Assembly: GCA_019187365.1 (NCBI GenBank)
Contig: JABARE010000003.1
Coordinates: 1-64,000, forward strand
From: Saprospiraceae bacterium
GTDB lineage: Bacteria; Bacteroidota; Bacteroidia; Chitinophagales; Saprospiraceae
DNA length: 64,000 bases
Direction: 5' to 3'
Of the stretch, positions 1 through 64,000 are shown piece by piece (position 1 is the stretch's first letter; every line of letters begins with the position of its first letter). The position numbers were made by a program, and so were the translations under genes. The notes beneath the pieces are model-generated. The model was not told the DNA's origin and did not search any database. It saw only the letters and a program-made list of their open reading frames with translations.

Positions 1-3000
1 GTTTTGAATTGCTTTCAATTTTAAAGAAGTATCTTTGAACAACTACCCTTTTCGGTGCCGTCGTGCGCGATACTCGGTTTTGAATTGCTTTCAATTTTAA
101 AGAAGTATCTTTGAACAACTACCTAAGTTAGTTAAAACCGGTGGCGTTTGGAGTTTTGAATTGCTTTCAATTTTAAAGAAGTATCTTTGAACAACTACAA
201 AACTTTTAAAAACAAAAATATGATACAAGTTTTGAATTGCTTTCAATTTTAAAGAAGTATCTTTGAACAACTACGCCCATGTATGCGCTGATACTGGATA
301 GTCTGTTTTGAATTGCTTTCAATTTTAAAGAAGTATCTTTGAACAACTACGGAGGGCAGCGCCGAAGATCAGAAGCGCATGTTTTGAATTGCTTTCAATT
401 TTAAAGAAGTATCTTTGAACAACTACAAATTGATGGGTTTCCCGCCTGGCTGGACAGTTTTGAATTGCTTTCAATTTTAAAGAAGTATCTTTGAACAACT
501 ACTTTGCTGTTGCACTTCGGCTCGTTTAGCATGTTTTGAATTGCTTTCAATTTTAAAGAAGTATCTTTGAACAACTACATGATTACAAATGCAGAAAAGA
601 TACAGCATGTTTTGAATTGCTTTCAATTTTAAAGAAGTATCTTTGAACAACTACGACACTTCGCCAACGGTAATGAGCCGCAATGTTTTGAATTGCTTTC
701 AATTTTAAAGAAGTATCTTTGAACAACTACAAAACTTTTAAAAACAAAAATATGATACAAGTTTTGAATTGCTTTCAATTTTAAAGAAGTATCTTTGAAC
801 AACTACTAAAAAACGTGCACCCGGAGTTGAAATTGTGTTTTGAATTGCTTTCAATTTTAAAGAAGTATCTTTGAACAACTACCAGGGTTTCGGAAGTATG
901 CCTTGCCCTGGTGTTTTGAATTGCTTTCAATTTTAAAGAAGTATCTTTGAACAACTACCTGAAGTCTTCTGACGATCATACCTTTTTGGTTTTGAATTGC
1001 TTTCAATTTTAAAGAAGTATCTTTGAACAACTACCGGCTGGCGCTCCCAACGTTAGCCGGGTTTGTTTTGAATTGCTTTCAATTTTAAAGAAGTATCTTT
1101 GAACAACTACTGGCGATTTCAATAGCCGTTTTTAATCCAAGTTTTGAATTGCTTTCAATTTTAAAGAAGTATCTTTGAACAACTACATGCCAACCTTAAC
1201 CTAAAGGCATTGCGCAGTTTTGAATTGCTTTCAATTTTAAAGAAGTATCTTTGAACAACTACTGGGGCTAACCTGCGGCATGATAGCGTATTGTTTTGAA
1301 TTGCTTTCAATTTTAAAGAAGTATCTTTGAACAACTACACCATGGTGTTTATAATTTTTATGTGGTCTGTTTTGAATTGCTTTCAATTTTAAAGAAGTAT
1401 CTTTGAACAACTACTCAGTTTAACACGAAATTGAAAGGTACACAGTTTTGAATTGCTTTCAATTTTAAAGAAGTATCTTTGAACAACTACCTAAACGACA
1501 GCAGCGCGACGAATGAGCTGGTTTTGAATTGCTTTCAATTTTAAAGAAGTATCTTTGAACAACTACCGGCTGGCGCTCCCAACGTTGGCCGGGTTTGTTT
1601 TGAATTGCTTTCAATTTTAAAGAAGTATCTTTGAACAACTACCGGACCTGTATCGCTAAAACAGTACACAATGTTTTGAATTGCTTTCAATTTTAAAGAA
1701 GTATCTTTGAACAACTACCAATCAGAGGTTGATGGGAGCGTAACAAACGTTTTGAATTGCTTTCAATTTTAAAGAAGTATCTTTGAACAACTACTAAAAT
1801 CCAGTGCGGGGATTGTGCGAACAAGTTTTGAATTGCTTTCAATTTTAAAGAAGTATCTTTGAACAACTACCCCGCATTCGCAACTTCTGTTCCCAATTCC
1901 TGTTTTGAATTGCTTTCAATTTTAAAGAAGTATCTTTGAACAACTACGATCCTATTGCAGACGCTGCTTGTTTATAAGTTTTGAATTGCTTTCAATTTTA
2001 AAGAAGTATCTTTGAACAACTACCCGATTACTTCCGTCACGATTGACGGGGTGGTTTTGAATTGCTTTCAATTTTAAAGAAGTATCTTTGAACAACTACA
2101 AGCCCTGTTGCGAGTGCCAGCATCGCACGGTTTTGAATTGCTTTCAATTTTAAAGAAGTATCTTTGAACAACTACGAACTTGCAAGCGATGCGGTGACGT
2201 TTGCAGTTTTGAATTGCTTTCAATTTTAAAGAAGTATCTTTGAACAACTACCTGGCCTGTCTCACAAACAACAATAAAATGGTTTTGAATTGCTTTCAAT
2301 TTTAAAGAAGTATCTTTGAACAACTACTACTCATGCTGTGTATTGATGTTGAACTCAGTTTTGAATTGCTTTCAATTTTAAAGAAGTATCTTTGAACAAC
2401 TACGTGAAGAATTCGGTAAAGAGATTGCCGAAGGTTTTGAATTGCTTTCAATTTTAAAGAAGTATCTTTGAACAACTACAAATCCATGCATCTCCTTTTC
2501 CCATTTCTAGTTTTGAATTGCTTTCAATTTTAAAGAAGTATCTTTGAACAACTACCAAATGCGTGTGGCAAGTCCGTTTATGAGTGTTTTGAATTGCTTT
2601 CAATTTTAAAGAAGTATCTTTGAACAACTACCCGGGCGGAACATTCGGTTCAAATGGGCTTGTTTTGAATTGCTTTCAATTTTAAAGAAGTATCTTTGAA
2701 CAACTACGCACATGAATCTGGTAGTTATACGGGTACGGTTTTGAATTGCTTTCAATTTTAAAGAAGTATCTTTGAACAACTACGCGCGCCTGCGTCGCCG
2801 GGCGTCTCGTTTAGTTTTGAATTGCTTTCAATTTTAAAGAAGTATCTTTGAACAACTACTGTGTGTCCGGATGGGCTGCGCAACGACGTGGTTTTGAATT
2901 GCTTTCAATTTTAAAGAAGTATCTTTGAACAACTACGATTATTCAGCGACAACGGAAGTATGTTGCGTTTTGAATTGCTTTCAATTTTAAAGAAGTATCT

Positions 3001-5444
3001 TTGAACAACTACTTAAAAAAATTTGAGAACAAATAAAAATTAGTTTTGAATTGCTTTCAATTTTAAAGAAGTATCTTTGAACAACTACGTTGACCGATAC
3101 TCAACGACAACTTGCTTTGTTTTGAATTGCTTTCAATTTTAAAGAAGTATCTTTGAACAACTACTATTATACCGAATTGTTCCGCTCCCGCGCGGTTTTG
3201 AATTGCTTTCAATTTTAAAGAAGTATCTTTGAACAACTACGTTCCGTTTGTGCTTCAGATGACAGACCTTGTTTTGAATTGCTTTCAATTTTAAAGAAGT
3301 ATCTTTGAACAACTACCTTGCGTGGATTGGATGAATTGCATCTTTAGTTTTGAATTGCTTTCAATTTTAAAGAAGTATCTTTGAACAACTACCGGTCATT
3401 GGGTTGTGAAACATTCACGAAGGTTTTGAATTGCTTTCAATTTTAAAGAAGTATCTTTGAACAACTACTCGGTAATGGACGACAATAAGATTGCTGATGT
3501 TTTGAATTGCTTTCAATTTTAAAGAAGTATCTTTGAACAACTACGAAGCAATACGAACAAATTGCGGAACTGAAGTTTTGAATTGCTTTCAATTTTAAAG
3601 AAGTATCTTTGAACAACTACCCTCACGTATGCGCAGCACCTTATCAGGCGGTTTTGAATTGCTTTCAATTTTAAAGAAGTATCTTTGAACAACTACTTTA
3701 AAAGAAATATGGTGTTACAAGGACACGTTTTGAATTGCTTTCAATTTTAAAGAAGTATCTTTGAACAACTACCTCTGCTCCAATACCCTGCGCAATACCA
3801 GGGTTTTGAATTGCTTTCAATTTTAAAGAAGTATCTTTGAACAACTACCCGCCGCCATTTATTAGCTGTCTCAGCTGCGTTTTGAATTGCTTTCAATTTT
3901 AAAGAAGTATCTTTGAACAACTACTTAGGTGGTTGCGCGAAACTTGGCCCGTCGGTTTTGAATTGCTTTCAATTTTAAAGAAGTATCTTTGAACAACTAC
4001 CTACCGGCGTTCCATCCCAATCGGTTAATGGTTTTGAATTGCTTTCAATTTTAAAGAAGTATCTTTGAACAACTACAAGCCCGGCAACAATTGCTCCCCT
4101 TACAGCGTTTTGAATTGCTTTCAATTTTAAAGAAGTATCTTTGAACAACTACTTCTTTTTTCCCGTACTTTTACCGCCATACGTTTTGAATTGCTTTCAA
4201 TTTTAAAGAAGTATCTTTGAACAACTACAAAAGGGGCCGAGGATGGACGGCCCCTCACGTTTTGAATTGCTTTCAATTTTAAAGAAGTATCTTTGAACAA
4301 CTACGTCCTCCGCGATTAAGATATACGCCGGTCGGTTTTGAATTGCTTTCAATTTTAAAGAAGTATCTTTGAACAACTACTTTCCTCAACACCGCCTGAT
4401 AGCTCGTCGCGTTTTGAATTGCTTTCAATTTTAAAGAAGTATCTTTGAACAACTACTTATGAGAGTAGTCAACGTAAACGACTTAGTTTTGAATTGCTTT
4501 CAATTTTAAAGAAGTATCTTTGAACAACTACCAGAGCGGCGGGGACAGTACGCGGGCGTTAGTTTTGAATTGCTTTCAATTTTAAAGAAGTATCTTTGAA
4601 CAACTACATTGATAAGCCGTTACCGACAACGATTTCCGTTTTGAATTGCTTTCAATTTTAAAGAAGTATCTTTGAACAACTACAAAAGAGCCAGAATAAC
4701 CTACCAGGCTCTTGTTTTGAATTGCTTTCAATTTTAAAGAAGTATCTTTGAACAACTACTTATGAGAGTAGTCAACGTAAACGACTTAGGTTTTGAATTG
4801 CTTTCAATTTTAAAGAAGTATCTTTGAACAACTACGCGGCAAGAGGTCTCGGATAATGGCCATCCGTTTTGAATTGCTTTCAATTTTAAAGAAGTATCTT
4901 TGAACAACTACGCGCAATGCGTATTCATTGACATATTTCTGGGTTTTGAATTGCTTTCAATTTTAAAGAAGTATCTTTGAACAACTACACTGTTAAGCAA
5001 GCTTGTTTCGTTGGGCGTGTTTTGAATTGCTTTCAATTTTAAAGAAGTATCTTTGAACAACTACCAGGCTCAGGGTCCGGAACACAAATCGGAAGTTTTG
5101 AATTGCTTTCAATTTTAAAGAAGTATCTTTGAACAACTACCATATTGGCAATACCATATCGTGTGCCTTTGTTTTGAATTGCTTTCAATTTTAAAGAAGT
5201 ATCTTTGAACAACTACGAATTACCGCGTGGATATAATCCCCAAATTGTTTTGAATTGCTTTCAATTTTAAAGAAGTATCTTTGAACAACTACCATTCGCT
5301 CCATATTATGTATAGCGCAAACGTTTTGAATTGCTTTCAATTTTAAAGAAGTATCTTTGAACAACTACTGAACGGGGGTAACAGCACGCAGGCGTACAGT
5401 TTTGAATTGCTTTCAATTTTAAAGAAGTATCTTTGAACAACTAC
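1..5444 (+). CRISPR. Type II-C CRISPR array, 72 intact repeats
   Basis: Seventy-two copies of a 46-bp repeat (first bases GTTTTGAATTGCTTTCAA, last bases TATCTTTGAACAACTAC) alternate with 71 spacers. The spacers are 30 bp except 1871-1901, 2860-2890 and 4912-4942 (31) and 4457-4485 (29). The repeats look identical by eye. Position 1 is already the first base of a repeat, so the array very probably continues to the left. Polarity is set by the tracrRNA at 10033-10108, whose anti-repeat pairs with repeat bases 1-18, so crRNAs read left to right as spacer followed by repeat. Repeat bases 30-37 form TATCTTTG, a Bacteroidota -7 box, with a TTG at bases 9-11 (18-bp gap), so each repeat may carry its own promoter. 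Two spacers occur twice (199-228 and 731-760; 4457-4485 and 4760-4788), and one pair differs by one base (1035-1064 and 1567-1596). Confidence 0.99.
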
Positions 5445-5474
5445 AGGACCTCTGCAACGTATTGACTGACAAGC

Positions 5475-5505
5475 GATTAAGACTTGCTTTGCCTGTAAAA
5501 TCAAG
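5475..5505 (+). repeat. Degenerate terminal CRISPR repeat
   Basis: This segment begins exactly 76 bp after the start of the last intact repeat (5399), leaving a perfect 30-bp spacer at 5445-5474. About 20 of the first 29 repeat positions match when two one-base insertions are allowed, including the block CTTGCTTT. Similarity ends before the TATCTTTG promoter-like box, so this unit has the crRNA handle but no promoter. A degenerate last repeat is the usual mark of the trailer (oldest) end of an array, which puts the leader to the left, outside the window. Confidence 0.75.
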
Positions 5506-5523
5506 CCTGTGAGAAGGCTTGAT
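5500..5523 (-). terminator. Hairpin downstream of cas2
   Basis: ATCAAGCC (5500-5507) and GGCTTGAT (5516-5523) form an 8-bp stem with an 8-base loop. Read on the minus strand the stem is followed by TTTTA, so it fits a Rho-independent terminator for the cas9-cas1-cas2 transcript, 20 bp past the cas2 stop codon. It overlaps the degenerate repeat. Confidence 0.6.
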
Positions 5524-5543
5524 GTCGGCTGTTTCAGAGGTTT

Positions 5544-5891
5544 TTAGAAAAATTCGAGCATCAGACTTTGGTGTGCGGGAGGCCTTGTGGGGGAACTTTT
5601 TCCCTGATACACTTCGAGACCTTGAAATTGTTTGTCTGTAAGGTTACTGATCACGACGTGCCCCTTTGGGGGAAGGATGGCTTTGATGCCTTTGCGCATC
5701 CGGTCCGCATGCTCCCTGCTCATGCAGTGCCGTATGTAAACAGAATACTGGAACATCGTAAAGCCGGCTTTTAGGAGGTTCTTTCTAAACGTTGCGTAAA
5801 GCTTCCGGTCGGCTTTGGTCTCTGTTGGAAGATCGAAATATACCATTAACCACATGATGCGATAGGCATTAAAGCGTTCGGATTCATTCAT
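5544..5891 (-). CDS. cas2: CRISPR-associated endonuclease Cas2 (type II)
   Basis: The 115-residue protein partners with Cas1 in the spacer integrase. It has the Cas2 ferredoxin-like pattern: a first beta strand MVYFDLP with the conserved acidic D20, then TRKL-like helix, YSVYIRHC strand and a GHVVISNLTDKQF segment. The open frame extends further upstream, but the start at 5891 gives the normal family length. The ATGAATGA junction, where cas2 ATG overlaps the cas1 TGA, is typical of translational coupling. The upstream 38 codons would lie inside cas1 and have no Cas2 similarity. It is the last gene of the cas9-cas1-cas2 operon and lies 100 bp from the array. No csn2 or cas4 is present, which fits subtype II-C. 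Confidence 0.96.
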   Translation of the reverse strand: MNESERFNAYRIMWLMVYFDLPTETKADRKLYATFRKNLLKAGFTMFQYSVYIRHCMSREHADRMRKGIKAILPPKGHVVISNLTDKQFQGLEVYQGKSSPTRPPAHQSLMLEFF

Positions 5892-6801
5892 ATTCAGGAA
5901 AGATAAGGTGACTGGCTGATCCGGTCTCAAAACACTTGGCCAGACCGGCACAGACTGCATGGACAGCCACCTGCAGGGGTTTGCGATCGCCTTCCAGGCG
6001 CACATCGCGGTTCAGCAGGGTCAGGCATTCAGCGCGGAGCTCACGGCTGAGCTCACCTTCTTGAAATTCGGACGGATTGCGCAATCCTATTTCTTTGACC
6101 CAATCGTCTGCATACGGCCGGAAAGGCTCCATAACGTCGTCTGCCAGGCAAAAGCTGTTGAATTGGTTTTTGTGGTGGATCCCCATGAAGGGAAAAAGAC
6201 CGGAGCCCACCAAAGCCCTTGCTACCATAGCGCGCAAAACTGCATAACAGTAGTTGAGCGCCGGATTGGGGCAGTCGCCGTATCGGTCCCTCCGGAAGTC
6301 CGGATACTCGCTGAACAGTTTCCGCCAATAGTAAGCCGCTGCGCGGGCCTCGAGGTTTCCCGCATCGCCCGACCGGACTTTGCCGCAAGCTTCCAGAAGA
6401 GGCTTGTAAGGCTTCCTGAACTTTTTGAGCACAAATGCCTGGTTGCGGATCTTTGCTGCAACGGTGAGCTGCCAAAGCCTCTTTTTCAAGGGCTTGCCAG
6501 CTTCCATCTGTGCCCTCATCCGGCCTCCTCCCAGCGCGTTCCCCTCAAAAGGCACCATCAGACCTGCGGGGTGGTGTTTATCGTCGCAAACGACCATACA
6601 CACCTTGTTCTGGATGCAGGCGCGCAAAAGCGGCACGCTGAGCAGGATCTGCGCATGGTCGAGCATCAGCAAGCCTGCGTCCTCAAGCGGCCGGGTGTGT
6701 TCCTGCTTTTCTCCTTCATTTCCCGAAAATTCGACGACCATCTGGTTTAGCCGGCTGCTCAGACGGGCCGGATTTTCCACGTAGTAAGTTTTCGCGATCA
6801 T
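5884..6801 (-). CDS. cas1: CRISPR-associated endonuclease Cas1 (type II)
   Basis: The 305-residue Cas1 is the integrase that inserts new spacers. Visible hallmarks are the catalytic glutamate in NLEARAAAYYWRKLF (E151), the GIHH motif (H209/H210) and the acidic cluster LADDVMEPFRPY (about 219-230) that complete the metal site. The sequence is of the type II lineage (GLLMLDHAQILLS and PFEGNALGGGR segments). It starts 24 bp after the cas9 stop and overlaps cas2 by 8 bp, so the three genes form one unit. Length is normal and the catalytic residues are intact, so adaptation should be functional. This agrees with the long array. Confidence 0.97.
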   Translation of the reverse strand: MIAKTYYVENPARLSSRLNQMVVEFSGNEGEKQEHTRPLEDAGLLMLDHAQILLSVPLLRACIQNKVCMVVCDDKHHPAGLMVPFEGNALGGGRMRAQMEAGKPLKKRLWQLTVAAKIRNQAFVLKKFRKPYKPLLEACGKVRSGDAGNLEARAAAYYWRKLFSEYPDFRRDRYGDCPNPALNYCYAVLRAMVARALVGSGLFPFMGIHHKNQFNSFCLADDVMEPFRPYADDWVKEIGLRNPSEFQEGELSRELRAECLTLLNRDVRLEGDRKPLQVAVHAVCAGLAKCFETGSASHLIFPEYE

Positions 6802-6825
6802 GGCTCAAACGCTTTTGGATGGTTC

Positions 6826-9800
6826 TCAACCTATCGGGCCAACGTCGGACCGCCAGCAGATCCTGCCGAGCAGGTCGAGTTTTACCTTCACCGCCTTGAT
6901 GGTATTTGTTCGGCAGTTTAGCCTAATCGGCATCTTGTCTTTGTCCGCTTGAATTTTGGAGAGGATAGACCGGCCCAGGTATATGCTGTTGCCTGTAAAT
7001 TTGATCACGTGGTACAGTCTTTCGTTGAGCTCCTGCGGCTTGTTCCAGTCGATTTCTTCCGGGTGGTCCTTGTACAAAATGAACTTGTCGTAATGGGTTA
7101 GGCTGTATAACAGCTTTTTGCCATGGTGTTCCGCGGGATAAATGCTGCCGGTGGCTTTCCGGTTCCGCAGGGCGTCGAAAAAGGTGATGCTCAGATAATC
7201 CCTTTTGCCTTTGTCGTCCTGGTAAATGACCAGAATGTAGTTGTTCCCCGGTTCGATGAATGTTTGGGTCTCCTCGCGCAGCAGGGGGAGTTCGTTTGAG
7301 GAATTGATGCAGCGCACCCTGCGCAGGGGTTTGCCATTGAAGAGGACCGGTTCCTTCACGACCTTGGCCCAACTGCCCTGTCGCTCGATTTCAGACTTCA
7401 GCATGTTCCGGATGCCGCCGTCAACAATTTTGTCAATATTTTTTTCATCCAGCCCGGAGATCGGTTTTCTTACGACGTAATTCTGGTTTCCCGTATAAGG
7501 ATTGACGATTTTTCCATACAGCGTATCCTCGTGCATCGATCCCCGGGGTACCCGTTGCAATTGAGGGTTTATCGAAGTGCGTTTGTCGTGCTTATAGCGG
7601 TTGATGCTGGTCTTGGTCAACTTTTTGGGAAACCGGTGAACGATGAGCAGGCTGTTTGCCTTTTCCTCCACATCCGAACGAAAGGAGTTCCAGGGCGCGC
7701 GCAATTCTGCGTCAAGACTGCCGTCACCGCGTTCGCTGGCCCTGGAGATTTGCTGTATCATGGAAGTATTTGTCGTGGCAATCACCATCGCGTCGATAAA
7801 GTGGTGGCGGTGGTCTCCCCGGTTCTTCATTTCCGAAATGAGCTCGGCGTTGCCATCATAATGGAGTATGGAATTCAGACCGAGGCTTTTGCGGATGATG
7901 TGCGTGACCCCGCCCTTCGTCGCGTACACTTTTTCAATGCATTCGGAAATGCGCCCGATGGCCTGAGTCGCTATGTACGCTGTATCAGAGAGCTGGCTGT
8001 TGGCAAAATCTTCGGGAAGGGACTCTTTTAAAAAGATCGAACGCTTGGCAGGGTTTGAAAAAGTGGCGATGCGTTTTCTGAATTGCTCCAATTCTTCATG
8101 AGGTCTGCCGGTATAGTATTCCAGCGGTGTTAGATTTCCTTTTGCCGCATTAAAAGACCGTTCGCTGAGTGTTTTGTTCATAAAACCGTTGTCCAGCGAC
8201 CTGCTGAAGGGCAGGATGTGCTCAATTTCTATTTCGGGGCTCATCAACATGGAAAGGGAAATGACCTTCCCCGTGTACGGCGAGACGCGGTCAGCCTCGA
8301 GCCAGAGCCGGTATTTTTCGAGATCGGATTTGGAGACCTCTTTGGTGAAGGCATCAAAGTCGCGCCAATCGTCCGACTCACATCCGAGTTCAAGCCAAAG
8401 TTCGTACTTTTTTAACAGGGAGTCCGACATCGCCTGAACCCTGCTATAATTGTTGTTTAGTAAGACATCCTGGTACAACTCCCTTTTTTTCTGCTTTTGA
8501 AATTGTTCCAGGCGGATGCGCTCACGGACCTTTTTAGGTTTCTTGAGTTCCCGGGCCAGCTCGATGCGCACCTCATCGGGCTTTCCATAGGTGCGGATGA
8601 CCTGATTGACCAGTCGAATACAGGCCGACACTGCTTTTTGTACTACGGGATTTCTGAGTTCGTTGGTCTTCATGAGCCGGACTTCCGGAAGATCCCGGAA
8701 TTTAATTTCATGGCTATGATGATAACCGGCCTGAGCACAGGCTTCATCGTAGCGCATGCCCTTTCGCATCCAGGGCAATATTTTCTGAGCTGCTTTGTGG
8801 CTGATGTTAGAGTAATCTTGTTCTAATCGGATACCCCATAGCGCTTCTGAAAGCTCATAGGGCAAACCAAATTTGTCTTTCAGGTACTTTTGCATTTTTA
8901 AAAGCGAGTCATCGGCCGTGAACAGCAGGCTGTGGTAAATCGCATTGAGGGGTTCCACACCAGGGTTTAGCACGCCGTTTTTCTCAAACAAGGCGATCAT
9001 CTGGCACATCGTGGAAGCGCATTTCAATTCGAGATCATTGAACAAAGTCCTTTTAGGGAGACCAAGAAGACTTTTAACTTTGGCTTCCGTTGGCTTTGGT
9101 TCTGTATGCAGGAAATCTGCCAGTTTTTGTTTTTGTGGCAAAGACAGCGTTCCAAATTCCGCAGTATCGGGGTTGGTCCAGGTCAGGTTTGTTGCAATTT
9201 GCCAGGAGCGAAATTCCTGAAAAACCGGGTGACTCTTGGGCATGCATCGCTTTGCTGTTTCAAACCGGCAGCGGGCCACCAGGTTCTTGGCCGACTTCAA
9301 CGGTCGTTGATAAAATACCTGCTTTTGCAATTCTGCAGCCAGTGATTCGTTGAGTAAGGGATTTCCCAGGCGGCTTTGCGAATCGAGAATTGCAGCAAGT
9401 TCATCCTTATACATCTGACGACTTGTCCACCTTTCCAATATCCGTTCGCCGAGTCGCTTGCCTGCGTAATGATCGCATATCAACTGGTAGTAAAATGCTC
9501 CAAGCGTTGGTGCACCAGCTTCGTGCATTTTCTTTTCAAGTTCGCTGATCCCTTTTAAGACAACACCCTGTTCTTTTGTTGTCTCCCGCATGGCTTCCTT
9601 GCGATTGCTAAGAAAGCCGCGCTTCTTGGCAAAATACAGGCAAACCCGAAACAATTCGCCGGCGGTTAGATTGCGATGAAGGGCCTCTGCCCGAAGCCGG
9701 TATAAAGTCAGCGGGCTGCTGTCGCTGAAAATGGCATTTTCCGAAAGGTTAAAATACCTGGCAGCAAGATCGAGCAGTCTGCGCCTGCGCAGTTTCCGCC

Positions 9801-9993
9801 GGTAAAGCCTGCGTCTTGCTCCACGGTAAACTGTCCGTTGTTGCGAAAAAGAACTTTCCTTGCCGTTCTTGGCGTCGACGTTATTGCCCCTGGGGAAAAT
9901 GATGACGCCGCCATCAATGATGGCGTTTTCAGAAGCTACCAAAGCCCATCCCAGAGAATTTGTTCCAAGGTCAATTCCCAGAATTTTTTTCAT
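6826..9993 (-). CDS. cas9: CRISPR-associated endonuclease Cas9, compact type II-C
   Basis: This 1055-residue RNA-guided DNA endonuclease has all catalytic parts: RuvC-I IDLGTNSLGW with D8, an arginine-rich bridge helix at about 53-80, RuvC-II VRIELARE with E478, the HNH domain with EHILPFSRS (H592) and FNAAKGN (N615), and RuvC-III HHFIDAMVIA with H731 and D734. The C-terminal 300 residues would hold the PAM-interacting domain. It is close in size to Neisseria Cas9 and clearly shorter than the roughly 1400-residue Cas9 of many flavobacteria. The start at 9993 is supported by the MKKILGIDLG beginning. The PAM cannot be read from this sequence. It lies divergent from the tracrRNA gene, whose -33 box sits only 7 bp before the cas9 ATG. 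Confidence 0.98.
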   Translation of the reverse strand: MKKILGIDLGTNSLGWALVASENAIIDGGVIIFPRGNNVDAKNGKESSFSQQRTVYRGARRRLYRRKLRRRRLLDLAARYFNLSENAIFSDSSPLTLYRLRAEALHRNLTAGELFRVCLYFAKKRGFLSNRKEAMRETTKEQGVVLKGISELEKKMHEAGAPTLGAFYYQLICDHYAGKRLGERILERWTSRQMYKDELAAILDSQSRLGNPLLNESLAAELQKQVFYQRPLKSAKNLVARCRFETAKRCMPKSHPVFQEFRSWQIATNLTWTNPDTAEFGTLSLPQKQKLADFLHTEPKPTEAKVKSLLGLPKRTLFNDLELKCASTMCQMIALFEKNGVLNPGVEPLNAIYHSLLFTADDSLLKMQKYLKDKFGLPYELSEALWGIRLEQDYSNISHKAAQKILPWMRKGMRYDEACAQAGYHHSHEIKFRDLPEVRLMKTNELRNPVVQKAVSACIRLVNQVIRTYGKPDEVRIELARELKKPKKVRERIRLEQFQKQKKRELYQDVLLNNNYSRVQAMSDSLLKKYELWLELGCESDDWRDFDAFTKEVSKSDLEKYRLWLEADRVSPYTGKVISLSMLMSPEIEIEHILPFSRSLDNGFMNKTLSERSFNAAKGNLTPLEYYTGRPHEELEQFRKRIATFSNPAKRSIFLKESLPEDFANSQLSDTAYIATQAIGRISECIEKVYATKGGVTHIIRKSLGLNSILHYDGNAELISEMKNRGDHRHHFIDAMVIATTNTSMIQQISRASERGDGSLDAELRAPWNSFRSDVEEKANSLLIVHRFPKKLTKTSINRYKHDKRTSINPQLQRVPRGSMHEDTLYGKIVNPYTGNQNYVVRKPISGLDEKNIDKIVDGGIRNMLKSEIERQGSWAKVVKEPVLFNGKPLRRVRCINSSNELPLLREETQTFIEPGNNYILVIYQDDKGKRDYLSITFFDALRNRKATGSIYPAEHHGKKLLYSLTHYDKFILYKDHPEEIDWNKPQELNERLYHVIKFTGNSIYLGRSILSKIQADKDKMPIRLNCRTNTIKAVKVKLDLLGRICWRSDVGPIG

Positions 9994-9999
9994 AGTCTA

Positions 10000-10030
10000 T
10001 TTGTTATCTGCATGCAAAATACTAACTTTG
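10000..10030 (+). promoter_or_regulatory. tracrRNA promoter (Bacteroidota type)
   Basis: TTTG at 10000-10003 and TAACTTTG at 10023-10030 are separated by 19 bp, matching the Bacteroidota -33/-7 consensus TTG-N17-23-TAnnTTTG. Transcription would begin around 10035, at the start of the anti-repeat. On the opposite strand a weaker TTG-N19-TATTTTG (10042 to 10014) could drive cas9, so the two promoters would overlap. Confidence 0.7.
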
Positions 10031-10032
10031 CT

Positions 10033-10108
10033 TTGAAAGCAATTCAGAATAAAGAATTATTCTGCAGGCTTTTAGCCTTGCCCCACTTCGGTAGGGGCAT
10101 TTTTTTTT
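10033..10108 (+). ncRNA. tracrRNA
   Basis: Bases 10033-10050 can pair without interruption with CRISPR repeat bases 1-18 (18 bp, of which two are G-U wobbles); the 14-base core TTGAAAGCAATTCA is exactly complementary. The tail holds a small stem at about 10064-10081 and ends in a strong terminator. With the predicted start near 10035 the RNA would be only about 74 nt, shorter than most known tracrRNAs. An alternative 8-bp hairpin, CAGAATAA (10045-10052) with TTATTCTG (10057-10064), would compete with the end of the crRNA duplex. The exact 5' end is inferred from the promoter, not observed. Confidence 0.88.
10080..10108 (+). terminator. tracrRNA Rho-independent terminator
   Basis: GCCCC (10080-10084) pairs with GGGGC (10094-10098). 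An inner AC/GT pair closes a UUCG tetraloop, and nine T follow (10100-10108). Confidence 0.92.
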
Positions 10109-10213
10109 GCCCGTGCCAGCTGCGTCTTTAAGTATCTTAAAGGTGAAACAGCGATTGCGTGAGTGCGTATCTGCTGCTCATGAATGGTTTACAAATAAAG
10201 TAAATAATTAATG

Positions 10214-10231
10214 CAAACGAACGTTTGTGAT
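10214..10231. repeat. Dispersed palindrome, copy 1
   Basis: CAAACGAACGTTTGTGAT lies between the tracrRNA terminator and the next gene (convergent side). It belongs to the palindrome family whose best copy is at 44776-44793. Confidence 0.6.
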
Positions 10232-10271
10232 GCCTGAACGGCAGGGGATGGAGGAGTGATGAAGCAGGTAT

Positions 10272-10763
10272 TCAGGAGGAGGAAGGGGGCTCTCCGAGAC
10301 TGCGGGCATCTTCCAGCAGCCTCGCCAGGGCGCTTAGAACGGTCAGCAGGACCATACGGCCAGGATCGCTGATCGCAATTTCTGATCCCTCTTCGGGGGC
10401 TATCGCCAGGTCGATGTATTCCACGACATCCTGGTTTTTCAGTTGCTCGTAAAACTTTTCTACTGCCTGGTCGTAGTCGTTGTGATCGTTGATGACCTTC
10501 CAGCTGGCCTCCTCCGACGTGATCACCTCTTCGGCTTTGAAGACTGGGAGCGCACCTTGCCGCTCGTAACTCGAAAAGAGAATGAGAAACAGGAAAAGCA
10601 GGTAATCGAGCTCTTCGTCGCTGAGCAACTCGGCGTTGGTGTTGAGCAGGATTGCTGCCAGTTCCGGCTGTGCGGTCTGCAGTTGCGTCATCTGCTTTTC
10701 AAATGATTCGGGATGTGCGTGAAAATGTTCTACACAGGCGTCGAGATGTTCAGTGGTGATCAT
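10272..10763 (-). CDS. Hypothetical acidic helical protein
   Basis: This 163-residue protein is not recognised. It is rich in Glu, Asp and Leu and looks fully helical. A hydrophobic stretch ELDYLLFLFLILFSSYE (about 71-87) is probably a buried helix or a short membrane-associated segment, and a second hydrophobic helix RMVLLTVLSALARLLEDA lies near residues 135-152. There is no signal peptide. It stands alone between the CRISPR-Cas locus and a gene-poor stretch, and nothing links it to CRISPR function apart from position. The ATG at 10763 is the first in frame. Confidence 0.75.
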   Translation of the reverse strand: MITTEHLDACVEHFHAHPESFEKQMTQLQTAQPELAAILLNTNAELLSDEELDYLLFLFLILFSSYERQGALPVFKAEEVITSEEASWKVINDHNDYDQAVEKFYEQLKNQDVVEYIDLAIAPEEGSEIAISDPGRMVLLTVLSALARLLEDARSLGEPPSSS

Positions 10764-11526
10764 GATCTGGATTGGATGGCAATGGAGGTTTTACAAGTTT
10801 ACTTCGCACAAATCAAAATTGGAGACTCAGCATTGTTTGCCTCGGTACGACGTGCACCTTAAAAAATAGTTGATCGCACAACATGATATCTCGATCGCAG
10901 CTTACAAAGCCAAACATCCAGACTCCACAGCAAAGATATATAAAGTACTCATAAACGCGAATGTTCTGCCTCCCTTCATTCAGGGACACGGCTGGAGGGA
11001 AAAAATGACTCTTTGGGTTTCTCACCAACAGATCCATATCCGGGGCGGCGTTTTAAGTTCTGTGTACGTTCAAGGTCAAAACTTGCATGAGTGCAGCGCG
11101 GTTGAAAATCCATTCAATTTGTTTTTCGTGAATGGGATCATTGCGTTCAATGCCCTTTTTCACTTCATCGCGATAAGTGGCTTGCATCGAGGCACCTGAT
11201 GATTTACACTGACTTCAATTTCCTGTTGATGTATCACCGTGCCGGTTTTTTTCAAATATTTAATGAAGATCGGATTGCGAATTGGTTTTCAGGATTCCGC
11301 CGCGGTATTCCGGATATCTCACGCAAGTGAAACGCGTCACAGCTTTTCCGTTTGCCTGTTTGATTGAACCTTGTGTCGAGTGCAGCGCCTGCTTTAGGAT
11401 GGGCGGGCTTGGCTTTCTTTTAGGATCTGGTTTGGTGATTTGGTGGTAGCGTGTTCGAAATGGGCCAGTACCTTCAACCGGCTGTTGATGAACTGCGGAA
11501 GTAACTCAGCGCCCCTTCTGGCCGGA
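10764..11526. other. Gene-poor region
   Basis: About 760 bp without a convincing long gene. Frames of 74 codons (10813-11037, minus) and 109 codons (10870-11199, plus) show no recognisable sequence and overlap each other. A short minus-strand frame at 11053-11187 looks more protein-like and is listed separately. The rest shows no repeat or RNA signature that I can support. Confidence 0.5.
11053..11187 (-). CDS. Possible 44-residue small protein
   Basis: This short frame would encode 44 residues beginning MQATYRDEVKKGIERND and ending LTLNVHRT. The composition is protein-like: alternating charged and hydrophobic residues that would form an amphipathic helix, with no biased codons. Only nine codons upstream are open before a stop, so it is either a true small protein or the remnant of a larger gene. 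No family is recognised and no promoter box is evident. Confidence 0.3.
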   Translation of the reverse strand: MQATYRDEVKKGIERNDPIHEKQIEWIFNRAALMQVLTLNVHRT

Positions 11527-12168
11527 CTATTTTTTTTCCTGGTCCTTCCAGGCCCACAGATACAAACAAGCAAGCGACCGGTAGGGTTTCCAGCGCACGG
11601 CGATGCGCTCCATTTTGGCGCGCAGTGCTGCACCGCTTTCATCCAGCCGGTACAAATTTTTCATGGCAACCTGAATTCCATAATCACCCGGCGAAAAAAC
11701 GTCTGGACGGCACAGTCCAAACATCAGTACCATCTCTGCGGTCCAGCGGCCCACACCGGGGATTCTCGTCAACCACTCGCAAAAGGCTTCATCATCCATG
11801 GCTGCGAGGGATGCGGAAGTAGGCGACTCTTCTTCGAAAAAGGTTGCGGAGGCCTTAATGTATTGCACTTTGCGGGTGGACAGTCCAATGCCTCGAAGCT
11901 CGGCGTCATCCGTTTCAATTATGCGCGCATTTTCAGGGAAAGTCCCCCCGTACAGGTCGATAAAACGCCCGTAAATGATTCGGGCAACGTGCACAGACAA
12001 TTGCTGGCTGACGATGGAACCTACCAGGTATTCGCGCAGGTCAGATTGTTTTCCGGGCAGGTGCAGCCGGTCGGCGGGGATGCTGTCGACCAGCCGTCGC
12101 ATGCGGGCATCCTTTCGAAGGATCTCAGCGCCGTTCATGAAATAAATCACAGGATCCTTTTCCAGCAA
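11527..12168 (-). CDS. DNA-3-methyladenine glycosylase II-like (HhH-GPD)
   Basis: This 213-residue base-excision repair glycosylase of the AlkA group removes alkylated purines. The helix-hairpin-helix LTRIPGVGRWTAEMVL (about 133-148) is followed by the catalytic aspartate in SPGDYGIQ (D162), the GPD signature. The N-terminal part has LREYLVGSIVSQQLS, the usual SIVxQQ segment. It lacks the extra N-terminal domain of E. coli AlkA and has the short form common in many bacteria. A C-terminal aromatic/Trp-rich RSLACLYLWAWKD also fits. The frame overlaps nothing and sits 42 bp downstream of the peptidase gene on the same strand. Confidence 0.9.
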   Translation of the reverse strand: MLEKDPVIYFMNGAEILRKDARMRRLVDSIPADRLHLPGKQSDLREYLVGSIVSQQLSVHVARIIYGRFIDLYGGTFPENARIIETDDAELRGIGLSTRKVQYIKASATFFEEESPTSASLAAMDDEAFCEWLTRIPGVGRWTAEMVLMFGLCRPDVFSPGDYGIQVAMKNLYRLDESGAALRAKMERIAVRWKPYRSLACLYLWAWKDQEKK

Positions 12169-12210
12169 ACGCGCAGGCGTATTTTGGATGCAGCAAAAGC
12201 ATCGACGCCA

Positions 12211-13476
12211 TCAGAACGTAACGGTTTTTAAGACGATCCCGTCTTTGCGACGCACCGCGATCTCGGTACTCTGCCCCTTTTCAAATTTGCTGAGCGCCTC
12301 CATGTAGGCGTACACGTCTTTTACCGCATAGCTGCCAATGCGTACGACGATGTCGCCGTCCATCAGGCCCGCTTTATGTGCCGGCCGGTTTTCGATGACG
12401 GCGTCGATGCGCATGCCTTCGCCGGTGTAAACGTAGTCGGGCATGACCCCAAGGGTGACTTTGAATGCAGCCGCCTGCTGCTTGTTTTCATCGCGCGTTT
12501 TCTGAAACTGCAGCGCGGGCTTTGCCGATAGCGCCAGCACCAGGGAGCGGATGCAGCTGCCTACTTCGCGAATGCCTTCGTAATTCACCAGCGGACTGTC
12601 GTCGGAGGGTTTGTGATAGTCGCGGTGTTGTCCGGTAAAAAAGTGCAGCACAGGCATGTTTCTGAGGTAGAAGGAACTGTGGTCGGAAGGGCCAATGCCG
12701 CTTTCGCTGTAATTGAAATGAAAACGGTCGGGGCGAATGCGGTCCAGCAGATCTTTCCATTCCGTAGCCGTGCCGGTGCCGCTGATGGCAATGGAACGCT
12801 CGGCATTGAGACGCCCCACCATGTCCATATTGAGCATCGCCAGTATCTTATCTGTGGACACGGGAGATTTTTCTAAAAAAGCCTTCGAACCCAGCAAACC
12901 CATTTCTTCACCCGAAAAAGCAACAAACAGCACGTTGAAACCCAGGTCAGGTACAACGGAAAGTTCGCGGGCAAGCCAAAGCAGCGCCGCAACGCCGCTG
13001 GCGTTGTCGTCGGCACCATTGTGGATGGCCGGAGTGTCTGCGGCGTGTAAAGAACCGTGCATTCCAAATCCGAGGTGGTCGTAATGTGCCCCGATCACCA
13101 GGGTTTTTTCGGCCTTGCGGTCGAGCAGTCCCGCAACGTTGTGCCCGGTTCCAGGCTCTTTGGATCCACCGTGCGGATGGGCAGCAAAGGAAAAAGGCTG
13201 AAGCCATTCACCATTCCATGCGCCCCGAAGTCCCACGGACTCCATCCTGCGGGCGATGTAGTGGGCGGCAAGCAGTTCCCCGCGGGTCCCCGTTTGACGG
13301 CCTTCCAGATCGTCGGATGCCAGGTACACCACGTCGACGCGGACCTGCATCAGCGGGTCGGCTGCCTGGGCATGTGCCGGGTTGGATACGGATAACAGGA
13401 TCGCGAACGATGCCAGAAGCGGACGCATCAGGAACCTAAAGGGGGATGAACTCATATGGGTTTGATTTGTGAACAT
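12211..13476 (-). CDS. Secreted M28-family zinc aminopeptidase with PDZ domain
   Basis: The 421-residue exported peptidase has a signal peptide (hydrophobic core about 17-31, ending in AHAQA). The M28 metal ligands are visible: HYDHLG (H131, D133), NGADDNAS (D156), FSGEE (catalytic E190, ligand E191), NMDMVG (D218) and DYHKPSDD (H288). Residues from about 335 to the end form a PDZ domain (AGLMDGDIVVRIGSYAV), a common partner of this subfamily for substrate or complex binding. Translation may start at M1 or at M8. It is divergent from the SRPBCC gene and shares a short upstream region with it. Confidence 0.93.
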   Translation of the reverse strand: MFTNQTHMSSSPFRFLMRPLLASFAILLSVSNPAHAQAADPLMQVRVDVVYLASDDLEGRQTGTRGELLAAHYIARRMESVGLRGAWNGEWLQPFSFAAHPHGGSKEPGTGHNVAGLLDRKAEKTLVIGAHYDHLGFGMHGSLHAADTPAIHNGADDNASGVAALLWLARELSVVPDLGFNVLFVAFSGEEMGLLGSKAFLEKSPVSTDKILAMLNMDMVGRLNAERSIAISGTGTATEWKDLLDRIRPDRFHFNYSESGIGPSDHSSFYLRNMPVLHFFTGQHRDYHKPSDDSPLVNYEGIREVGSCIRSLVLALSAKPALQFQKTRDENKQQAAAFKVTLGVMPDYVYTGEGMRIDAVIENRPAHKAGLMDGDIVVRIGSYAVKDVYAYMEALSKFEKGQSTEIAVRRKDGIVLKTVTF

Positions 13477-13522
13477 TGATCAAAGCTAAAGAACAATCCG
13501 TTCGGGGCAGGGTTCAAACGCG

Positions 13523-13530
13523 TAAATTTG
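13523..13530 (+). promoter_or_regulatory. -7 box TAAATTTG
   Basis: This perfect TAnnTTTG box ends 5 bp before the ATG at 13536, implying an almost leaderless transcript for the SRPBCC-GyrI gene. No convincing -33 TTG is seen at the right distance. Confidence 0.45.
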
Positions 13531-13535
13531 CCGTT

Positions 13536-14645
13536 ATGAGCAAAAAGCAGATCGCAATTTTAATCCTTCCTCTGGCAGTGGCGGCATACCTGTTGGCCTG
13601 TTTTTTCGGACCTGCAGCGTATTCTTTTACCGACGAAGTGAAGATAACCGGTCCTTACAAAATGGCCTATATTACCCTCAACGACATCAAAGACTGGCCA
13701 AAATGGTATAGCTGGAACAAAGAGGACCCCAGTTTTCATTTTGTAAAGGGGGGAAGGCAGCACTACGTAGGCGCCAACTTCAGCTTTGAGAGCAAATCCA
13801 TGGGATCGGGTTACGTGGAGCTGCTTGAATCTTACCAAGACAGCGTGGTAACGGCCCGCCTGCAAACGGACGTTCTGCCCGGAGAGATGAAGATCAACTG
13901 GCAGATCCTTCCCGAAGGCACCCGTACATTTTTTCTAAAGGTCAATGCACGGTTGGCCGGAACCATTCCCTTTTACCAGCGCGCGCTGTACCTGGGGCTT
14001 CCTGCCCGGTGGAACGGCATACTCCGGAAGGACCTGCAGGGAATCCAGTCTTACATTGAGCAACTCGTACAAACAGATTTTGGCATCAAAAAGGAGCCCT
14101 ATAAGGAAAAGCATTATTTCGGCATACTCGATGCGGTGATCAACGACCGCGTGCCACAATATTATGCTAAACAGCTGCCCCGGGTTTACCGGTTCCTCGA
14201 CTCGCTGGGCATTACCCCGTCTGGGCCTCCAGCGGGGCTGATCTTCGATTGGGATGCGAGCGTCGGCCGCGTTTTTCTGATGGCCGCGCTGCCGGTCGAT
14301 AAGCCCATGCCCAATATCCGGGGTTATACGTCCTTTACCATCAAACCTACTGAATGTTTGCACCTGGAGCATTATGGCAGCTATGCCACCCTGCGTCACG
14401 CGCACACCAAACTGTCCTACCTGATGGACGATTCTCCATACGTGCTGGGGGCTCCCGTCATCGAGGAATACGTCACCTCACCTTCACAGGAACCCGACAC
14501 TTCAAAATGGCTAACGAACGTTTATTACCTGTTTGACAATACGGGTGGATACGCTAAAACAGTGGAGCGAAAGTTCAGCCTTGAAGACGTCATCAAAATG
14601 GAAGAGGCAGAGCGACGCGAGAACCTGAAAAAACTGATTCAATGA
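13536..14645 (+). CDS. SRPBCC domain / GyrI-like effector-binding domain fusion protein
   Basis: The protein starts MSKKQIAILILPLAVAAYLL, an uncleaved membrane anchor, so I prefer the ATG at 13536 (369 residues) over the open frame from 13476. The first half resembles an SRPBCC/polyketide-cyclase lipid-binding fold (NDIKDWPKWYSWNKEDPSF is the classical WPxW-W-xxDP start). The second half (from about residue 200) resembles the GyrI-like small-molecule-binding domain (GLIFDWD, MAALPVDKP and LEHYGSYATLRHAHTKL). Fusions of this kind are known in Bacteroidota but their ligand is unknown. Outer or inner membrane localisation is inferred from the anchor only. Confidence 0.8.
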   Translation: MSKKQIAILILPLAVAAYLLACFFGPAAYSFTDEVKITGPYKMAYITLNDIKDWPKWYSWNKEDPSFHFVKGGRQHYVGANFSFESKSMGSGYVELLESYQDSVVTARLQTDVLPGEMKINWQILPEGTRTFFLKVNARLAGTIPFYQRALYLGLPARWNGILRKDLQGIQSYIEQLVQTDFGIKKEPYKEKHYFGILDAVINDRVPQYYAKQLPRVYRFLDSLGITPSGPPAGLIFDWDASVGRVFLMAALPVDKPMPNIRGYTSFTIKPTECLHLEHYGSYATLRHAHTKLSYLMDDSPYVLGAPVIEEYVTSPSQEPDTSKWLTNVYYLFDNTGGYAKTVERKFSLEDVIKMEEAERRENLKKLIQ

Positions 14646-14656
14646 CCGGCCGTACG

Positions 14657-14674
14657 AACAAACGATCGTTAGTA
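14657..14674. repeat. Dispersed palindrome, copy 2
   Basis: AACAAACGATCGTTAGTA, a GATC-centred variant, begins 12 bp after the stop codon of the SRPBCC gene and precedes the carboxypeptidase gene. Confidence 0.6.
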
Positions 14675-14726
14675 ATAATTTCGAAATTATCTGCTGTGGC
14701 CTGCCACCGTCAGAAAACATCACTCC

Positions 14727-15458
14727 GTGGCTGAAGGGATACGAACGATTGGAGGCATAAACTCGTCGCTGATCAGCGGAAGATTCGACCCCAGGTCCAT
14801 GGTGCAGTTTGTAGAATTCACTGCAGACTGGGGTGCTCAGAAACTTTACCTTCAGCGAGAGGCGCACGAAGCCTTCCTGCGCATGAAGCAGGCAGCGGGA
14901 GATGATTCCGTTTACCTGTTCATCGTTTCAGCTTTCCGGAGTTTTGATCGCCAGCGGGAGATTTGGGAAGACAAATGGACAGGCAGAGAACTTGCCGGCG
15001 ACAAAAGTTTGAAAAATTTCCGGGGGAGTGCACACGATAGGGCCTGCATCATCATGGAGTACACGGCGCCCCCAGGCTACTCGCGTCACCATTGGGGCAC
15101 CGACATCGATATCAACTCAGTGGAGCCTGAATATTTTGATACGCCGGATGGCAAACGCGTTTACGATTGGCTGAATCGCCGGGCCGGAGAGTTTGGTTTT
15201 TGCCAGACTTACACCGCTTTCAGCGCCCAACGTCCGGGTGGTTTCAACGAAGAGAAATGGCATTGGTCTTACGAACCGCTCTCTTATCCGATCTGGTCCG
15301 CGCAGCTCAAGCAATTCGAGCACCGGCTCAAATACCGGTTCAAAGGGTACAGCGCCCTCAGCCGAATAGACCTTTTCGAATACCTGCGTTGCGTAAATCA
15401 CTGCAGCAGCCTGGCAGGACAAGAGACTCCTGAAGATAGAAAGTCAACATTGCCCTAA
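14727..15458 (+). CDS. M15-family D-alanyl-D-alanine carboxypeptidase
   Basis: This 243-residue peptidoglycan peptidase is of the VanY/DacB type. The zinc motif SRHHWGTDIDI supplies His and Asp (about residues 112-122), and EKWHWSYEP supplies the third His. SAFRSFDRQREIW is the conserved substrate-loop region. The frame opens with GTG at 14727; the next ATG (14802) would remove part of the conserved start. No signal peptide is obvious, which is unusual for a cell-wall enzyme and may mean the true start or export route is different. It lies downstream of the SRPBCC gene on the same strand with 81 bp between. Confidence 0.88.
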   Translation: MAEGIRTIGGINSSLISGRFDPRSMVQFVEFTADWGAQKLYLQREAHEAFLRMKQAAGDDSVYLFIVSAFRSFDRQREIWEDKWTGRELAGDKSLKNFRGSAHDRACIIMEYTAPPGYSRHHWGTDIDINSVEPEYFDTPDGKRVYDWLNRRAGEFGFCQTYTAFSAQRPGGFNEEKWHWSYEPLSYPIWSAQLKQFEHRLKYRFKGYSALSRIDLFEYLRCVNHCSSLAGQETPEDRKSTLP

Positions 15459-15510
15459 AGTCACCCGGTGTTGGGAGCCCTTAAGCGGACTTCCCCATGG
15501 CCCCAGATGC

Positions 15511-15518
15511 TAACTTTG
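15511..15518 (+). promoter_or_regulatory. -7 box TAACTTTG
   Basis: This TAnnTTTG box lies inside the longest version of the downstream frame. It argues that translation begins at the later ATG (15564) and not at 15468 or 15507. Confidence 0.4.
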
Positions 15519-15563
15519 CAAGAAGACTTGTATGCGAGACATCAAAAAACGAACAAGCCGCTT

Positions 15564-15869
15564 ATGGGCGCAGAACTGATCCTGCCGGAATTGGGCGAAC
15601 CGCACGGCGACTCAGCCGCACACGAGCGCGCCTGGCTCGATGCTGTGAACATCCGGGTGGCAGAACTGCTCGATACCGATCCGGGCTTGCTTTTTAGCCA
15701 CCTCTACCGGCTCGACATCAGCGAAGCAAGCCTTGCCCGCATCCTGCGTACCGAATTTCCCAAAGACATCCCGGAAGCCATCAGCCGCGAAATCCTCCTC
15801 CGAGAAAAACAAAAGGCCGCCAGCCGCAAAGCCAATCCTCGAAACATCATTCTCGATGAGGAATACTGA
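15564..15869 (+). CDS. Hypothetical protein
   Basis: With the start at 15564 the protein has 101 residues (MGAELILPELGEPHGD...). The frame is open from 15468, but a promoter box at 15511-15518 sits in that extension. The product is charged, soluble and helical, with HERAWLDAVNIRVAELLDTDPGLLFSHLYR in the middle (quoted here as two parts: HERAWLDAVNIRV and AELLDTDPGLLFSHLYR). The tail is lysine- and arginine-rich. The central part, about one residue short of a typical small DUF found in Bacteroidota, is not assigned to any family. There is no signal peptide or membrane segment. Confidence 0.65.
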   Translation: MGAELILPELGEPHGDSAAHERAWLDAVNIRVAELLDTDPGLLFSHLYRLDISEASLARILRTEFPKDIPEAISREILLREKQKAASRKANPRNIILDEEY

Positions 15870-16030
15870 GAAAGAGATCAGGGATGATTTGGGAAGCAGT
15901 GTAATATGGTCTTAGCGGTTTGGGTGATGCCCGCCAATCGTTTGGGTATTTCCTGGCGCAAAAAAGAGGGTACCCAACGGAAATCACCTGTATTTTGATT
16001 TACGCAAACACAAATCACAACCTGAGTTCC

Positions 16031-16078
16031 CCCCTCTTTGATCTTGCAAAAGATCAGTGAGGGGTGGCGCGCAGCGCC
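16031..16078. repeat. Compound hairpin next to IVP-like gene
   Basis: CCCCTC (16031-16036) pairs with GAGGGG (16059-16064). Inside it GATCTT (16040-16045) pairs with AAGATC (16050-16055) around GCAA. A second stem, GGCGC-GCA-GCGCC, follows at 16066-16078. This layout is familiar from repeats found beside four-helix-bundle (IVP) genes; here it lies just downstream of such a gene. Confidence 0.6.
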
Positions 16079-16093
16079 GGGGTGAGTCCGGGA

Positions 16094-16390
16094 TCACCTT
16101 TTTAAGCTAAAGACGCTCAAACAGAAACCCAATTTAGTCCGCTTTGAAAATGAGTTCATGAAGTAGCCGTTTTCGTTAGCTTCTTTGAGGGCAATCGGCA
16201 ATTTGTGAATGAAGTCATATTTGCTTTCTGCACATTCCGCTTCACAAACCAGGGTGTCAATAGCCGTTCCGGAGCGCAATAGCTCCATCGGTAAACCAAA
16301 TTCATTTTGAGACTGCATGGCTCTTGCAGGAGGGACAATTTGAATCGCAAATTGCAATCCTTTCTCTTTTATAACATTCTGTTTTACCAT
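16094..16390 (-). CDS. Four-helix-bundle protein (23S rRNA intervening-sequence protein family), shortened
   Basis: The 98-residue protein matches the IVP/S23 family: FAIQIVPPARA in helix 1, the signature MELLRSGTAIDTLVCEAE, then SKYDFIHKLPIALKEANE. In typical members the following helix reads like YWLELL and the protein is about 115-120 residues. Here it continues NGYFMNSFSKRTKLGF and stops, so the last helix is altered or truncated. The family is known both inside 23S rRNA genes and as free-standing copies beside hairpin repeats, with no settled function. A compound hairpin follows at 16031-16078. Confidence 0.72.
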   Translation of the reverse strand: MVKQNVIKEKGLQFAIQIVPPARAMQSQNEFGLPMELLRSGTAIDTLVCEAECAESKYDFIHKLPIALKEANENGYFMNSFSKRTKLGFCLSVFSLKR

Positions 16391-16405
16391 TCCTCTTTGT
16401 CATTA

Positions 16406-17878
16406 TCAATTCCCCGTTACCAATTCAATTTTAATTGCATTTCCGGAACGTAGGATCAGCCAGCATGGAGCGGAGGTTGCCGGTGGTATGCAGTCGTCTC
16501 CTGGTTTCAGGCTGCCACTGCTCAGGATGACACCCCGGGCATCGACCAGAAGGTAGTGGCAGCCTGGAGGAATGCCCGCTATGCAGATCTTGTCGCGGTA
16601 GGGGTTGGGATAGATGGTGCATTGCAATCTGGTCGACAGACCAGTTGTCACCGTCGTGCCTGCTTCAAATGCTCCGATGGAAGGAATGGTCAAGAAGGGA
16701 GTACCAAGGAAATCCGTCAGCCCGGGAAAAGCAGGCGATCCCTTTCCAATGGCGGGTGAGCCCGGCTTCAGACGGTAGTTGCCCGTGGAAAATTGGATAA
16801 AGAGAGGGTCTTTCTGGACGATCCCATTGGTTTCAGGAACCGGGAGTTGCGGCCCACCCCAACCGGCCTGGTCGAGGTGGTACCAGAGGTTATTGGAGAA
16901 GCGAAATGTAGCTGGGCTGGTGTAAGGGCCGATGTTGACATCCGTGGAAAGTGCGTGGTCGACGACGACGATGTTGTTGTAAAACAGGTTGTTGGCGCAG
17001 CTTAAGTAATATGAAGTATCGGTGCTCTCCTGAAGTATGCGCATGATCCAGCGGCCGGGCAGGATGAGGGTGTTGTTGACCACGGCAACGTTGCGGCAGC
17101 CGACATAGGCGATCGGAGCCAGCGATCCCTCAATCACGTTGGCAAAAACCAGGATATCTCGCGCTTCGTAGTTTGCTCCCGCGGGGCGGAAAAAGGCAGC
17201 ACCCGTGCTGCCGCCGAGGTTTAGGGTTCTTTGTCCACCGTTTGTGAAATGGTTGGCAAAGATCTTCAGGTCGCTCGTGCCCCCCTTGGCCTGTATGCTG
17301 TTGCTTCCAAGTTTCACAAAGCGGTTTTGGACTATTTCTCCAAAATGGCAGCCTACCATGTCTATGCCGCTGCCGCCGGTAGATCCATTTTCAAAATGAC
17401 AATTTCGGATGACGAAGGAGTCGAGTCCGGACAGTTTGAGCAGGTCGTTGTTTCCCGAGGCTGCCATATCGCGGAACGTGCATTCTTCGATGATCACGTG
17501 GTGTGTGGGGCTGTCAAAGCTGCCGCCGTCATCGATGTTCATACCGTTTCCCGTTTGTCCACGAAGCGTGAACCTGCGAAGGTGCACGTAGGTGGCATCG
17601 GTGAAGTGGAGGCCCTCAGAGCTTCCTTCCAGGATGACCTGATCGGGGTCGGTGCCCTCAAAAGTAATCCAGGCATCGGGTCTGCCTTTCAAATTGGAGA
17701 TGTAGTAGTTTCCCGGGTAGAGGGCAGGATGCAGCCGGATGGTGTCGCCAGGCCGTGCTGCGGCAGCGGCTGTTTGTGGGTTTGAATAGGGTTTGCCGGG
17801 ACCTACGTCAAGAACGCGCTGTGCGGCAGCATCTCCGGTTAGCAGAACCAGGATAGCCAGAAGGATCGTGTTTTTCAT
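16406..17878 (-). CDS. Secreted right-handed beta-helix protein with type IX sorting domain
   Basis: The protein starts MKNTILLAILVLLTGDAAAQ, a clear signal peptide, so I take the ATG at 17878 (490 residues). The middle (about 30-390) is a parallel beta-helix with repeated short strands such as VIIEECTFRDM, FVIRNCHFENG and LKIFANHFTNGG, typical of polysaccharide-binding or lyase-like proteins. The last about 80 residues (TIYPNPYRDKICIAGIPPG to the end) form a type A C-terminal domain recognised by the type IX secretion system. Cell-surface or extracellular location follows from that. The enzymatic activity is unknown, and no lyase catalytic motif is identified. Confidence 0.88.
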   Translation of the reverse strand: MKNTILLAILVLLTGDAAAQRVLDVGPGKPYSNPQTAAAAARPGDTIRLHPALYPGNYYISNLKGRPDAWITFEGTDPDQVILEGSSEGLHFTDATYVHLRRFTLRGQTGNGMNIDDGGSFDSPTHHVIIEECTFRDMAASGNNDLLKLSGLDSFVIRNCHFENGSTGGSGIDMVGCHFGEIVQNRFVKLGSNSIQAKGGTSDLKIFANHFTNGGQRTLNLGGSTGAAFFRPAGANYEARDILVFANVIEGSLAPIAYVGCRNVAVVNNTLILPGRWIMRILQESTDTSYYLSCANNLFYNNIVVVDHALSTDVNIGPYTSPATFRFSNNLWYHLDQAGWGGPQLPVPETNGIVQKDPLFIQFSTGNYRLKPGSPAIGKGSPAFPGLTDFLGTPFLTIPSIGAFEAGTTVTTGLSTRLQCTIYPNPYRDKICIAGIPPGCHYLLVDARGVILSSGSLKPGDDCIPPATSAPCWLILRSGNAIKIELVTGN

Positions 17879-17939
17879 AGGCAATAAAGATATGTCGAAT
17901 TGGACAGTCGCATCCCGCAGGAAGAAGGGTCCTTGAAGT

Positions 17940-17947
17940 TAACTTTG
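17940..17947 (+). promoter_or_regulatory. -7 box TAACTTTG
   Basis: The TAnnTTTG box lies 16 bp before the ATG of the isoaspartyl peptidase gene, implying a very short leader. A matching -33 element is not evident. Confidence 0.4.
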
Positions 17948-17963
17948 TCGAAATGCTGCAACG

Positions 17964-18926
17964 ATGAAAACCCACAATTACTGTATTGCCATACACGGCG
18001 GTGCCGGCACGCTTCTCCGGGAGAAGATGGATGCGCGTCTGCGCAAAAAATACGAAAATGCGCTCAGTGCAGCGTTGGATGTAGGTTACGCCATGCTGGA
18101 AGGTGGTGGAAGCGCTCTTGACGCCGTTGTTGCCAGCGTGTCTGCACTGGAAGATTGTCCGCTGTTCAATGCCGGACGAGGCTCTGTGTTCAATGCGCGC
18201 GGAGAGCACGAAATGGATGCCGCCATTATGGAAGGAAGCAGTCGAAGGGTTGGAGCGGTTGCCCTGGTGAGACGCATCCGCAACCCCATTCACCTTGCGC
18301 GTGCGGTCATGGAGCACACAGACCACGTGTTGCTTGCGGGAAAGGGCGCCGAGCGATTTGCCCGCAAAATGAAAATCGAGCGCAAACCGAAAGCATATTT
18401 TTTTGAAGCGCTCCGCTACAAACAATTTCTGGAAGCCAAACGGGAGAATAAAGTCCGGCTCGACCACGATGGCGGAACCTTTGGTACGGTAGGTGCGGTT
18501 GCCCTTGATGCGTCTGGGAAACTCGCCGCAGCGACGTCGACCGGCGGCATGACCAATAAGCGCTGGGGTCGCATAGGCGACTCGCCCATTCCCGGAGCGG
18601 GGACCTGGGCTGACGACCGCTGCGCCGTATCCTGCACGGGAACGGGGGAATACTTTATCCGCGTCCATGCGGCGGCCCAGCTTTCCTGTCTGATGCGCTA
18701 CGGGCGCCAGTCACTCGATGCTGCAGCGCGAAAGGTCATCTTCGAAAGTCTGCAGGACATAGGAGGAGAAGGGGGGCTCATCGCCGTAGATCATCGGGGA
18801 CACATCAGCATGCCTTTTAACACAGAGGGGATGTACCGGGCTTCCCGCTGCCGGGGGGAGGCAGCCTGGATCGGCATCTTTGGAGGCGAAAACGGGGATG
18901 CGCTCCCCAACGACCAGCGAATTTAA
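17964..18926 (+). CDS. iaaA: Isoaspartyl peptidase / plant-type L-asparaginase
   Basis: This 320-residue N-terminal-nucleophile hydrolase cleaves beta-aspartyl dipeptides and asparagine. The proenzyme cuts itself before the nucleophile threonine in GGTFGTVGAVALD (T175), giving two subunits. AIHGGAGTL at the N terminus, LFNAGRGSVFNA and the substrate segment STGGMTNKRWGRIGDSPIPG are all characteristic. GTGEYFIR follows in the beta subunit. No signal peptide is visible, so a cytosolic location is likely. Its stop codon overlaps the stop region of trmB by 4 bp on the opposite strand. Confidence 0.93.
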   Translation: MKTHNYCIAIHGGAGTLLREKMDARLRKKYENALSAALDVGYAMLEGGGSALDAVVASVSALEDCPLFNAGRGSVFNARGEHEMDAAIMEGSSRRVGAVALVRRIRNPIHLARAVMEHTDHVLLAGKGAERFARKMKIERKPKAYFFEALRYKQFLEAKRENKVRLDHDGGTFGTVGAVALDASGKLAAATSTGGMTNKRWGRIGDSPIPGAGTWADDRCAVSCTGTGEYFIRVHAAAQLSCLMRYGRQSLDAAARKVIFESLQDIGGEGGLIAVDHRGHISMPFNTEGMYRASRCRGEAAWIGIFGGENGDALPNDQRI

Positions 18927-19630
18927 GCTGGCAGGCCGCCGGTGAAGCGGAATCGCAGGTAGTGGATTTTTTTGCCTGCAGCAAGGTGCAGTTTTTCGTA
19001 GTAGGTGCGGATGTTTTTTTCCGGGAATTCGAAGCTGCTTTCGTAAATCGATGCGCTTGCGAACAAACGTTCGTAAGCAAAATGGGCATCAACACATTCC
19101 AGGCTGAAAGCATACAGCGCCGGATCGTCGGTTTTCAAATGCAAAACGGCACCAGGCCGCAGCACCCGGACATACCGGTCGAGAAACTCCGGCGAGGTGA
19201 GCCGTCGCGAGGCCTTTCCGGAACGGGGAAACGGGTCGGGAAAGGTAATCCATATTTCATCGACTTCCCCGTCAGCAAAAAACCTGGAAAGCCCTTCGAT
19301 GCGCGTGCGCACAAAGGCGACGTTGGTCAGTCCCCGCCGGAGGGCTTGAGTTGCGCCATTCCAGATGCGCGCTCCTTTTATGTCGATGCCGATGAAGTTG
19401 CGGCCGGGATGCAGCTCGGACATCCCCAGGCTGTATTCACCGCGTCCGCAGGCCAGCTCGAGCGTCAGCAGGTGATCGTTGCCGAAATGCCCTTCACACC
19501 AGCGTCCACGGAAATTGACCTTTGTGTCTGCATTGGCATACAGCGCATCGTCTTCATATCCGAAGTGCTCGAATACGTTGGCCAAGTCCAGGTTCTGGGT
19601 AAATTTTTCGAGTTTGCTGCGCTTGCTCAT
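18923..19630 (-). CDS. trmB: tRNA (guanine-N7-)-methyltransferase
   Basis: The 235-residue SAM-dependent enzyme forms m7G46 in tRNAs. It carries the family motifs ELACGRGEYSLGM (SAM binding), FIGIDIKGARIW, and ITFPDPFPRSGKASRRLTS (TrmB PDPxxKxxHxxRR-like substrate motif). The start ATG at 19630 overlaps the stop of the upstream hydrolase-fold gene by 4 bp (ATGA), so the two are likely co-translated. A copy of the dispersed palindrome lies inside the coding sequence at 19060-19077. Confidence 0.95.
   Translation of the reverse strand: MSKRSKLEKFTQNLDLANVFEHFGYEDDALYANADTKVNFRGRWCEGHFGNDHLLTLELACGRGEYSLGMSELHPGRNFIGIDIKGARIWNGATQALRRGLTNVAFVRTRIEGLSRFFADGEVDEIWITFPDPFPRSGKASRRLTSPEFLDRYVRVLRPGAVLHLKTDDPALYAFSLECVDAHFAYERLFASASIYESSFEFPEKNIRTYYEKLHLAAGKKIHYLRFRFTGGLPA
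19060..19077. repeat. Dispersed palindrome, copy 3
   Basis: CGAACAAACGTTCGTAAG lies inside trmB. Symmetry extends outward to TTGC and GCAA (19057-19080). Confidence 0.55.
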
Positions 19631-20445
19631 CGGGAGGCTGTCGTCAGGAGCTGGTCGAGTATGCGCCTGTAGGAATCCAGCTCGTAGGGCGATTCTCCCT
19701 GAGCTTCTTCAAGCTGAAGGAATGCACCGGGATCCGGCAGCATCTGTTGCAGCCGCGTCGCCTCTTCCGGCGTACACGCAGCGCGATACCGCGGACGCAG
19801 TATGAACACAGGGCTCAAACAATTCGGCAGGTACTCGTAGGTGTTGAAATCGTATTTGAGTTCGTAAGGCAGGACAAAGGCCGGATAACGGCGACGTATC
19901 CAGCTCCTCAGGGAATATACAGGATTGTCGAGTACCAGCAGGCGACAGGGCCAGATGGCGTTGGCGTAACTGGCAGCCGGGGCCATAAAATCCATGGCGT
20001 ATACCACGATGCTGTCTTCCCGGTATCGTTTATTGAGCCAGTCGCTGCATGCCAGGACGTCTTCCATCAGGCTGCTTTCTCCGATGCGGCCTTCCGACTT
20101 GCCAAAACCACGCCCGTCGGGCATGAGGACGGAGTACCCGCGCTGGGTAAATTGAAGGCACTGGGCAGCATACCGGTCGAGATTTCCCCGCACCCCATGT
20201 AAAAACAAGACGACTCCCTTGTGCGGAGCCCTTGCCGCAAAAAAATAGGCGCAGAGCTCCTGTTCGCCTGGAAGTGGGATGCGCTCTTCGCGAATGCGCT
20301 GACTCACAGGGGTCTTATAATGACCCGTCCTCTCCGCACGAAATACGATGGGGTTGATGAAGATGTACAGGGACATCATGCCGATGAGGTACAGCAGCAG
20401 AAGCCCCCCGGCAGCAAGAACGATATTGCGGAATGTCCATCGCAT
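19627..20445 (-). CDS. Alpha/beta-hydrolase-fold protein without catalytic triad
   Basis: The 272-residue protein has an N-terminal membrane anchor (about 8-31) and the fold pattern of the small membrane-anchored hydrolases of Bacteroidota (VVLFLHGVRGNL, DGRGFGKSEG, LLVLDNPVYSLRSW). The nucleophile elbow, normally GxSxG, reads YAMDFMAPA, so the serine is replaced. The region that should carry the acid (usually HGxxD) reads LRPRYRAACTPEEA. The usual catalytic GHN near the C terminus reads QGES. All three triad positions appear lost, so this is probably a pseudoenzyme or a protein with a new activity. It is translationally coupled to trmB (4-bp overlap). Confidence 0.85.
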   Translation of the reverse strand: MRWTFRNIVLAAGGLLLLYLIGMMSLYIFINPIVFRAERTGHYKTPVSQRIREERIPLPGEQELCAYFFAARAPHKGVVLFLHGVRGNLDRYAAQCLQFTQRGYSVLMPDGRGFGKSEGRIGESSLMEDVLACSDWLNKRYREDSIVVYAMDFMAPAASYANAIWPCRLLVLDNPVYSLRSWIRRRYPAFVLPYELKYDFNTYEYLPNCLSPVFILRPRYRAACTPEEATRLQQMLPDPGAFLQLEEAQGESPYELDSYRRILDQLLTTASR

Positions 20446-20580
20446 GGCGACAAGTTATAAAATGCAGCGCATTTGGAGTCCCGGCCTGCCGGATTCTTTA
20501 CTGAGAAATCAAGGGAGGTAAAGGAGAATGGACAATTGATCATTTGGGGGCATAGTCCATTTCCCATTGTTCTCCATTGT

Positions 20581-23517
20581 TTACGAGCTGCGCGGGTCGG
20601 CGATGAAGGGCAGCTTGCGCATTTGTGCGACCTCCAGGCTTTGGAAACCGAAATCCTCCACAATGCGGCCCTCCAGCAGGTAGCAGCCGCGACCCTGGAA
20701 GGGAAAGCGGGCCATTTCGTCCGGAAAGTGGACGCTGTCGAAAAATTGGCCTTCGGGGTCCAGCCAGGTGCCGAAAGCCATGTACTGGCCCTGCCGGGTG
20801 CGCACCGGCTTTTGGGTGACGTAGTACCCCAGCATGCGCACCCTCCGGTGGAGATGTGCCGGCATTTGCTTTGCAGAAAGTTGGGGGCCGGCGTTTTCGG
20901 CAAGCAACTCAAAGGGATTGCACAGCGGAAATCCCAGCAGTTCGATTTCGTCGAAGGCCTGATCGTAGGGGCCGTCGTCGAGTTGCGGGTAGGCAAAGTC
21001 CACGCCGTCGTCTGCAAACAGGCTGGCCGGGGCTACCTGGGTGCTGCCCATCTCCGGCACGGCGTTTTTCTCCCACATCAGGCGGGTTTTGCTCAAGCCG
21101 GTAAAGCCAAAGGCTCCGATGCGTATCAGCAGTTGCAATTGTTCGCGCCCCAAGGGCACCCGGCGGATGAAATCTTCCATGCTGGCAAAAGCACCGTTCC
21201 GCTCGCGTTCGTCGGCGATGCGCAGAGCTGTAGATTGTTCCAGCGATTGTACGTGCACAAAGCCGAGGTAGATCACCTTTCCCTCGATGTGGGTCAGGTA
21301 GCGGCTGTGGTTGACGCAGGGCGGGCGAATTGCAGCACCGGCCATGCGAGCCTCGTGTACGTACACCTCCGTGCGGTAAAATCCTCCGAAGTTGTTGATC
21401 ACGGCAACCATGAACTCGAGCGGGAAATGGGCTTTTAGGTAGAGGCTCTGGAACGATTCAACGGCAAAAGATGCCGAGTGGGCTTTGCAAAACGAATAAC
21501 CGCTGAAGCTTTCGATCTGCCGCCACACCTCTCGCGTCAACTCTTCCGGGTAGCCTCTTGCCCGGCAGTTGGCAAAATACTTTTCCATCAGGTCGCGAAA
21601 GGTGTCCGAGTCCTTGCGTTTGCCCGTCATGATCCTCCGCAGCACATCCGACTCGTCGAGCGCGAGTCCGGCAAAGTGGTGCACGATCTTCATGACGTCT
21701 TCCTGGTAAACCATGACGCCGAAGGTCTCTCCGAGGTGTTCGGCAAAGACGGGATGCAGATACTGCACCCGTTCGGGGTGGTGGAAGCGCTCGATGTAAG
21801 TGCGCATCATGCCCGACTGGGCCACCCCGGGGCGGATGATGCTGCTGGCCGCCACCAGGTGCACGTAGTTGTCGCAGCGCAGCTTGTGCAGCAGACCCCG
21901 CATGGCCGGCGACTCGATGTAAAAGCAACCGGTACAATGTCCGGAACGCAGTTGCTGCCGCACCCGCTCGTCGCGTTTGATCGCGGCAATGTCGTGAATT
22001 TCTACGCTGCGCCCCTGGTTCCTGCGCACGAGGTCTACGGCATCTCGGATATGCCCCAGCCCGCGCTGACTCAGGATGTCGTATTTGTGAAATTGCAGGT
22101 CCTCGGCACCGTACATATCGAAATGGGTGATGGGAAAGCCTTTGGGCATTTGTTGCAACGCTGTGTGGTAGTGCAGGGGGCGTTCGGAAATGAGCACGCC
22201 CCCGGCATGGATCGACAGGTAGTTGGGAAATTTCTCGATCCGCTTGCCGTATGCGAAAATGTGGCGCGCATAGGAGTGGTGTAGGCGGGAATCGTTGGGG
22301 TGGTCGACGATGGTGTCGATGTCGGCCTTGGGCAAACCGAAGACCTTGCCCAGCTCTCGCACGATCGACTTGCCTTTGAAGGTGTTGTAGGTGGCCAGCA
22401 GCGCGGTGTAATCGCGCCCGTAGCGTTCGAAAATGTATTCGGTCACGTCGTCGCGCTCGCTCCAGGAAAAGTCGATGTCGAAATCGGGGGGACTGCTACG
22501 GTGCGGGTTGATGAAGCGCTCGAAATAGAGGTCCAGTTCGAGGGGGTCTACGTCGGTGATGTAAAGACAGAAAGCTACGATGGAGTTGGCGCCACTGCCG
22601 CGCCCGACATGGTAGTAGCCGGCGCTTTGCGCGTAGCGCACAATGTCCCAGGTGATCAGGAAATACGCGCAGAAACCGAGCCGGTAGATTACCTGCAGCT
22701 CGCGCCGCATGCGCTCTTCGGCGCGGGCATTTTTGGCGCCGTAACGGCGGCGGCAACCCTGGAAAGCGAGTTTGGTCAGCAAGGTGTAGTCTCCCTCCGG
22801 ATTGCCCGTAAAGCTGCGCCGGTTGTTGGCCGAAGACGAAGGCATGTCGAAATGGCATTGGTCGAGCACGGCCTCTGCGTTGCGCAGCAATTGAGGAAAG
22901 AGCGCGTACCGCTCTCGAAGTACTGCCGGTGCCAGCAGCCGTTCGTCCTGCGAAGCACACTGGCCAGGGGTCAGGCGGCCGAGGGCAATGTTGTGGTCGA
23001 TACAGCGCAGCAGCTTGTGGGTGCGGTGGTCGGCGTCGACGGCAAACGTCGCAGGATTGCAGGCTACGAGCCGTTCGGGGCATTGGCGCAGCGGCGACGA
23101 AAACAAAGACCCCGCTTTTGAGGGCCGGATGCCGACGTATTCGAATGGACGCAACTCCCCGGGTGGGCAGGGCGCCGCGTCGCGGTAAATGACAAAACAG
23201 TGCTCCCACCGCGGTGCCCGGTGGGACGGCTCATCCGAAGGCCGCGCACTCAGGTGCCGGTTGATCTCGGCAATGCCCTCCGCGTCGCGCGCCAGCGCCG
23301 TGAACAGGTGCTCTCCGCGGCGGCGGAAATCCACGCCATACACCGGCCGCACGCCCTGTTGTACACAGGCCTGGGCAAATGCATACGCCGCCGAACAGTT
23401 GTTGATGTCGGCCAGGGGCAGGACGCCAATTTCCAGCCGGGCCGCCTCCCGGGCGAGCTGCGCCGGCGACAGGGTGCCGTAGCGCAGGGAAAAGTAGGAA
23501 TGGCAAAGCTGCAGCAT
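20581..23517 (-). CDS. Short DNA polymerase III alpha subunit (DnaE-type)
   Basis: With the ATG at 23517 the protein has 978 residues and begins MLQLCHSYFSLRYGTLS, the usual PHP-domain start; the further upstream frame is not conserved in style. The PHP domain (about 1-200) is followed by the polymerase core with PPDFDIDFSW (metal-binding aspartates), RGSGANSIVAFCL, the Asn-rich SGYSFCKAHSASFA fingers motif, and a C-terminal helix-hairpin-helix/OB segment. It is about 200 residues shorter than replicative DnaE1 and resembles the short second DnaE of Bacteroidota, which is compared to error-prone DnaE2/ImuC. Whether it is mutagenic here is not shown. No imuA or imuB lies beside it. Confidence 0.88.
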   Translation of the reverse strand: MLQLCHSYFSLRYGTLSPAQLAREAARLEIGVLPLADINNCSAAYAFAQACVQQGVRPVYGVDFRRRGEHLFTALARDAEGIAEINRHLSARPSDEPSHRAPRWEHCFVIYRDAAPCPPGELRPFEYVGIRPSKAGSLFSSPLRQCPERLVACNPATFAVDADHRTHKLLRCIDHNIALGRLTPGQCASQDERLLAPAVLRERYALFPQLLRNAEAVLDQCHFDMPSSSANNRRSFTGNPEGDYTLLTKLAFQGCRRRYGAKNARAEERMRRELQVIYRLGFCAYFLITWDIVRYAQSAGYYHVGRGSGANSIVAFCLYITDVDPLELDLYFERFINPHRSSPPDFDIDFSWSERDDVTEYIFERYGRDYTALLATYNTFKGKSIVRELGKVFGLPKADIDTIVDHPNDSRLHHSYARHIFAYGKRIEKFPNYLSIHAGGVLISERPLHYHTALQQMPKGFPITHFDMYGAEDLQFHKYDILSQRGLGHIRDAVDLVRRNQGRSVEIHDIAAIKRDERVRQQLRSGHCTGCFYIESPAMRGLLHKLRCDNYVHLVAASSIIRPGVAQSGMMRTYIERFHHPERVQYLHPVFAEHLGETFGVMVYQEDVMKIVHHFAGLALDESDVLRRIMTGKRKDSDTFRDLMEKYFANCRARGYPEELTREVWRQIESFSGYSFCKAHSASFAVESFQSLYLKAHFPLEFMVAVINNFGGFYRTEVYVHEARMAGAAIRPPCVNHSRYLTHIEGKVIYLGFVHVQSLEQSTALRIADERERNGAFASMEDFIRRVPLGREQLQLLIRIGAFGFTGLSKTRLMWEKNAVPEMGSTQVAPASLFADDGVDFAYPQLDDGPYDQAFDEIELLGFPLCNPFELLAENAGPQLSAKQMPAHLHRRVRMLGYYVTQKPVRTRQGQYMAFGTWLDPEGQFFDSVHFPDEMARFPFQGRGCYLLEGRIVEDFGFQSLEVAQMRKLPFIADPRSS

Positions 23518-23644
23518 AATGACAAAAATGGACGGAAATATAGGCAATGTTAGACGATAAAACCGGCATATCCAAATATGGGATTGCAGTGCATCAGCAA
23601 ATGCGTCGAATGGTATCGGAAAAAGGGGGTGGGAAAAATGAGGA

Positions 23645-24286
23645 TCAGCTCCCTTCCCGCTCCACAAGAAGCGGCGCGACCATGACCCAAACGGCTTTGG
23701 CAACCTCCTCCGGGCTGTCTGCACCGCTGAGCAGGCACCAGCTTTCGTTCGGGCGAAAGCGGTTAAGGCAGTCGAGGTATTGCTGGCGGACGGCCCTAAG
23801 GTTTTCGGTCGTCTCGTAGAGCTCGGTGGAACTCCTGCCGTTGTGGACGCGGCGCATGCTCTCCGCGGGTTCGAGGTCGATGTAGATGTGGAGGTCGGGC
23901 CGCAGCATGTTCACCGCCGGAGCATTGATTTCAATCACCCAGTCAACCGGCATGTGGATCCCCTGGTAGGCGTAAGAAGAAAAATAATACCGGTCGCAGA
24001 GAACGGTAAAGCCCTCATCGAGCTTGGCCAGGATGCCGTCGGTGCGGTTCACCAGGTGGTCTATCCGGTCCGCGGCAAAGAGAGCGGCAATGGTGCGGTG
24101 GTCCGCCTCGATGCGGTGCTTGAAAACGTTGCGGATCACCGACCCTATGGGGCTGTCGGTCGGCTCACTGGTGCAATACACCCGGTGCCCTTCACGGCGC
24201 AGCCGGTCGGCCAGCAGGCGGAGCTGAGTGCTCTTGCCGCTGCCGTCGATGCCCTCAAAGGCGATGAATAAGTTGCTGCGCTTCAT
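23645..24286 (-). CDS. tmk: Thymidylate kinase
   Basis: The 213-residue nucleotide kinase phosphorylates dTMP to dTDP. FEGIDGSGKST (about 10-20) is the P-loop. DRYYFSSYAYQG is the DRY motif that binds the substrate phosphate, and SEPTDSPIG is the third family signature. The lid region NGRSSTELYE is of the form that lacks the E. coli-type extra arginines. It lies 127 bp upstream of dnaE on the same strand, so the two DNA-synthesis genes may be co-transcribed. Confidence 0.95.
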   Translation of the reverse strand: MKRSNLFIAFEGIDGSGKSTQLRLLADRLRREGHRVYCTSEPTDSPIGSVIRNVFKHRIEADHRTIAALFAADRIDHLVNRTDGILAKLDEGFTVLCDRYYFSSYAYQGIHMPVDWVIEINAPAVNMLRPDLHIYIDLEPAESMRRVHNGRSSTELYETTENLRAVRQQYLDCLNRFRPNESWCLLSGADSPEEVAKAVWVMVAPLLVEREGS

Positions 24287-24572
24287 AAGGAGCCGACAAT
24301 ATTAGGCATTGGGCGCCGAAGATGGAGCGCTGTAGCCCAATTTTGCGAAAAACAAGGGGGATAGACGCTTCCACAGGTAAACAATTGAATTGTCTGGCGA
24401 CGGGCTTTAACCTACCGCATTTTTGTCCGGTGGGAGTTAGGCCAAACCCGGTGGGGTATCTGGCAAATTGCAGTCAATGCCAAACGCATTATCGACCCGT
24501 CTACATAGAAAAATCGCAGTGGTAAATTCAAAGCTTCCTATGAAGGCAAATATGGAGGCAGCACAGTTAAAC
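24287..24572. other. Intergenic region upstream of tmk
   Basis: About 285 bp. I see no gene, repeat or RNA structure here that I can support. Confidence 0.4.
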
Positions 24573-25412
24573 TCATCTATCCCGAATCCAAATTGCAATG
24601 TCATTCATCAATTCTGTTGAAACATTCCTGTAACTGTGATCGCAGGAATAAATTTTGCATGTAAGCTTAATGTTCTCAATTTTACTAAAACGCCGGTAAA
24701 CGGGAATGATGTGTTCTTCCAGACTGACGGTCAAATCATCCATTCCCCCGGTAAGAAATACGTCTTTGCCAGCAAGGCGATGGGCTTGACGGCACAAATC
24801 GAAACGCACATGCTGTTCCATCAGTTCCCGGACGGGGTCATCAAACAAAAAGTCGACCGGACCAGCAGGCTTTTGGATGGATTGAAAAAAAGCAGTATAT
24901 TTTTTCTTTAGCTCAGAATTTGCAGCCATGGAGTTGGCCAATATGCCCAAATCACCGCCAGAAATGCTCACTACCCGCTTCACTTCCGGGTGGCGGATGC
25001 AGCACAACACAGACATGTGACCGCCGTAACTGTAACCACCCAATACAATTTTATGGGTATCGATCCCGTAGCGGTTTATCAGCTCTTTGGATTTCAGGGT
25101 AATGAGTGCAGCATCCAGGTCCTCTTGGGAGTTTGCCAAACTCTGTAGTCCACCACTTTTATGGCAGCCGCGGAAATCGAAGGTAAACACGTTGATTCCA
25201 TTGGCAGAAAGTGTTTTACCTATACCCCAGACATCGCCGGAATCCATAAAACCCTGGGTAAACAGCAGCGTCGGTGATCCGGGTCTGTGTGAATCAAAAA
25301 AATACCCGGTCAACGTGGATCCGCCGCTCGAGAATTTTAATGTGTCATGCTGCCAACGGGAATTTGCGTAGACTGAAAGCAGTGAAAAGACCAGGATGGC
25401 TGCCTTTTTCAT
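24573..25412 (-). CDS. Secreted alpha/beta hydrolase
   Basis: The conserved part starts MKKAAILVFSLLSVYANS, a signal peptide, so I set the start at 25412 (279 residues); the longer frame upstream overlaps the lipoprotein gene and is not protein-like. The fold is shown by LLFTQGFMDSGDVW, FDFRGCHKSGG and the nucleophile elbow GGYSYGG, with DDLTVSLEEH as the acid region and a C-terminal DHSYRN supplying the catalytic His. All triad residues are present. Substrate unknown; the closest architecture is that of dienelactone hydrolase-like or prolyl-peptidase-like enzymes. It starts 2 bp downstream of the lipoprotein stop, so the two probably form an operon. Confidence 0.82.
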   Translation of the reverse strand: MKKAAILVFSLLSVYANSRWQHDTLKFSSGGSTLTGYFFDSHRPGSPTLLFTQGFMDSGDVWGIGKTLSANGINVFTFDFRGCHKSGGLQSLANSQEDLDAALITLKSKELINRYGIDTHKIVLGGYSYGGHMSVLCCIRHPEVKRVVSISGGDLGILANSMAANSELKKKYTAFFQSIQKPAGPVDFLFDDPVRELMEQHVRFDLCRQAHRLAGKDVFLTGGMDDLTVSLEEHIIPVYRRFSKIENIKLTCKIYSCDHSYRNVSTELMNDIAIWIRDR

Positions 25413-25413
25413 G

Positions 25414-25983
25414 CTAGTCCGTTTGTTTAACAGTTTTCGCTTTTTCAAAAAGTTGAATCCATTGTAAGGCAGCCGCCGGAGAATAAATAAACCCGTTTCC
25501 TGAAACCAGACGGTAAATGGAGGAGTCTCCGTTGTTTTGCGACCAGTCGAACAGGGAAGAAATGACCCGACCAATTTTTTGATTTGCCTCTTGCGTGGAA
25601 GTCACTTGGATTGAATGGATTTTTCCTTTCCGAACTACAAATGTAACAGGTTCGTGGATGAGGTATTCAATCCCCGCAGCTTTGAACCAGTCATTTTCTT
25701 CTCTGACCCGGCACCAAAAGCTGTCGAGTTTCTGATTCAGGATCTCTATCTCCAAGCGACTGTTTAGGGTGCTGTCCCACAATTCAAGTTCCCTGATTTC
25801 TTTTAGACCATTCTTGGTCCAAACACCCTTTATTTCAAAGGAGATGCTGTCGTCGTAGAAAGACAGGGCTCGCTGGACATTGTGGGTATTGTGCGCAATT
25901 TCATATTCGCGAAGACCATTTATGCCTTTCTGTGCGCAGCTTGCGACAATACATCCCATAAAAATTGCAAAAAGTCTTTTCAT
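25414..25983 (-). CDS. Lipoprotein with NTF2/SnoaL-like pattern
   Basis: The 189-residue protein has a lipobox (IVASC, Cys 16), so it should be lipid-anchored and periplasmic. The mature part begins with a helix containing NTHNVQRALSFYDDSISFEIKG, which in two pieces (NTHNVQRALSFYDDS and ISFEIKGVW) is the usual start of the NTF2-like/SnoaL fold (cone-shaped pocket proteins). No catalytic pair is identified and function is unknown. It lies directly upstream of the secreted hydrolase, with 1 bp between stop and start. Confidence 0.72.
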   Translation of the reverse strand: MKRLFAIFMGCIVASCAQKGINGLREYEIAHNTHNVQRALSFYDDSISFEIKGVWTKNGLKEIRELELWDSTLNSRLEIEILNQKLDSFWCRVREENDWFKAAGIEYLIHEPVTFVVRKGKIHSIQVTSTQEANQKIGRVISSLFDWSQNNGDSSIYRLVSGNGFIYSPAAALQWIQLFEKAKTVKQTD

Positions 25984-26087
25984 AATCTATTAAGCATGAA
26001 TACCATGAGCCTTTTACTGCCATTTGTATTGGATCTGCAAATCACCTGTCATCATTAGTTTGCATGCGGTAGTTGCCTTCCGGCAAC

Positions 26088-26933
26088 TCATTTATTAAAA
26101 TACAACTTGTCCTGAAGTTCATTGATTTTTCGCACGAGATAAACCGGCGGACAGGACGGCTGAACGGGTTCCTTTTCGACGGCTTCCAGTGCGCGCCTGT
26201 AAAGGTCCAGCGAGGATTCCAGCTTGCCCGTACACTCGTCGATTTCCGCCATCAGTACGATGTTTGAAGTGTTCTGCGGTTCCGCGTTCAGCAATGCACG
26301 GCCATAAACAGCGGCGCTGTCGCACTGCCCTCTGCGCATCAGGTAGTGCGCCATGGCCTGCAGACGCCTTTTGTCGTCTGAGCTGGTTTCCGGACGGACG
26401 ACCTCGATGTGCAGGTTTTTCGACCAAAGGGTATCTTCCCGGAACGGGAGTCCAGCCTTTAAGGTGTGCCGCCCTGGCGCCCAGCCAGCAGTGCTTTGTG
26501 GATCGACTCCGAAATCTGCAAAGGCCGGTCTGTTCAATCCTACGCGCAACTCGCCTGGAGGCAGGGGATTGAGCGGGAAAAGCCGGATGGCGTTTCCGGG
26601 AACCTGCTCCTGGAAAACCTTCACAAACAGAACTTCTTCGTACCAGGGCCCGGGGAAACTTTGAGAAAAACCGCGGCCGTAAAGGGAATCGATCGCACGA
26701 AGTGCCGCCGGGTCGTTGCGAAGGCTGTCTGGCAACCCTTCGGCATAGCGCTCAGGCCCGAATTCCTGGGTAGAATAAAGCGTGAGGTTGACGATCAGCG
26801 GAAATCCCTGCTCCAGCAGGATGTCGGCAGAAGAAAAACTCTTGAGGTCGAGCTTCAGTTCGGGCGCCTGCGCAACCAGGCTCATTGGAAAGAACAGGGC
26901 GACAACATGTATGCAAAAGCTTGAGCGGTCCAT
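26088..26933 (-). CDS. Hypothetical secreted protein with TPR-like C terminus
   Basis: This 281-residue protein starts with a signal peptide ending at VAQAPE. The middle is beta-rich (FPLIVNLTLYS, LHIEVVRPE) and the C-terminal part (about 195-265) has helix pairs consistent with one or two TPR units (CDSAAVYGRALLNAEPQNTS, IVLMAEIDECTGKLESSLDL). It lies 66 bp downstream of the 1415-residue secreted protein gene on the same strand and may be co-transcribed with it. No enzymatic motif is seen. Confidence 0.68.
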   Translation of the reverse strand: MDRSSFCIHVVALFFPMSLVAQAPELKLDLKSFSSADILLEQGFPLIVNLTLYSTQEFGPERYAEGLPDSLRNDPAALRAIDSLYGRGFSQSFPGPWYEEVLFVKVFQEQVPGNAIRLFPLNPLPPGELRVGLNRPAFADFGVDPQSTAGWAPGRHTLKAGLPFREDTLWSKNLHIEVVRPETSSDDKRRLQAMAHYLMRRGQCDSAAVYGRALLNAEPQNTSNIVLMAEIDECTGKLESSLDLYRRALEAVEKEPVQPSCPPVYLVRKINELQDKLYFNK

Positions 26934-26999
26934 ATTTTTTGTTTTAACGGCACCGGTCAGGGTGCGTATTCTATTTAACGCAAGATCATAAATCCAAAT

Positions 27000-29900
27000 T
27001 CACGGTCTTTGGCACGAAATCCGGATCTGACTAAAACAGTTTCCGACAGATGCATCCCGTCCGCAGCGATTGCCCGCATTGATCCCGGTACCGGTGGCGT
27101 TGATGCACAGGGTACTGCCCACGACGTTGTCGTTTGCGGTAGTGATGCTTCGCGTTCTGAGATTTCTATTCCATCCAACGGTATCGCAATTTAAATTGAC
27201 GAGTACCGCCGACACCGGGCAATGCGAAATGAAGTTGTCATAACGCATCCAGCAATTTTCCATTCCACTGGTGAGACCACCCGTGCAGGCAATCGAGGAG
27301 GTCCATGCGACCCCCCAGATGTTGCTGACCGCTACACCATCGATCGTCATGCCATCACCAGAATTCAGCCTGCCGTTGATGATGCCCTCGCCGTGGTGCC
27401 TGACGCTGACGGCATGCGATAATTCATGGGCAATGATGTTGGCAAGCACCGCGGAAGCTGAGCGGTTCACCAGCGCAACGTTGATCGACACGCTGTCGCA
27501 GGTAACCAGGCCATCATCCCCTGGATCTACTGCATTATACGTATATCCATAAAAGCCACCAATCCCATCCGACCGGTACAGTCGCGCACCTTTCTGATCA
27601 AAGCCCAGCTCGTGGGTATGGCGGTTCCGGTTGATGACCCTGCGGGTTGCATGCACGGTATCCATTTCTGCCTGGTCGATCCTTCTGACTTCAACACCGG
27701 TATGGCCGCGGTCAAAATACCCGGTTCCAATATTGTTTCGATCCCATACCAGCAGGTCTTTGATGTTCATGGCAAACCGCCGGTGAGTGCCACGCACAAA
27801 GAATCCCCGGTATTCTTCATAAGCCGGGATGCCATCGCCATTGAGGTTGTTGTTTCGGCTGGTATCGGCGTCCACCTTTGGATCTTCGGGGTCTGCCTGT
27901 TGGCCATTCGGATCGGCCTCCCAGCCGCGATCAGCAATCCGGTTTTCGTCGATGTCTTTGGGAATGGTCACGCGGTTATCGGCGTACACCGTTTTTTTAG
28001 GACGCCCTTGAGGATGCGTTTTTTCCTCCGCCTTCCACTCGACTGATTTATAAGGTAACTCTGTACTCTTGGAGCCATTGGCCACGGACCGCATAAACCC
28101 AAATCCACCGTAGTCGTCGGAAACGACGGTAACGCTAAATTCCCTTACGGGCGTTTTGGTCCTCGCATTCAGGTAGTATGCTCTGTCCTCATGGCGATCG
28201 TCAGCACCTCGTACCCAGCGGGAACACATCGACGAGTCGAATACCTCGTAGCGGTCGGGAAGCTTTTTAATATACAGGTCCTTACAGGTATCTGCTGTCG
28301 GGTACGGTGGCCAGTTCAGGCACACCCCCCGTTCGTTGCTCGCTTCCGGCAATTCAAAAAAATGGATGCGGCATTGGTGTGCCAACGCTGTTTTCCATTC
28401 GCGGTTGTCTTCGTAAACGAGGTAAGATCGCTTTTCGAGTTCTATTCCGTCCCGCGGCAACCAGGCGGTAGCTGTGGTGTCCATGCGCACTCCGGGCCTG
28501 AATACTTCGATGCGCACCGTATCCGGTTGGGGCCTTGTGTCTTGCACTTTTAAAAAATCCGGATTGTACACGTCTACCTTCAACAGCACTTCCCCAGCCT
28601 GTTCCGGTGCTTCATAAATGATATGGCGGCCTTTGTTTCCCTTGATAAACCGGCCGCCGCCCCTAAGAATGGTCCATTCGTATTCTACGGCGTCCTCAAA
28701 ACTGCGATGGATCCGCTTGGTGGGACAACTGGTGCGGCACCAAAGTTCCACGTCGTCCGGATCGCGAATGTCATCGGCGCTGATCCTCATCCACTCCTTG
28801 TAAACCATTTTGCGGTTGTCCTCAACCGGCGGCAAAACGATCCGGGGTTTTGGCAGGTCGGCCGCCCGGCTCCAGCGCGGTCCCTGGGTCAGGCAGCTTC
28901 CCCTGGGCAAACCCGTATACTGAGAAGGGGACGGGATCCTGAAGGCATCGGATTCAATGCGAATGAGGTAATGGTCGGGCCACAGACTGTCTCGACGGGT
29001 GCGAATGCGGATGTTGCGCGTCACGGTTTCGTCGATCACCTGGCTTGGGTTGTCGTCGATGATCTTCAGTTCGATCAGCGTTTCCTTCATGCTGTCGATG
29101 GCCACGTAAGGAGGCATGAACACCACCCTTTTCCCTTCGCGGAAGCGCTGCGGGTTCAAGCACCCAAGTTCAACCAGGCTTCCTTCGCCGCGGAGGATGC
29201 GCCATTCGAATTTGACTCTGCCGTTTAAGGACCTCATGTCCGTCGAAGGCGTTTCGGGACAACTGAGTTCCGGGTTGCAATCCCACCACAACTCGTCGTA
29301 ATCGACGCCAGCCGCCAGCAGGGGGAGAAATTCATCCCGGTAAATGGTGACAGAATCATTCGGAGGTTCCAGTCCGCCGTCCATGCGCGGCCCCGAAAGT
29401 ACGCGGACAACAGGGTCGCATTTCCATTCCGTCTCGGGAGGTGGTTTGGAGTAGGTACTGCTGGTGGGCACGTATTCCCTGACCAGGGGGGTCGTGGTGG
29501 TGACCGGCACGGTCGTAGTGATACCCGGAGTCGTCATCGTGGGGGTGGTGACCACCGGTGGTGACACCATTTTGCTTTCTACGCTCACGGCGCTGAACGC
29601 ATTCCAGATGCCGTCGAGCCCGGTTTGTATGCTTTTTCGTTCGGGTTCCGGCATGCTGTCCAGCTTTTTTCCGCTCAGTTTTTCAATTTCTTTGCGACCA
29701 ACAGAGTCCCAATGCTCTTTGGGAAGGGGATGGCCGTACAAGGCCTCGGTGCTTTGCCACAAAGCCCATTGAACAACGGTTTCACGCTGCCTTTCCGGGT
29801 TGCCGGCCAGAACAGTGCTGAGCTGACCGCTTTCAACCAGGGTCTCGTAGGCACGGGTGATGTGTTCGTATGCATTCAGCACGAGGGACACACCGACACC

Positions 29901-31247
29901 CGGGTTTTTCTCAGGGTTAATGGGAAAGTATAATGGAGCCCCGGTTCCAGGAATCAGGAAAGTCTGCCTCACCGGCGCCTCAAGGCAGGGTACCATCCGG
30001 CTTTGAGGGGTCTGACGTGACAGTTCGGTCAACAATTCCGTTACTTCGTTCAGTGGCATGCTGGTCCGCGTAGGGATAAACACCTGTTGAATGCCCGGCC
30101 TCCCGGGATCTTTCACGGGTGGGGTTTCCGGACTAAGTCCGGGCAGGCCGATCCAGCTAGAAATATTTTCCTTACTGCCGCCTGCTTCAGTGGGCAGTAC
30201 GTGGATGTCTACGCAGCTGCCGTAGACGGGAATGGTAACGTGGCCGCCGGGAGCAATGATCACCGGAGGAATGGGATCGGCACGCTGTGGCTGGTCTCCA
30301 TTGCCGGGGATGTAGAGCGGTCCATTGCCGATGTGCACCTCAACGGTCTGGTCGGTAGGGTTACTCAGGTGGATGTCTGCAATGTGTCCGTTGGGAAAGC
30401 TGGTACTGATAACGCTTGCGGTATTTGCAATTTCCGGATGAGAAGTTGGCGGGGCCTCTGCAATCTTCGTAGTGGTTTCGGGCAAGGTGGGTGGCTGAAA
30501 CAAAGGAGTGCCGCTTTGCTGTCCGGTGAGGATGACCGCATCGATGATGGGTGTGTGCGGAATCGCCATGACCGGGTATCCCGGACCTCCACCCTGGGGG
30601 GTTAGCTCCCGTTCCAGAGAATCGCAAAACTTCCTGATCCGGTCGCAGGGATCGAATTCTGATCCGATGCTCCACCACCAGAGGGTAAATTGCACGACGA
30701 CATCTCTCTCCAATGCTGGGTTGAAATCGAGCGGTGTTTTTATCTGTCCGTCTTCGCGGAGCCGGTCGAAGGTCTCCTGCCACAGTCTGACCCGTTCGAT
30801 CATTGGATTGCTGACATCCCATTCACCGGATGGTGGCCAGTGTGTACCTGCAGGGGAAGTGGGCAGGTCTGCATCCAGGCAATAACCGTAAAGGGGAACC
30901 GTCGTCCGCGGTGTGGTGACGGTTACCGTTACCGGCGTGCAGGTGATGGGACGCTGATGCCGTGGCCCGGTGGTCGTAACGGTAGCCGGGATTTCCACGG
31001 TGCGTGGCCCGGTACCGGTATAGACGATGGTTGCAGTGGCAATGTTGCCCGTTGGAAAGCCTGTGGATACAACATCAATGCTTATTTCCTGCACATCCTG
31101 CGGCTTGGGGCTTTCGCCCTGCAAACGGTTGGCGGAGGGTAAAACTCCGGCAAAGTGGGGAAGGGGCGTCAGGGAAACGGGCAAGACGACTGCTGCGATC
31201 AGCAGCAGCATTCGAAGCAACGAAATCATTCCAAGGTGTTTTTTCAT
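27000..31247 (-). CDS. Very large secreted protein with duplicated modules and metzincin-like zinc motif
   Basis: The 1415-residue protein has a signal peptide (hydrophobic 9-27). Two related N-terminal modules occur (VVSTGFPTGNIATATIVYTG and VISTSFPNGHIADIHLSNPT), each ending in VPLYGYC or IPVYGSC and each followed by a helical segment with VVVQFTLWWW or TVVQWALWQS. A Thr-rich linker (around residues 560-590) leads to two beta-sandwich-like modules (VKFEWRILRGEGSLV and VEYEWTILRGGGRFI). Near the C terminus HELSHAVSVRH (H1274, E1275, H1278, H1284) fits HExxHxxxxxH, the zinc motif of metzincin peptidases, though the usual glycine is Val. No type IX sorting tail is recognised. Family unknown to me. 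A proteolytic role is inference. Confidence 0.8.
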   Translation of the reverse strand: MKKHLGMISLLRMLLLIAAVVLPVSLTPLPHFAGVLPSANRLQGESPKPQDVQEISIDVVSTGFPTGNIATATIVYTGTGPRTVEIPATVTTTGPRHQRPITCTPVTVTVTTPRTTVPLYGYCLDADLPTSPAGTHWPPSGEWDVSNPMIERVRLWQETFDRLREDGQIKTPLDFNPALERDVVVQFTLWWWSIGSEFDPCDRIRKFCDSLERELTPQGGGPGYPVMAIPHTPIIDAVILTGQQSGTPLFQPPTLPETTTKIAEAPPTSHPEIANTASVISTSFPNGHIADIHLSNPTDQTVEVHIGNGPLYIPGNGDQPQRADPIPPVIIAPGGHVTIPVYGSCVDIHVLPTEAGGSKENISSWIGLPGLSPETPPVKDPGRPGIQQVFIPTRTSMPLNEVTELLTELSRQTPQSRMVPCLEAPVRQTFLIPGTGAPLYFPINPEKNPGVGVSLVLNAYEHITRAYETLVESGQLSTVLAGNPERQRETVVQWALWQSTEALYGHPLPKEHWDSVGRKEIEKLSGKKLDSMPEPERKSIQTGLDGIWNAFSAVSVESKMVSPPVVTTPTMTTPGITTTVPVTTTTPLVREYVPTSSTYSKPPPETEWKCDPVVRVLSGPRMDGGLEPPNDSVTIYRDEFLPLLAAGVDYDELWWDCNPELSCPETPSTDMRSLNGRVKFEWRILRGEGSLVELGCLNPQRFREGKRVVFMPPYVAIDSMKETLIELKIIDDNPSQVIDETVTRNIRIRTRRDSLWPDHYLIRIESDAFRIPSPSQYTGLPRGSCLTQGPRWSRAADLPKPRIVLPPVEDNRKMVYKEWMRISADDIRDPDDVELWCRTSCPTKRIHRSFEDAVEYEWTILRGGGRFIKGNKGRHIIYEAPEQAGEVLLKVDVYNPDFLKVQDTRPQPDTVRIEVFRPGVRMDTTATAWLPRDGIELEKRSYLVYEDNREWKTALAHQCRIHFFELPEASNERGVCLNWPPYPTADTCKDLYIKKLPDRYEVFDSSMCSRWVRGADDRHEDRAYYLNARTKTPVREFSVTVVSDDYGGFGFMRSVANGSKSTELPYKSVEWKAEEKTHPQGRPKKTVYADNRVTIPKDIDENRIADRGWEADPNGQQADPEDPKVDADTSRNNNLNGDGIPAYEEYRGFFVRGTHRRFAMNIKDLLVWDRNNIGTGYFDRGHTGVEVRRIDQAEMDTVHATRRVINRNRHTHELGFDQKGARLYRSDGIGGFYGYTYNAVDPGDDGLVTCDSVSINVALVNRSASAVLANIIAHELSHAVSVRHHGEGIINGRLNSGDGMTIDGVAVSNIWGVAWTSSIACTGGLTSGMENCWMRYDNFISHCPVSAVLVNLNCDTVGWNRNLRTRSITTANDNVVGSTLCINATGTGINAGNRCGRDASVGNCFSQIRISCQRP

Positions 31248-32047
31248 ACCGGATCCATGAAAGGGCTTAGAAAACGATCATTCCTCATTCCCCGCATACG
31301 CCACTTGCAAGCACAACAGAACCTTCATTCGGCACAATGCGGATCATTAACCGGCAGATGGGAATCCGTCCGACATCATCATTGGTCGTGTTGACCCTGC
31401 TAAGTTATTACAATACGGGGATAAAAGCAAATGCAGTGCGAAACGGCAGCACTGTTTCAGGGGCGAATGCCTGCCAATGGGGCTTTGTGCAGTCGTTTTA
31501 CAACTTTGCCGCCACGTGTATGGCGGAGGGATCCGGACGCCAGAGGTCGCAAATTCGAACACTCCCGAAATGAACGGTGCAAGAAGAGAAAAGGTGAATG
31601 TTAAGGGCACTTCTAAAAAATCCATTCAACACTTAAATTTCTCCTGCCCTCCATTTTACCTGCCTATGTTTTAGTGCCGTGAATGCAGCTCGTACCGGCT
31701 CCATGTATCGCGATCTCAATGAGTTTCATCTTTTTTATCCGTGTACTGCCCTTATGTTCTTCTTTGTTGCCATTGAGTAAAAATTACACCAATTTCTTTT
31801 GTAGTGGGCAGGGTTGCCAGTGTTCCTTTCGTTTACTTCCACTGGTTCATTTCTTTTATACTTAAAGTTGGACGAGTTCGACACCCTGAGCAAAGGTGAA
31901 GCGCAACCGGGATGAAAACAAAATCTCCCGGAAAATTGAAATATCCGATCAGCGGGGGCATTGCGGTAAAATGGCGTGCCGACGCCCACGCCGGTGGCCG
32001 GCCCGCATTGGACAAAAGGGTTTATCTTCGCTGCGCAATTGCAAATT
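31248..32047. other. Intergenic region before pdxA
   Basis: Eight hundred base pairs without a convincing gene. A weak hairpin is formed by CCAGTG (31817-31822) and CACTGG (31840-31845). The stretch around 31520-31560 looks tRNA-like in small pieces but does not fold as a tRNA. A frame running into pdxA from 31976 is an extension of that gene and is not conserved. Confidence 0.5.
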
Positions 32048-33106
32048 ATGGAAAAGATCCGCGTCGGCATCAGTTGTGGCGACATCAACAGCATCAGCCT
32101 TGAGGTCATACTCAAGGCGCTAAGTCACGAAATGATCTACAAGAGCATCATTCCTGTGCTGTACGGGAATGTCAAGATCGCCAGCTACCACAAGAACATC
32201 GCCAAACTCGATGCACTCAGTTTCAACAACCTGGCGCAGGGTGAGCGTCCCCGGCCGGGGAGGCTGAACCTGGTGAACTGTTGGAGCGAAAACGTGACCA
32301 TCGCGCTGGGCAAGGCCAGCCCCGATGGCGGAAAATACGCCATGCTGGCCCTCGACCGCGCCCTGCAGGACGCCATCAGCGGCGAGATCGACGCCCTCGT
32401 TACCGGTCCCATCAACAAGCTGGCCATGCGCATGGCGGGATTTGCCCATTTCGGACACACGGGCTACCTGCGCGAAAAGGCCGGTGTGCCCGACTGCCTG
32501 ATGTTTATGGTCTCAGAGTCCCTGAAAGTGGGTGTCGTCACCGATCACCTTCCGCTATCGCAGGTTGCCGGAGCCATCCAAAAGGATGCCGTGCTGCGCA
32601 AGATCCGCATCATGGAGCAGTCGCTGATGAGCGATTTTGGTTTGGAAAAACCACACCTCGCCGTGCTTGGACTCAACCCGCATGCCGGTGAAGAGGGACT
32701 GCTTGGCCCGGAAGACGAAGAGATCATCCGTCCGGCCATCATCGAGGCAAAAAAAGCAGGCGTGTTTGTATCCGGACCCTATCCTGCCGACAGTTTCTTT
32801 GGCAACGGCGCGTTTAGCAAATTCGACGGAATCCTCGCGATGTATCACGATCAGGGACTGATCCCCTTCAAAACCATCGCCAGCCATGAAGGAGTTAACT
32901 TTACTGCAGGCCTGCCCTTCGTGCGAACATCGCCCGATCACGGCACAGCGTTCGACCTCGCAGGAAAAAATGAAGCCGACCCGGGCTCCATGTTCAATGC
33001 GCTGATCCTGGCAAAAAATATCGTCAGTCAGCGTAAAGGCTATAGGGAAATGCGGGAAAACGTTTTGCGAAAAAGGCCAAAGCTATCAGAAGAAATGAGC
33101 GAGTAG
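32048..33106 (+). CDS. pdxA: 4-hydroxythreonine-4-phosphate dehydrogenase
   Basis: The 352-residue enzyme oxidises 4-phosphohydroxy-L-threonine in vitamin B6 (PLP) synthesis. Start at 32048 gives MEKIRVGISCGDINSIS, the usual beginning. Metal and substrate motifs are TGPINKLAMRMAGFAHFGHTGYL (in parts TGPINKLAMR and FGHTGYL), GLNPHAGEEGLLG and AMYHDQGLIPFK, followed by RTSPDHGTAFDLAG. The length and motifs are complete. It is monocistronic as far as the window shows, convergent with the muramidase gene. Confidence 0.95.
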   Translation: MEKIRVGISCGDINSISLEVILKALSHEMIYKSIIPVLYGNVKIASYHKNIAKLDALSFNNLAQGERPRPGRLNLVNCWSENVTIALGKASPDGGKYAMLALDRALQDAISGEIDALVTGPINKLAMRMAGFAHFGHTGYLREKAGVPDCLMFMVSESLKVGVVTDHLPLSQVAGAIQKDAVLRKIRIMEQSLMSDFGLEKPHLAVLGLNPHAGEEGLLGPEDEEIIRPAIIEAKKAGVFVSGPYPADSFFGNGAFSKFDGILAMYHDQGLIPFKTIASHEGVNFTAGLPFVRTSPDHGTAFDLAGKNEADPGSMFNALILAKNIVSQRKGYREMRENVLRKRPKLSEEMSE

Positions 33107-33178
33107 GTTAATCACGCTATTAGCATTCGTCTCGGTTGAGATTGGTTTATTCTCTCCGACAACTTTGGCAGTGCAAAT

Positions 33179-33922
33179 TTAGCGCTTTTTCCGAATAGAA
33201 CTCCTCTTCCGGACTTTGTATTTGCTCACATTTTTTTTGACGCTCGTTTTGACAACGGGCTTTGCACAGGCAAGCGGACGAATGTCGCGGCTCAGGATCT
33301 CCACGGCCGTTATGGCACGCACATCCGCAGCTGGCTCACCGGTCACTGCAGGTTCGGAAGCCGGGTTGGTGGCAACCTCGGTGTCAAGCAGATCGAGGTT
33401 GTAACGCTCGATGATCCGGATCAGGCGTTCGGGATAGTTGGGGTCGGTTGCGTATCCACACTTTTTTAAACCATACGCCCACGACTTGTAATCGCTCAGC
33501 GGCAACTCAAACAATTCGCGGTAACGAGGACGGTATTTTAAAAAGTCGGAGTGGTCCATGTAAGATTCCATTGCGGTCGGATAAGACCGGAAACAGGAAA
33601 ATACGAGACTGCCGGTACTGTCGCGGTCGTCGTCTTTGTACTGGTAAGTTGCTCCAGACCAGGTCGTCTTGCACTTGATGCCAAAATGGTTGTTTGCCTG
33701 CGTGGCCAGCTCGCTGCGTCCTGATTGCGATTCGTGCAGTGCCTGCGCCATCTTGATGCTCGCGGGAATGCCCGTGCGCTCCATTTCACTGACCGCCACC
33801 AGCTTAAACTGCTCGATGTAACGCTCCTGTACGGAGACGGGTCGCGAGGCCGTCATGCATACCGCACTCAGGGAGAGCACCAACCATCTCAAAACAGGGG
33901 AAGTAGAGAACCGTGACCGCAT
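33179..33922 (-). CDS. Secreted glucosaminidase-type muramidase (GH73-like)
   Basis: With the ATG at 33922 the protein has 247 residues and starts with a signal/anchor segment (LRWLVLSLSAVCMTA). The domain at about 40-175 is of the mannosyl-glycoprotein endo-beta-N-acetylglucosaminidase type: IPASIKMAQALHESQSGRS with the catalytic glutamate, NNHFGIKC and YKDDDRDSTGSLVF. YGLKKCGYATDPNYPERLI is the conserved end. The C-terminal tail is basic and low complexity (KNVSKYKVRKRSSIRKKR), probably binding wall polymers. It would cut the glycan strands of peptidoglycan. Confidence 0.88.
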   Translation of the reverse strand: MRSRFSTSPVLRWLVLSLSAVCMTASRPVSVQERYIEQFKLVAVSEMERTGIPASIKMAQALHESQSGRSELATQANNHFGIKCKTTWSGATYQYKDDDRDSTGSLVFSCFRSYPTAMESYMDHSDFLKYRPRYRELFELPLSDYKSWAYGLKKCGYATDPNYPERLIRIIERYNLDLLDTEVATNPASEPAVTGEPAADVRAITAVEILSRDIRPLACAKPVVKTSVKKNVSKYKVRKRSSIRKKR

Positions 33923-34197
33923 CGCAAATTTTCTTTGCCTTTTCAGATACAAAAATAATACCAATTTCGAAATTGCCAAAGGGGGCTAAATGTATATATA
34001 CCTTATAATCAATTATATACATAGTGCTTTTATTAATAATATGATAATTGAACCCAAAAATTCCGGGAGCCGGGTGTGAGCCGTCGGGATTTATGAAGCC
34101 GGATTAAATCAATGGCACTGCGGACCGGTCAGAGCGAAACATTCTCTTCTGCATCGCGAACCAGCCGGTTTGAGCCATTTAAGACAGAGGTCGCAGG
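33923..34197. other. AT-rich intergenic region
   Basis: The segment around 33990-34060 is strongly AT-rich and contains the inverted repeat TGTATATA/TATATACA. It likely carries regulatory elements for the muramidase gene; no gene is visible. Confidence 0.4.
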
Positions 34198-34752
34198 TCA
34201 TTTCCACTTGATGTTGCAGCCAATGCTGGGGTATTGCACTGCATCCGGTGCCTGCCCGGAGAGTATGGCTTCTATGGCATTTCGCAGGTCGTGGCCGGTC
34301 ACGGGAAGTCCACTGCCGGGCCTGCTTTCGTCGAGCCTGCCCCGGTAAACCAGTTTCCTTTCGGCGTCGAACAGGTAAAAGTCCGGAGTGCAGGCTGCAT
34401 CGTAAGCGCGGGCGAGCTCCTGGGTCTCGTCGTAGAGGTAGGGAAAAGGAAATCGGCGTTCTGTTGCCAGGGCTTTCATTTCGGCCGGCCCGTCCTGCGG
34501 GTAGCTTGAGACGTCGTTGGCGCTGATGCCGAGCGTGCAGAGTCCGCGGGGCTGGTATTCCGCTGCGATGCGGAGCAGCTCGTCGAGGACGTGCACCACG
34601 TAAGGGCAGTGGTTGCACATAAACACTATGAGGTAGGCTTCGAAGCCCGAGAGCTCGTCAAAATGAAGGATCCTGCCCGAGACGACATCCGGAAGCCTGA
34701 AGTCAGGAGCCCGGGTTCCAAGGGCAAGCATATTGGAAGGTGTAGCGGCCAT
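34198..34752 (-). CDS. Thioredoxin-like redoxin (AhpC/TSA family)
   Basis: The 184-residue protein has the redoxin layout: LGTRAPDFRLPDVVSGR at the start, YLIVFMCNHCPYV with a CxxC (C46/C49) in the redox position, and CTPDFYLFDAERKLVYRGRLD at the usual cis-Pro and strand positions. CNHCP is the version found in a common Bacteroidota family of thioredoxin-fold proteins annotated as thiol-disulfide oxidoreductases. No signal peptide is visible. The C terminus GCNIKWK is conserved in that family. Confidence 0.88.
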   Translation of the reverse strand: MAATPSNMLALGTRAPDFRLPDVVSGRILHFDELSGFEAYLIVFMCNHCPYVVHVLDELLRIAAEYQPRGLCTLGISANDVSSYPQDGPAEMKALATERRFPFPYLYDETQELARAYDAACTPDFYLFDAERKLVYRGRLDESRPGSGLPVTGHDLRNAIEAILSGQAPDAVQYPSIGCNIKWK

Positions 34753-34844
34753 GGTTTGTCGGTAAAAGTGCAGTACAAAGATAGGAAACCGGCTGGGTCA
34801 GCATTCAACCTCAAGCGAGAGACCGTCCTCAACGGCCCGTTGAT

Positions 34845-35258
34845 TCATGCCTTTGGAGAGCGCCACACGAGCCTTCGTGTATGGGAAAGACGTCCATCCT
34901 GATCGTAAAGTGCCAGGAAATACAAACCGCGCGGGCGCTGCGACAGGTCGATGGTCACACAGTCGCCATCCGGAAGTGCATGGCAATCCAGGGTCCTTCC
35001 CAGTAGGTCCATCAACTGAAAATGGTCAAATGCCTGAGCGCGTGGGTCCAGCAGGCAGATCCCGTCAGCACACCCGATTCCGATCTCCGCAGTTTGTTCC
35101 GGAGGCAGGCTCCTGTGGAACTTGATCCCGGAGGGCATGTTAGGGTTGGAAGCTTCCAATCCCGGCCACATCGGCCACAGATAAAGAGCGAATAGCAAGC
35201 TCATCAAAATGTTCTGATTGCCAGTTGTTGCGCTCATGGTGGGTTTCGCTTTGTACAT
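34845..35258 (-). CDS. Small secreted protein consisting mostly of a type IX sorting-like domain
   Basis: The 137-residue protein has a signal peptide (MSLLFALYLWPMWPGLEA, start at M1 or M8). After about 35 further residues it matches the core of a type A sorting domain: FQLMDLLGRTLDCHALPDGD and IDLSQRPRGLYFLALYDQDG. Ordinary carriers have a large passenger before this domain; here almost none is present. It could be a secretion-system tool, a decoy, or the remnant of a larger gene. Conservation elsewhere is unknown to me. Confidence 0.7.
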   Translation of the reverse strand: MYKAKPTMSATTGNQNILMSLLFALYLWPMWPGLEASNPNMPSGIKFHRSLPPEQTAEIGIGCADGICLLDPRAQAFDHFQLMDLLGRTLDCHALPDGDCVTIDLSQRPRGLYFLALYDQDGRLSHTRRLVWRSPKA

Positions 35259-35687
35259 TCGACACCCGCTCCCGCAAAAAGTTTAACCCTAAACCCCCTC
35301 CATGATAGAAGGGAGTGAACGGATTCAAGGTCTATGTAGGGAATTGAGTATGAACCATGCGGCACATTATCGCACGATCCAACGCCAAGAGAAGTGCCCT
35401 CCATCAAGTTCACAGTACCAATATTCGGGTGATCGAAAATATCGTTCCTATGAATTTGCATAGGAGTGATAAAGTCTGGGCAAGACCAAGACTGAACGCC
35501 CGCCTGAGTTAGGGTTTATTGAAATGGTTCATCTGAATAAACCGGGCACACTGTGCCGGCAATCCTGGTCTAAAAGCTCTCCCTAATTGGCTTTCTTCTA
35601 TTTTCCGCCGAATTTATAACCAACAGTCCCCCTCAATGAGGGATTATTCGCCATCATCGGGATGCAATTCCCTGCTAATTGCCCGTT
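35259..35687. other. Intergenic region
   Basis: About 430 bp without a supportable gene; only short frames occur. A small CCCTCAATGAGGG hairpin lies near 35630. Confidence 0.4.
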
Positions 35688-36248
35688 TCAGGAACTTCTT
35701 CTGAAAGCAAGTTCAGGATATTTGCCTTTTGCAGAGGAGATGTACTCCTCGACGATGGCCATATCCTCTTCCGGCTTTTCGCCGGGCATAAAGGCCTGGT
35801 GAAAGTGGACGGTGCGGCTTGGGTAGTCGATGGTGGCGGGAACGATGGGAACTCCGGCCATACGGGCGATGTGATAATACCCCGATTTGAGCCGGGCAAC
35901 GCGTTTGCGGGTCCCTTCAGGCGCAATGACGATGGCAAATTCTCTTTTTTCGCGGAAGAGCGCTGCGTAGCGTTCTACCTGTTGAAGGGAAGCCGAGCGC
36001 TCGACGGGATAGCCTCCCAGGACGCGGAAGAGCCAGCCAAACGGAGGGCGGAACAGGCTTGCTTTTCCGATGAAGTGGATCTTCTCCAAGCCGGTAGCCC
36101 ACCGCACCAGGATGCCCAGGGGAAAATCCCAATTCGACGTGTGGGGCCCAATGGCAACCACAAATTGGTCGAGTGCCCGCAGGGGCTCGTCCCCCCGGAC
36201 CTTCCAGCCAAGTAATTGCAACATCCGGCGACTAAACCATCCCATCAT
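35688..36248 (-). CDS. 1-acyl-glycerol-phosphate acyltransferase-like (PlsC domain)
   Basis: With the ATG at 36248 the protein has 186 residues. The PlsC motifs are intact: GPHTSNWD (HxxxxD catalytic), the second block FRPPFGWLFRVLGG, and IAPEGTRKR (EGT). This short cytosolic/peripheral form is common in Bacteroidota and may acylate glycerophosphate or lipid A-like substrates; the substrate cannot be read. Two start codons in tandem (36248 and 36245) are possible. Confidence 0.88.
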   Translation of the reverse strand: MMGWFSRRMLQLLGWKVRGDEPLRALDQFVVAIGPHTSNWDFPLGILVRWATGLEKIHFIGKASLFRPPFGWLFRVLGGYPVERSASLQQVERYAALFREKREFAIVIAPEGTRKRVARLKSGYYHIARMAGVPIVPATIDYPSRTVHFHQAFMPGEKPEEDMAIVEEYISSAKGKYPELAFRRSS

Positions 36249-36364
36249 AATATGGTCTAAAAATGCGACTTTTCCCGGCAATCCACCGAATTTTATGACC
36301 TCATTTCACCTTGAAATGCGAAGATTCAACATTAAACCAAGAGGCGCCTGGCAAGTCAAACCAA

Positions 36365-36937
36365 ATGATGATGGCAACCAAAGTAACGGACGACCAGTTG
36401 ATTGTCGACTGGATCAGGACACCGGCGACAGCCGATAAAGGCTTTCGCGCCCTGCTCGATAAATACCAGCAAAAGCTCTATTGGCACGTCCGGCGAATGG
36501 TGCTCGTTCACGAAGACGCCGACGACGTTTTGCAAAACACCTTCATCAAGGTGTACCGCAATATTGACAGCTTCGAAGGCAAGAGCAGCCTGTTTACCTG
36601 GCTGTACCGCATCGCCACCAACGAGTGCCTGAGTTTTTTGGACAGAAACAAGCGCCACCGGTACGATGGCATGGATGGCGAAGGGGACGAGGGGGTGCTC
36701 AACCAGTTGCAGTCGGACCCCTTTTTCGACGGAGATGCCATACAGCTATGCCTGCAGCAGGCGCTGGCCACCCTACCGGATCGGCAAAAGCAGGTGTTCC
36801 TGCTGCGCTACCACGACGAGATGTCTTACAGGGATATGTCGGAGATCCTCGACACCTCGGAAGGCGCGCTGAAAGCCTCCTACCATCATGCCGTGAAAAA
36901 GATCGGCGAATTTTTTAAACAGAGAGAAACGTTTTGA
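36365..36937 (+). CDS. ECF-type RNA polymerase sigma factor
   Basis: With ATG at 36365 (or 36368/36371) the protein has 190 residues. Region 2 is seen as FRALLDKYQQKLYWHVRRMV and HEDADDVLQNTFIKVYRNI, and region 4 as LATLPDRQKQVFLLRYHDEMSYRDMSEIL (in parts LATLPDRQKQVFLLRYHDE and MSYRDMSEIL) followed by TSEGALKASYHHAVKKI. It heads an operon with a membrane protein 1 bp downstream and a Spy-like protein, the typical order sigma - membrane anti-sigma - periplasmic partner. Its own targets are not visible here. Confidence 0.92.
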   Translation: MMMATKVTDDQLIVDWIRTPATADKGFRALLDKYQQKLYWHVRRMVLVHEDADDVLQNTFIKVYRNIDSFEGKSSLFTWLYRIATNECLSFLDRNKRHRYDGMDGEGDEGVLNQLQSDPFFDGDAIQLCLQQALATLPDRQKQVFLLRYHDEMSYRDMSEILDTSEGALKASYHHAVKKIGEFFKQRETF

Positions 36938-36938
36938 C

Positions 36939-37562
36939 ATGAGCGATGTATACGATAAAAACAACGAGCCCCAACTGCCCTTTGGCGATGGCCTGAAACA
37001 GGCGGATGGCTTTGCCCTGCCGGAAGGATATTTCCCGGCCAGGCGCGCCATGCTCGAAGACAAGGTCACCGGCAGCAACGATACGCAAAAAGGGGGCTTT
37101 CGCGTACCCGAAAACTACTTCGACACATTCGCCAACCGGCTGTCGCAGCAGTTGCCCTTGGGCCTTCCCGCAGAGGTGCGCACCGACGAGGGATTTCGCA
37201 TACCCAAAGGCTACTTCGAACAATTCCGGGAGCGCCTGACCACTGCCAGCATCCCGGGGGCCGTCACCCCGCGCCGAAGCACTTCGGTGCGCGTGCGCCG
37301 CTTTTGGTCCTATGCCGTTGCGGCAACCGTATTTGCAGCAACCTGCTGGCTGGTCTTGGACCTCTACCGCAGTCCTGCACAAGCAGATCTCCTCGCCGGA
37401 TGCAGCGAAGACGAGCTGCTGGAATACATTGAGGCCAATGCCGCCGAATTTGACGGCGCAAGCCTGGCTTTGCTCCTGGATGACGAAACGTCCGTGCTTC
37501 CGGAACTGCCCGAAACGGCTGACGAAAATCTGGATGAACTGCTCATCGAATACCTGCAATGA
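36939..37562 (+). CDS. Single-pass membrane protein with three GFxxPxxYF motifs, likely anti-sigma factor
   Basis: The 207-residue protein has three tandem copies of the motif GFxxPxxYF (GFALPEGYF, GFRVPENYF, GFRIPKGYF) in the cytosolic N-terminal 110 residues, each followed by a basic or amphipathic segment. A transmembrane helix lies at about 125-142 (SYAVAATVFAATCWLVLDLY). The acidic C-terminal part has LLEYIEANAAEF and LDELLIEYLQ. Its position right after the ECF sigma factor suggests it binds and holds it. The motif repeat is not of a standard anti-sigma type that I recognise. Confidence 0.75.
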   Translation: MSDVYDKNNEPQLPFGDGLKQADGFALPEGYFPARRAMLEDKVTGSNDTQKGGFRVPENYFDTFANRLSQQLPLGLPAEVRTDEGFRIPKGYFEQFRERLTTASIPGAVTPRRSTSVRVRRFWSYAVAATVFAATCWLVLDLYRSPAQADLLAGCSEDELLEYIEANAAEFDGASLALLLDDETSVLPELPETADENLDELLIEYLQ

Positions 37563-37600
37563 ACAACCGTTAATCACGCAATTTGAATATCGCTGAATCT

Positions 37601-38092
37601 ATGAAAACGACACTGAATACACTCATCGCGCTGACGACCTGTATAGCCGCAGGCCTTGCGCAGGACGACGCTCCGGGCCCGCCACCGGAAAGGGAGCGCG
37701 CGCTGGAAAAAATGGAGTCCATGCGCGTTGCTTTCATGACCAACGAGCTCGACTTAAATTCTGAAGAATCTGCCCGCTTCTGGCCACTGTACAATGAATA
37801 TTCGAAAAAGCGCATGGAGCTTCGAAAGGACCTGCTGCTGTCCAAGCGGGAGAATCGCCGGGAAAAACTTTCAGAGGAAGAATCGGAAAGGCTCGTCGAA
37901 GAGCAGCTTGCACTCCAGCAGCAGGAACTCGAGCTCAAGAAAAATTATTACGACCGCTTCAGAGCAATACTTCCGGCGCAAAAGCTCGCACGGCTGGAAC
38001 CCTCCGAAAAGGCCTTCAACCAGGAAGTGCTCAAGAGATTGCGGGAACGGCGCGAAAACCGCATGGCACGACCCGGCCGGATGCGCCGCTGA
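37601..38092 (+). CDS. Spy/CpxP-like periplasmic protein
   Basis: With ATG at 37601 the protein has 163 residues. A signal peptide is cleaved near GLAQ. The mature part is an extended charged helix with RVAFMTNELDLNSEESARFWPLYNEYSKKR, given here as RVAFMTNELDLNS and EESARFWPLYNEYSKKR. This is the LTxxQ/Spy-like pattern of Bacteroidota periplasmic chaperone or sensor proteins. The basic C-terminal end is RRENRMARPGRMRR. It is the third gene of the ECF operon and resembles the periplasmic sensor position in Cnr-type systems. The function here is inferred from position. Confidence 0.75.
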   Translation: MKTTLNTLIALTTCIAAGLAQDDAPGPPPERERALEKMESMRVAFMTNELDLNSEESARFWPLYNEYSKKRMELRKDLLLSKRENRREKLSEEESERLVEEQLALQQQELELKKNYYDRFRAILPAQKLARLEPSEKAFNQEVLKRLRERRENRMARPGRMRR

Positions 38093-38115
38093 AACGGCAC
38101 CCGTGGCTGCGCTCT

Positions 38116-39327
38116 TTACCCGGATGACAGGACCATTCGCAAGAAAAGTTTCCAGAAGCCCGGAAACGATTTGCGGACGACGTCCGGATCGGACAATTCG
38201 AGGGGTGCGCAATGTGCGAACAATCCGAACGCCATAGCCAGCCTGTGGTCACCCCTGGGGTCGAGCCGGAATTGTACCGGCGGACTGAATCCGGACATGC
38301 CGAAGGTAACATCCAAACGACCGTTAGCATGATGCATAGCATGCGCCTCCACACCACACGAGGCGAGCACTTCGCGGAGAGCGTCCAGGCGGTCGGATTC
38401 CTTGAACTGCAGGTTTTGCAGGCCTTCAAAGCAAACATCCTGCCCCCGGAGCGCACAAAACACCGCAAGCGCGGGAAACAGGTCAGGGCATCCGGCCAGG
38501 TTGAGGCGCAGGTCCTGCTGCATGCGGAATCCGGTCTGGCGAACGCTCATCCCACCGCGCTCCTCTTCAAACCGCAGGCCCCAGCCGGAGAAAAATCCTG
38601 CCGCCGCTTCGTCGGCCTGCAAACCCGAAAATGCGAGATTGGGAAAATGAAGCTCTCCCTCGTCGAGCAGTGACAACCACGCCAGAAAAAAAACTGCAGC
38701 GCTCCAGTCCGCTTCGATGCCATCCAATGATCCGGCATAACGACCGGGGCCAATCCGGGCATGGGTGGACGAATACCCCATCGAAATACCAAAATGACGC
38801 ATCAGGGAAAGGGTCATGTTCAGATAGGGCTGTGATACGGCATCTTGAGTCCATTCCACTTCGAGTCCCCTGGATAAACAGGGGGCGATGAGCAGCAGGG
38901 CGCTGGCGAACTGGCTGCTCTGGCGTGCGTCGACGTCGACGTGGAAGGGGTAGTGGGGCGAAATGCCCCGGACAATCCGCACGGGCAATTGGTAAGGCGT
39001 TTCGGGAAACAGGAATTTGCAGCCCAGCTCTTCGAGGGTTTTCAACAGCGGACGCAGTGGTCTGCGACGCAGCATTTCGCTTCCATCGATGGTTTTTTGT
39101 TCGCCGCGCTGTGCTAACCAGGCGAGCAGAAAGCGCAGTGGCGCTGCACCATCGCCAACATACAAACGTTCGTTAGTATCTTCCAGACATTGTTTCAAGT
39201 GCTGCACATCGTCGGCGTCGGGCAGGGATTCGGGAAGTGAGACAGCCTTTCCTCCGAGTGCACGGAGAACAAGCAGTCGGGTGGCAATGCTCTTGGAGCC
39301 GGGCAGTTCAATGACCTGATTCAACAT
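38116..39327 (-). CDS. aroA: 3-phosphoshikimate 1-carboxyvinyltransferase (EPSP synthase)
   Basis: The 403-residue protein starts MLNQVIELPGSKSIATRLLV, carrying the phosphate-binding GSKS motif. DGAAPLRFLLAWLA corresponds to the NAGTxxR region. SSQFASALLL, and near the C-terminal part KESDRLDALRE and DPRGDHRLAMAFGL supply the catalytic Asp/Lys/Arg residues. It catalyses enolpyruvyl transfer in the shikimate pathway. The start at 39327 overlaps the osmC stop by 20 bp. A copy of the dispersed palindrome lies at 39159-39176 within the gene. No other shikimate gene is nearby. Confidence 0.92.
   Translation of the reverse strand: MLNQVIELPGSKSIATRLLVLRALGGKAVSLPESLPDADDVQHLKQCLEDTNERLYVGDGAAPLRFLLAWLAQRGEQKTIDGSEMLRRRPLRPLLKTLEELGCKFLFPETPYQLPVRIVRGISPHYPFHVDVDARQSSQFASALLLIAPCLSRGLEVEWTQDAVSQPYLNMTLSLMRHFGISMGYSSTHARIGPGRYAGSLDGIEADWSAAVFFLAWLSLLDEGELHFPNLAFSGLQADEAAAGFFSGWGLRFEEERGGMSVRQTGFRMQQDLRLNLAGCPDLFPALAVFCALRGQDVCFEGLQNLQFKESDRLDALREVLASCGVEAHAMHHANGRLDVTFGMSGFSPPVQFRLDPRGDHRLAMAFGLFAHCAPLELSDPDVVRKSFPGFWKLFLRMVLSSG
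39159..39176. repeat. Dispersed palindrome, copy 4
   Basis: CATACAAACGTTCGTTAG lies inside aroA. Symmetry extends slightly to ATAC/GTAT around it. Confidence 0.55.
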
Positions 39328-39748
39328 CCTTAACCGGATCGTCGCCCCAGTGGATGCGAAGGATTTGCTCCAGAGCCGGGTGCAGACTCCGGCCCACGGG
39401 ACATGCGTTGGCAGCACCAGCCAGGATGGAGCGTTCCCTCCCGGTATAGTTCATTGCCGGCATGTAGAGGTCAATTTCAACACCTCCGATGCGGCGCGGG
39501 TCGTTGGCCATATGTTTAAGGACTTCGGCACGCATTCCACCCACTTCGATGCCATGTGTCTGGGCCGCAATGGCAACGATGGTCATCATGCAACTGGCGA
39601 GCGATGTCGACGCCAGGTCAGTAGGCGAAAAGGCATCGCCCTTACCCTGATTGTCGGGTGGCGCTACGGTGTGAATCTTATGTCCGCTGCGCAGGTGCGT
39701 TGCTTCCGTGCGCAAGTCTCCAAGGTAAATGACTTCTGCTGTCTTCAT
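39308..39748 (-). CDS. OsmC/Ohr-family peroxiredoxin-like protein
   Basis: The 146-residue protein carries the two redox cysteines of the family in SLASCMMT and NACPVGRSL. It would reduce organic hydroperoxides using thiols. The frame is open for another 200 codons upstream, but these would lie across the ptrB promoter, and MKTAEVIYLGDLRTEATH at 39748 is the normal family start. The gene overlaps aroA by 20 bp, so both are probably one transcript. Confidence 0.93.
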   Translation of the reverse strand: MKTAEVIYLGDLRTEATHLRSGHKIHTVAPPDNQGKGDAFSPTDLASTSLASCMMTIVAIAAQTHGIEVGGMRAEVLKHMANDPRRIGGVEIDLYMPAMNYTGRERSILAGAANACPVGRSLHPALEQILRIHWGDDPVKDVESGH

Positions 39749-39855
39749 GTTGATCCGATTTTCGGCTTCCCGCAAAAAAATGCCCGAGCCGGCGGCGGGC
39801 AAAGATCGGCAATTTTGAGGCAAAGACCGCCCTGCCCGCAAGTCGGACACCGGCG

Positions 39856-39863
39856 TATTTTTG
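39856..39863 (+). promoter_or_regulatory. -7 box TATTTTTG
   Basis: The box fits TAnnTTTG and lies 16 bp before the oligopeptidase ATG; the divergent osmC gene starts 108 bp on the other side. Confidence 0.4.
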
Positions 39864-39879
39864 GCGACAAATACAGCAC

Positions 39880-42024
39880 ATGCAACAAAGCAATGTACCG
39901 TCTCTCCACACCCAGATACTCGAAGTCGCCCAAAGAACTCCCGAGCCCCGGGCGGCTGAAATTCCACACTTCCACGAGCTGCACGGAGAGAAGCGCGAAG
40001 ATCCCTATTACTGGATGCGCGAACGCGATAATCCGGCCGTGCTCGCCCACCTCGAGGGCGAAAATGCCTACCTCGAAAGCGTATTCCAACCGGCAAAATC
40101 CCTGCGGACAGCACTTTACGACGAAATGCTGGCCCGCATCGTTCAGGACGATAGCACCGTGCCTTATCCAAAGGGCCATTACCTCTATTACACGCGTTTT
40201 CTGGAAGGAAAGGAATATCCAGTCTATTGCAGGCAGCGCCGTGGCGAAGATCGCGCAGCAGAAGAAGTGCTGCTCGACGTAAACGCTCTGGCCGAAGGCC
40301 ACAAATTCTGCAACGCCCTGGCGCCTGTCGTGAGCCACGACGGCACACTGTTCGCTTTTGGACTGGACCTCACCGGGCGAAACCTCCATAGGCCATACAT
40401 CGTCGATACCCGCAACGGCAGCCGTTACGGCGACTCTGGCCGGGTGCTGGCAGGCGATTTCGCCTGGTCTCCCGACGGCAACTTCCTCTACTACAATACC
40501 AAAGACGAAGAGACCCTCCGCCCCGACAGGATCTGGCGCCACCGGCTTGGAAGTTCTTTTGAAGAGGACCAGCTGGTTTACGAAGAATCGGACGAAACCC
40601 TCTATGCTCACCTCTCCTTATCGCGCGACCGGGAATGGCTGCTCATCCACTCGGGATACACCGAGCCGCTGGAGTGTCGCGTCATGGACCTCACCTTGCC
40701 CGGATCTTCGTTGCGCTGCGTCAGGGCCAAACGCCCGGGGATCCACTATTCAGTGGATCACTACGACGGCCGATGGTACCTGCTGCACAACGATCAAGCT
40801 CCAAACTTCAGACTCAGCCTGTGCGACGGCGATGTCTTCGATGAAAACCAATGGACCCCATTTCTGGACCATGACCCGGAAGTGCTGATCCAGGGTTTCG
40901 AACTTTTTGAAGGCTACCTCGTGGTTTTCGAACGGAGCGGTGGCATGAACCGCATCAACATCCGCGACCGAAACGTCCCTGGCAGCAAGCATTACATCGA
41001 ATTCCGCGACACCAGTTACGATTGCTGGCTGGGAAGGAACGAAGAACCCGGGGAGACCCTGTTGCGCCTGCACTACACCTCGATGACTACCCCTGTGTCC
41101 ACATTCGACTACGACATGCAACAGCGCAAACTGATTCTTCGCAAGGAGAACCCTGTCCGGGGTGGATTCAACAAAGAAAATTATGTTACTGAATACTTGC
41201 AGGTGCCGGCACGCGACGGAACCCTGATCCCGGTTTCTTTGGCCAGCCTGCGGACGCATCGTCGCGACGGCTCGGCGCCCATGGTGCTGCAGGCTTATGG
41301 AAGCTATGGCATCAGCTACGATCCGGCGTTTTCGACCAACGCACTTTCCCTGCTCAACCGCGGATTTGTTTTGGCCATCGCCCATATTCGTGGAGGCAAA
41401 GAAATGGGCTGGAACTGGTACGAACAGGGCAGGCTGGCCCATAAGATGAACAGTTTTTACGACTTCATCGACTGCGCCGAACACCTGGTGCGCAACGGAT
41501 ACTGTTCTCCCAAACTCCTGTTTGCGCGGGGAGGGTCTGCAGGGGGCCTGCTGATGGGTGCGGTGATGAACCTGCGGCCGGATCTGTTCTGTGGCATACT
41601 CGCGAATGTTCCTTTCGTCGACGTTCTCACCACCATGTCCGATCCAGGCATTCCTCTGACCACGGGCGAGTACCAGGAGTGGGGCAACCCCGCAGATGCG
41701 GTTCAATATGGCTGGATGCGGGCCTATTCGCCCTACGACAACGTCGTTAACGGAGAATATCCGCACCTGCTGGTAACCACGGGGTTTTCCGACAGCCAGG
41801 TGCAGTATTGGGAACCTGCGAAGTGGGTGGCGCGCTTGAGGGTCCGGCGCACCCGCAAGGACCGTCTGCTCTTGTTCTATACCAACCTCGACGCCGGGCA
41901 CGGCGGTGCCTCCGGAAGGTTCGAACGCCTCCGCGAACTGGCACTGGAATACGCATTCGCAATCGTCCTTGCCGAGGCCCCCGAAGCGGATCCGGTGCTC
42001 TCCATTTCCACCCGCAGCCAATGA
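39880..42024 (+). CDS. ptrB: Oligopeptidase B-like S9 serine peptidase
   Basis: The 714-residue prolyl-oligopeptidase-family enzyme is of the protease II type, cutting after basic residues in short peptides. The beta-propeller occupies about 60-420 and the catalytic hydrolase domain the rest. The triad is Ser553 in ARGGSAGG, Asp638 in GFSDSQV and His674 in NLDAGHGG. The beginning IPHFHELHGEKREDPYYWMR is the family's usual N-terminal start. No signal peptide is visible, so a cytosolic role is likely. The uppP gene starts 98 bp downstream on the same strand. Confidence 0.93.
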   Translation: MQQSNVPSLHTQILEVAQRTPEPRAAEIPHFHELHGEKREDPYYWMRERDNPAVLAHLEGENAYLESVFQPAKSLRTALYDEMLARIVQDDSTVPYPKGHYLYYTRFLEGKEYPVYCRQRRGEDRAAEEVLLDVNALAEGHKFCNALAPVVSHDGTLFAFGLDLTGRNLHRPYIVDTRNGSRYGDSGRVLAGDFAWSPDGNFLYYNTKDEETLRPDRIWRHRLGSSFEEDQLVYEESDETLYAHLSLSRDREWLLIHSGYTEPLECRVMDLTLPGSSLRCVRAKRPGIHYSVDHYDGRWYLLHNDQAPNFRLSLCDGDVFDENQWTPFLDHDPEVLIQGFELFEGYLVVFERSGGMNRINIRDRNVPGSKHYIEFRDTSYDCWLGRNEEPGETLLRLHYTSMTTPVSTFDYDMQQRKLILRKENPVRGGFNKENYVTEYLQVPARDGTLIPVSLASLRTHRRDGSAPMVLQAYGSYGISYDPAFSTNALSLLNRGFVLAIAHIRGGKEMGWNWYEQGRLAHKMNSFYDFIDCAEHLVRNGYCSPKLLFARGGSAGGLLMGAVMNLRPDLFCGILANVPFVDVLTTMSDPGIPLTTGEYQEWGNPADAVQYGWMRAYSPYDNVVNGEYPHLLVTTGFSDSQVQYWEPAKWVARLRVRRTRKDRLLLFYTNLDAGHGGASGRFERLRELALEYAFAIVLAEAPEADPVLSISTRSQ

Positions 42025-42121
42025 CCGCTTTGTACATCTACCGCGCAGCTTTTGTTGCTATTTTTGGGCCGCTGCCGCAAATCGGATGGTCCCTTTGCCC
42101 ATCCGCTGCAGGATTGTGAAT

Positions 42122-42904
42122 ATGACCCCGGTAGAAGCGCTCATCATCGCCATTGTGGAAGGACTTACGGAGTTCCTGCCAGTCTCCTCTACGGGGCACA
42201 TGATCCTCGCCTCCTCCTGTTTGGGGCTTGAGCACGACGCGTTTCAAAAATCTTTCGAGATTTCCATCCAGCTTGGCGCCATCCTTGCCATTGCCTGGAT
42301 CTACGCCAGGCGCTTCCTTCGCAGCATAGAGCTCTATAAAAAGCTGCTGGTGGCCTTTCTGCCTACGGCCCTTATCGGTTTTGCCGCTTACGGCTGGATC
42401 AAACAATACTTGTTCAGCCCCATGGTCGTAACGGTTTCGCTCATCGCCGGAGGCATCGTTCTCCTGCTTCTGGACCGTCGCGTCGTCGCCAGCAGGTCAA
42501 CCATCGAGCAACTCGAACACATCCCTTACCGCAATGCTTTTGGCATCGGACTGGTTCAGGGAATATCAGTCATTCCCGGTGTTTCCAGGGCGGCGGCCAC
42601 CATCATCGGCGGCGTGTTCAATGGTTTGGACAGGCGCCAGGCCACAGAATTTTCTTTTCTCCTTGCCGTGCCCACCATGTTTGCCGCTACGGGCTACGAC
42701 CTGCTCCGCACCGGCATGCAGTTTTCCCGGCAGGAACTGATGCTGCTGGCTCTTGGTCTGGTGGCTTCCTTTGTTTTCGCCTGGATCGCCGTCAAGCTGC
42801 TGCTTTCTTTTGTGGAGCAGCATGGGTTTGCCGTTTTCGGCTGGTACCGCATCGCGCTCGGCCTGCTCTTTGCCCTCCTGATCCAACAGGGCATCATTCG
42901 CTAA
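42122..42904 (+). CDS. uppP: Undecaprenyl-diphosphatase
   Basis: The 260-residue, about eight-helix membrane enzyme recycles the lipid carrier for wall synthesis and underlies bacitracin resistance. The diagnostic motifs are EGLTEFLPVSSTGHMIL near the N terminus and IPGVSRAAATIIGG later, containing the catalytic Glu, His and Arg. The start at 42122 gives MTPVEALIIAIVEGLTEFLP; the longer open frame upstream lies in the intergenic region. Six to eight hydrophobic stretches complete the fold. Confidence 0.94.
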   Translation: MTPVEALIIAIVEGLTEFLPVSSTGHMILASSCLGLEHDAFQKSFEISIQLGAILAIAWIYARRFLRSIELYKKLLVAFLPTALIGFAAYGWIKQYLFSPMVVTVSLIAGGIVLLLLDRRVVASRSTIEQLEHIPYRNAFGIGLVQGISVIPGVSRAAATIIGGVFNGLDRRQATEFSFLLAVPTMFAATGYDLLRTGMQFSRQELMLLALGLVASFVFAWIAVKLLLSFVEQHGFAVFGWYRIALGLLFALLIQQGIIR

Positions 42905-43031
42905 AGCCTCCCCCCGCTCCGGCTGATGACGATCATGGACGACATTCCGGAGAATGTTTTTAGTTTTGGCGAAAACCACCTGCCTCCAACCAATCCCTCG
43001 AACTGCACCACAGAGACCTAATTGAAAAGCA

Positions 43032-44282
43032 ATGAAAAAGAAAATGCATCCCGAAAGCCTGATGATGTCCTACGGATATAAACCCGAGTGGTCGGAAGGC
43101 GCCATCAAAAGTCCCATTTTTCAAACGTCCACCTTTGTGTTTAAAAGTGCCGAGGAAGGCAAGGCTTTTTTTGAACTTGCCTACGGGCTCCGAAAGCAAA
43201 AGGCCGGAGAGGAAATGGGGCTCATCTACAGCCGGATCAACAATCCCGACCTCGAAATTCTGGAGGACCGGCTCTGCCTGTGGGATGAAGCGGAAGACTG
43301 CGCCGTATTTGAAAGTGGAATGTCGGCCATCACCACCGTGCTCCTCGAATTTCTCAACCCGGGAGATCTGCTGCTTTTTAGCACGCCGCTATACGGTGGA
43401 ACGGATCACTTCATCCGCAAAATCCTCACCCGGTTTGGCGTCCACGTGCGGAGTTTTTCCGTAGGGCAATGCAGCGAAGAAGCCATTCGCATCGTCGAGG
43501 AAAGCGGACTTGCCGACCGGCTTGCCATGGTTTACATCGAAACGCCGGCAAACCCCACCAACGATCTGATCGATATACGATGCAGCAAATCGATCGCAAG
43601 GCATTTTGAGCGCGAGGATCGGCCGGTTTACCTTGCCGTCGACAATACCTACATGGGCCCGCTTTGGCAGCATCCCCTCAAGCATGGTGCAGACCTGGTC
43701 CTCTATTCTGCAACCAAATACATCGGCGGTCACAGCGACGTCATTGCAGGAGCCTGCCTGGGATCGTCCCCGATGATCGCGAGGGTAAAAGGGCTGCGCA
43801 CCTTTTTGGGAAATATGGCAGGACCGTGGACCGGATGGCTGTTGTTGAGAAGTCTGGAAACCCTCAAAGCCCGAATGGACGTCCAGGCAGCCAATGCCGG
43901 GAACGTTGCGGAATTTCTCAACCACCACCCGAAAGTGGAAAAAGTATACTACCTCGGCAACCTCAAGGAGACGGACGGGGCAGCCTACGAGATCCGGCAG
44001 CGGCAATGCCTCAGCAACGGAGCCATGATCTCCTTCGACGTACGTGGTGGCGAATCCGAGGCTTTCCGCTTTCTTAACGCGCTTGGCCTGATCAAACTGG
44101 CCGTGAGCCTGGGCAGTACCGAAAGCCTGGCAGAACATCCCGCCACGATGACGCACGCCGACGTATCGCCAGACGAAAAAAGGGCCCTGTCCATCACGGA
44201 AAAAATGATCCGCCTGTCAATTGGCGTGGAAAATCCCGACGACATCATTGCCGATATCTCACAGGCGCTGGACCACGTATGA
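43032..44282 (+). CDS. Cystathionine gamma-synthase-family PLP enzyme (methionine gamma-lyase-like)
   Basis: The 416-residue enzyme has the family signatures SRINNPDLEILEDRL, FESGMSAITTVLLEFL, ETPANPTNDLIDI, DNTYMGPLWQHPLKHGADLV (in parts DNTYMGPLWQHP and LKHGADLV) and the PLP lysine in SATKYIGGHSD. The C-terminal part has VSLGSTESLAEHPATMTH. Members include methionine gamma-lyase, cystathionine gamma-synthase and O-acetylhomoserine sulfhydrylase, which cannot be separated safely here. It has the insertion YGLRKQKAGEEMGLIYSR seen in a sub-branch. A metH gene occurs in the window but far away. Confidence 0.9.
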   Translation: MKKKMHPESLMMSYGYKPEWSEGAIKSPIFQTSTFVFKSAEEGKAFFELAYGLRKQKAGEEMGLIYSRINNPDLEILEDRLCLWDEAEDCAVFESGMSAITTVLLEFLNPGDLLLFSTPLYGGTDHFIRKILTRFGVHVRSFSVGQCSEEAIRIVEESGLADRLAMVYIETPANPTNDLIDIRCSKSIARHFEREDRPVYLAVDNTYMGPLWQHPLKHGADLVLYSATKYIGGHSDVIAGACLGSSPMIARVKGLRTFLGNMAGPWTGWLLLRSLETLKARMDVQAANAGNVAEFLNHHPKVEKVYYLGNLKETDGAAYEIRQRQCLSNGAMISFDVRGGESEAFRFLNALGLIKLAVSLGSTESLAEHPATMTHADVSPDEKRALSITEKMIRLSIGVENPDDIIADISQALDHV

Positions 44283-44306
44283 GAGAGCTTAGCACCCGGA
44301 TAAGAT

Positions 44307-44324
44307 TTCAAACGATCGTTAGGT
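44307..44324. repeat. Dispersed palindrome, copy 5
   Basis: TTCAAACGATCGTTAGGT, the GATC-centred form, lies between the preceding PLP-enzyme stop and the preferred start of the next gene. Confidence 0.55.
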
Positions 44325-44353
44325 ATAGCAATCAGCCCGCCCTTTTAGCGGCG

Positions 44354-44761
44354 ATGTGTTGGCTGTTTGGTTTTGTAGCGTGTGGCCCTGATCCGGTTGC
44401 CGTTCGCCGCGAAGTCTTTGATACCGAAAGGGCGTTCGAACGCAGGGTCGCCGGCAACGGAATGGCGGAGGCCTTTGCCCACTTTGCTGCTGATTCTGCA
44501 GTGATCCTGCGGGGAGGCCGCCTCATAAAGGGAAGGCAAGCCATCAGAGCATTTTATGACCAGAGGGTGTTTGGCAACGTCAGCCTGAAATGGGAGCCTA
44601 CACACATCTCCGTATCGCAAAGTGGAGACCTGGCCTATACCTATGGGAGGTATACGTTCACCTCAACCGACACAGCGGGCCGGGTGCATCCGGATACAGG
44701 CGTATTCCACACCGTGTGGCAGCGGCAGCCGGATGGTGCCTGGCGATATGTGTGGGATTAA
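44354..44761 (+). CDS. Lipoprotein with DUF4440/SnoaL-like domain
   Basis: The frame is open from ATG 44279, which overlaps the preceding stop by 4 bp, but I prefer the ATG at 44354 (135 residues): it gives a short signal peptide with lipobox FVAC (Cys 10), and the palindrome at 44307-44324 lies before it. The mature part has RREVFDTERAFERRVAG, HFAADSAVILRGGRLIKG and a final VWQRQPDGAWRYVWD, the NTF2-like DUF4440 pattern. No catalytic residues are assigned. If the earlier start is used, the protein is 160 residues and translation is coupled to the upstream gene. Confidence 0.78.
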   Translation: MCWLFGFVACGPDPVAVRREVFDTERAFERRVAGNGMAEAFAHFAADSAVILRGGRLIKGRQAIRAFYDQRVFGNVSLKWEPTHISVSQSGDLAYTYGRYTFTSTDTAGRVHPDTGVFHTVWQRQPDGAWRYVWD

Positions 44762-44775
44762 ACTCTTTAACAAAG

Positions 44776-44793
44776 CTAACGAACGTTCGTTAG
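44776..44793. repeat. Dispersed palindrome, copy 6 (perfect)
   Basis: CTAACGAACGTTCGTTAG is a perfect 18-bp palindrome between two convergent genes (stops at 44761 and 44797). It is the reference copy of the family. Confidence 0.75.
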
Positions 44794-44796
44794 TGC

Positions 44797-45516
44797 TCAG
44801 GGTCCGGAAGAACCAACCTGGGTCGAATCGCCATTCATCGTTGGCTGGTTTGTTGATCGCCGCTGGCGGTATTTTTTGAAAAATCCTTTCCATTTTTGAA
44901 AGGTAAAGAACTTCTTGGCCAGACGCCCGTCGTAATGGCTGACCTGGGCTACCGAGCGGTACTGGTCGAATCCTTCGCGGTAAGCAAGATTTTTGTTTTG
45001 AGATTGCAGGGCGGCAAGGTAGTCGTTGGGGAGCAGGTAGAAACCCTCGGGGTCTTTCATTCCTCCAACGGCGTGCACGATTTCGCGGATGAAATGGATG
45101 CAGTTGCGCGCGCGCAGCGAGTAGGGCATCTCGTCCCAGCGCCGGATGAGCTGAAGGCATTTCAAAAAAACGCGCTCGTCGACTTCTACGGCAAAAGCGT
45201 GCTGGAAATCAGCTCCCCAGTCGTTGCGGATGCTGCCATTCATAAACCCGTAGTATCCCTCCCACTGAATCCCGTTGAGCGGGTAATAGCCCCAGAATCC
45301 AGCTAGCAGTGCGTCTTTCTGGTTGGGATCCTCCTGGATCATTCCAAAATAGAGGTGACCGAAAGACTGGCGGATCACCCCGTTGAACAAGCCCTCCTTG
45401 GCGTAAAATACCAGCCACTGGCGACCGTTCACTGAAGACAGGAAGCCAAACAGCAGTAGACAAGCAAGCGTTATCCGGAACCGGCGAACGTCGAAAAGAC
45501 TTCTTGCGGGCATCAT
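44797..45516 (-). CDS. Secreted protein, possible permuted papain-like cysteine hydrolase
   Basis: The 239-residue protein has a signal peptide ending at SSVNG. A conserved-looking His in FGHLYFG (about residue 53) comes before a Cys in RARNCIHFIREIVHAVGG (about residue 138), the order used by permuted NlpC/P60, LRAT and YiiX-like enzymes, so a cysteine-hydrolase fold is possible. The rest (YYPLNGIQWEGYYGFMNGSI in parts YYPLNGIQWEG and YYGFMNGSI) is aromatic-rich. The C terminus is basic then low-complexity. No family is assigned with certainty. It is convergent with the DUF4440 gene. Confidence 0.65.
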   Translation of the reverse strand: MMPARSLFDVRRFRITLACLLLFGFLSSVNGRQWLVFYAKEGLFNGVIRQSFGHLYFGMIQEDPNQKDALLAGFWGYYPLNGIQWEGYYGFMNGSIRNDWGADFQHAFAVEVDERVFLKCLQLIRRWDEMPYSLRARNCIHFIREIVHAVGGMKDPEGFYLLPNDYLAALQSQNKNLAYREGFDQYRSVAQVSHYDGRLAKKFFTFQKWKGFFKKYRQRRSTNQPTMNGDSTQVGSSGP

Positions 45517-45672
45517 CGGTTCAGCAGCTTAATACTTTGAATTTCATACCAATACCACCTTTTCAGATCATAAAATTATTAAAATTCCGCCATTTATCCA
45601 AGCCTGATTGATGATCGGCTCGCTGCAGGGCACCAATGTATGCGCAGTGGGTGCGGCTTGGGAGACAGCGCG

Positions 45673-45680
45673 TAAATTTG
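45673..45680 (+). promoter_or_regulatory. -7 box TAAATTTG
   Basis: The TAnnTTTG box lies 15 bp before the preferred icmF ATG (45696). The start codon at 45636 would lie upstream of it, which argues against the longer frame. Confidence 0.45.
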
Positions 45681-45695
45681 AGCCCTAATGCAAGC

Positions 45696-48600
45696 ATGAT
45701 GAGCGCCGAACCCGCCGTGTACCACCCCGAGCACAAGATCCGTATCCTCACCGCAGCGTCGCTGTTCGACGGGCACGACGCAGCCATCAACATCATGAGG
45801 CGGATCATGCAGCGCAGCGGCGCCGAGATCATCCACCTCGGCCACAACCGTTCGGCCCTGGAGATTGTCGAAGCCGCCATTCAGGAAGACGTCCAGGGCA
45901 TCGCCATCACCTCCTACCAGGGTGGCCACAACGAATTTTTTAAATACATCTTCGATTTGTTGCGGGAACGCAACTGCGGGCACATCCGCATATTCGGCGG
46001 AGGTGGAGGGACCATCCTTCCCGCGGAGATCGAAGAGCTCCATGCCTACGGCATTGCCCGCATTTACAGCCCGGACGACGGCAGAAAGATGGGCCTTCAG
46101 GGCATGATCAACGACCTGTTGAGGCAATGCGATTTTGCAAGCCATACCAGGGAAGCCCATTCCGGGGAAGACCTCGATTTCGCCCGCCTTGCCCGCCTCA
46201 TTACCCTTGCAGAAAACGACCCCGGTCAGGCAGAGCACTTGCTCACTGGATTGGAATCTGCCACCTCTTCCAAAAAAATTCCGGTTCTGGGCATAACGGG
46301 TACCGGTGGCTCAGGCAAGTCGAGTTTGGTTGACGAACTCGTCCGCCGTTTTGTCCTCGATTTTCCGGATAAAAAGATCGCCATTGCCTCTGTTGATCCG
46401 TCGAAGCGCAAAACCGGTGGCGCGCTGCTTGGCGACCGCATTCGCATGAATGCCATCCACCCGGAGTTCCACGGTGGCCGGGTTTTCATGCGTTCTCTGG
46501 CCACACGGCAGAGCAACCTCGCCCTTTCTCCGCACATCCACCATGCACTGCGTCTGTTTCGCGTTTGGGATTTTGACCTCATCGTGCTGGAGACTTCCGG
46601 CATCGGTCAAAGCGATACGGAAATTGTCGATTTCAGCGACCTTTCGCTTTACGTCATGACTCCGGAATACGGAGCGGCAACGCAGCTCGAAAAAATCGAT
46701 ATGCTCGATTTTGCGGATGCCGTGGCCATCAACAAATTCGACAAGCGGGGTTCCATGGACGCATTGCGAGACGTGCGCAAACAATTTCAGCGCAACCGCG
46801 GCGTCTGGGAACAGGCGCCGGAGACCATGCCGGTTTACGGCACCATCGCATCGCAATTCAACGATCCGGGAACCAACCAACTCTATAAACAACTCATGCT
46901 ACTCCTGGCTGCGAAAGCGGGGGTGCAATGGACATCGACTCTGGAACTTCCGGTTGGGGAATCCGAAAAAGTGTACATCATCCCGCCTTCCAAAACGCGT
47001 TACCTGAGTGAAATATCCGAAAACAACCGTCGCTATGACCACTGGGCAAGCCAGCAGGCCGAAGTGGCCAACAGGCTGTATTGTTTGGAGGAAGCGCGCA
47101 AAGAAATGACAGCAGCCGGAAAGGACGCCGGCGTGCTGGAGTCCCTTGTCCGCGGGTTGCAGCTTAAATTGGACGGCAACTGCCGCGCCATGCTCGAGGC
47201 CTGGCCCCAACTCCGGGAGGCCTATTCGCTCGACGAGTTCTCCTATTCCGTGAGAGGTAGGGAGATCCGGGTGCCGACGTTCAGTCTTTCGCTTTCGCAC
47301 AGCCGCATTCGACGCGTAGCACTTCCCGCCTACAGGGCCTGGGGAGACATTCTCCGCTGGCAGCTCCAGGAAAACGTGCCTGGTTCCTACCCTTACACCG
47401 CCGGAGTTTATCCGTTCAAGCGTCAGGAGGAAGATCCCACGCGCATGTTCGCAGGAGAGGGTGGTCCCGAGCGGACCAACCGCCGTTTCCATTATCTCAG
47501 CCTCGACATGCCTGCAAACAGGCTAAGCACCGCCTTCGATTCGGTGACCCTCTACGGCGAGGATCCGGATGAGCGCCCCGACATATACGGCAAAGTGGGA
47601 AACAGCGGCGTGAGCATTTGCAGCCTCGACGATGCCAAAAAGTTGTACAGCGGGTTTGATCTCTGCGACCCCAGGACTTCAGTGAGCATGACCATCAACG
47701 GCCCTGCAGCGACCCTTTGTGCATTTTTTATGAATGCGGCCATAGACCAGCAATGCGAGCGCTATTTGCGGGAGCAAGGACTCGGCGAAAGGGTGGAGCA
47801 GCGGCTGAGAGAAAAATTTGATGCCAAAGGCCTGCCAAGGCCATCGTACCAGGGTAGTTTACCTCAGGGAAACAACGGCCTTGGATTGATGTTGCTGGGT
47901 TTGACCGGCGATGAAGTGGTTGAACCGGATGTTTATCAGAAGATCAAAGCCCATGCGCTGTCTGCTGTGCGCGGAACCGTCCAGGCCGACATACTCAAAG
48001 AGGACCAGGCGCAAAATACCTGTATCTTTTCTACGGAGTTCTCGCTGAAACTGATGGGCGACGTCCAGGAATACTTCATCCGAAACAAGGTTCGCAATTT
48101 TTATTCTGTGTCGATCAGCGGATACCACATCGCCGAAGCGGGTGCCAATCCGATATCGCAGCTTGCATTCACCCTTGCCAACGGATTTACATTCGTGGAA
48201 TATTATCTGTCGCGTGGAATGCACATCGACGATTTCGCTCCCAACCTGTCGTTTTTCTTTTCCAACGGAGTCGATCCCGAATATGCCGTCATCGGCAGGG
48301 TTTCCCGCCGCATCTGGGCTAAGGCCATGAAACACCGGTACGGTGCCAACGAGCGCAGCCAGATGTTGAAATACCACATCCAGACTTCTGGCAGGTCGCT
48401 GCACGCCCAGGAGATTTCTTTCAACGACATCCGCACGACCCTGCAAGCACTCTATGCGATTTACGACAATTGCAATTCGCTGCATACAAATGCATACGAC
48501 GAAGCGATAACGACGCCTACCGAGGAATCGGTGCGCAGGGCCATGGCCATACAACTCATCATCAACAACGAACTCGGTCTCGCAAAAAATGAAAACCCCC

Positions 48601-49070
48601 TGCAGGGAGCGTTCATCATCGAAGAACTGACCGATCTTGTCGAAGAAGCCGTTTTGGCAGAATTCGACCGCATCACGGAGCGCGGAGGTGTTTTGGGCGC
48701 CATGGAGACGATGTACCAACGCAGCAAGATCCAGGAGGAAAGTCTTTACTACGAAACCCTGAAGCACACCGGCGAATACCCGATCATTGGCGTCAATACC
48801 TTCCTTTCGAAGGACGGATCCCCAACGGTGTTGCCTCGCGAAGTGATCCGTGCTACGGCAGACGAAAAGAATGATCAGATCGCTGCCCTGAATTTGCTGA
48901 AATCGGCCAACGCGGAGCGTGCAGGCACCAGTCTTACCCACCTCCAGCAAGCTGCAATCCGCCACGAGAACATGTTTGAAGTGTTGATGGACACAGCCAA
49001 GTACTGCTCTCTGGGCCAGATCACGGCTGCCTTGTACGCGGTGGGCGGTCGCTATCGCAGAAATATGTAG
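45696..49070 (+). CDS. icmF: Fused isobutyryl-CoA mutase (IcmF)
   Basis: The 1124-residue protein carries three parts in order: a cobalamin-binding domain at the N terminus ([11 protein letters not shown] with the DxHxxG-type cobalt-ligating His), a MeaB-like G-protein chaperone ([18 protein letters not shown]-loop, about residues 195-450), and the acyl-CoA mutase barrel ([12 protein letters not shown], then [14 protein letters not shown]). The Phe in GVYPF replaces the Tyr of methylmalonyl-CoA mutase, an IcmF hallmark. It rearranges isobutyryl-CoA to butyryl-CoA with adenosylcobalamin, the G-protein domain guarding cofactor loading. I start at 45696, after the -7 box. Confidence 0.94.
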
Positions 49071-49321
49071 CCGAAAGACCCGTTTACATCCTCCACCCCT
49101 AAACACCGTTTGACGTTCACAACGTTGCATGGAAGCCAAACAGTGGTTTGTCTTTTACCATCAGGGATAGCCACGAGCGATGAATGAGATCGGCGTGAGC
49201 GCCTGGCGTACTGACGTGTTTTCTTTGGTTGCTTTCTTTTGCCTGAATCGCTTGTTACAACAAGTGACGAAAATTCTCCAAATTCATATTAGACGAGAGG
49301 CAGTGTGGATGGAATTTCCTC
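49071..49321. other. Intergenic region between convergent icmF and MGMT-family genes
   Basis: About 250 bp holding no feature I can support. Confidence 0.35.
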
Positions 49322-49774
49322 TCATTTCAATTTCCGCTCAATTTTCCAGGCATTTCCCACCCGGATAAACGCTTGACCTTCCTGCCGTAGGAGGTCCATT
49401 TGACGGGTTTCGCCGCCGGGGAATTTTTCGAACAGGCGGCCGTTGTCGCGAACGACTCGCCAGTAGGGAGGAATTTTTTTTCGGCCTTCCTCGCGCAAGG
49501 TCTCTGCATACTCGGCACAGATGCGCAGGAAAATGCCGGTTGTCAGTGGACAGGTGTAATCGGCCTTGCACGTTTCGGCAATGACATCCCGCAATTCGCC
49601 GACGGTCCAGACCTTGCCCTTGGGAATTTCATAGAGCAGGCTTTCGATCAACCTTGGGGTGGGGATGACCATGCGGTCGCCTCCGTGACGGTGGTTCCAG
49701 ACATCGGGCCCCCTCTTGACTACTGCTTCGGCCGGGGTTTCCATTTTTTCACTCCAGGATTTCTTTGTCTTCAT
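49322..49774 (-). CDS. MGMT-family DNA-binding protein
   Basis: The 150-residue protein matches the methyltransferase-like DNA-binding family found in Bacteroidota: IPKGKVWTVGELRDVIAE, CPLTTGIFLRICAEYAE and IPPYWRVVRDNGRLFEKFPGG. The canonical PCHRV catalytic motif of O6-alkylguanine methyltransferase is absent; a Cys sits in TCPLTTG instead, so it may be an alkyltransferase-like protein that flags damage and does not remove it. N-terminal KTKKSWSEKM is the family's usual lysine-rich start. It ends the murA cluster (9 bp after the murA stop). Confidence 0.82.
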   Translation of the reverse strand: MKTKKSWSEKMETPAEAVVKRGPDVWNHRHGGDRMVIPTPRLIESLLYEIPKGKVWTVGELRDVIAETCKADYTCPLTTGIFLRICAEYAETLREEGRKKIPPYWRVVRDNGRLFEKFPGGETRQMDLLRQEGQAFIRVGNAWKIERKLK

Positions 49775-49782
49775 AGCCGGGC

Positions 49783-51096
49783 TCAGGTGCGGATGATTTG
49801 GGCTCCAACGGCTTGGAGGCGCTGGTCTATGTGCTCGTAACCGCGATCGATCTGGTGGATGGCGTGGATCCGGCTGGTACCACGAGCCGACAGGGCGGCG
49901 ATGAGCAGGGCAACCCCCGCTCGGATATCGGGAGACGTCATCTCAATGCCTCGAAGGGCAAAACGACGGTTGTGCCCGATGACCGTTGCGCGATGAGGGT
50001 CGCAAAGAATGATCTGTGCTCCCATGTCGATGAGTTTGTCGACAAAAAACAAGCGCGACTCAAACATTTTCTGATGTAACAAAACGGCCCCCTTTGCCTG
50101 AATGGCCATAACGAGAAGAACGCTCATCAGGTCAGGTGAAAAGCCTGGCCAGGGGGAGTCGTAAATGGTCATTATGGAGCCATCGAGAAAGGACTGGATG
50201 GCGTATTCTTCCTGTGCCGGAATGTGGAGGTCGTCGCCACGAACGTCTATCCTGGCTCCCAGGCGCTCGAACACCGTTGGAATGATGCCAAGTTGGGAAA
50301 CTCCGGCGTTTTTGATGGTAAGCGTCGACTGGGTCATTGCCGCCAGGCTGATGAAGCTGCCAATCTCGATCATATCCGGAAGAATGGTGTGCTCCGTTCC
50401 CCCGAGCCGCTCAACGCCATGAACGTGCAGGAGGTTGGAACCGATGCCTTCTATCCGGGCCCCCATTCTGCAAAGCATGGCGCACAGTTGCTGTATGTAA
50501 GGCTCGCACGCCGCATTGTAGATCGTCGTTTCTCCCCTTGCCAGAACAGCTGCCATCAGCACATTGGCCGTTCCGGTAACCGAGATCTCGTCCATCAGGA
50601 TGTAGGCACCTTCCAGCCGCTCAGCCGAGATCTCGTAGCGGTTGGAACCCTCGTCGTATTGAAACCTCGCTCCGAGTTTTTGCAATCCTAAAAAATGGGT
50701 ATCGAGCCGGCGCCGGCCGATCTTGTCACCTCCCGGCTTGGGCAGCACTGCTTTTTTATACCTCGCCAGCAGGGGGGCCAGCAGCATCACCGACCCGCGG
50801 ATCTTGCGCGCATTATCCTGGAAAGCTTCCGTGCCAAAGTACTCCAGGTCCACTTCGCGTGCCTCAAAGGTATAGCTGTGTGCATCGTGCCGGGTGACCT
50901 TAACACCAAGACCACCAAGGAGCTGGATCAAATGGCGGATATCGAGTATGTCGGGCAGGTTCCTTATGGTTACTGCTTCGGAGGTGAGCAGGGTGGCACA
51001 TAAAATCTGAAGGGCCTCATTTTTTGCGCCCTGGGGGTGGAGTTCGCCACTTAGGGTCTTCCCTCCGGTAACTTCAAAAGCATCGTTGACGGCCAT
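49783..51096 (-). CDS. murA: UDP-N-acetylglucosamine 1-carboxyvinyltransferase
   Basis: The 437-residue first enzyme of peptidoglycan synthesis transfers enolpyruvate to UDP-GlcNAc. Start at 51096 (MAVNDAFEVTGGKTLSGEL). It has QGAKNEALQILCATLL, NARKIRGSVMLLAPLL, SVTGTANVLMAA and SPDLMSVLLVMAIQA. The loop residue that is Cys115 in E. coli MurA is Asp124 here (KPGGDKIGRR). Asp at this site is known to prevent fosfomycin alkylation, so natural fosfomycin resistance is predicted. It lies in the minus-strand cluster running from the histidine kinase. Confidence 0.95.
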   Translation of the reverse strand: MAVNDAFEVTGGKTLSGELHPQGAKNEALQILCATLLTSEAVTIRNLPDILDIRHLIQLLGGLGVKVTRHDAHSYTFEAREVDLEYFGTEAFQDNARKIRGSVMLLAPLLARYKKAVLPKPGGDKIGRRRLDTHFLGLQKLGARFQYDEGSNRYEISAERLEGAYILMDEISVTGTANVLMAAVLARGETTIYNAACEPYIQQLCAMLCRMGARIEGIGSNLLHVHGVERLGGTEHTILPDMIEIGSFISLAAMTQSTLTIKNAGVSQLGIIPTVFERLGARIDVRGDDLHIPAQEEYAIQSFLDGSIMTIYDSPWPGFSPDLMSVLLVMAIQAKGAVLLHQKMFESRLFFVDKLIDMGAQIILCDPHRATVIGHNRRFALRGIEMTSPDIRAGVALLIAALSARGTSRIHAIHQIDRGYEHIDQRLQAVGAQIIRT

Positions 51097-51180
51097 ATAG
51101 CGGGATATCAGGGCCAAATGTAGGAAAAATGAGACGGCTGCACCGACGGGGATTTAGTCTGCCTCCCGGTTCTGTTTAAG

Positions 51181-51819
51181 TCAGCGCACCGGCTCGATCA
51201 GTTGGCAGAATTCTTCGAGGATCATGCCCGTTGCACCCCAGACGATGAGCTCTCCCAAGCGGATGGCTGGAACATCCAGGCGCAAACCGCGAGAACTGGA
51301 CACGGTACAACGCATCCGGTTGGCCGGGTCGAACAGACCGGAGACGCAAACTTCGTGGATGTCTTCGACCTCAGAATCCTGTTTGGTAAACCGTGGATGC
51401 CCGCGATAAAGACCCACAAAGGGTTGTACCCGGTAGTTGCTGACGGCGATATACAGTGGACTGAGCGAACCCAGCAGGTGTACGTTGGATGCGTCGATGC
51501 CTATTTCCTCGGCACATTCCCTGCTGGCGGTATCTTCCAGCCGCTCCTCAGGAAACGAAAGTCCGCCCCCCGGCAATCCGATCTGGCCGCGGTGATGGTC
51601 ACCCGGATGAGCGGAAATGCGCCGTATCAGGGGAAACCACAACGTATCCTCCTTCTCGTAAAGCAGGATGAGCACTGCCGCGGGTCGAGCACTGGAGGGT
51701 ATGTCGCCGGGTTCCCATAATCGGACCGGTGCCAGACGCGAATGTGCGGCCTGGCCAGGAAGGGGCATGGCCAGACCTTCCATCAACCGGTTCGTCCATA
51801 GCTTTGACTGGGGAAACAT
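51181..51819 (-). CDS. Nudix hydrolase, CoA-diphosphatase-like
   Basis: The 212-residue protein has the Nudix box GGGLSFPEERLEDTASRECAEEIG (GX5EX7REUXEEXGU satisfied), preceded by a CoA-pyrophosphatase-like region (AAVLILLYEKEDTLWFPLIRR). HPGDHHRGQIGLPGG is the NuCoA motif LLTxRS..HxGxhxFPGG in variant form. It probably removes the diphosphate part of CoA or NADH-type substrates. It lies between hemD and murA on the same strand, 49 bp after hemD's stop and 84 bp before murA. Confidence 0.85.
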   Translation of the reverse strand: MFPQSKLWTNRLMEGLAMPLPGQAAHSRLAPVRLWEPGDIPSSARPAAVLILLYEKEDTLWFPLIRRISAHPGDHHRGQIGLPGGGLSFPEERLEDTASRECAEEIGIDASNVHLLGSLSPLYIAVSNYRVQPFVGLYRGHPRFTKQDSEVEDIHEVCVSGLFDPANRMRCTVSSSRGLRLDVPAIRLGELIVWGATGMILEEFCQLIEPVR

Positions 51820-51868
51820 AGGTTCTGTAAACCGGAGGCCTGGAATGGCCCGGAACTACCAGGTAAAA

Positions 51869-52657
51869 TTACCTGTTTGATTTTTTGAGATACTCTTCGA
51901 TGGCCATATTCATCGAAGGGGTTTCGACCGTGGGTGCCTGGATATCGAGCACTAAGCCCGCATCCGCAACGGCTTTCGAAGCCGAATTGCCAAAGGCGGC
52001 AATGCGCATATCGCCCTGCTCAAACGAAGGAAAATTGTCAAAAAGCGAACGCACTTCCTGTGAACTGAACAATACGATCAAGTCGTAGGCAAAATCGCCC
52101 ATAGCCGCCAGATCGGCACTGACCACCCTATACATAGGTGATTCGTGGAACGGGACCTTGGCGGACTTGAGAAAATTGCTGACTTCCGGATTTCCCGTTT
52201 CCGCACAGGGCAGTAAGAAGGGGCCCGAATCTTTGTGCTTGGAAAAATAGTTAGACAGCTCCATGACGTTTTTAAGGCCGTTGAAGACCTTGCGCTTGCG
52301 GAATACAATGAACTTCTGGAGATAGTTCGCCAATGCCTCGGTTGCACAGAAATACTTGTTCATTTCATTGATCTTGAACCGCATTTCTTCGGCGAGGCGG
52401 AAGTAATTTTCGATGGCGCTTTTGCTGGTGAAAATGATGCAGGGAAATTCATCGTAACGGATGCGCTGTCTGCGGAATTCCTTCTCCTTGAAGCCCTCTA
52501 CCTGGATGAGCGATTTCCAGTCCAAACGAACGTTGTAACGGGTCTCCAGGTCAAAATAGGGGGAGCGCTCGGGCTTGGGCTGGGATACGAGGATGCGCTT
52601 TACTTTTTTCAGCCTGGACTCATTTTTCGTTGCGATGGTCGTCGTTTTTGTCGGCAT
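51869..52657 (-). CDS. hemD: Uroporphyrinogen-III synthase
   Basis: The 262-residue enzyme closes the ring in heme/siroheme/cobalamin synthesis. The HemD family is weakly conserved; here RILVSQPKPERSPYFDLE, CIIFTSKSAIENYF, YCATEALANYLQKF-like and IVLFSSQEVRSLFDNF give the two-domain pattern, and AAFGNSASKAVADAGL is the second-domain signature. The adjacent DUF4271 gene, also typical of Bacteroidota next to hemD, supports the call. The start ATG at 52657 begins MPTKTTTIATKNESRLKK. Confidence 0.88.
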   Translation of the reverse strand: MPTKTTTIATKNESRLKKVKRILVSQPKPERSPYFDLETRYNVRLDWKSLIQVEGFKEKEFRRQRIRYDEFPCIIFTSKSAIENYFRLAEEMRFKINEMNKYFCATEALANYLQKFIVFRKRKVFNGLKNVMELSNYFSKHKDSGPFLLPCAETGNPEVSNFLKSAKVPFHESPMYRVVSADLAAMGDFAYDLIVLFSSQEVRSLFDNFPSFEQGDMRIAAFGNSASKAVADAGLVLDIQAPTVETPSMNMAIEEYLKKSNR

Positions 52658-52669
52658 TTCCTTCGTCGT

Positions 52670-53584
52670 TCAAAATACGCCCTGCCGGTTCAGGTAAGTG
52701 AACATCAGGACAGGCGGCGCCAATTCGAAGGTGCAAAGGTACAACAAAAAATGAAACGGGTTACTACGCCAGAGTGCATTGTGGAAAATGAGTTCCCGCA
52801 TCTGACGGTAGAAAAACAAGACTCCAAACAGCAGGGTGACCAGAACGATGCATTTTTCAGCAAGCTCGTAGCTCACGAAAGTGATAATAAAATTGGCAGG
52901 AATTAGTATGACGGCAAACATGCAGCAAAAGACTACTATGCTGAACAAATACCGTTCGGTATAGGCGCTTATGCCAAAAATATACCCCAGCAATTTGAGA
53001 CTCAGGTGTCTGAAGAAATAGGCAGCAAGTACGAATCCCACGATGTGAAGCAGGTAGACCGGGGCCCGTATCCCGTAATAGTGGAGAACGACCAGGTATA
53101 AAAACAAACTCATCCCAACGAAGTAGAGTCCATAAAGCAGGTAGTAGATCAACCTGGCGTCTTCCCTGGTTTCGCGGAAAAGCAGGGACAGAAAGTTGAC
53201 GTTTACAAGGCTCCGGTAGAGTTTTACGGTAATGCTGCGGTTGAGGTTCAGCGCAATGGCCAGCATGGTGCTCAGAAAGAGCAAGCCCCAGAAAAGGAGG
53301 GTTTTAATTTCGGCCTCTGTAATGCGGTAGATGTTTTTTTTGCGCACCCAGCTGAACCATGGATTGCTCTTCCCCGTTGGAGTGCGCTGCGGGTCTAAGC
53401 GGGGAGCCACCCGCTCGAATGGATTCCTGACCTCGCGGGCCGTGTCGGCGTTGCGGGTGTCATTTGCTGGAACCGGAGCCTCCTGGCGACGTTTTAACTC
53501 GAGGGGATTGCCCGTTTGCTGAGCTTCAGCACAAAAGGCGGCCAGAATAAAACCCACAGCGGCGATCCATGCATTCAGGGACAT
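52670..53584 (-). CDS. DUF4271 membrane protein
   Basis: The 304-residue protein has a signal or first membrane segment at 4-22, a proline/arginine-rich periplasmic linker (RRQEAPVPANDTRNAD and RLDPQRTPTGKS) and about six transmembrane helices from residue 95 on (TLLFWGLLFLSTMLAIAL and following). DUF4271 proteins occur next to hemD across Bacteroidota; their function is not known. It overlaps the response regulator's 3' end by 10 bp and is followed 12 bp later by hemD, so all are probably one transcript. Confidence 0.88.
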   Translation of the reverse strand: MSLNAWIAAVGFILAAFCAEAQQTGNPLELKRRQEAPVPANDTRNADTAREVRNPFERVAPRLDPQRTPTGKSNPWFSWVRKKNIYRITEAEIKTLLFWGLLFLSTMLAIALNLNRSITVKLYRSLVNVNFLSLLFRETREDARLIYYLLYGLYFVGMSLFLYLVVLHYYGIRAPVYLLHIVGFVLAAYFFRHLSLKLLGYIFGISAYTERYLFSIVVFCCMFAVILIPANFIITFVSYELAEKCIVLVTLLFGVLFFYRQMRELIFHNALWRSNPFHFLLYLCTFELAPPVLMFTYLNRQGVF

Positions 53585-54264
53585 ATAAACTTAAAGCCGA
53601 TGCCATGGATGTTATCGATCTTCAGCGCCGGATCGTCGCTCAGGTACTTGCGAAGCCGGGATATGAACACATCCAGGCTCCGGCCCATAAAGTAGTCGTC
53701 CTCGCCCCAGAGGGTCTCCAGGATGACCGAGCGCTTGATGACCTTGTTTTTATTTTTGACTAGAAAACTGAGCAACTCACTTTCTCGCTGGGTGAGGATC
53801 CGCGAGTGATCTTCAAAAACCAATTGGTATTCCAATGGAAGATAGCGGTATATGCCTACCTGGATCTCCTTTTCTTCGGTTGGGGACTCAAACACCCGGC
53901 TGCGCCTCAAAAAGATCTCAATCTTGAGTATGAGCTCCTCAATGCTGAATGGCTTTGTGAGGTAATCGTCACCCCCCAGTTTGAGACCATGGATGCGATC
54001 GTCCTTGAGTGACTTGGCCGTAAGGAATAAAATGGGAATCTGGTGGTCTTTCTTCCGGATGTTCTCGGCAATGGTAAATCCGTCCATCTCGGGTAACATG
54101 ACGTCCAGGATGACGATGTCGAATTTTTCTTCTTTGAACTTCTCAAACGTCGCAGCGCCACTTATGCAATGAACGACCTCGTAACCCTGAAGTTCGAGGT
54201 GATCCTTTGTGATAAATGAAAGCGTTTCGTCGTCTTCGGCGTAAAGTATTCTGGCCCGTTTCAT
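53575..54264 (-). CDS. OmpR-family response regulator
   Basis: The 229-residue regulator has a receiver domain (ILYAEDDETLSF, phosphorylation site in VILDVMLPEMDGF at D54, FLTAKS, GGDDYLTKPF) and a winged-helix DNA-binding domain (LTQRESELLSFLVKNKNKV, ISRLRKYLSDDP, IHGIGFKFICP). It overlaps the kinase gene by 4 bp. The layout is similar to RprY of Bacteroides. Target genes are not identifiable. Confidence 0.94.
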   Translation of the reverse strand: MKRARILYAEDDETLSFITKDHLELQGYEVVHCISGAATFEKFKEEKFDIVILDVMLPEMDGFTIAENIRKKDHQIPILFLTAKSLKDDRIHGLKLGGDDYLTKPFSIEELILKIEIFLRRSRVFESPTEEKEIQVGIYRYLPLEYQLVFEDHSRILTQRESELLSFLVKNKNKVIKRSVILETLWGEDDYFMGRSLDVFISRLRKYLSDDPALKIDNIHGIGFKFICP

Positions 54265-55538
54265 TTATGGGAATTTTTGAGCAAGATACGAACAATTGTT
54301 CCCTTTTTGTACTCGCTTTGGATGCTTAGCTCGAAACCGTGGGCATCGCAAACCCGCTTCACGTAATACAGCCCAATGCCAAATCCCTTGACATTGTGCA
54401 CATCACCCGTCGAAACGCGGTAGAACTTATCAAACAAATAGGGAAGGTCTTCTTTCTTAATGCCTATGCCGTGGTCTTCTATCTCAAGGGCACATCCATC
54501 GAGCAGGTCGAGTGTACGGATGTAGATCTCCGGATGACCGACGCTGTACTTGATGGCATTGTCGACGAGGTTGCTGACGACGTTGAGCAGGTGAAACCGG
54601 TCTGCGCGGACCATGTGGTTGACCGCCCGGAAATCCGTTTCCATAATTCCTCCTGACTCCCTTACACGCAATTGCTGGTGGTCTACAACCTGCTGGATGA
54701 GTTCGTGCATGTCGAGATCTTCCATTTTTAATTCAAAACTGGAGGATTCCATTTTTGCAAGCTGCAAGACTTTTTCAATCTGGTCATTCAGCCGCGCATT
54801 CTGGTCTTTTATGATTTTGGCATACTGACTCAGACGCCTGTCTTCTTCGACCAGGGGATGACTGGCCAGCACCTCAGCAGCGATTTTGATAGATGAAATG
54901 GGCGTCTTGAATTCGTGCGTCATGTTGTTTACAAAATCCCGCATCAGTTCGGAGTACCGCTTTTGCCGCAGAATGATGTAGATGGCGGATGCGAGAATGA
55001 TGCAGGCGGCCAGCAGCAATCCGGAAAAGAAAAGCAAATTGCCCATGCTCTGATAAACATAAGTTTGCTTTTCTGGAAATTTGATGACGAAGTAATTCGT
55101 TGCCTGGTTCTTCTTGGCGGCTTTCTTCTTTTTGCTGATTTTAGCCTTTTTGTCAGTCGGTACATTGCAGCATTCGCTGTAAATCAGCTCGTTGGTGTTG
55201 CAGTCATAAACGCCGTATTCAAAAGGCGTCTTGATGTTCTGCTTTTCCAGTTCAGTCTCCAGCAATACCGCCAGCACCGAATGATCGATGGGTGTGTTTA
55301 CGTTGACTTCATAAGTGTTGCTGGCCTCCTGAACGATTAATCCCTTCTCCGTGACCTTGGCCTTGTTGTATGTGGCAATGCCGTTTGCCGTGTTGCGAAG
55401 TGCAATGCTCACAGCGCGATGAAATTCCCGTTCCTCCCGGTTGATGCTTTGCTTGATAAAATAGGCCTGCATGCCCAGTATCCCAAGGATCACCAGGACG
55501 CTGAAAGCAATGATGACCGTTATTTTACCCGTAGTCAA
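54261..55538 (-). CDS. Membrane sensor histidine kinase
   Basis: The 425-residue kinase has two membrane helices (about 6-28 and 167-190) enclosing a periplasmic sensor domain. The cytoplasmic part has the phosphoacceptor His208 in NNMTHEFKTPISS, the N box VSNLVDNAIKYS, and the ATP motifs IEDHGIGI and KGFGIGLYYVKR. It starts with TTG at 55538; no ATG lies nearby in frame. It resembles RprX-type kinases of Bacteroides and drives the adjacent response regulator. Confidence 0.93.
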   Translation of the reverse strand: MTTGKITVIIAFSVLVILGILGMQAYFIKQSINREEREFHRAVSIALRNTANGIATYNKAKVTEKGLIVQEASNTYEVNVNTPIDHSVLAVLLETELEKQNIKTPFEYGVYDCNTNELIYSECCNVPTDKKAKISKKKKAAKKNQATNYFVIKFPEKQTYVYQSMGNLLFFSGLLLAACIILASAIYIILRQKRYSELMRDFVNNMTHEFKTPISSIKIAAEVLASHPLVEEDRRLSQYAKIIKDQNARLNDQIEKVLQLAKMESSSFELKMEDLDMHELIQQVVDHQQLRVRESGGIMETDFRAVNHMVRADRFHLLNVVSNLVDNAIKYSVGHPEIYIRTLDLLDGCALEIEDHGIGIKKEDLPYLFDKFYRVSTGDVHNVKGFGIGLYYVKRVCDAHGFELSIQSEYKKGTIVRILLKNSHK

Positions 55539-55578
55539 TGGATGGTTTGATAAAAAAACCCGACAAACTTAAAACAGT

Positions 55579-57426
55579 TTAACCAGCCGACTGCTCGAGA
55601 AGTTCTTCCCATTGGCGCTCGAGCTCCAGGATCCGTGCCTGGAGTTCCGCAAGGCGGCGGTGGGCAAGGGCAATTTTATCACCGGCCAGGGAGTTTTCGG
55701 AAAAGCCCGCCACGATGCCGTCGCGCTCTTCGCTCAGGCGGCCCAGCTCCCGCTCGATCTGCTCCATTTGCCGCTTTTCGCGCTGTCCAGGTCGACGGGT
55801 TTTGGCAGGAACCGAGGCTACGGTGGACTTTTCCGTCAGCGGTGCAGCTTCCATGGCAGTCCGGTAATCCGAATAGTTTCCAGGGAAATCCGCAACTTGC
55901 CCTTCCGGACCCAAAACGAAAAGGTGCTGCACGATCTTGTCCATGAAATACCGGTCGTGGGAAACGATGAGGACGCATCCAGGAAAATCGATGAGGTACT
56001 GTTCGAGAACGTTCAGGGTGATGATGTCGAGGTCGTTGGTTGGCTCGTCGAGGATCAGAAAATTGGGATTGGCCATCAGAATGGAGAGCAGGTACAGCCT
56101 CCGTTTTTCGCCACCGCTAAGCTGAGAGCAATAGACCTGTTGCTGCGAACGGGGAAAGAGAAAGCGTTCGAGTAAACTTTCCGCACTGAGTTTGTGCCCT
56201 TTGCGCAGTGGAAGGTAGTCGGCAATGGTGCGCACATATTCGATCACGCGACGGTCCTCCCGGAGGGACAACCCCTCCTGCTCGTAATACCCGATCGCAA
56301 GGGTCTCGCCGGCGACGATCTTTCCCTGGTCCGGCTTGAGCTGCCCGGTAAGGAGACGCAACAAGGTGGTTTTGCCAGACCCATTGGGACCAACGATGCC
56401 AACGCGGTCTGTGGGCCTGAATTTATAACTCAGATCGGCGATCAGTTTGCGGTCACCAAAGGACTTGTGTATGTGGTGTAACTCGAGCACCTTCGATCCG
56501 AGCCGCGGAGTCTCCAGGGGGATTTCTTCCATCTCGGTCTGGACCGGCCTCCCCAATTGCTCCTTCATGCTATAGTACTGCCCGACGCGCGCCTTGCTTT
56601 TGGTCGTCCGGGCACGCGGCATTCGCCGTACCCATTCCAGTTCACGCCGAAGCAACTTTTCTGTCTTTTCCCGGACAACGGCTTCATTCATCGTTCTTTG
56701 CGTTTTCTTCTCAAGATAATCTTCGTAATCGCCGGGATATTTGTACAGATGGCCTTCTTCAAGTTCGCATATGGCGTTGCACACGTTGTTTAGGAAATAG
56801 CGGTCGTGGGTGACCATCAGCAAGGTGATCCCCGGTTGGCTCAGGTAGCGCTCGAGCCACTCAATCATCGATAGATCCAGGTGGTTTGTTGGCTCGTCGA
56901 GGATCAGAAACTCGGGATCTCCACACAAGATGCGCACCAGTGCCAACCGCTTTTTCTGTCCACCACTGAGTTCTCCGACACGGGCATCAAAACCGGGCAA
57001 ACCAAATTTGCCCATCAGCTCGCGAAGTCTTGCGTTGAGCTCCCATGCTCCAGGCTCATCGAGCGACGAAACCACCTTTTCCCATCCGTCGGCGGGCCTG
57101 GACTGGTGTGCACGATGTAAGGTTACCAGAGCATCCATCCATTCAAATGGTTGGTCGAGTACGGCATCCAGCACGGTCATCGAACCATCGAAAGCAGGAT
57201 CCTGTCCGAGGTAGGCCGTCCGGACGTCGCGGTTTCGGTAAAAGCTCACGCCGACACCTTCCAGGGGCTCCTCGCCGGCAAGCATGCGCAGCAGGGATGA
57301 TTTTCCGGATCCGTTTCTGGCAACCAGGGCCACCTTGTCTCCCTGGTTGATCTGCAAACTCAGGTCTTCGAAAAGGGTCTTCTCTCCGTAGGATTTGGAG
57401 GCGTGCTCGAGGCTTAGGAAGTTCAT
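55579..57426 (-). CDS. uup: ABC-F ATPase (Uup-like)
   Basis: The 615-residue protein has two ABC domains: GSGKSSLLR/LSGGQKKRLAL/ILDEPTNHLDL and GSGKTTLLR/LSGGEKRRLYL/LDEPTNDLDII. They are joined by a linker (RRELEWVRRMPRARTTKS), and a C-terminal coiled coil (REKRQMEQIERELGRLSEERDG, given as REKRQMEQIEREL and GRLSEERDG) matches the Uup DNA-binding tail. It has no transmembrane part. The normal family start MNFLSLEHASKSYGEK is at 57426; the open frame upstream runs over an intergenic palindrome and is not conserved. Roles in ribosome rescue or recombination repair are known for the family. Confidence 0.92.
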   Translation of the reverse strand: MNFLSLEHASKSYGEKTLFEDLSLQINQGDKVALVARNGSGKSSLLRMLAGEEPLEGVGVSFYRNRDVRTAYLGQDPAFDGSMTVLDAVLDQPFEWMDALVTLHRAHQSRPADGWEKVVSSLDEPGAWELNARLRELMGKFGLPGFDARVGELSGGQKKRLALVRILCGDPEFLILDEPTNHLDLSMIEWLERYLSQPGITLLMVTHDRYFLNNVCNAICELEEGHLYKYPGDYEDYLEKKTQRTMNEAVVREKTEKLLRRELEWVRRMPRARTTKSKARVGQYYSMKEQLGRPVQTEMEEIPLETPRLGSKVLELHHIHKSFGDRKLIADLSYKFRPTDRVGIVGPNGSGKTTLLRLLTGQLKPDQGKIVAGETLAIGYYEQEGLSLREDRRVIEYVRTIADYLPLRKGHKLSAESLLERFLFPRSQQQVYCSQLSGGEKRRLYLLSILMANPNFLILDEPTNDLDIITLNVLEQYLIDFPGCVLIVSHDRYFMDKIVQHLFVLGPEGQVADFPGNYSDYRTAMEAAPLTEKSTVASVPAKTRRPGQREKRQMEQIERELGRLSEERDGIVAGFSENSLAGDKIALAHRRLAELQARILELERQWEELLEQSAG

Positions 57427-57511
57427 GCGAACATCCGTTTTTTTAAACAAAGAATAGCTGGTGCGGTCTTCCCGCAATGTGCCGATCGGTGAATACCCGG
57501 GCCGATATGAG

Positions 57512-57529
57512 CTAACGAACGTTTGTTTG
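57512..57529. repeat. Dispersed palindrome, copy 7
   Basis: CTAACGAACGTTTGTTTG lies between the stop of the thioredoxin gene (57533) and the start of the ABC-F gene. Confidence 0.6.
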
Positions 57530-57532
57530 TAT

Positions 57533-58738
57533 TCACGGTGAAACTCCCCAGTCCCGCAAAAGGTAGTCGAGCATTTCGGTAGGTTCACCCTGTGCGCGGG
57601 CATGTGCAATGCCCTTGCGCACCAATTCAATGGCCTCTCCTTTTTTGTCGTTGTGCTGCAGCATCCGCGCATAATGGATGCAGTAGGGCTGCGCCTGGCT
57701 CAGTGCGTAGGCCTGGCGCGCTGTCTTCTCCGCCAGGTCCCGGCTGCCTCTGTCGTCCCGGAAATACTTGATGCAGAGTTGCCCCAGGTCCTTCAGAGCG
57801 GCAGGGTCCTTGCGGATCACTTTGTCTGCGTAGGTCTTTGCCGATTTGTTAAATTGTTCCGGCTGGTTCGTCTCTCCATAAAACTCAAGGCTGCTGGTGA
57901 ATTCAAAGGCCTTTTGCTGCTTAGGCACGTGCTTCATTTTTTCCTGGGCCTCGCGCAACAGGGATTCGTTGCGGTATTCGCAGGCTTTGCGAAGGGTCTT
58001 TCGGCATGCCTGAACCACTTTGAATTCAAATCGCTCCCTGCCAATCGAAGCAACGATGGCCTTCTCGTTGCCCACCAACAGGTCGAATACGCGCGAATCG
58101 GCTTCAGTCGTTGCTTCAAGTATGATCTCGAGGTTTTCCGGCGTGGTGAGGTCGTTCTGCGATGTAAGATATTCGTTTGCGACGCGCAGGCTCGGCTTAC
58201 CCACCAGGTTGAGGGCTTTTATGTAGGCCAGTACCGTGGCCGCATCGCGCTCGCCCGCTTCGTACCGCTTCGCCCAGTCGGCGCTGCGGTCTTGCTTTTT
58301 CAACGCCTCGCGACCAAGTTCAATAAAGGCTTCCGAAGGCCTGGCTCCACCTGCAGAGTGCACGACTTTACCATCGGAACCAATAAATAAAAAGGTTGGG
58401 TACGAACGCACCCCATACTGGCGTGCAATGTCGGGACCCTCACCTTTTTCCATGTCGATTTTCATGTTGACAAAACTGGCGTTGTAAAATTCCCCAACCG
58501 CCTCATCGGGAAACACGTTAGCCGCCATCCTGCGACAAGGTCCGCACCAGGTCGTGTAAGCGTCGATGAAAACGAGTTTTTGCTCTTTTGCCGCCAATTC
58601 AAGAGCCTCGCGGAAGCTGCCGTGGTAAAATTCAATCCCTTTAGGTCCCGTGGCTGCCGGCTGAGCGATGGCCAGGGCGGGCAGGGACAGGAACGCTGCG
58701 AGCTTCCTCCAGGAAATATGCAAAAATCTGCTGTGCAT
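57533..58738 (-). CDS. Secreted thioredoxin-domain protein with TPR-like repeats
   Basis: With ATG at 58738 the protein has 401 residues and a signal peptide (KLAAFLSLPALAIAQ). The thioredoxin domain (about 35-150) has TTWCGPCRRM (CGPC) and VRSYPTFLFIG (cis-Pro). From about 170 on, helical pairs suggest several TPR-like units (PSLRVANEYLTSQNDL, CREARKACEYRNES-like, DLAEKTARQAYALSQAQP). It may act in periplasmic disulfide or cytochrome maturation, but the partner is unknown. The gene is divergent from the aminotransferase gene. Confidence 0.85.
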   Translation of the reverse strand: MHSRFLHISWRKLAAFLSLPALAIAQPAATGPKGIEFYHGSFREALELAAKEQKLVFIDAYTTWCGPCRRMAANVFPDEAVGEFYNASFVNMKIDMEKGEGPDIARQYGVRSYPTFLFIGSDGKVVHSAGGARPSEAFIELGREALKKQDRSADWAKRYEAGERDAATVLAYIKALNLVGKPSLRVANEYLTSQNDLTTPENLEIILEATTEADSRVFDLLVGNEKAIVASIGRERFEFKVVQACRKTLRKACEYRNESLLREAQEKMKHVPKQQKAFEFTSSLEFYGETNQPEQFNKSAKTYADKVIRKDPAALKDLGQLCIKYFRDDRGSRDLAEKTARQAYALSQAQPYCIHYARMLQHNDKKGEAIELVRKGIAHARAQGEPTEMLDYLLRDWGVSP

Positions 58739-58747
58739 GCGAATCGT

Positions 58748-58755
58748 TAATTTTG
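58748..58755 (+). promoter_or_regulatory. -7 box TAATTTTG
   Basis: The TAnnTTTG box lies about 70 bp before the preferred ATG (58825) of the aminotransferase gene and just beyond the start of the divergent thioredoxin gene. Confidence 0.35.
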
Positions 58756-58824
58756 CCACAAATATCCCTCAATTCGGCAGAATGGCGCCTCCCTGTCTTT
58801 AGAAAAGCGCCTGGGCCGGCCACC

Positions 58825-59994
58825 ATGCTGTTGAGACAACAATTTCTGAACTACATTGCCCAAACGAGCGAAGTCCCTCAGGGATTTTGCATGGGACGTG
58901 CCAAGGGCAATTATTTATTCGACCGGGAGGGGAAGGCTTACCTTGACCTGTCATCCGGTTTCGGCGTCAGCAACCTGGGCCATGGCGTACCGGAAGTACT
59001 CGACGCCATCGCCTCCCAATCCCGCGAATACCTTCACACCAATGTCTATGGCGAGCACGTCCAGAAAGTGCAAATTCGCCTGGCTGAGCGCCTGGCCGAC
59101 TTGTTACCTGCAGGACTCGACGCGTTTTACTATCTGACCAGTGGAAGCGAAGCCGTTGATGCGGCCATCAAGCTGTCCCGGCTGGCGACGGGAAGGACGG
59201 AGATCGCGGTCTGCCGGAACGCTTACCACGGCAGCACGCTGGGCGCAGAATCCCTGCGTTCCGATGAAGAACACAAAGCCCCCTTTTTGCCACTGCTGCC
59301 GGGAGTCCGCTTCATCCAGTTCGGCGAGTCCGACGATCTCGCTCAAATTGGACCGCAAACAGCAGCTGTATTTACGGAAGTGATCCAGGCAGAAGCCGGA
59401 GTCCGCTTTGCAGATCCGGATTGGTGGAAGGCGCTGAGGGCGCGCTGTGACCAAACCGGCAGCCTGCTCGTGTTGGATGAGATCCAGACGGGAATGGGGC
59501 GCACGGGAAAGCTTTTTGCCTTTATGCACGGTGAGGCAGTCCCCGACATCCTGCTCGCCGGAAAGGCCCTTGGAGCCGGAATGCCCCTCTCGGCATTGAT
59601 CACATCGCAGACGCTTTTCCGGCAGTTGTTCCGGACTTTACCACTTGCGCATTTATCAACCTTTGGAGGACATCCGGTGAGTTGTGCGGCGGGGCTGGCG
59701 GGTTTGAACGTGCTGTTGCGCGACGGACTGATGGAAAACGCCAGGAAAATGGGAAAGCGACTTGCCGAAGGCCTCCTCAATCCTATGATCAGGGACCGGA
59801 GGCATGCCGGCTTGTTTATGGCTGCAGAACTGGGAGATGCCGCGATAACCCTGCGTTGGATTGCTGCGTTGTACAAAGAGAACATGCTCGCAGAGAGTTT
59901 CCTGTTCGACCCGGGTTCGTTGCGGATAGCACCCCCTCTCTCCATCCGCGAAAGCGAAGTCGACCAGGTCGTTGCCCTGCTCAACCGCCTGTAG
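58825..59994 (+). CDS. Class III PLP aminotransferase (acetylornithine aminotransferase-like)
   Basis: The 389-residue enzyme starts MLLRQQFLNYIAQTSEVPQG. It has YLTSGSEAVDAAIKLSR (PLP phosphate), NAYHGSTLGAESLRS (ring stacking), VLDEIQTGMGRTG (pyridine Asp) and the PLP lysine in LAGKALGAGMPLSAL, and ends STFGGHPVSCAAGLAGL. The class includes acetylornithine, ornithine and GABA aminotransferases; the substrate cannot be fixed from these motifs. No arginine-biosynthesis neighbour is present, so a more general role is possible. Confidence 0.9.
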   Translation: MLLRQQFLNYIAQTSEVPQGFCMGRAKGNYLFDREGKAYLDLSSGFGVSNLGHGVPEVLDAIASQSREYLHTNVYGEHVQKVQIRLAERLADLLPAGLDAFYYLTSGSEAVDAAIKLSRLATGRTEIAVCRNAYHGSTLGAESLRSDEEHKAPFLPLLPGVRFIQFGESDDLAQIGPQTAAVFTEVIQAEAGVRFADPDWWKALRARCDQTGSLLVLDEIQTGMGRTGKLFAFMHGEAVPDILLAGKALGAGMPLSALITSQTLFRQLFRTLPLAHLSTFGGHPVSCAAGLAGLNVLLRDGLMENARKMGKRLAEGLLNPMIRDRRHAGLFMAAELGDAAITLRWIAALYKENMLAESFLFDPGSLRIAPPLSIRESEVDQVVALLNRL

Positions 59995-60083
59995 CTTAGA
60001 GAGCTTCCTATAAGACGAAAGCATCCCAATTGAAGCGGCGCAAACCCCTGCAAGACAAGACTTTCGTAGCGTGCTCCTGCGCG

Positions 60084-60091
60084 TATCTTTG
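60084..60091 (+). promoter_or_regulatory. -7 box TATCTTTG
   Basis: The TAnnTTTG box ends 6 bp before the metH ATG, implying a very short leader. It is the same octamer found in every CRISPR repeat. Confidence 0.45.
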
Positions 60092-60097
60092 CCGCCG

Positions 60098-63000
60098 ATG
60101 AGTACAATAAACGAAATCGAACGATTGGCCGGTGAGCGGATCCTGTTGCTCGATGGAGCTATGGGGACGATGATCCAGGAAGCCCAGCTCAGCGAGACCG
60201 ACTTTCGGGGTGATCAATTTCAGCAACACCCTTGCGATCTCCGGGGAAACAACGACCTCTTGTCGCTGACTCGGCCGCACGTTATTCTCGACATTCACCA
60301 CGCATACCTCGCAGCCGGAGCGGACATCATCGAGACCAATTCGTTCAACGCGAACGCCATTTCCCAGGCCGACTACCGGCTCGAAGATCGCGCATACGAA
60401 ATGAACCTCGTTTCGGCACGACTGGCACGACAGGCTGCAGACGAGTGGTCGCTGAAAGTGGGCGGGTCTCCAAAATTTGTTGCCGGCGCGCTTGGGCCCA
60501 CCAATAAGACGGCCAGCCTGAGTCCCGATATCCAGCGCCCAGGGTTTCGAAGCATCCACTTCGACGAACTTGCCGAAGCCTATTACCAACAGGCCAGCGG
60601 CTTGGTCGACGGAGGGGTGGACCTGCTGCTGGTAGAGACCATCTTCGACACCCTCAACGCGAAAGCGGCACTTTACGCCATAGACCGCCTGTTCGAATCG
60701 TTGGGACGAAGCCTGCCCATCATGGTTTCAGGAACCATTACCGATGCTAGTGGTAGGACGCTTTCCGGTCAAACCGTTGAAGCTTTTTTCGCATCGGTTT
60801 CACACCTGCCACTCTTTTCCATTGGCCTGAATTGTGCCCTTGGTGCCCGCGAGATGGACCCCCACCTGGAAGTTCTCAGCCGCATTGCCCCCTGTCGTGT
60901 CAGCGCTTATCCCAACGCCGGATTGCCCAACGAACTCGGAGGATACGACCAGACTCCGGATGAAATGCGTGCTTTCATTGCCTCGTTTGCCAAAAGAGGT
61001 TTGGTCAACATCGTCGGGGGCTGCTGTGGTACCCGCCCCGGGCACATAGCCCGCATGGCAGAGGCCATTTCAGGGCTGGAACCCCGCACGATACCCCCCG
61101 ACCCGGGATACCTCAGTCTTTCAGGACTCGAGGCTCTCGTATTTCGACCCGATCTGAACTTTGTAAACATTGGGGAGCGCACCAACGTGACAGGTTCCAG
61201 GCAGTTTGCCAGATTGATCCTCAACAACCGCTTCGACGAAGCACTTCAGGTGGCACGGCAACAGGTTGAGGCCGGCGCTCAATTGCTCGATGTCAACATG
61301 GACGAAGCCCTGCTCGATGGAGAAAAGGCCATGGTCGAATTTCTCAATCTGATGGGTTCGGAACCCGACATCGTTCGGGTGCCTGTCATGGTCGATTCTT
61401 CAAAATGGAACGTCCTGGTTGCCGGACTCAAGTGTATGCAGGGCAGGTGTGCGGTGAATTCAATTTCTTTGAAAGAGGGTGAAGCGGTATTTCTCGAACA
61501 GGCACGCACCTTGAGACGACTGGGAGCAGCGGTCGTGGTCATGGCATTCGACGAAGCGGGTCAGGCCGACACCGCCAGCCGCAAAGTGGAAATTTGCTCC
61601 CGCGCCTTTGCACTGCTCATTCAGAAAGCCGGATTCCGCGCATGCGACATCATCTTTGACCCCAACATTTTTGCCGTAGCAACCGGCATCGAAGAACACA
61701 ACGATTATGCAATCGCCTTTCTGGAGGCAACCCGCCAGATCAAACAGCGTTGTCCCGGCGCACGGGTGAGCGGAGGCGTCAGCAACTTGTCGTTTGCCTA
61801 CCGAGGCAACGAGGTGTTGCGCAAAGCCATGCACACCGCCTTTCTTTACCACGCCATCCGCGCGGGTATGGACATGGGCATTGTCAATGCAGGGCAGATC
61901 GACATTTACGACCAGCTTCCCGCCGAATTGCTCGAGCGGGTGGAAGACGTACTTTTCAACCGACGGCCCGACGCAACCGAGCGACTGACCCAGCTCGCCG
62001 AGACCCTTGAAAAAAAGCAGGGCACATCCCCAGATCCTGCTCAGCTGGCATGGCGGGATGCCCCCGTTGAACAACGCCTTCAATATGCCCTGGTAAAGGG
62101 CATCAATGACTGGATCGTGGAAGACAGTGAACTTGCGCGCGTCGCACTTGGGAGCCCGCTTCGCGTAATCGAAGGTCCGCTCATGGATGGCATGAACGAA
62201 GTGGGAGACCTTTTCGGTGCCGGCAAGATGTTCCTTCCGCAGGTCGTCAAAAGCGCGCGCGTGATGAAGCAAGCAGTGGCCTACCTTACGCCGTTTATGC
62301 AAGCGGAAAAGGGGCAGCGTGCCCGGGCCAAAGGCCGCATCCTGCTTGCTACAGTGAAAGGGGATGTGCACGACATCGGCAAAAACATCGTCGGCGTTGT
62401 TCTTTCCTGCAACAATTACGAAATCATCGACCTCGGCGTAATGGTTCCCGGTCACCACATTCTCGAAAGGGCGCGTGCGGAAAAGGTCGACGTCATCGGA
62501 TTGAGCGGGCTCATTACGCCTTCACTCGAGGAGATGGTTCACCTTGCTGACGAAATGGAGCGGGCAGGCTTCGAACTACCCTTGCTCATTGGCGGCGCCA
62601 CGACCTCCAAGCTGCACACCGCCATGAAGATTGAACCGCGATATCGTCATCCCGTCGTTCACGTGGTCGACGCCTCGCGGGCAGTGCACGTGGTGAGCCA
62701 ACTGCTGAATGCCGACCAGGCACAGCGCACGCAATACCTGGAGGGGATCCGCGCCGAATACGAGCGCACACGGCAGCAACGCCTTCAGCGCAAACTGCAA
62801 CGCGAGCTTGTTCCCATCGGCCAGGCCCGTGCCAACCGATGGACAGCAGACCGGGAGGAAACAAAGAATCTTTCCCCAAAGCTAACAGGCGTTCGTGTGT
62901 TTGACCAGATCCCGCTGAAGGACCTGCGGCGCTACATCGACTGGACTCCCTTTTTTATGAGTTGGGAACTCGGAGGGCGTTATCCGGCCATCCTGGAGGA

Positions 63001-63781
63001 TGAAAGAATAGGCGCGGAGGCCCGGAAATTATTTGATGATGCCCAGCAAATGCTCGATGATTTGCAGGAGTCAGGGGCATTGCAGCCTCGTGCAGTCATG
63101 GGCATATTCCCCGCGGGGTCGGTGGGCGACGACATTGCTGTTTTCGATCCGGAAATGCCCTCACACCGGCTTTGTACGCTTCACCACCTTCGCCAACAGG
63201 TCAAAAAAGCAGAGGGTCTTCCCAACCTGTGTCTGGCGGATTTCATACGCCCGCTTGGAGAGGGTCCGACCGATTTCATTGGCGCATTTGCCGTATGTGC
63301 CGGTTTTGGTGTGGAATCACTGGTAAAACGCTATGACAGCATGCACGACGATTACCACGCCATCCTGGTCAAGGCACTGGCCGACCGCCTGGCAGAGGCA
63401 TTGGCAGAATACCTGCACGAACGCGTGCGGAAAGAGCTATGGGGATATGCACCCGGCGAGGAGCTCAGCAACGATGACCTCATTCGCGAAGCATATTCCG
63501 GAATCCGCCCGGCCCCGGGCTATCCGGCCTGTCCCGAACACACCGAGAAACAACAACTCTGGAAGCTGCTCGACGTCGAAGGGGCCATTGGACTTCAGCT
63601 CACCGAGAGCATGGCCATGCATCCGGCCGCTGCGGTAAGCGGCTGGTATTTTGCCCATCCGGAGGCGCGATATTTTACCATCAGCGAAATTGGGCGCGAC
63701 CAGCTGGAGGACTATGCCGGGAGAAAGGGATGGGACCTTGCCACAGCCGAAAAATGGCTTGCTCCCTGTCTCCAGGGGTGA
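60098..63781 (+). CDS. metH: Cobalamin-dependent methionine synthase
   Basis: The 1227-residue protein has all four modules: the homocysteine-binding barrel ([11 protein letters not shown], zinc-ligand CGTRPGHI region), the methyltetrahydrofolate barrel ([16 protein letters not shown]), the cobalamin domain ([14 protein letters not shown], with the cobalt-ligating His, and [11 protein letters not shown]), and the reactivation domain ([12 protein letters not shown] and [15 protein letters not shown]). It converts homocysteine to methionine. Start at 60098. A degenerate copy of the dispersed palindrome (62882-62899) lies in the coding sequence, near the start of the reactivation domain. Confidence 0.96.
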
Positions 63782-63787
63782 AATGAA

Positions 63788-63805
63788 CTAACAAACGTTC
63801 GTAAG
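63788..63805. repeat. Dispersed palindrome, copy 8
   Basis: CTAACAAACGTTCGTAAG lies between the metH stop (63781) and the stop of the convergent partial gene (63808). Confidence 0.6.
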
Positions 63806-63807
63806 TA

Positions 63808-64000
63808 TCATTCAGTGATTTCGTCGGGGGGATTCTGGTAGCGGTCTTTCCAGGCAGCTTCGAGCTGGTCGTAAAAGTCCTGGCCGAAGCGGCGGATCAG
63901 TCCTTCGCGTACGAAACGGAAAACGGGAATCCGTTCCTTTCTGCCAGCAACGCAGGCTTCGTAGCAAATTTCCCAGGCGTCGTAGTTCAGCGCCGTGAAT
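63808..64000 (-). CDS. C-terminal end of an unknown protein (cut by window)
   Basis: About 63 residues are visible, ending in YQNPPDEITE before a TGA. The sequence is helical and basic-acidic with AWEICYEACVAGRKERIP, VFRFVREGLIRRF and DFYDQLEAAWKDRYQ. No family is recognised. It is convergent with metH and continues to the right of the window. Confidence 0.6.
   Translation of the reverse strand, partial: FTALNYDAWEICYEACVAGRKERIPVFRFVREGLIRRFGQDFYDQLEAAWKDRYQNPPDEITE

What the first reader, a model, noticed from the sequence alone, without database searches (positions are those of the whole stretch)
1..5444. Each CRISPR repeat contains a promoter-like sequence that would start crRNAs at the spacer
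Seen: repeat bases 30-37 read TATCTTTG, the exact Bacteroidota -7 form TAnnTTTG, with TTG at bases 9-11, an 18-bp gap inside the normal 17-23. The -7 box ends 9 bases before the spacer, so transcripts would begin at the last bases of the repeat or the first base of the spacer. Known: in Neisseria and Campylobacter II-C arrays, promoters embedded in repeats make RNase III dispensable. Inference: this system may have 72 tandem promoters, and the unusual 46-bp repeat length would be explained by 28 bases for the tracrRNA duplex side plus a promoter.
Basis: partly seen in the sequence, partly recalled or inferred. Interest (0 to 1): 0.8.

Follow-up and report, generated by a model that had tools for sequence, protein, structure and literature searches.

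The report
Promoter boxes inside CRISPR repeats
Every repeat of this bacterial CRISPR-Cas9 array carries the start signal that this group of bacteria uses for its genes, so each immune guide RNA is probably started separately just before its spacer; this is known from Neisseria and Campylobacter, but here it is written in the promoter language of the Bacteroidota.

Summary
All 72 repeats are identical and read TTG (nt 9-11), 18 nt, TATCTTTG (nt 30-37). The array continues on a second contig, to about 86 repeats. It is a type II-C locus (array, cas2, cas1, cas9, tracrRNA) in Saprospiraceae-like Bacteroidota. The crRNA strand runs from a degenerate first repeat towards the leader beside cas2. 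No Bacteroidota -7 box lies in the 400 nt upstream of the array.

In 106 Bacteroidota Cas9 arrays (56 repeat clusters), exact TAnnTTTG occurs in 17 clusters against 1.7 expected. TTG stands 17-23 nt upstream in 32 of 35 clusters with the core. The same box precedes tracrRNA: it is the top motif found de novo upstream of anti-repeats, and here it is TTG-N19-TAACTTTG. An embedded promoter is therefore the best reading (0.78). The predicted start is repeat nt 42, five bases before the spacer.

Not supported: promoter as the cause of repeat length (36-nt repeats carry the same box), and dispensable RNase III in Campylobacter. Cautions: TCTTTGA is more conserved than the promoter consensus predicts, several families lack TA, and terminal-repeat retention is confounded by recombination. 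No RNA data exist here. New variant of a known kind.

The parts
1..5444 (+). II-C CRISPR array, 72 identical 46-nt repeats and 71 spacers; continues to the left on contig C3 (16 repeats, two overlapping)
9..11 (+). -33-like TTG of repeat 1 (same offset in all 72 repeats)
   Evidence: 18 nt before the -7 box
30..37 (+). -7 box TATCTTTG of repeat 1 (same offset in all 72 repeats); predicted +1 at repeat nt 42
   Evidence: box position -12 to -5 from PMC9723704
5428..5435 (+). -7 box of the last repeat (5399-5444); it would fire into the leader, antisense to cas2
   Evidence: sequence
5445..5543 (+). leader-like region between the array and the 3' end of cas2, with inverted repeat TCAAGCC..GGCTTGA
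   Evidence: position as in Riemerella and F. columnare II-C (PMC6008519, PMC8092290)
5544..5891 (-). cas2
   Evidence: Cas2_II, TIGR01573
5884..6801 (-). cas1, type II
   Evidence: TIGR03639
6826..9993 (-). cas9, 1055 aa
   Evidence: TIGR01865, 523 bits
10001..10030 (+). tracrRNA promoter TTG-N19-TAACTTTG
10035..10112 (+). predicted tracrRNA: anti-repeat GAAAGCAATTCAGAAT (16 nt, pairs with repeat nt 1-16), tail, terminator from 10076 on
   Evidence: 5' end inferred from the box

Best explanation
This is a type II-C CRISPR-Cas9 locus whose repeats each contain a promoter of the Bacteroidota housekeeping sigma factor (TTG, 17-23 nt, TAnnTTTG). RNA polymerase starts at about nt 42 of each repeat and reads the last five repeat bases, the spacer and the next repeat, whose first 16-18 nt pair with tracrRNA. 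The crRNA 5' end is thus set mainly by transcription, and only the 3' side needs tracrRNA-dependent cutting. The array is read from its oldest repeat towards the leader beside cas2. tracrRNA is started by the same kind of promoter directly at the anti-repeat. Shown: the sequence, the direction by anti-repeat, and the enrichment of the motif in repeats and before tracrRNA. Inferred: that the box is active, the exact start, and the 3' processing.
For: Exact box in all copies. 56 repeat clusters: exact TAnnTTTG in 17 against a shuffle mean of 1.7 (maximum 6); TAnnTT in 38 against 17.4. TTG at a gap of 17-23 in 32 of 35 clusters, 13 of them at exactly 19. Congeners L049 and L050 keep the first ~17 nt and TATCTTTG while the rest, including lengths on both sides, changed. 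Nearest pairs: box positions differ in 13%, flanks in 35% (p 3e-6). Genome G000 uses the motif: TTG-N19-TAnnTTTG 78 against 42 for the reversed control. tracrRNA: box just upstream of 40 of 98 candidate anti-repeats against 2.1 expected, and top motif de novo. No box within 400 nt upstream of the array in G000 or G005. Degenerate first repeats keep the box: nt 1-17 mutated 34%, box 0/192 (confounded, see against).
Against: No RNA data for this organism. De novo, TCTTTG(A) is the strongest motif in repeats (25 clusters), and TTTGA is kept in clusters that lack TAnnTT (GATCTTTG, TTTCTTTG), so the element may have another or an additional role. The nn bases are not freer than the box. 36-nt Flavobacterium repeats lack the box although their genomes use it. 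-33 TTG is kept in only 10 of 24 degenerate first repeats. Families with and without the box differ only weakly in genome-wide motif use (p 0.02). The intact 3' half of first repeats can also come from recombination between repeats: G000 and G005 share the ACG scar but have species-specific 3' halves.
Confidence: 0.78

Rival explanations
1. The box is conserved because Cas1-Cas2 or Cas9/tracrRNA reads the repeat there (weak palindrome CTTTCAA..TTTGAA, or extension of the tracrRNA duplex); its likeness to a promoter is secondary. The array is transcribed otherwise.
For: TCTTTG(A) is the most enriched motif in repeats, and TTTGA survives without TAnnTT in 11 of 56 clusters. In some relatives the anti-repeat pairs up to the TA of the box (L115).
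Against: Own stem pairing is no better than with swapped partners (3.77 against 3.88 of 6). 24 clusters keep TAnnTT without TTTGA. The window's duplex ends at nt 16-18, about 12 nt before the box. The motif is the tracrRNA promoter motif.
Confidence: 0.13
2. One long precursor by read-through from the upstream same-strand gene (beta-lactamase-family protein, 38 nt before the first repeat), cut by RNase III.
For: The upstream gene on the same strand ends 38 nt before the first repeat.
Against: No promoter box within 400 nt upstream. It would leave the enrichment of the box in repeats unexplained. Read-through may add to repeat promoters.
Confidence: 0.07
3. Chance: an AT-rich repeat that happens to contain TAnnTTTG.
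For: 7.5% of shuffles of this repeat contain the box.
Against: 17 clusters against 1.7 expected, maximum 6 in 500 shuffle sets.
Confidence: 0.02

Closest known systems
Repeat-embedded crRNA promoters of Campylobacter jejuni and Neisseria II-C systems (PMC3656092, PMC4607530)
   Same: Each repeat starts the transcript of the spacer after it; array convergent with the cas genes; oldest repeat at the 5' end.
   Different: There the -10 box (gnTAnaaT) is flush with the 3' end of a 36-nt repeat and the start lies in the spacer. Here the box is TAnnTTTG, 9 nt inside a 46-nt repeat, and the predicted start is in the repeat.
Flavobacterium columnare and F. psychrophilum II-C arrays (PMC8092290, PMC10309648)
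   Same: Same phylum and array direction; a repeat-encoded promoter was proposed from TTG and low-resolution RNA-seq.
   Different: F. columnare has 36-nt repeats, and 36-nt Flavobacterium repeats seen here lack the TAnnTTTG box; only the -33-like TTG was named.
Riemerella anatipestifer CRISPR1 (PMC5006608, PMC6008519)
   Same: 47-nt repeats, 16-nt anti-repeat, cas9-cas1-cas2, acquisition at the cas2 end.
   Different: The authors found no promoter in the repeats and placed promoters in the leader, with a predictor not made for the Bacteroidota consensus.
Mutated extra repeats of II-C arrays (PMC12080349)
   Same: First repeat mutated mainly in the first 15 nt; the authors suggest promoter retention.
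   Different: Explained there as suppression of extraneous crRNA. Here the intact part contains the -7 box, but recombination is a further explanation.

Membership tests
Type II-C CRISPR-Cas | cas9, cas1 and cas2 only, no csn2 or cas4 beside them | tested here: met
   the next ORFs have no defence-family match
Type II-C CRISPR-Cas | tracrRNA with anti-repeat and terminator | tested here: met
   10035-10112
Type II-C CRISPR-Cas | crRNA strand convergent with the cas genes, degenerate repeat at the 5' end | tested here: met
Type II-C CRISPR-Cas | Cas9 in the II-C clade by phylogeny | not tested
   TIGR01865 match only; no tree built
Repeat-embedded crRNA promoter | promoter sequence of the host's own type in each repeat at a fixed distance from the spacer | tested here: met
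Repeat-embedded crRNA promoter | primary transcripts start at each repeat/spacer border | not testable with these tools
   needs 5'-end mapping
Repeat-embedded crRNA promoter | no leader promoter upstream of the array | tested here: met
   no TAnnTTTG or near variant in 400 nt upstream
Bacteroidota sigma-A promoter | TAnnTTTG with TTG 17-23 nt upstream | tested here: met
Processing-independent (RNase III-free) crRNA of Neisseria | RNase III dispensable for interference | not testable with these tools
   needs an rnc mutant

The most novel reading that the evidence does not exclude
Repeat-embedded promoters of the phylum's own sigma type are the general way in which Bacteroidota II-C arrays are expressed, with box type and position evolving with the host's promoters; in the common 47-nt repeats starts would lie about 12 nt inside the repeat, so these crRNAs would at first carry a repeat-derived 5' tag not known from other Cas9 guides.
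Probability: 0.4. Interest if true: 0.6.

Novelty: new variant of a known kind. Interest (0 to 1): 0.48.

Why it matters
Long-repeat II-C systems are common in Bacteroidota, and where their crRNAs start is not mapped in the papers held here; one group even concluded that the repeats hold no promoter (PMC5006608). A defined -7 box predicts each start to the base, explains how arrays whose leader lies downstream can be transcribed, and tells which repeat bases must not be changed when such arrays are built for editing. The box can be tested in one reporter experiment.

Tried and rejected
Within-array repeat variants as a selection test: only 32 variant sites, many from one noisy array (L106), so not informative; taken at face value the box positions were not depleted of variants. 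Sigma-70 control pattern across genomes: not enriched in any class and probably dominated by coding bias, not informative. Spacer first-base bias by class: none. cas9 promoter inside the complement of the anti-repeat: seen in three congeners, not general (5 of 58 against 3.5 expected). Stem covariation: none. The one genome-contig scan gave one close relative only.

Full report
Observation. The window is the start of contig C10 of a 3.66-Mb draft genome. Positions 1-5444 hold 72 identical 46-nt repeats; each has TATCTTTG at nt 30-37 and TTG at nt 9-11, 18 nt apart, and also TTG at 4-6, 23 nt apart. The array runs off the contig. Contig C3 ends in 16 copies, the last two overlapping window repeats 1-2, so the array has about 86 repeats. 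The first copy on C3 is a terminal repeat with ACG for GTT and everything else intact; it begins 38 nt after a same-strand gene for a beta-lactamase-family protein.

Locus and direction. cas2, cas1 and cas9 (1055 aa) follow on the minus strand, and no further defence-family gene was found among the next ORFs. On the plus strand, beyond the start of cas9, lies the tracrRNA gene: anti-repeat GAAAGCAATTCAGAAT, tail, terminator. The anti-repeat pairs with repeat nt 1-16, so the crRNA strand is plus and the array is read from the degenerate repeat towards the leader-like region at 5445-5543. This is the II-C arrangement described for F. columnare (PMC8092290) and C. jejuni (PMC4607530). A leader promoter at the acquisition end cannot transcribe this array in the crRNA direction, and the 400 nt upstream of the first repeat hold no TAnnTTTG or near variant, here or in the relative G005. 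The nearest named relative is a Saprospiraceae MAG, with 93% Cas9 identity.

Chance. In dinucleotide-preserving shuffles of the repeat, 0.63% contain TTG-N17-23-TAnnTTTG. This is suggestive but post hoc, so relatives were surveyed.

Survey. Cas9 loci were collected from Bacteroidota genomes, giving 106 oriented arrays, 44 families and 56 clusters at 80% identity. Exact TAnnTTTG occurs in 17 clusters (shuffle mean 1.7, maximum 6), and a match at five or six of the six positions in 34 of 40 long-repeat clusters (mean 15.1, maximum 23). In the 35 clusters with an internal TAnnTT, TTG lies 17-23 nt upstream in 32, most often at exactly 19 nt; in the common repeats it is supplied by the GTTG at the repeat start. 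The window lineage differs: the box lies about 6 nt further downstream, its repeat starts GTTTTG, and TTG 9-11 takes the place. Two congeners (L049, L050) keep the first ~17 nt and TATCTTTG, while the bases between and after have changed in sequence and length.

tracrRNA. The same box precedes the anti-repeat in 40 of 98 candidates against 2.1 expected; TAnnTTTG is the top motif found de novo in these upstream regions. In the window it is TTG-N19-TAACTTTG. This shows, independently of the repeats, that the motif stands where a promoter is needed in these loci. Genome-wide, TTG-N19-TAnnTTTG is about twofold enriched in many families with the box, 78 against 42 in G000.

Start site. In F. psychrophilum the sigma-A box spans -12 to -5 (PMC9723704). 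Applied here, +1 is repeat nt 42, so transcripts begin ACTAC plus spacer. In the common 47-nt repeats, with the box at nt 23-24, the start would fall about 12 nt inside the repeat; in 36-nt repeats with the same box, 1-2 nt before the spacer.

First repeats. Of 78 resolvable 5' ends, 47 are degenerate, 42 with more changes in the 5' half and 4 in the 3' half. In box-bearing arrays nt 1-17 changed in 34% of positions, the box in none of 192. Mutation of the first 15 nt is known for II-C (PMC12080349). I do not count it as proof: G000 and G005 share the same ACG scar but each has its own species' 3' half, so recombination with inner repeats probably renews the 3' half, which would give the same picture without selection.

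Against. De novo, TCTTTG and CTTTGA are the strongest motifs in repeats, and TTTGA is kept in 11 clusters without TAnnTT; the repeats prefer TATCTTTG where tracrRNA promoters prefer TATATTTG. Something besides the promoter, or common descent, constrains this element. A stem with the CTTTCAA side is not supported by swapped-partner pairing. Flavobacterium 36-nt repeats lack the box. The -33 element is often lost in degenerate first repeats. Internal variants were too few or noisy to test selection.

Literature. Repeat promoters in II-C are established for C. jejuni (PMC3656092, PMC4607530) and Neisseria, and proposed for two Flavobacterium species (PMC8092290, PMC10309648). For R. anatipestifer, with 47-nt repeats, none was found (PMC5006608). 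In the papers that my searches returned and I read, none names TAnnTTTG in repeats; most subscription papers are not held. Campylobacter still needs RNase III for one step (PMC3656092).

Verdict. Embedded promoter, confidence 0.78; new variant of a known kind; interest 0.48.

Noticed in passing
L047:4497-4542 and L050 (reverse strand) 6598-6641: Two species share the same ACG scar at the start of the first repeat and the same flanking gene, yet each first repeat has its own species' 3' half and no spacer is shared: a sign that recombination between repeats renews the old end of arrays.
   Followed up: partly
window:10014-10042 (minus strand): Possible cas9 promoter TTG-N18-TATTTTGC whose TTG lies inside the complement of the anti-repeat; also in congeners L049 and L050 (gap 18 in all), but not general.
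   Followed up: partly
L061 array: Within one array older repeats read TATCTTCG or TATCTTAG and newer ones TATCTTTA: the last two box positions change while TAnnTT stays.
   Followed up: no
L122, L140, L147: Three related 36-nt repeats read TAATTTTG, TAGATTTG and TAGTTTTG: within the box only the free nn bases differ.
   Followed up: no
L119-L136 (36-nt repeats): A second repeat class ends in TACATT, TAGATT or GATATT flush with the spacer, like Neisseria; the last six bases fit [TG]AnnTT, with the final TG of the box falling in the spacer. Families f42, f44 and f49 with this class show little or no genome-wide TAnnTTTG enrichment.
   Followed up: partly
L156, L163, L197, L198, L100: tracrRNA -7 boxes read TACATTCG or TATCTTCG, and the two f108 repeats carry GAGATTCG: possible lineage-specific shift of the promoter consensus to TAnnTTCG.
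   Followed up: no
window:199-228 and 731-760; 4457-4485 and 4760-4789; 1035-1064 and 1567-1596: Duplicated or near-duplicated spacers within the array.
   Followed up: no
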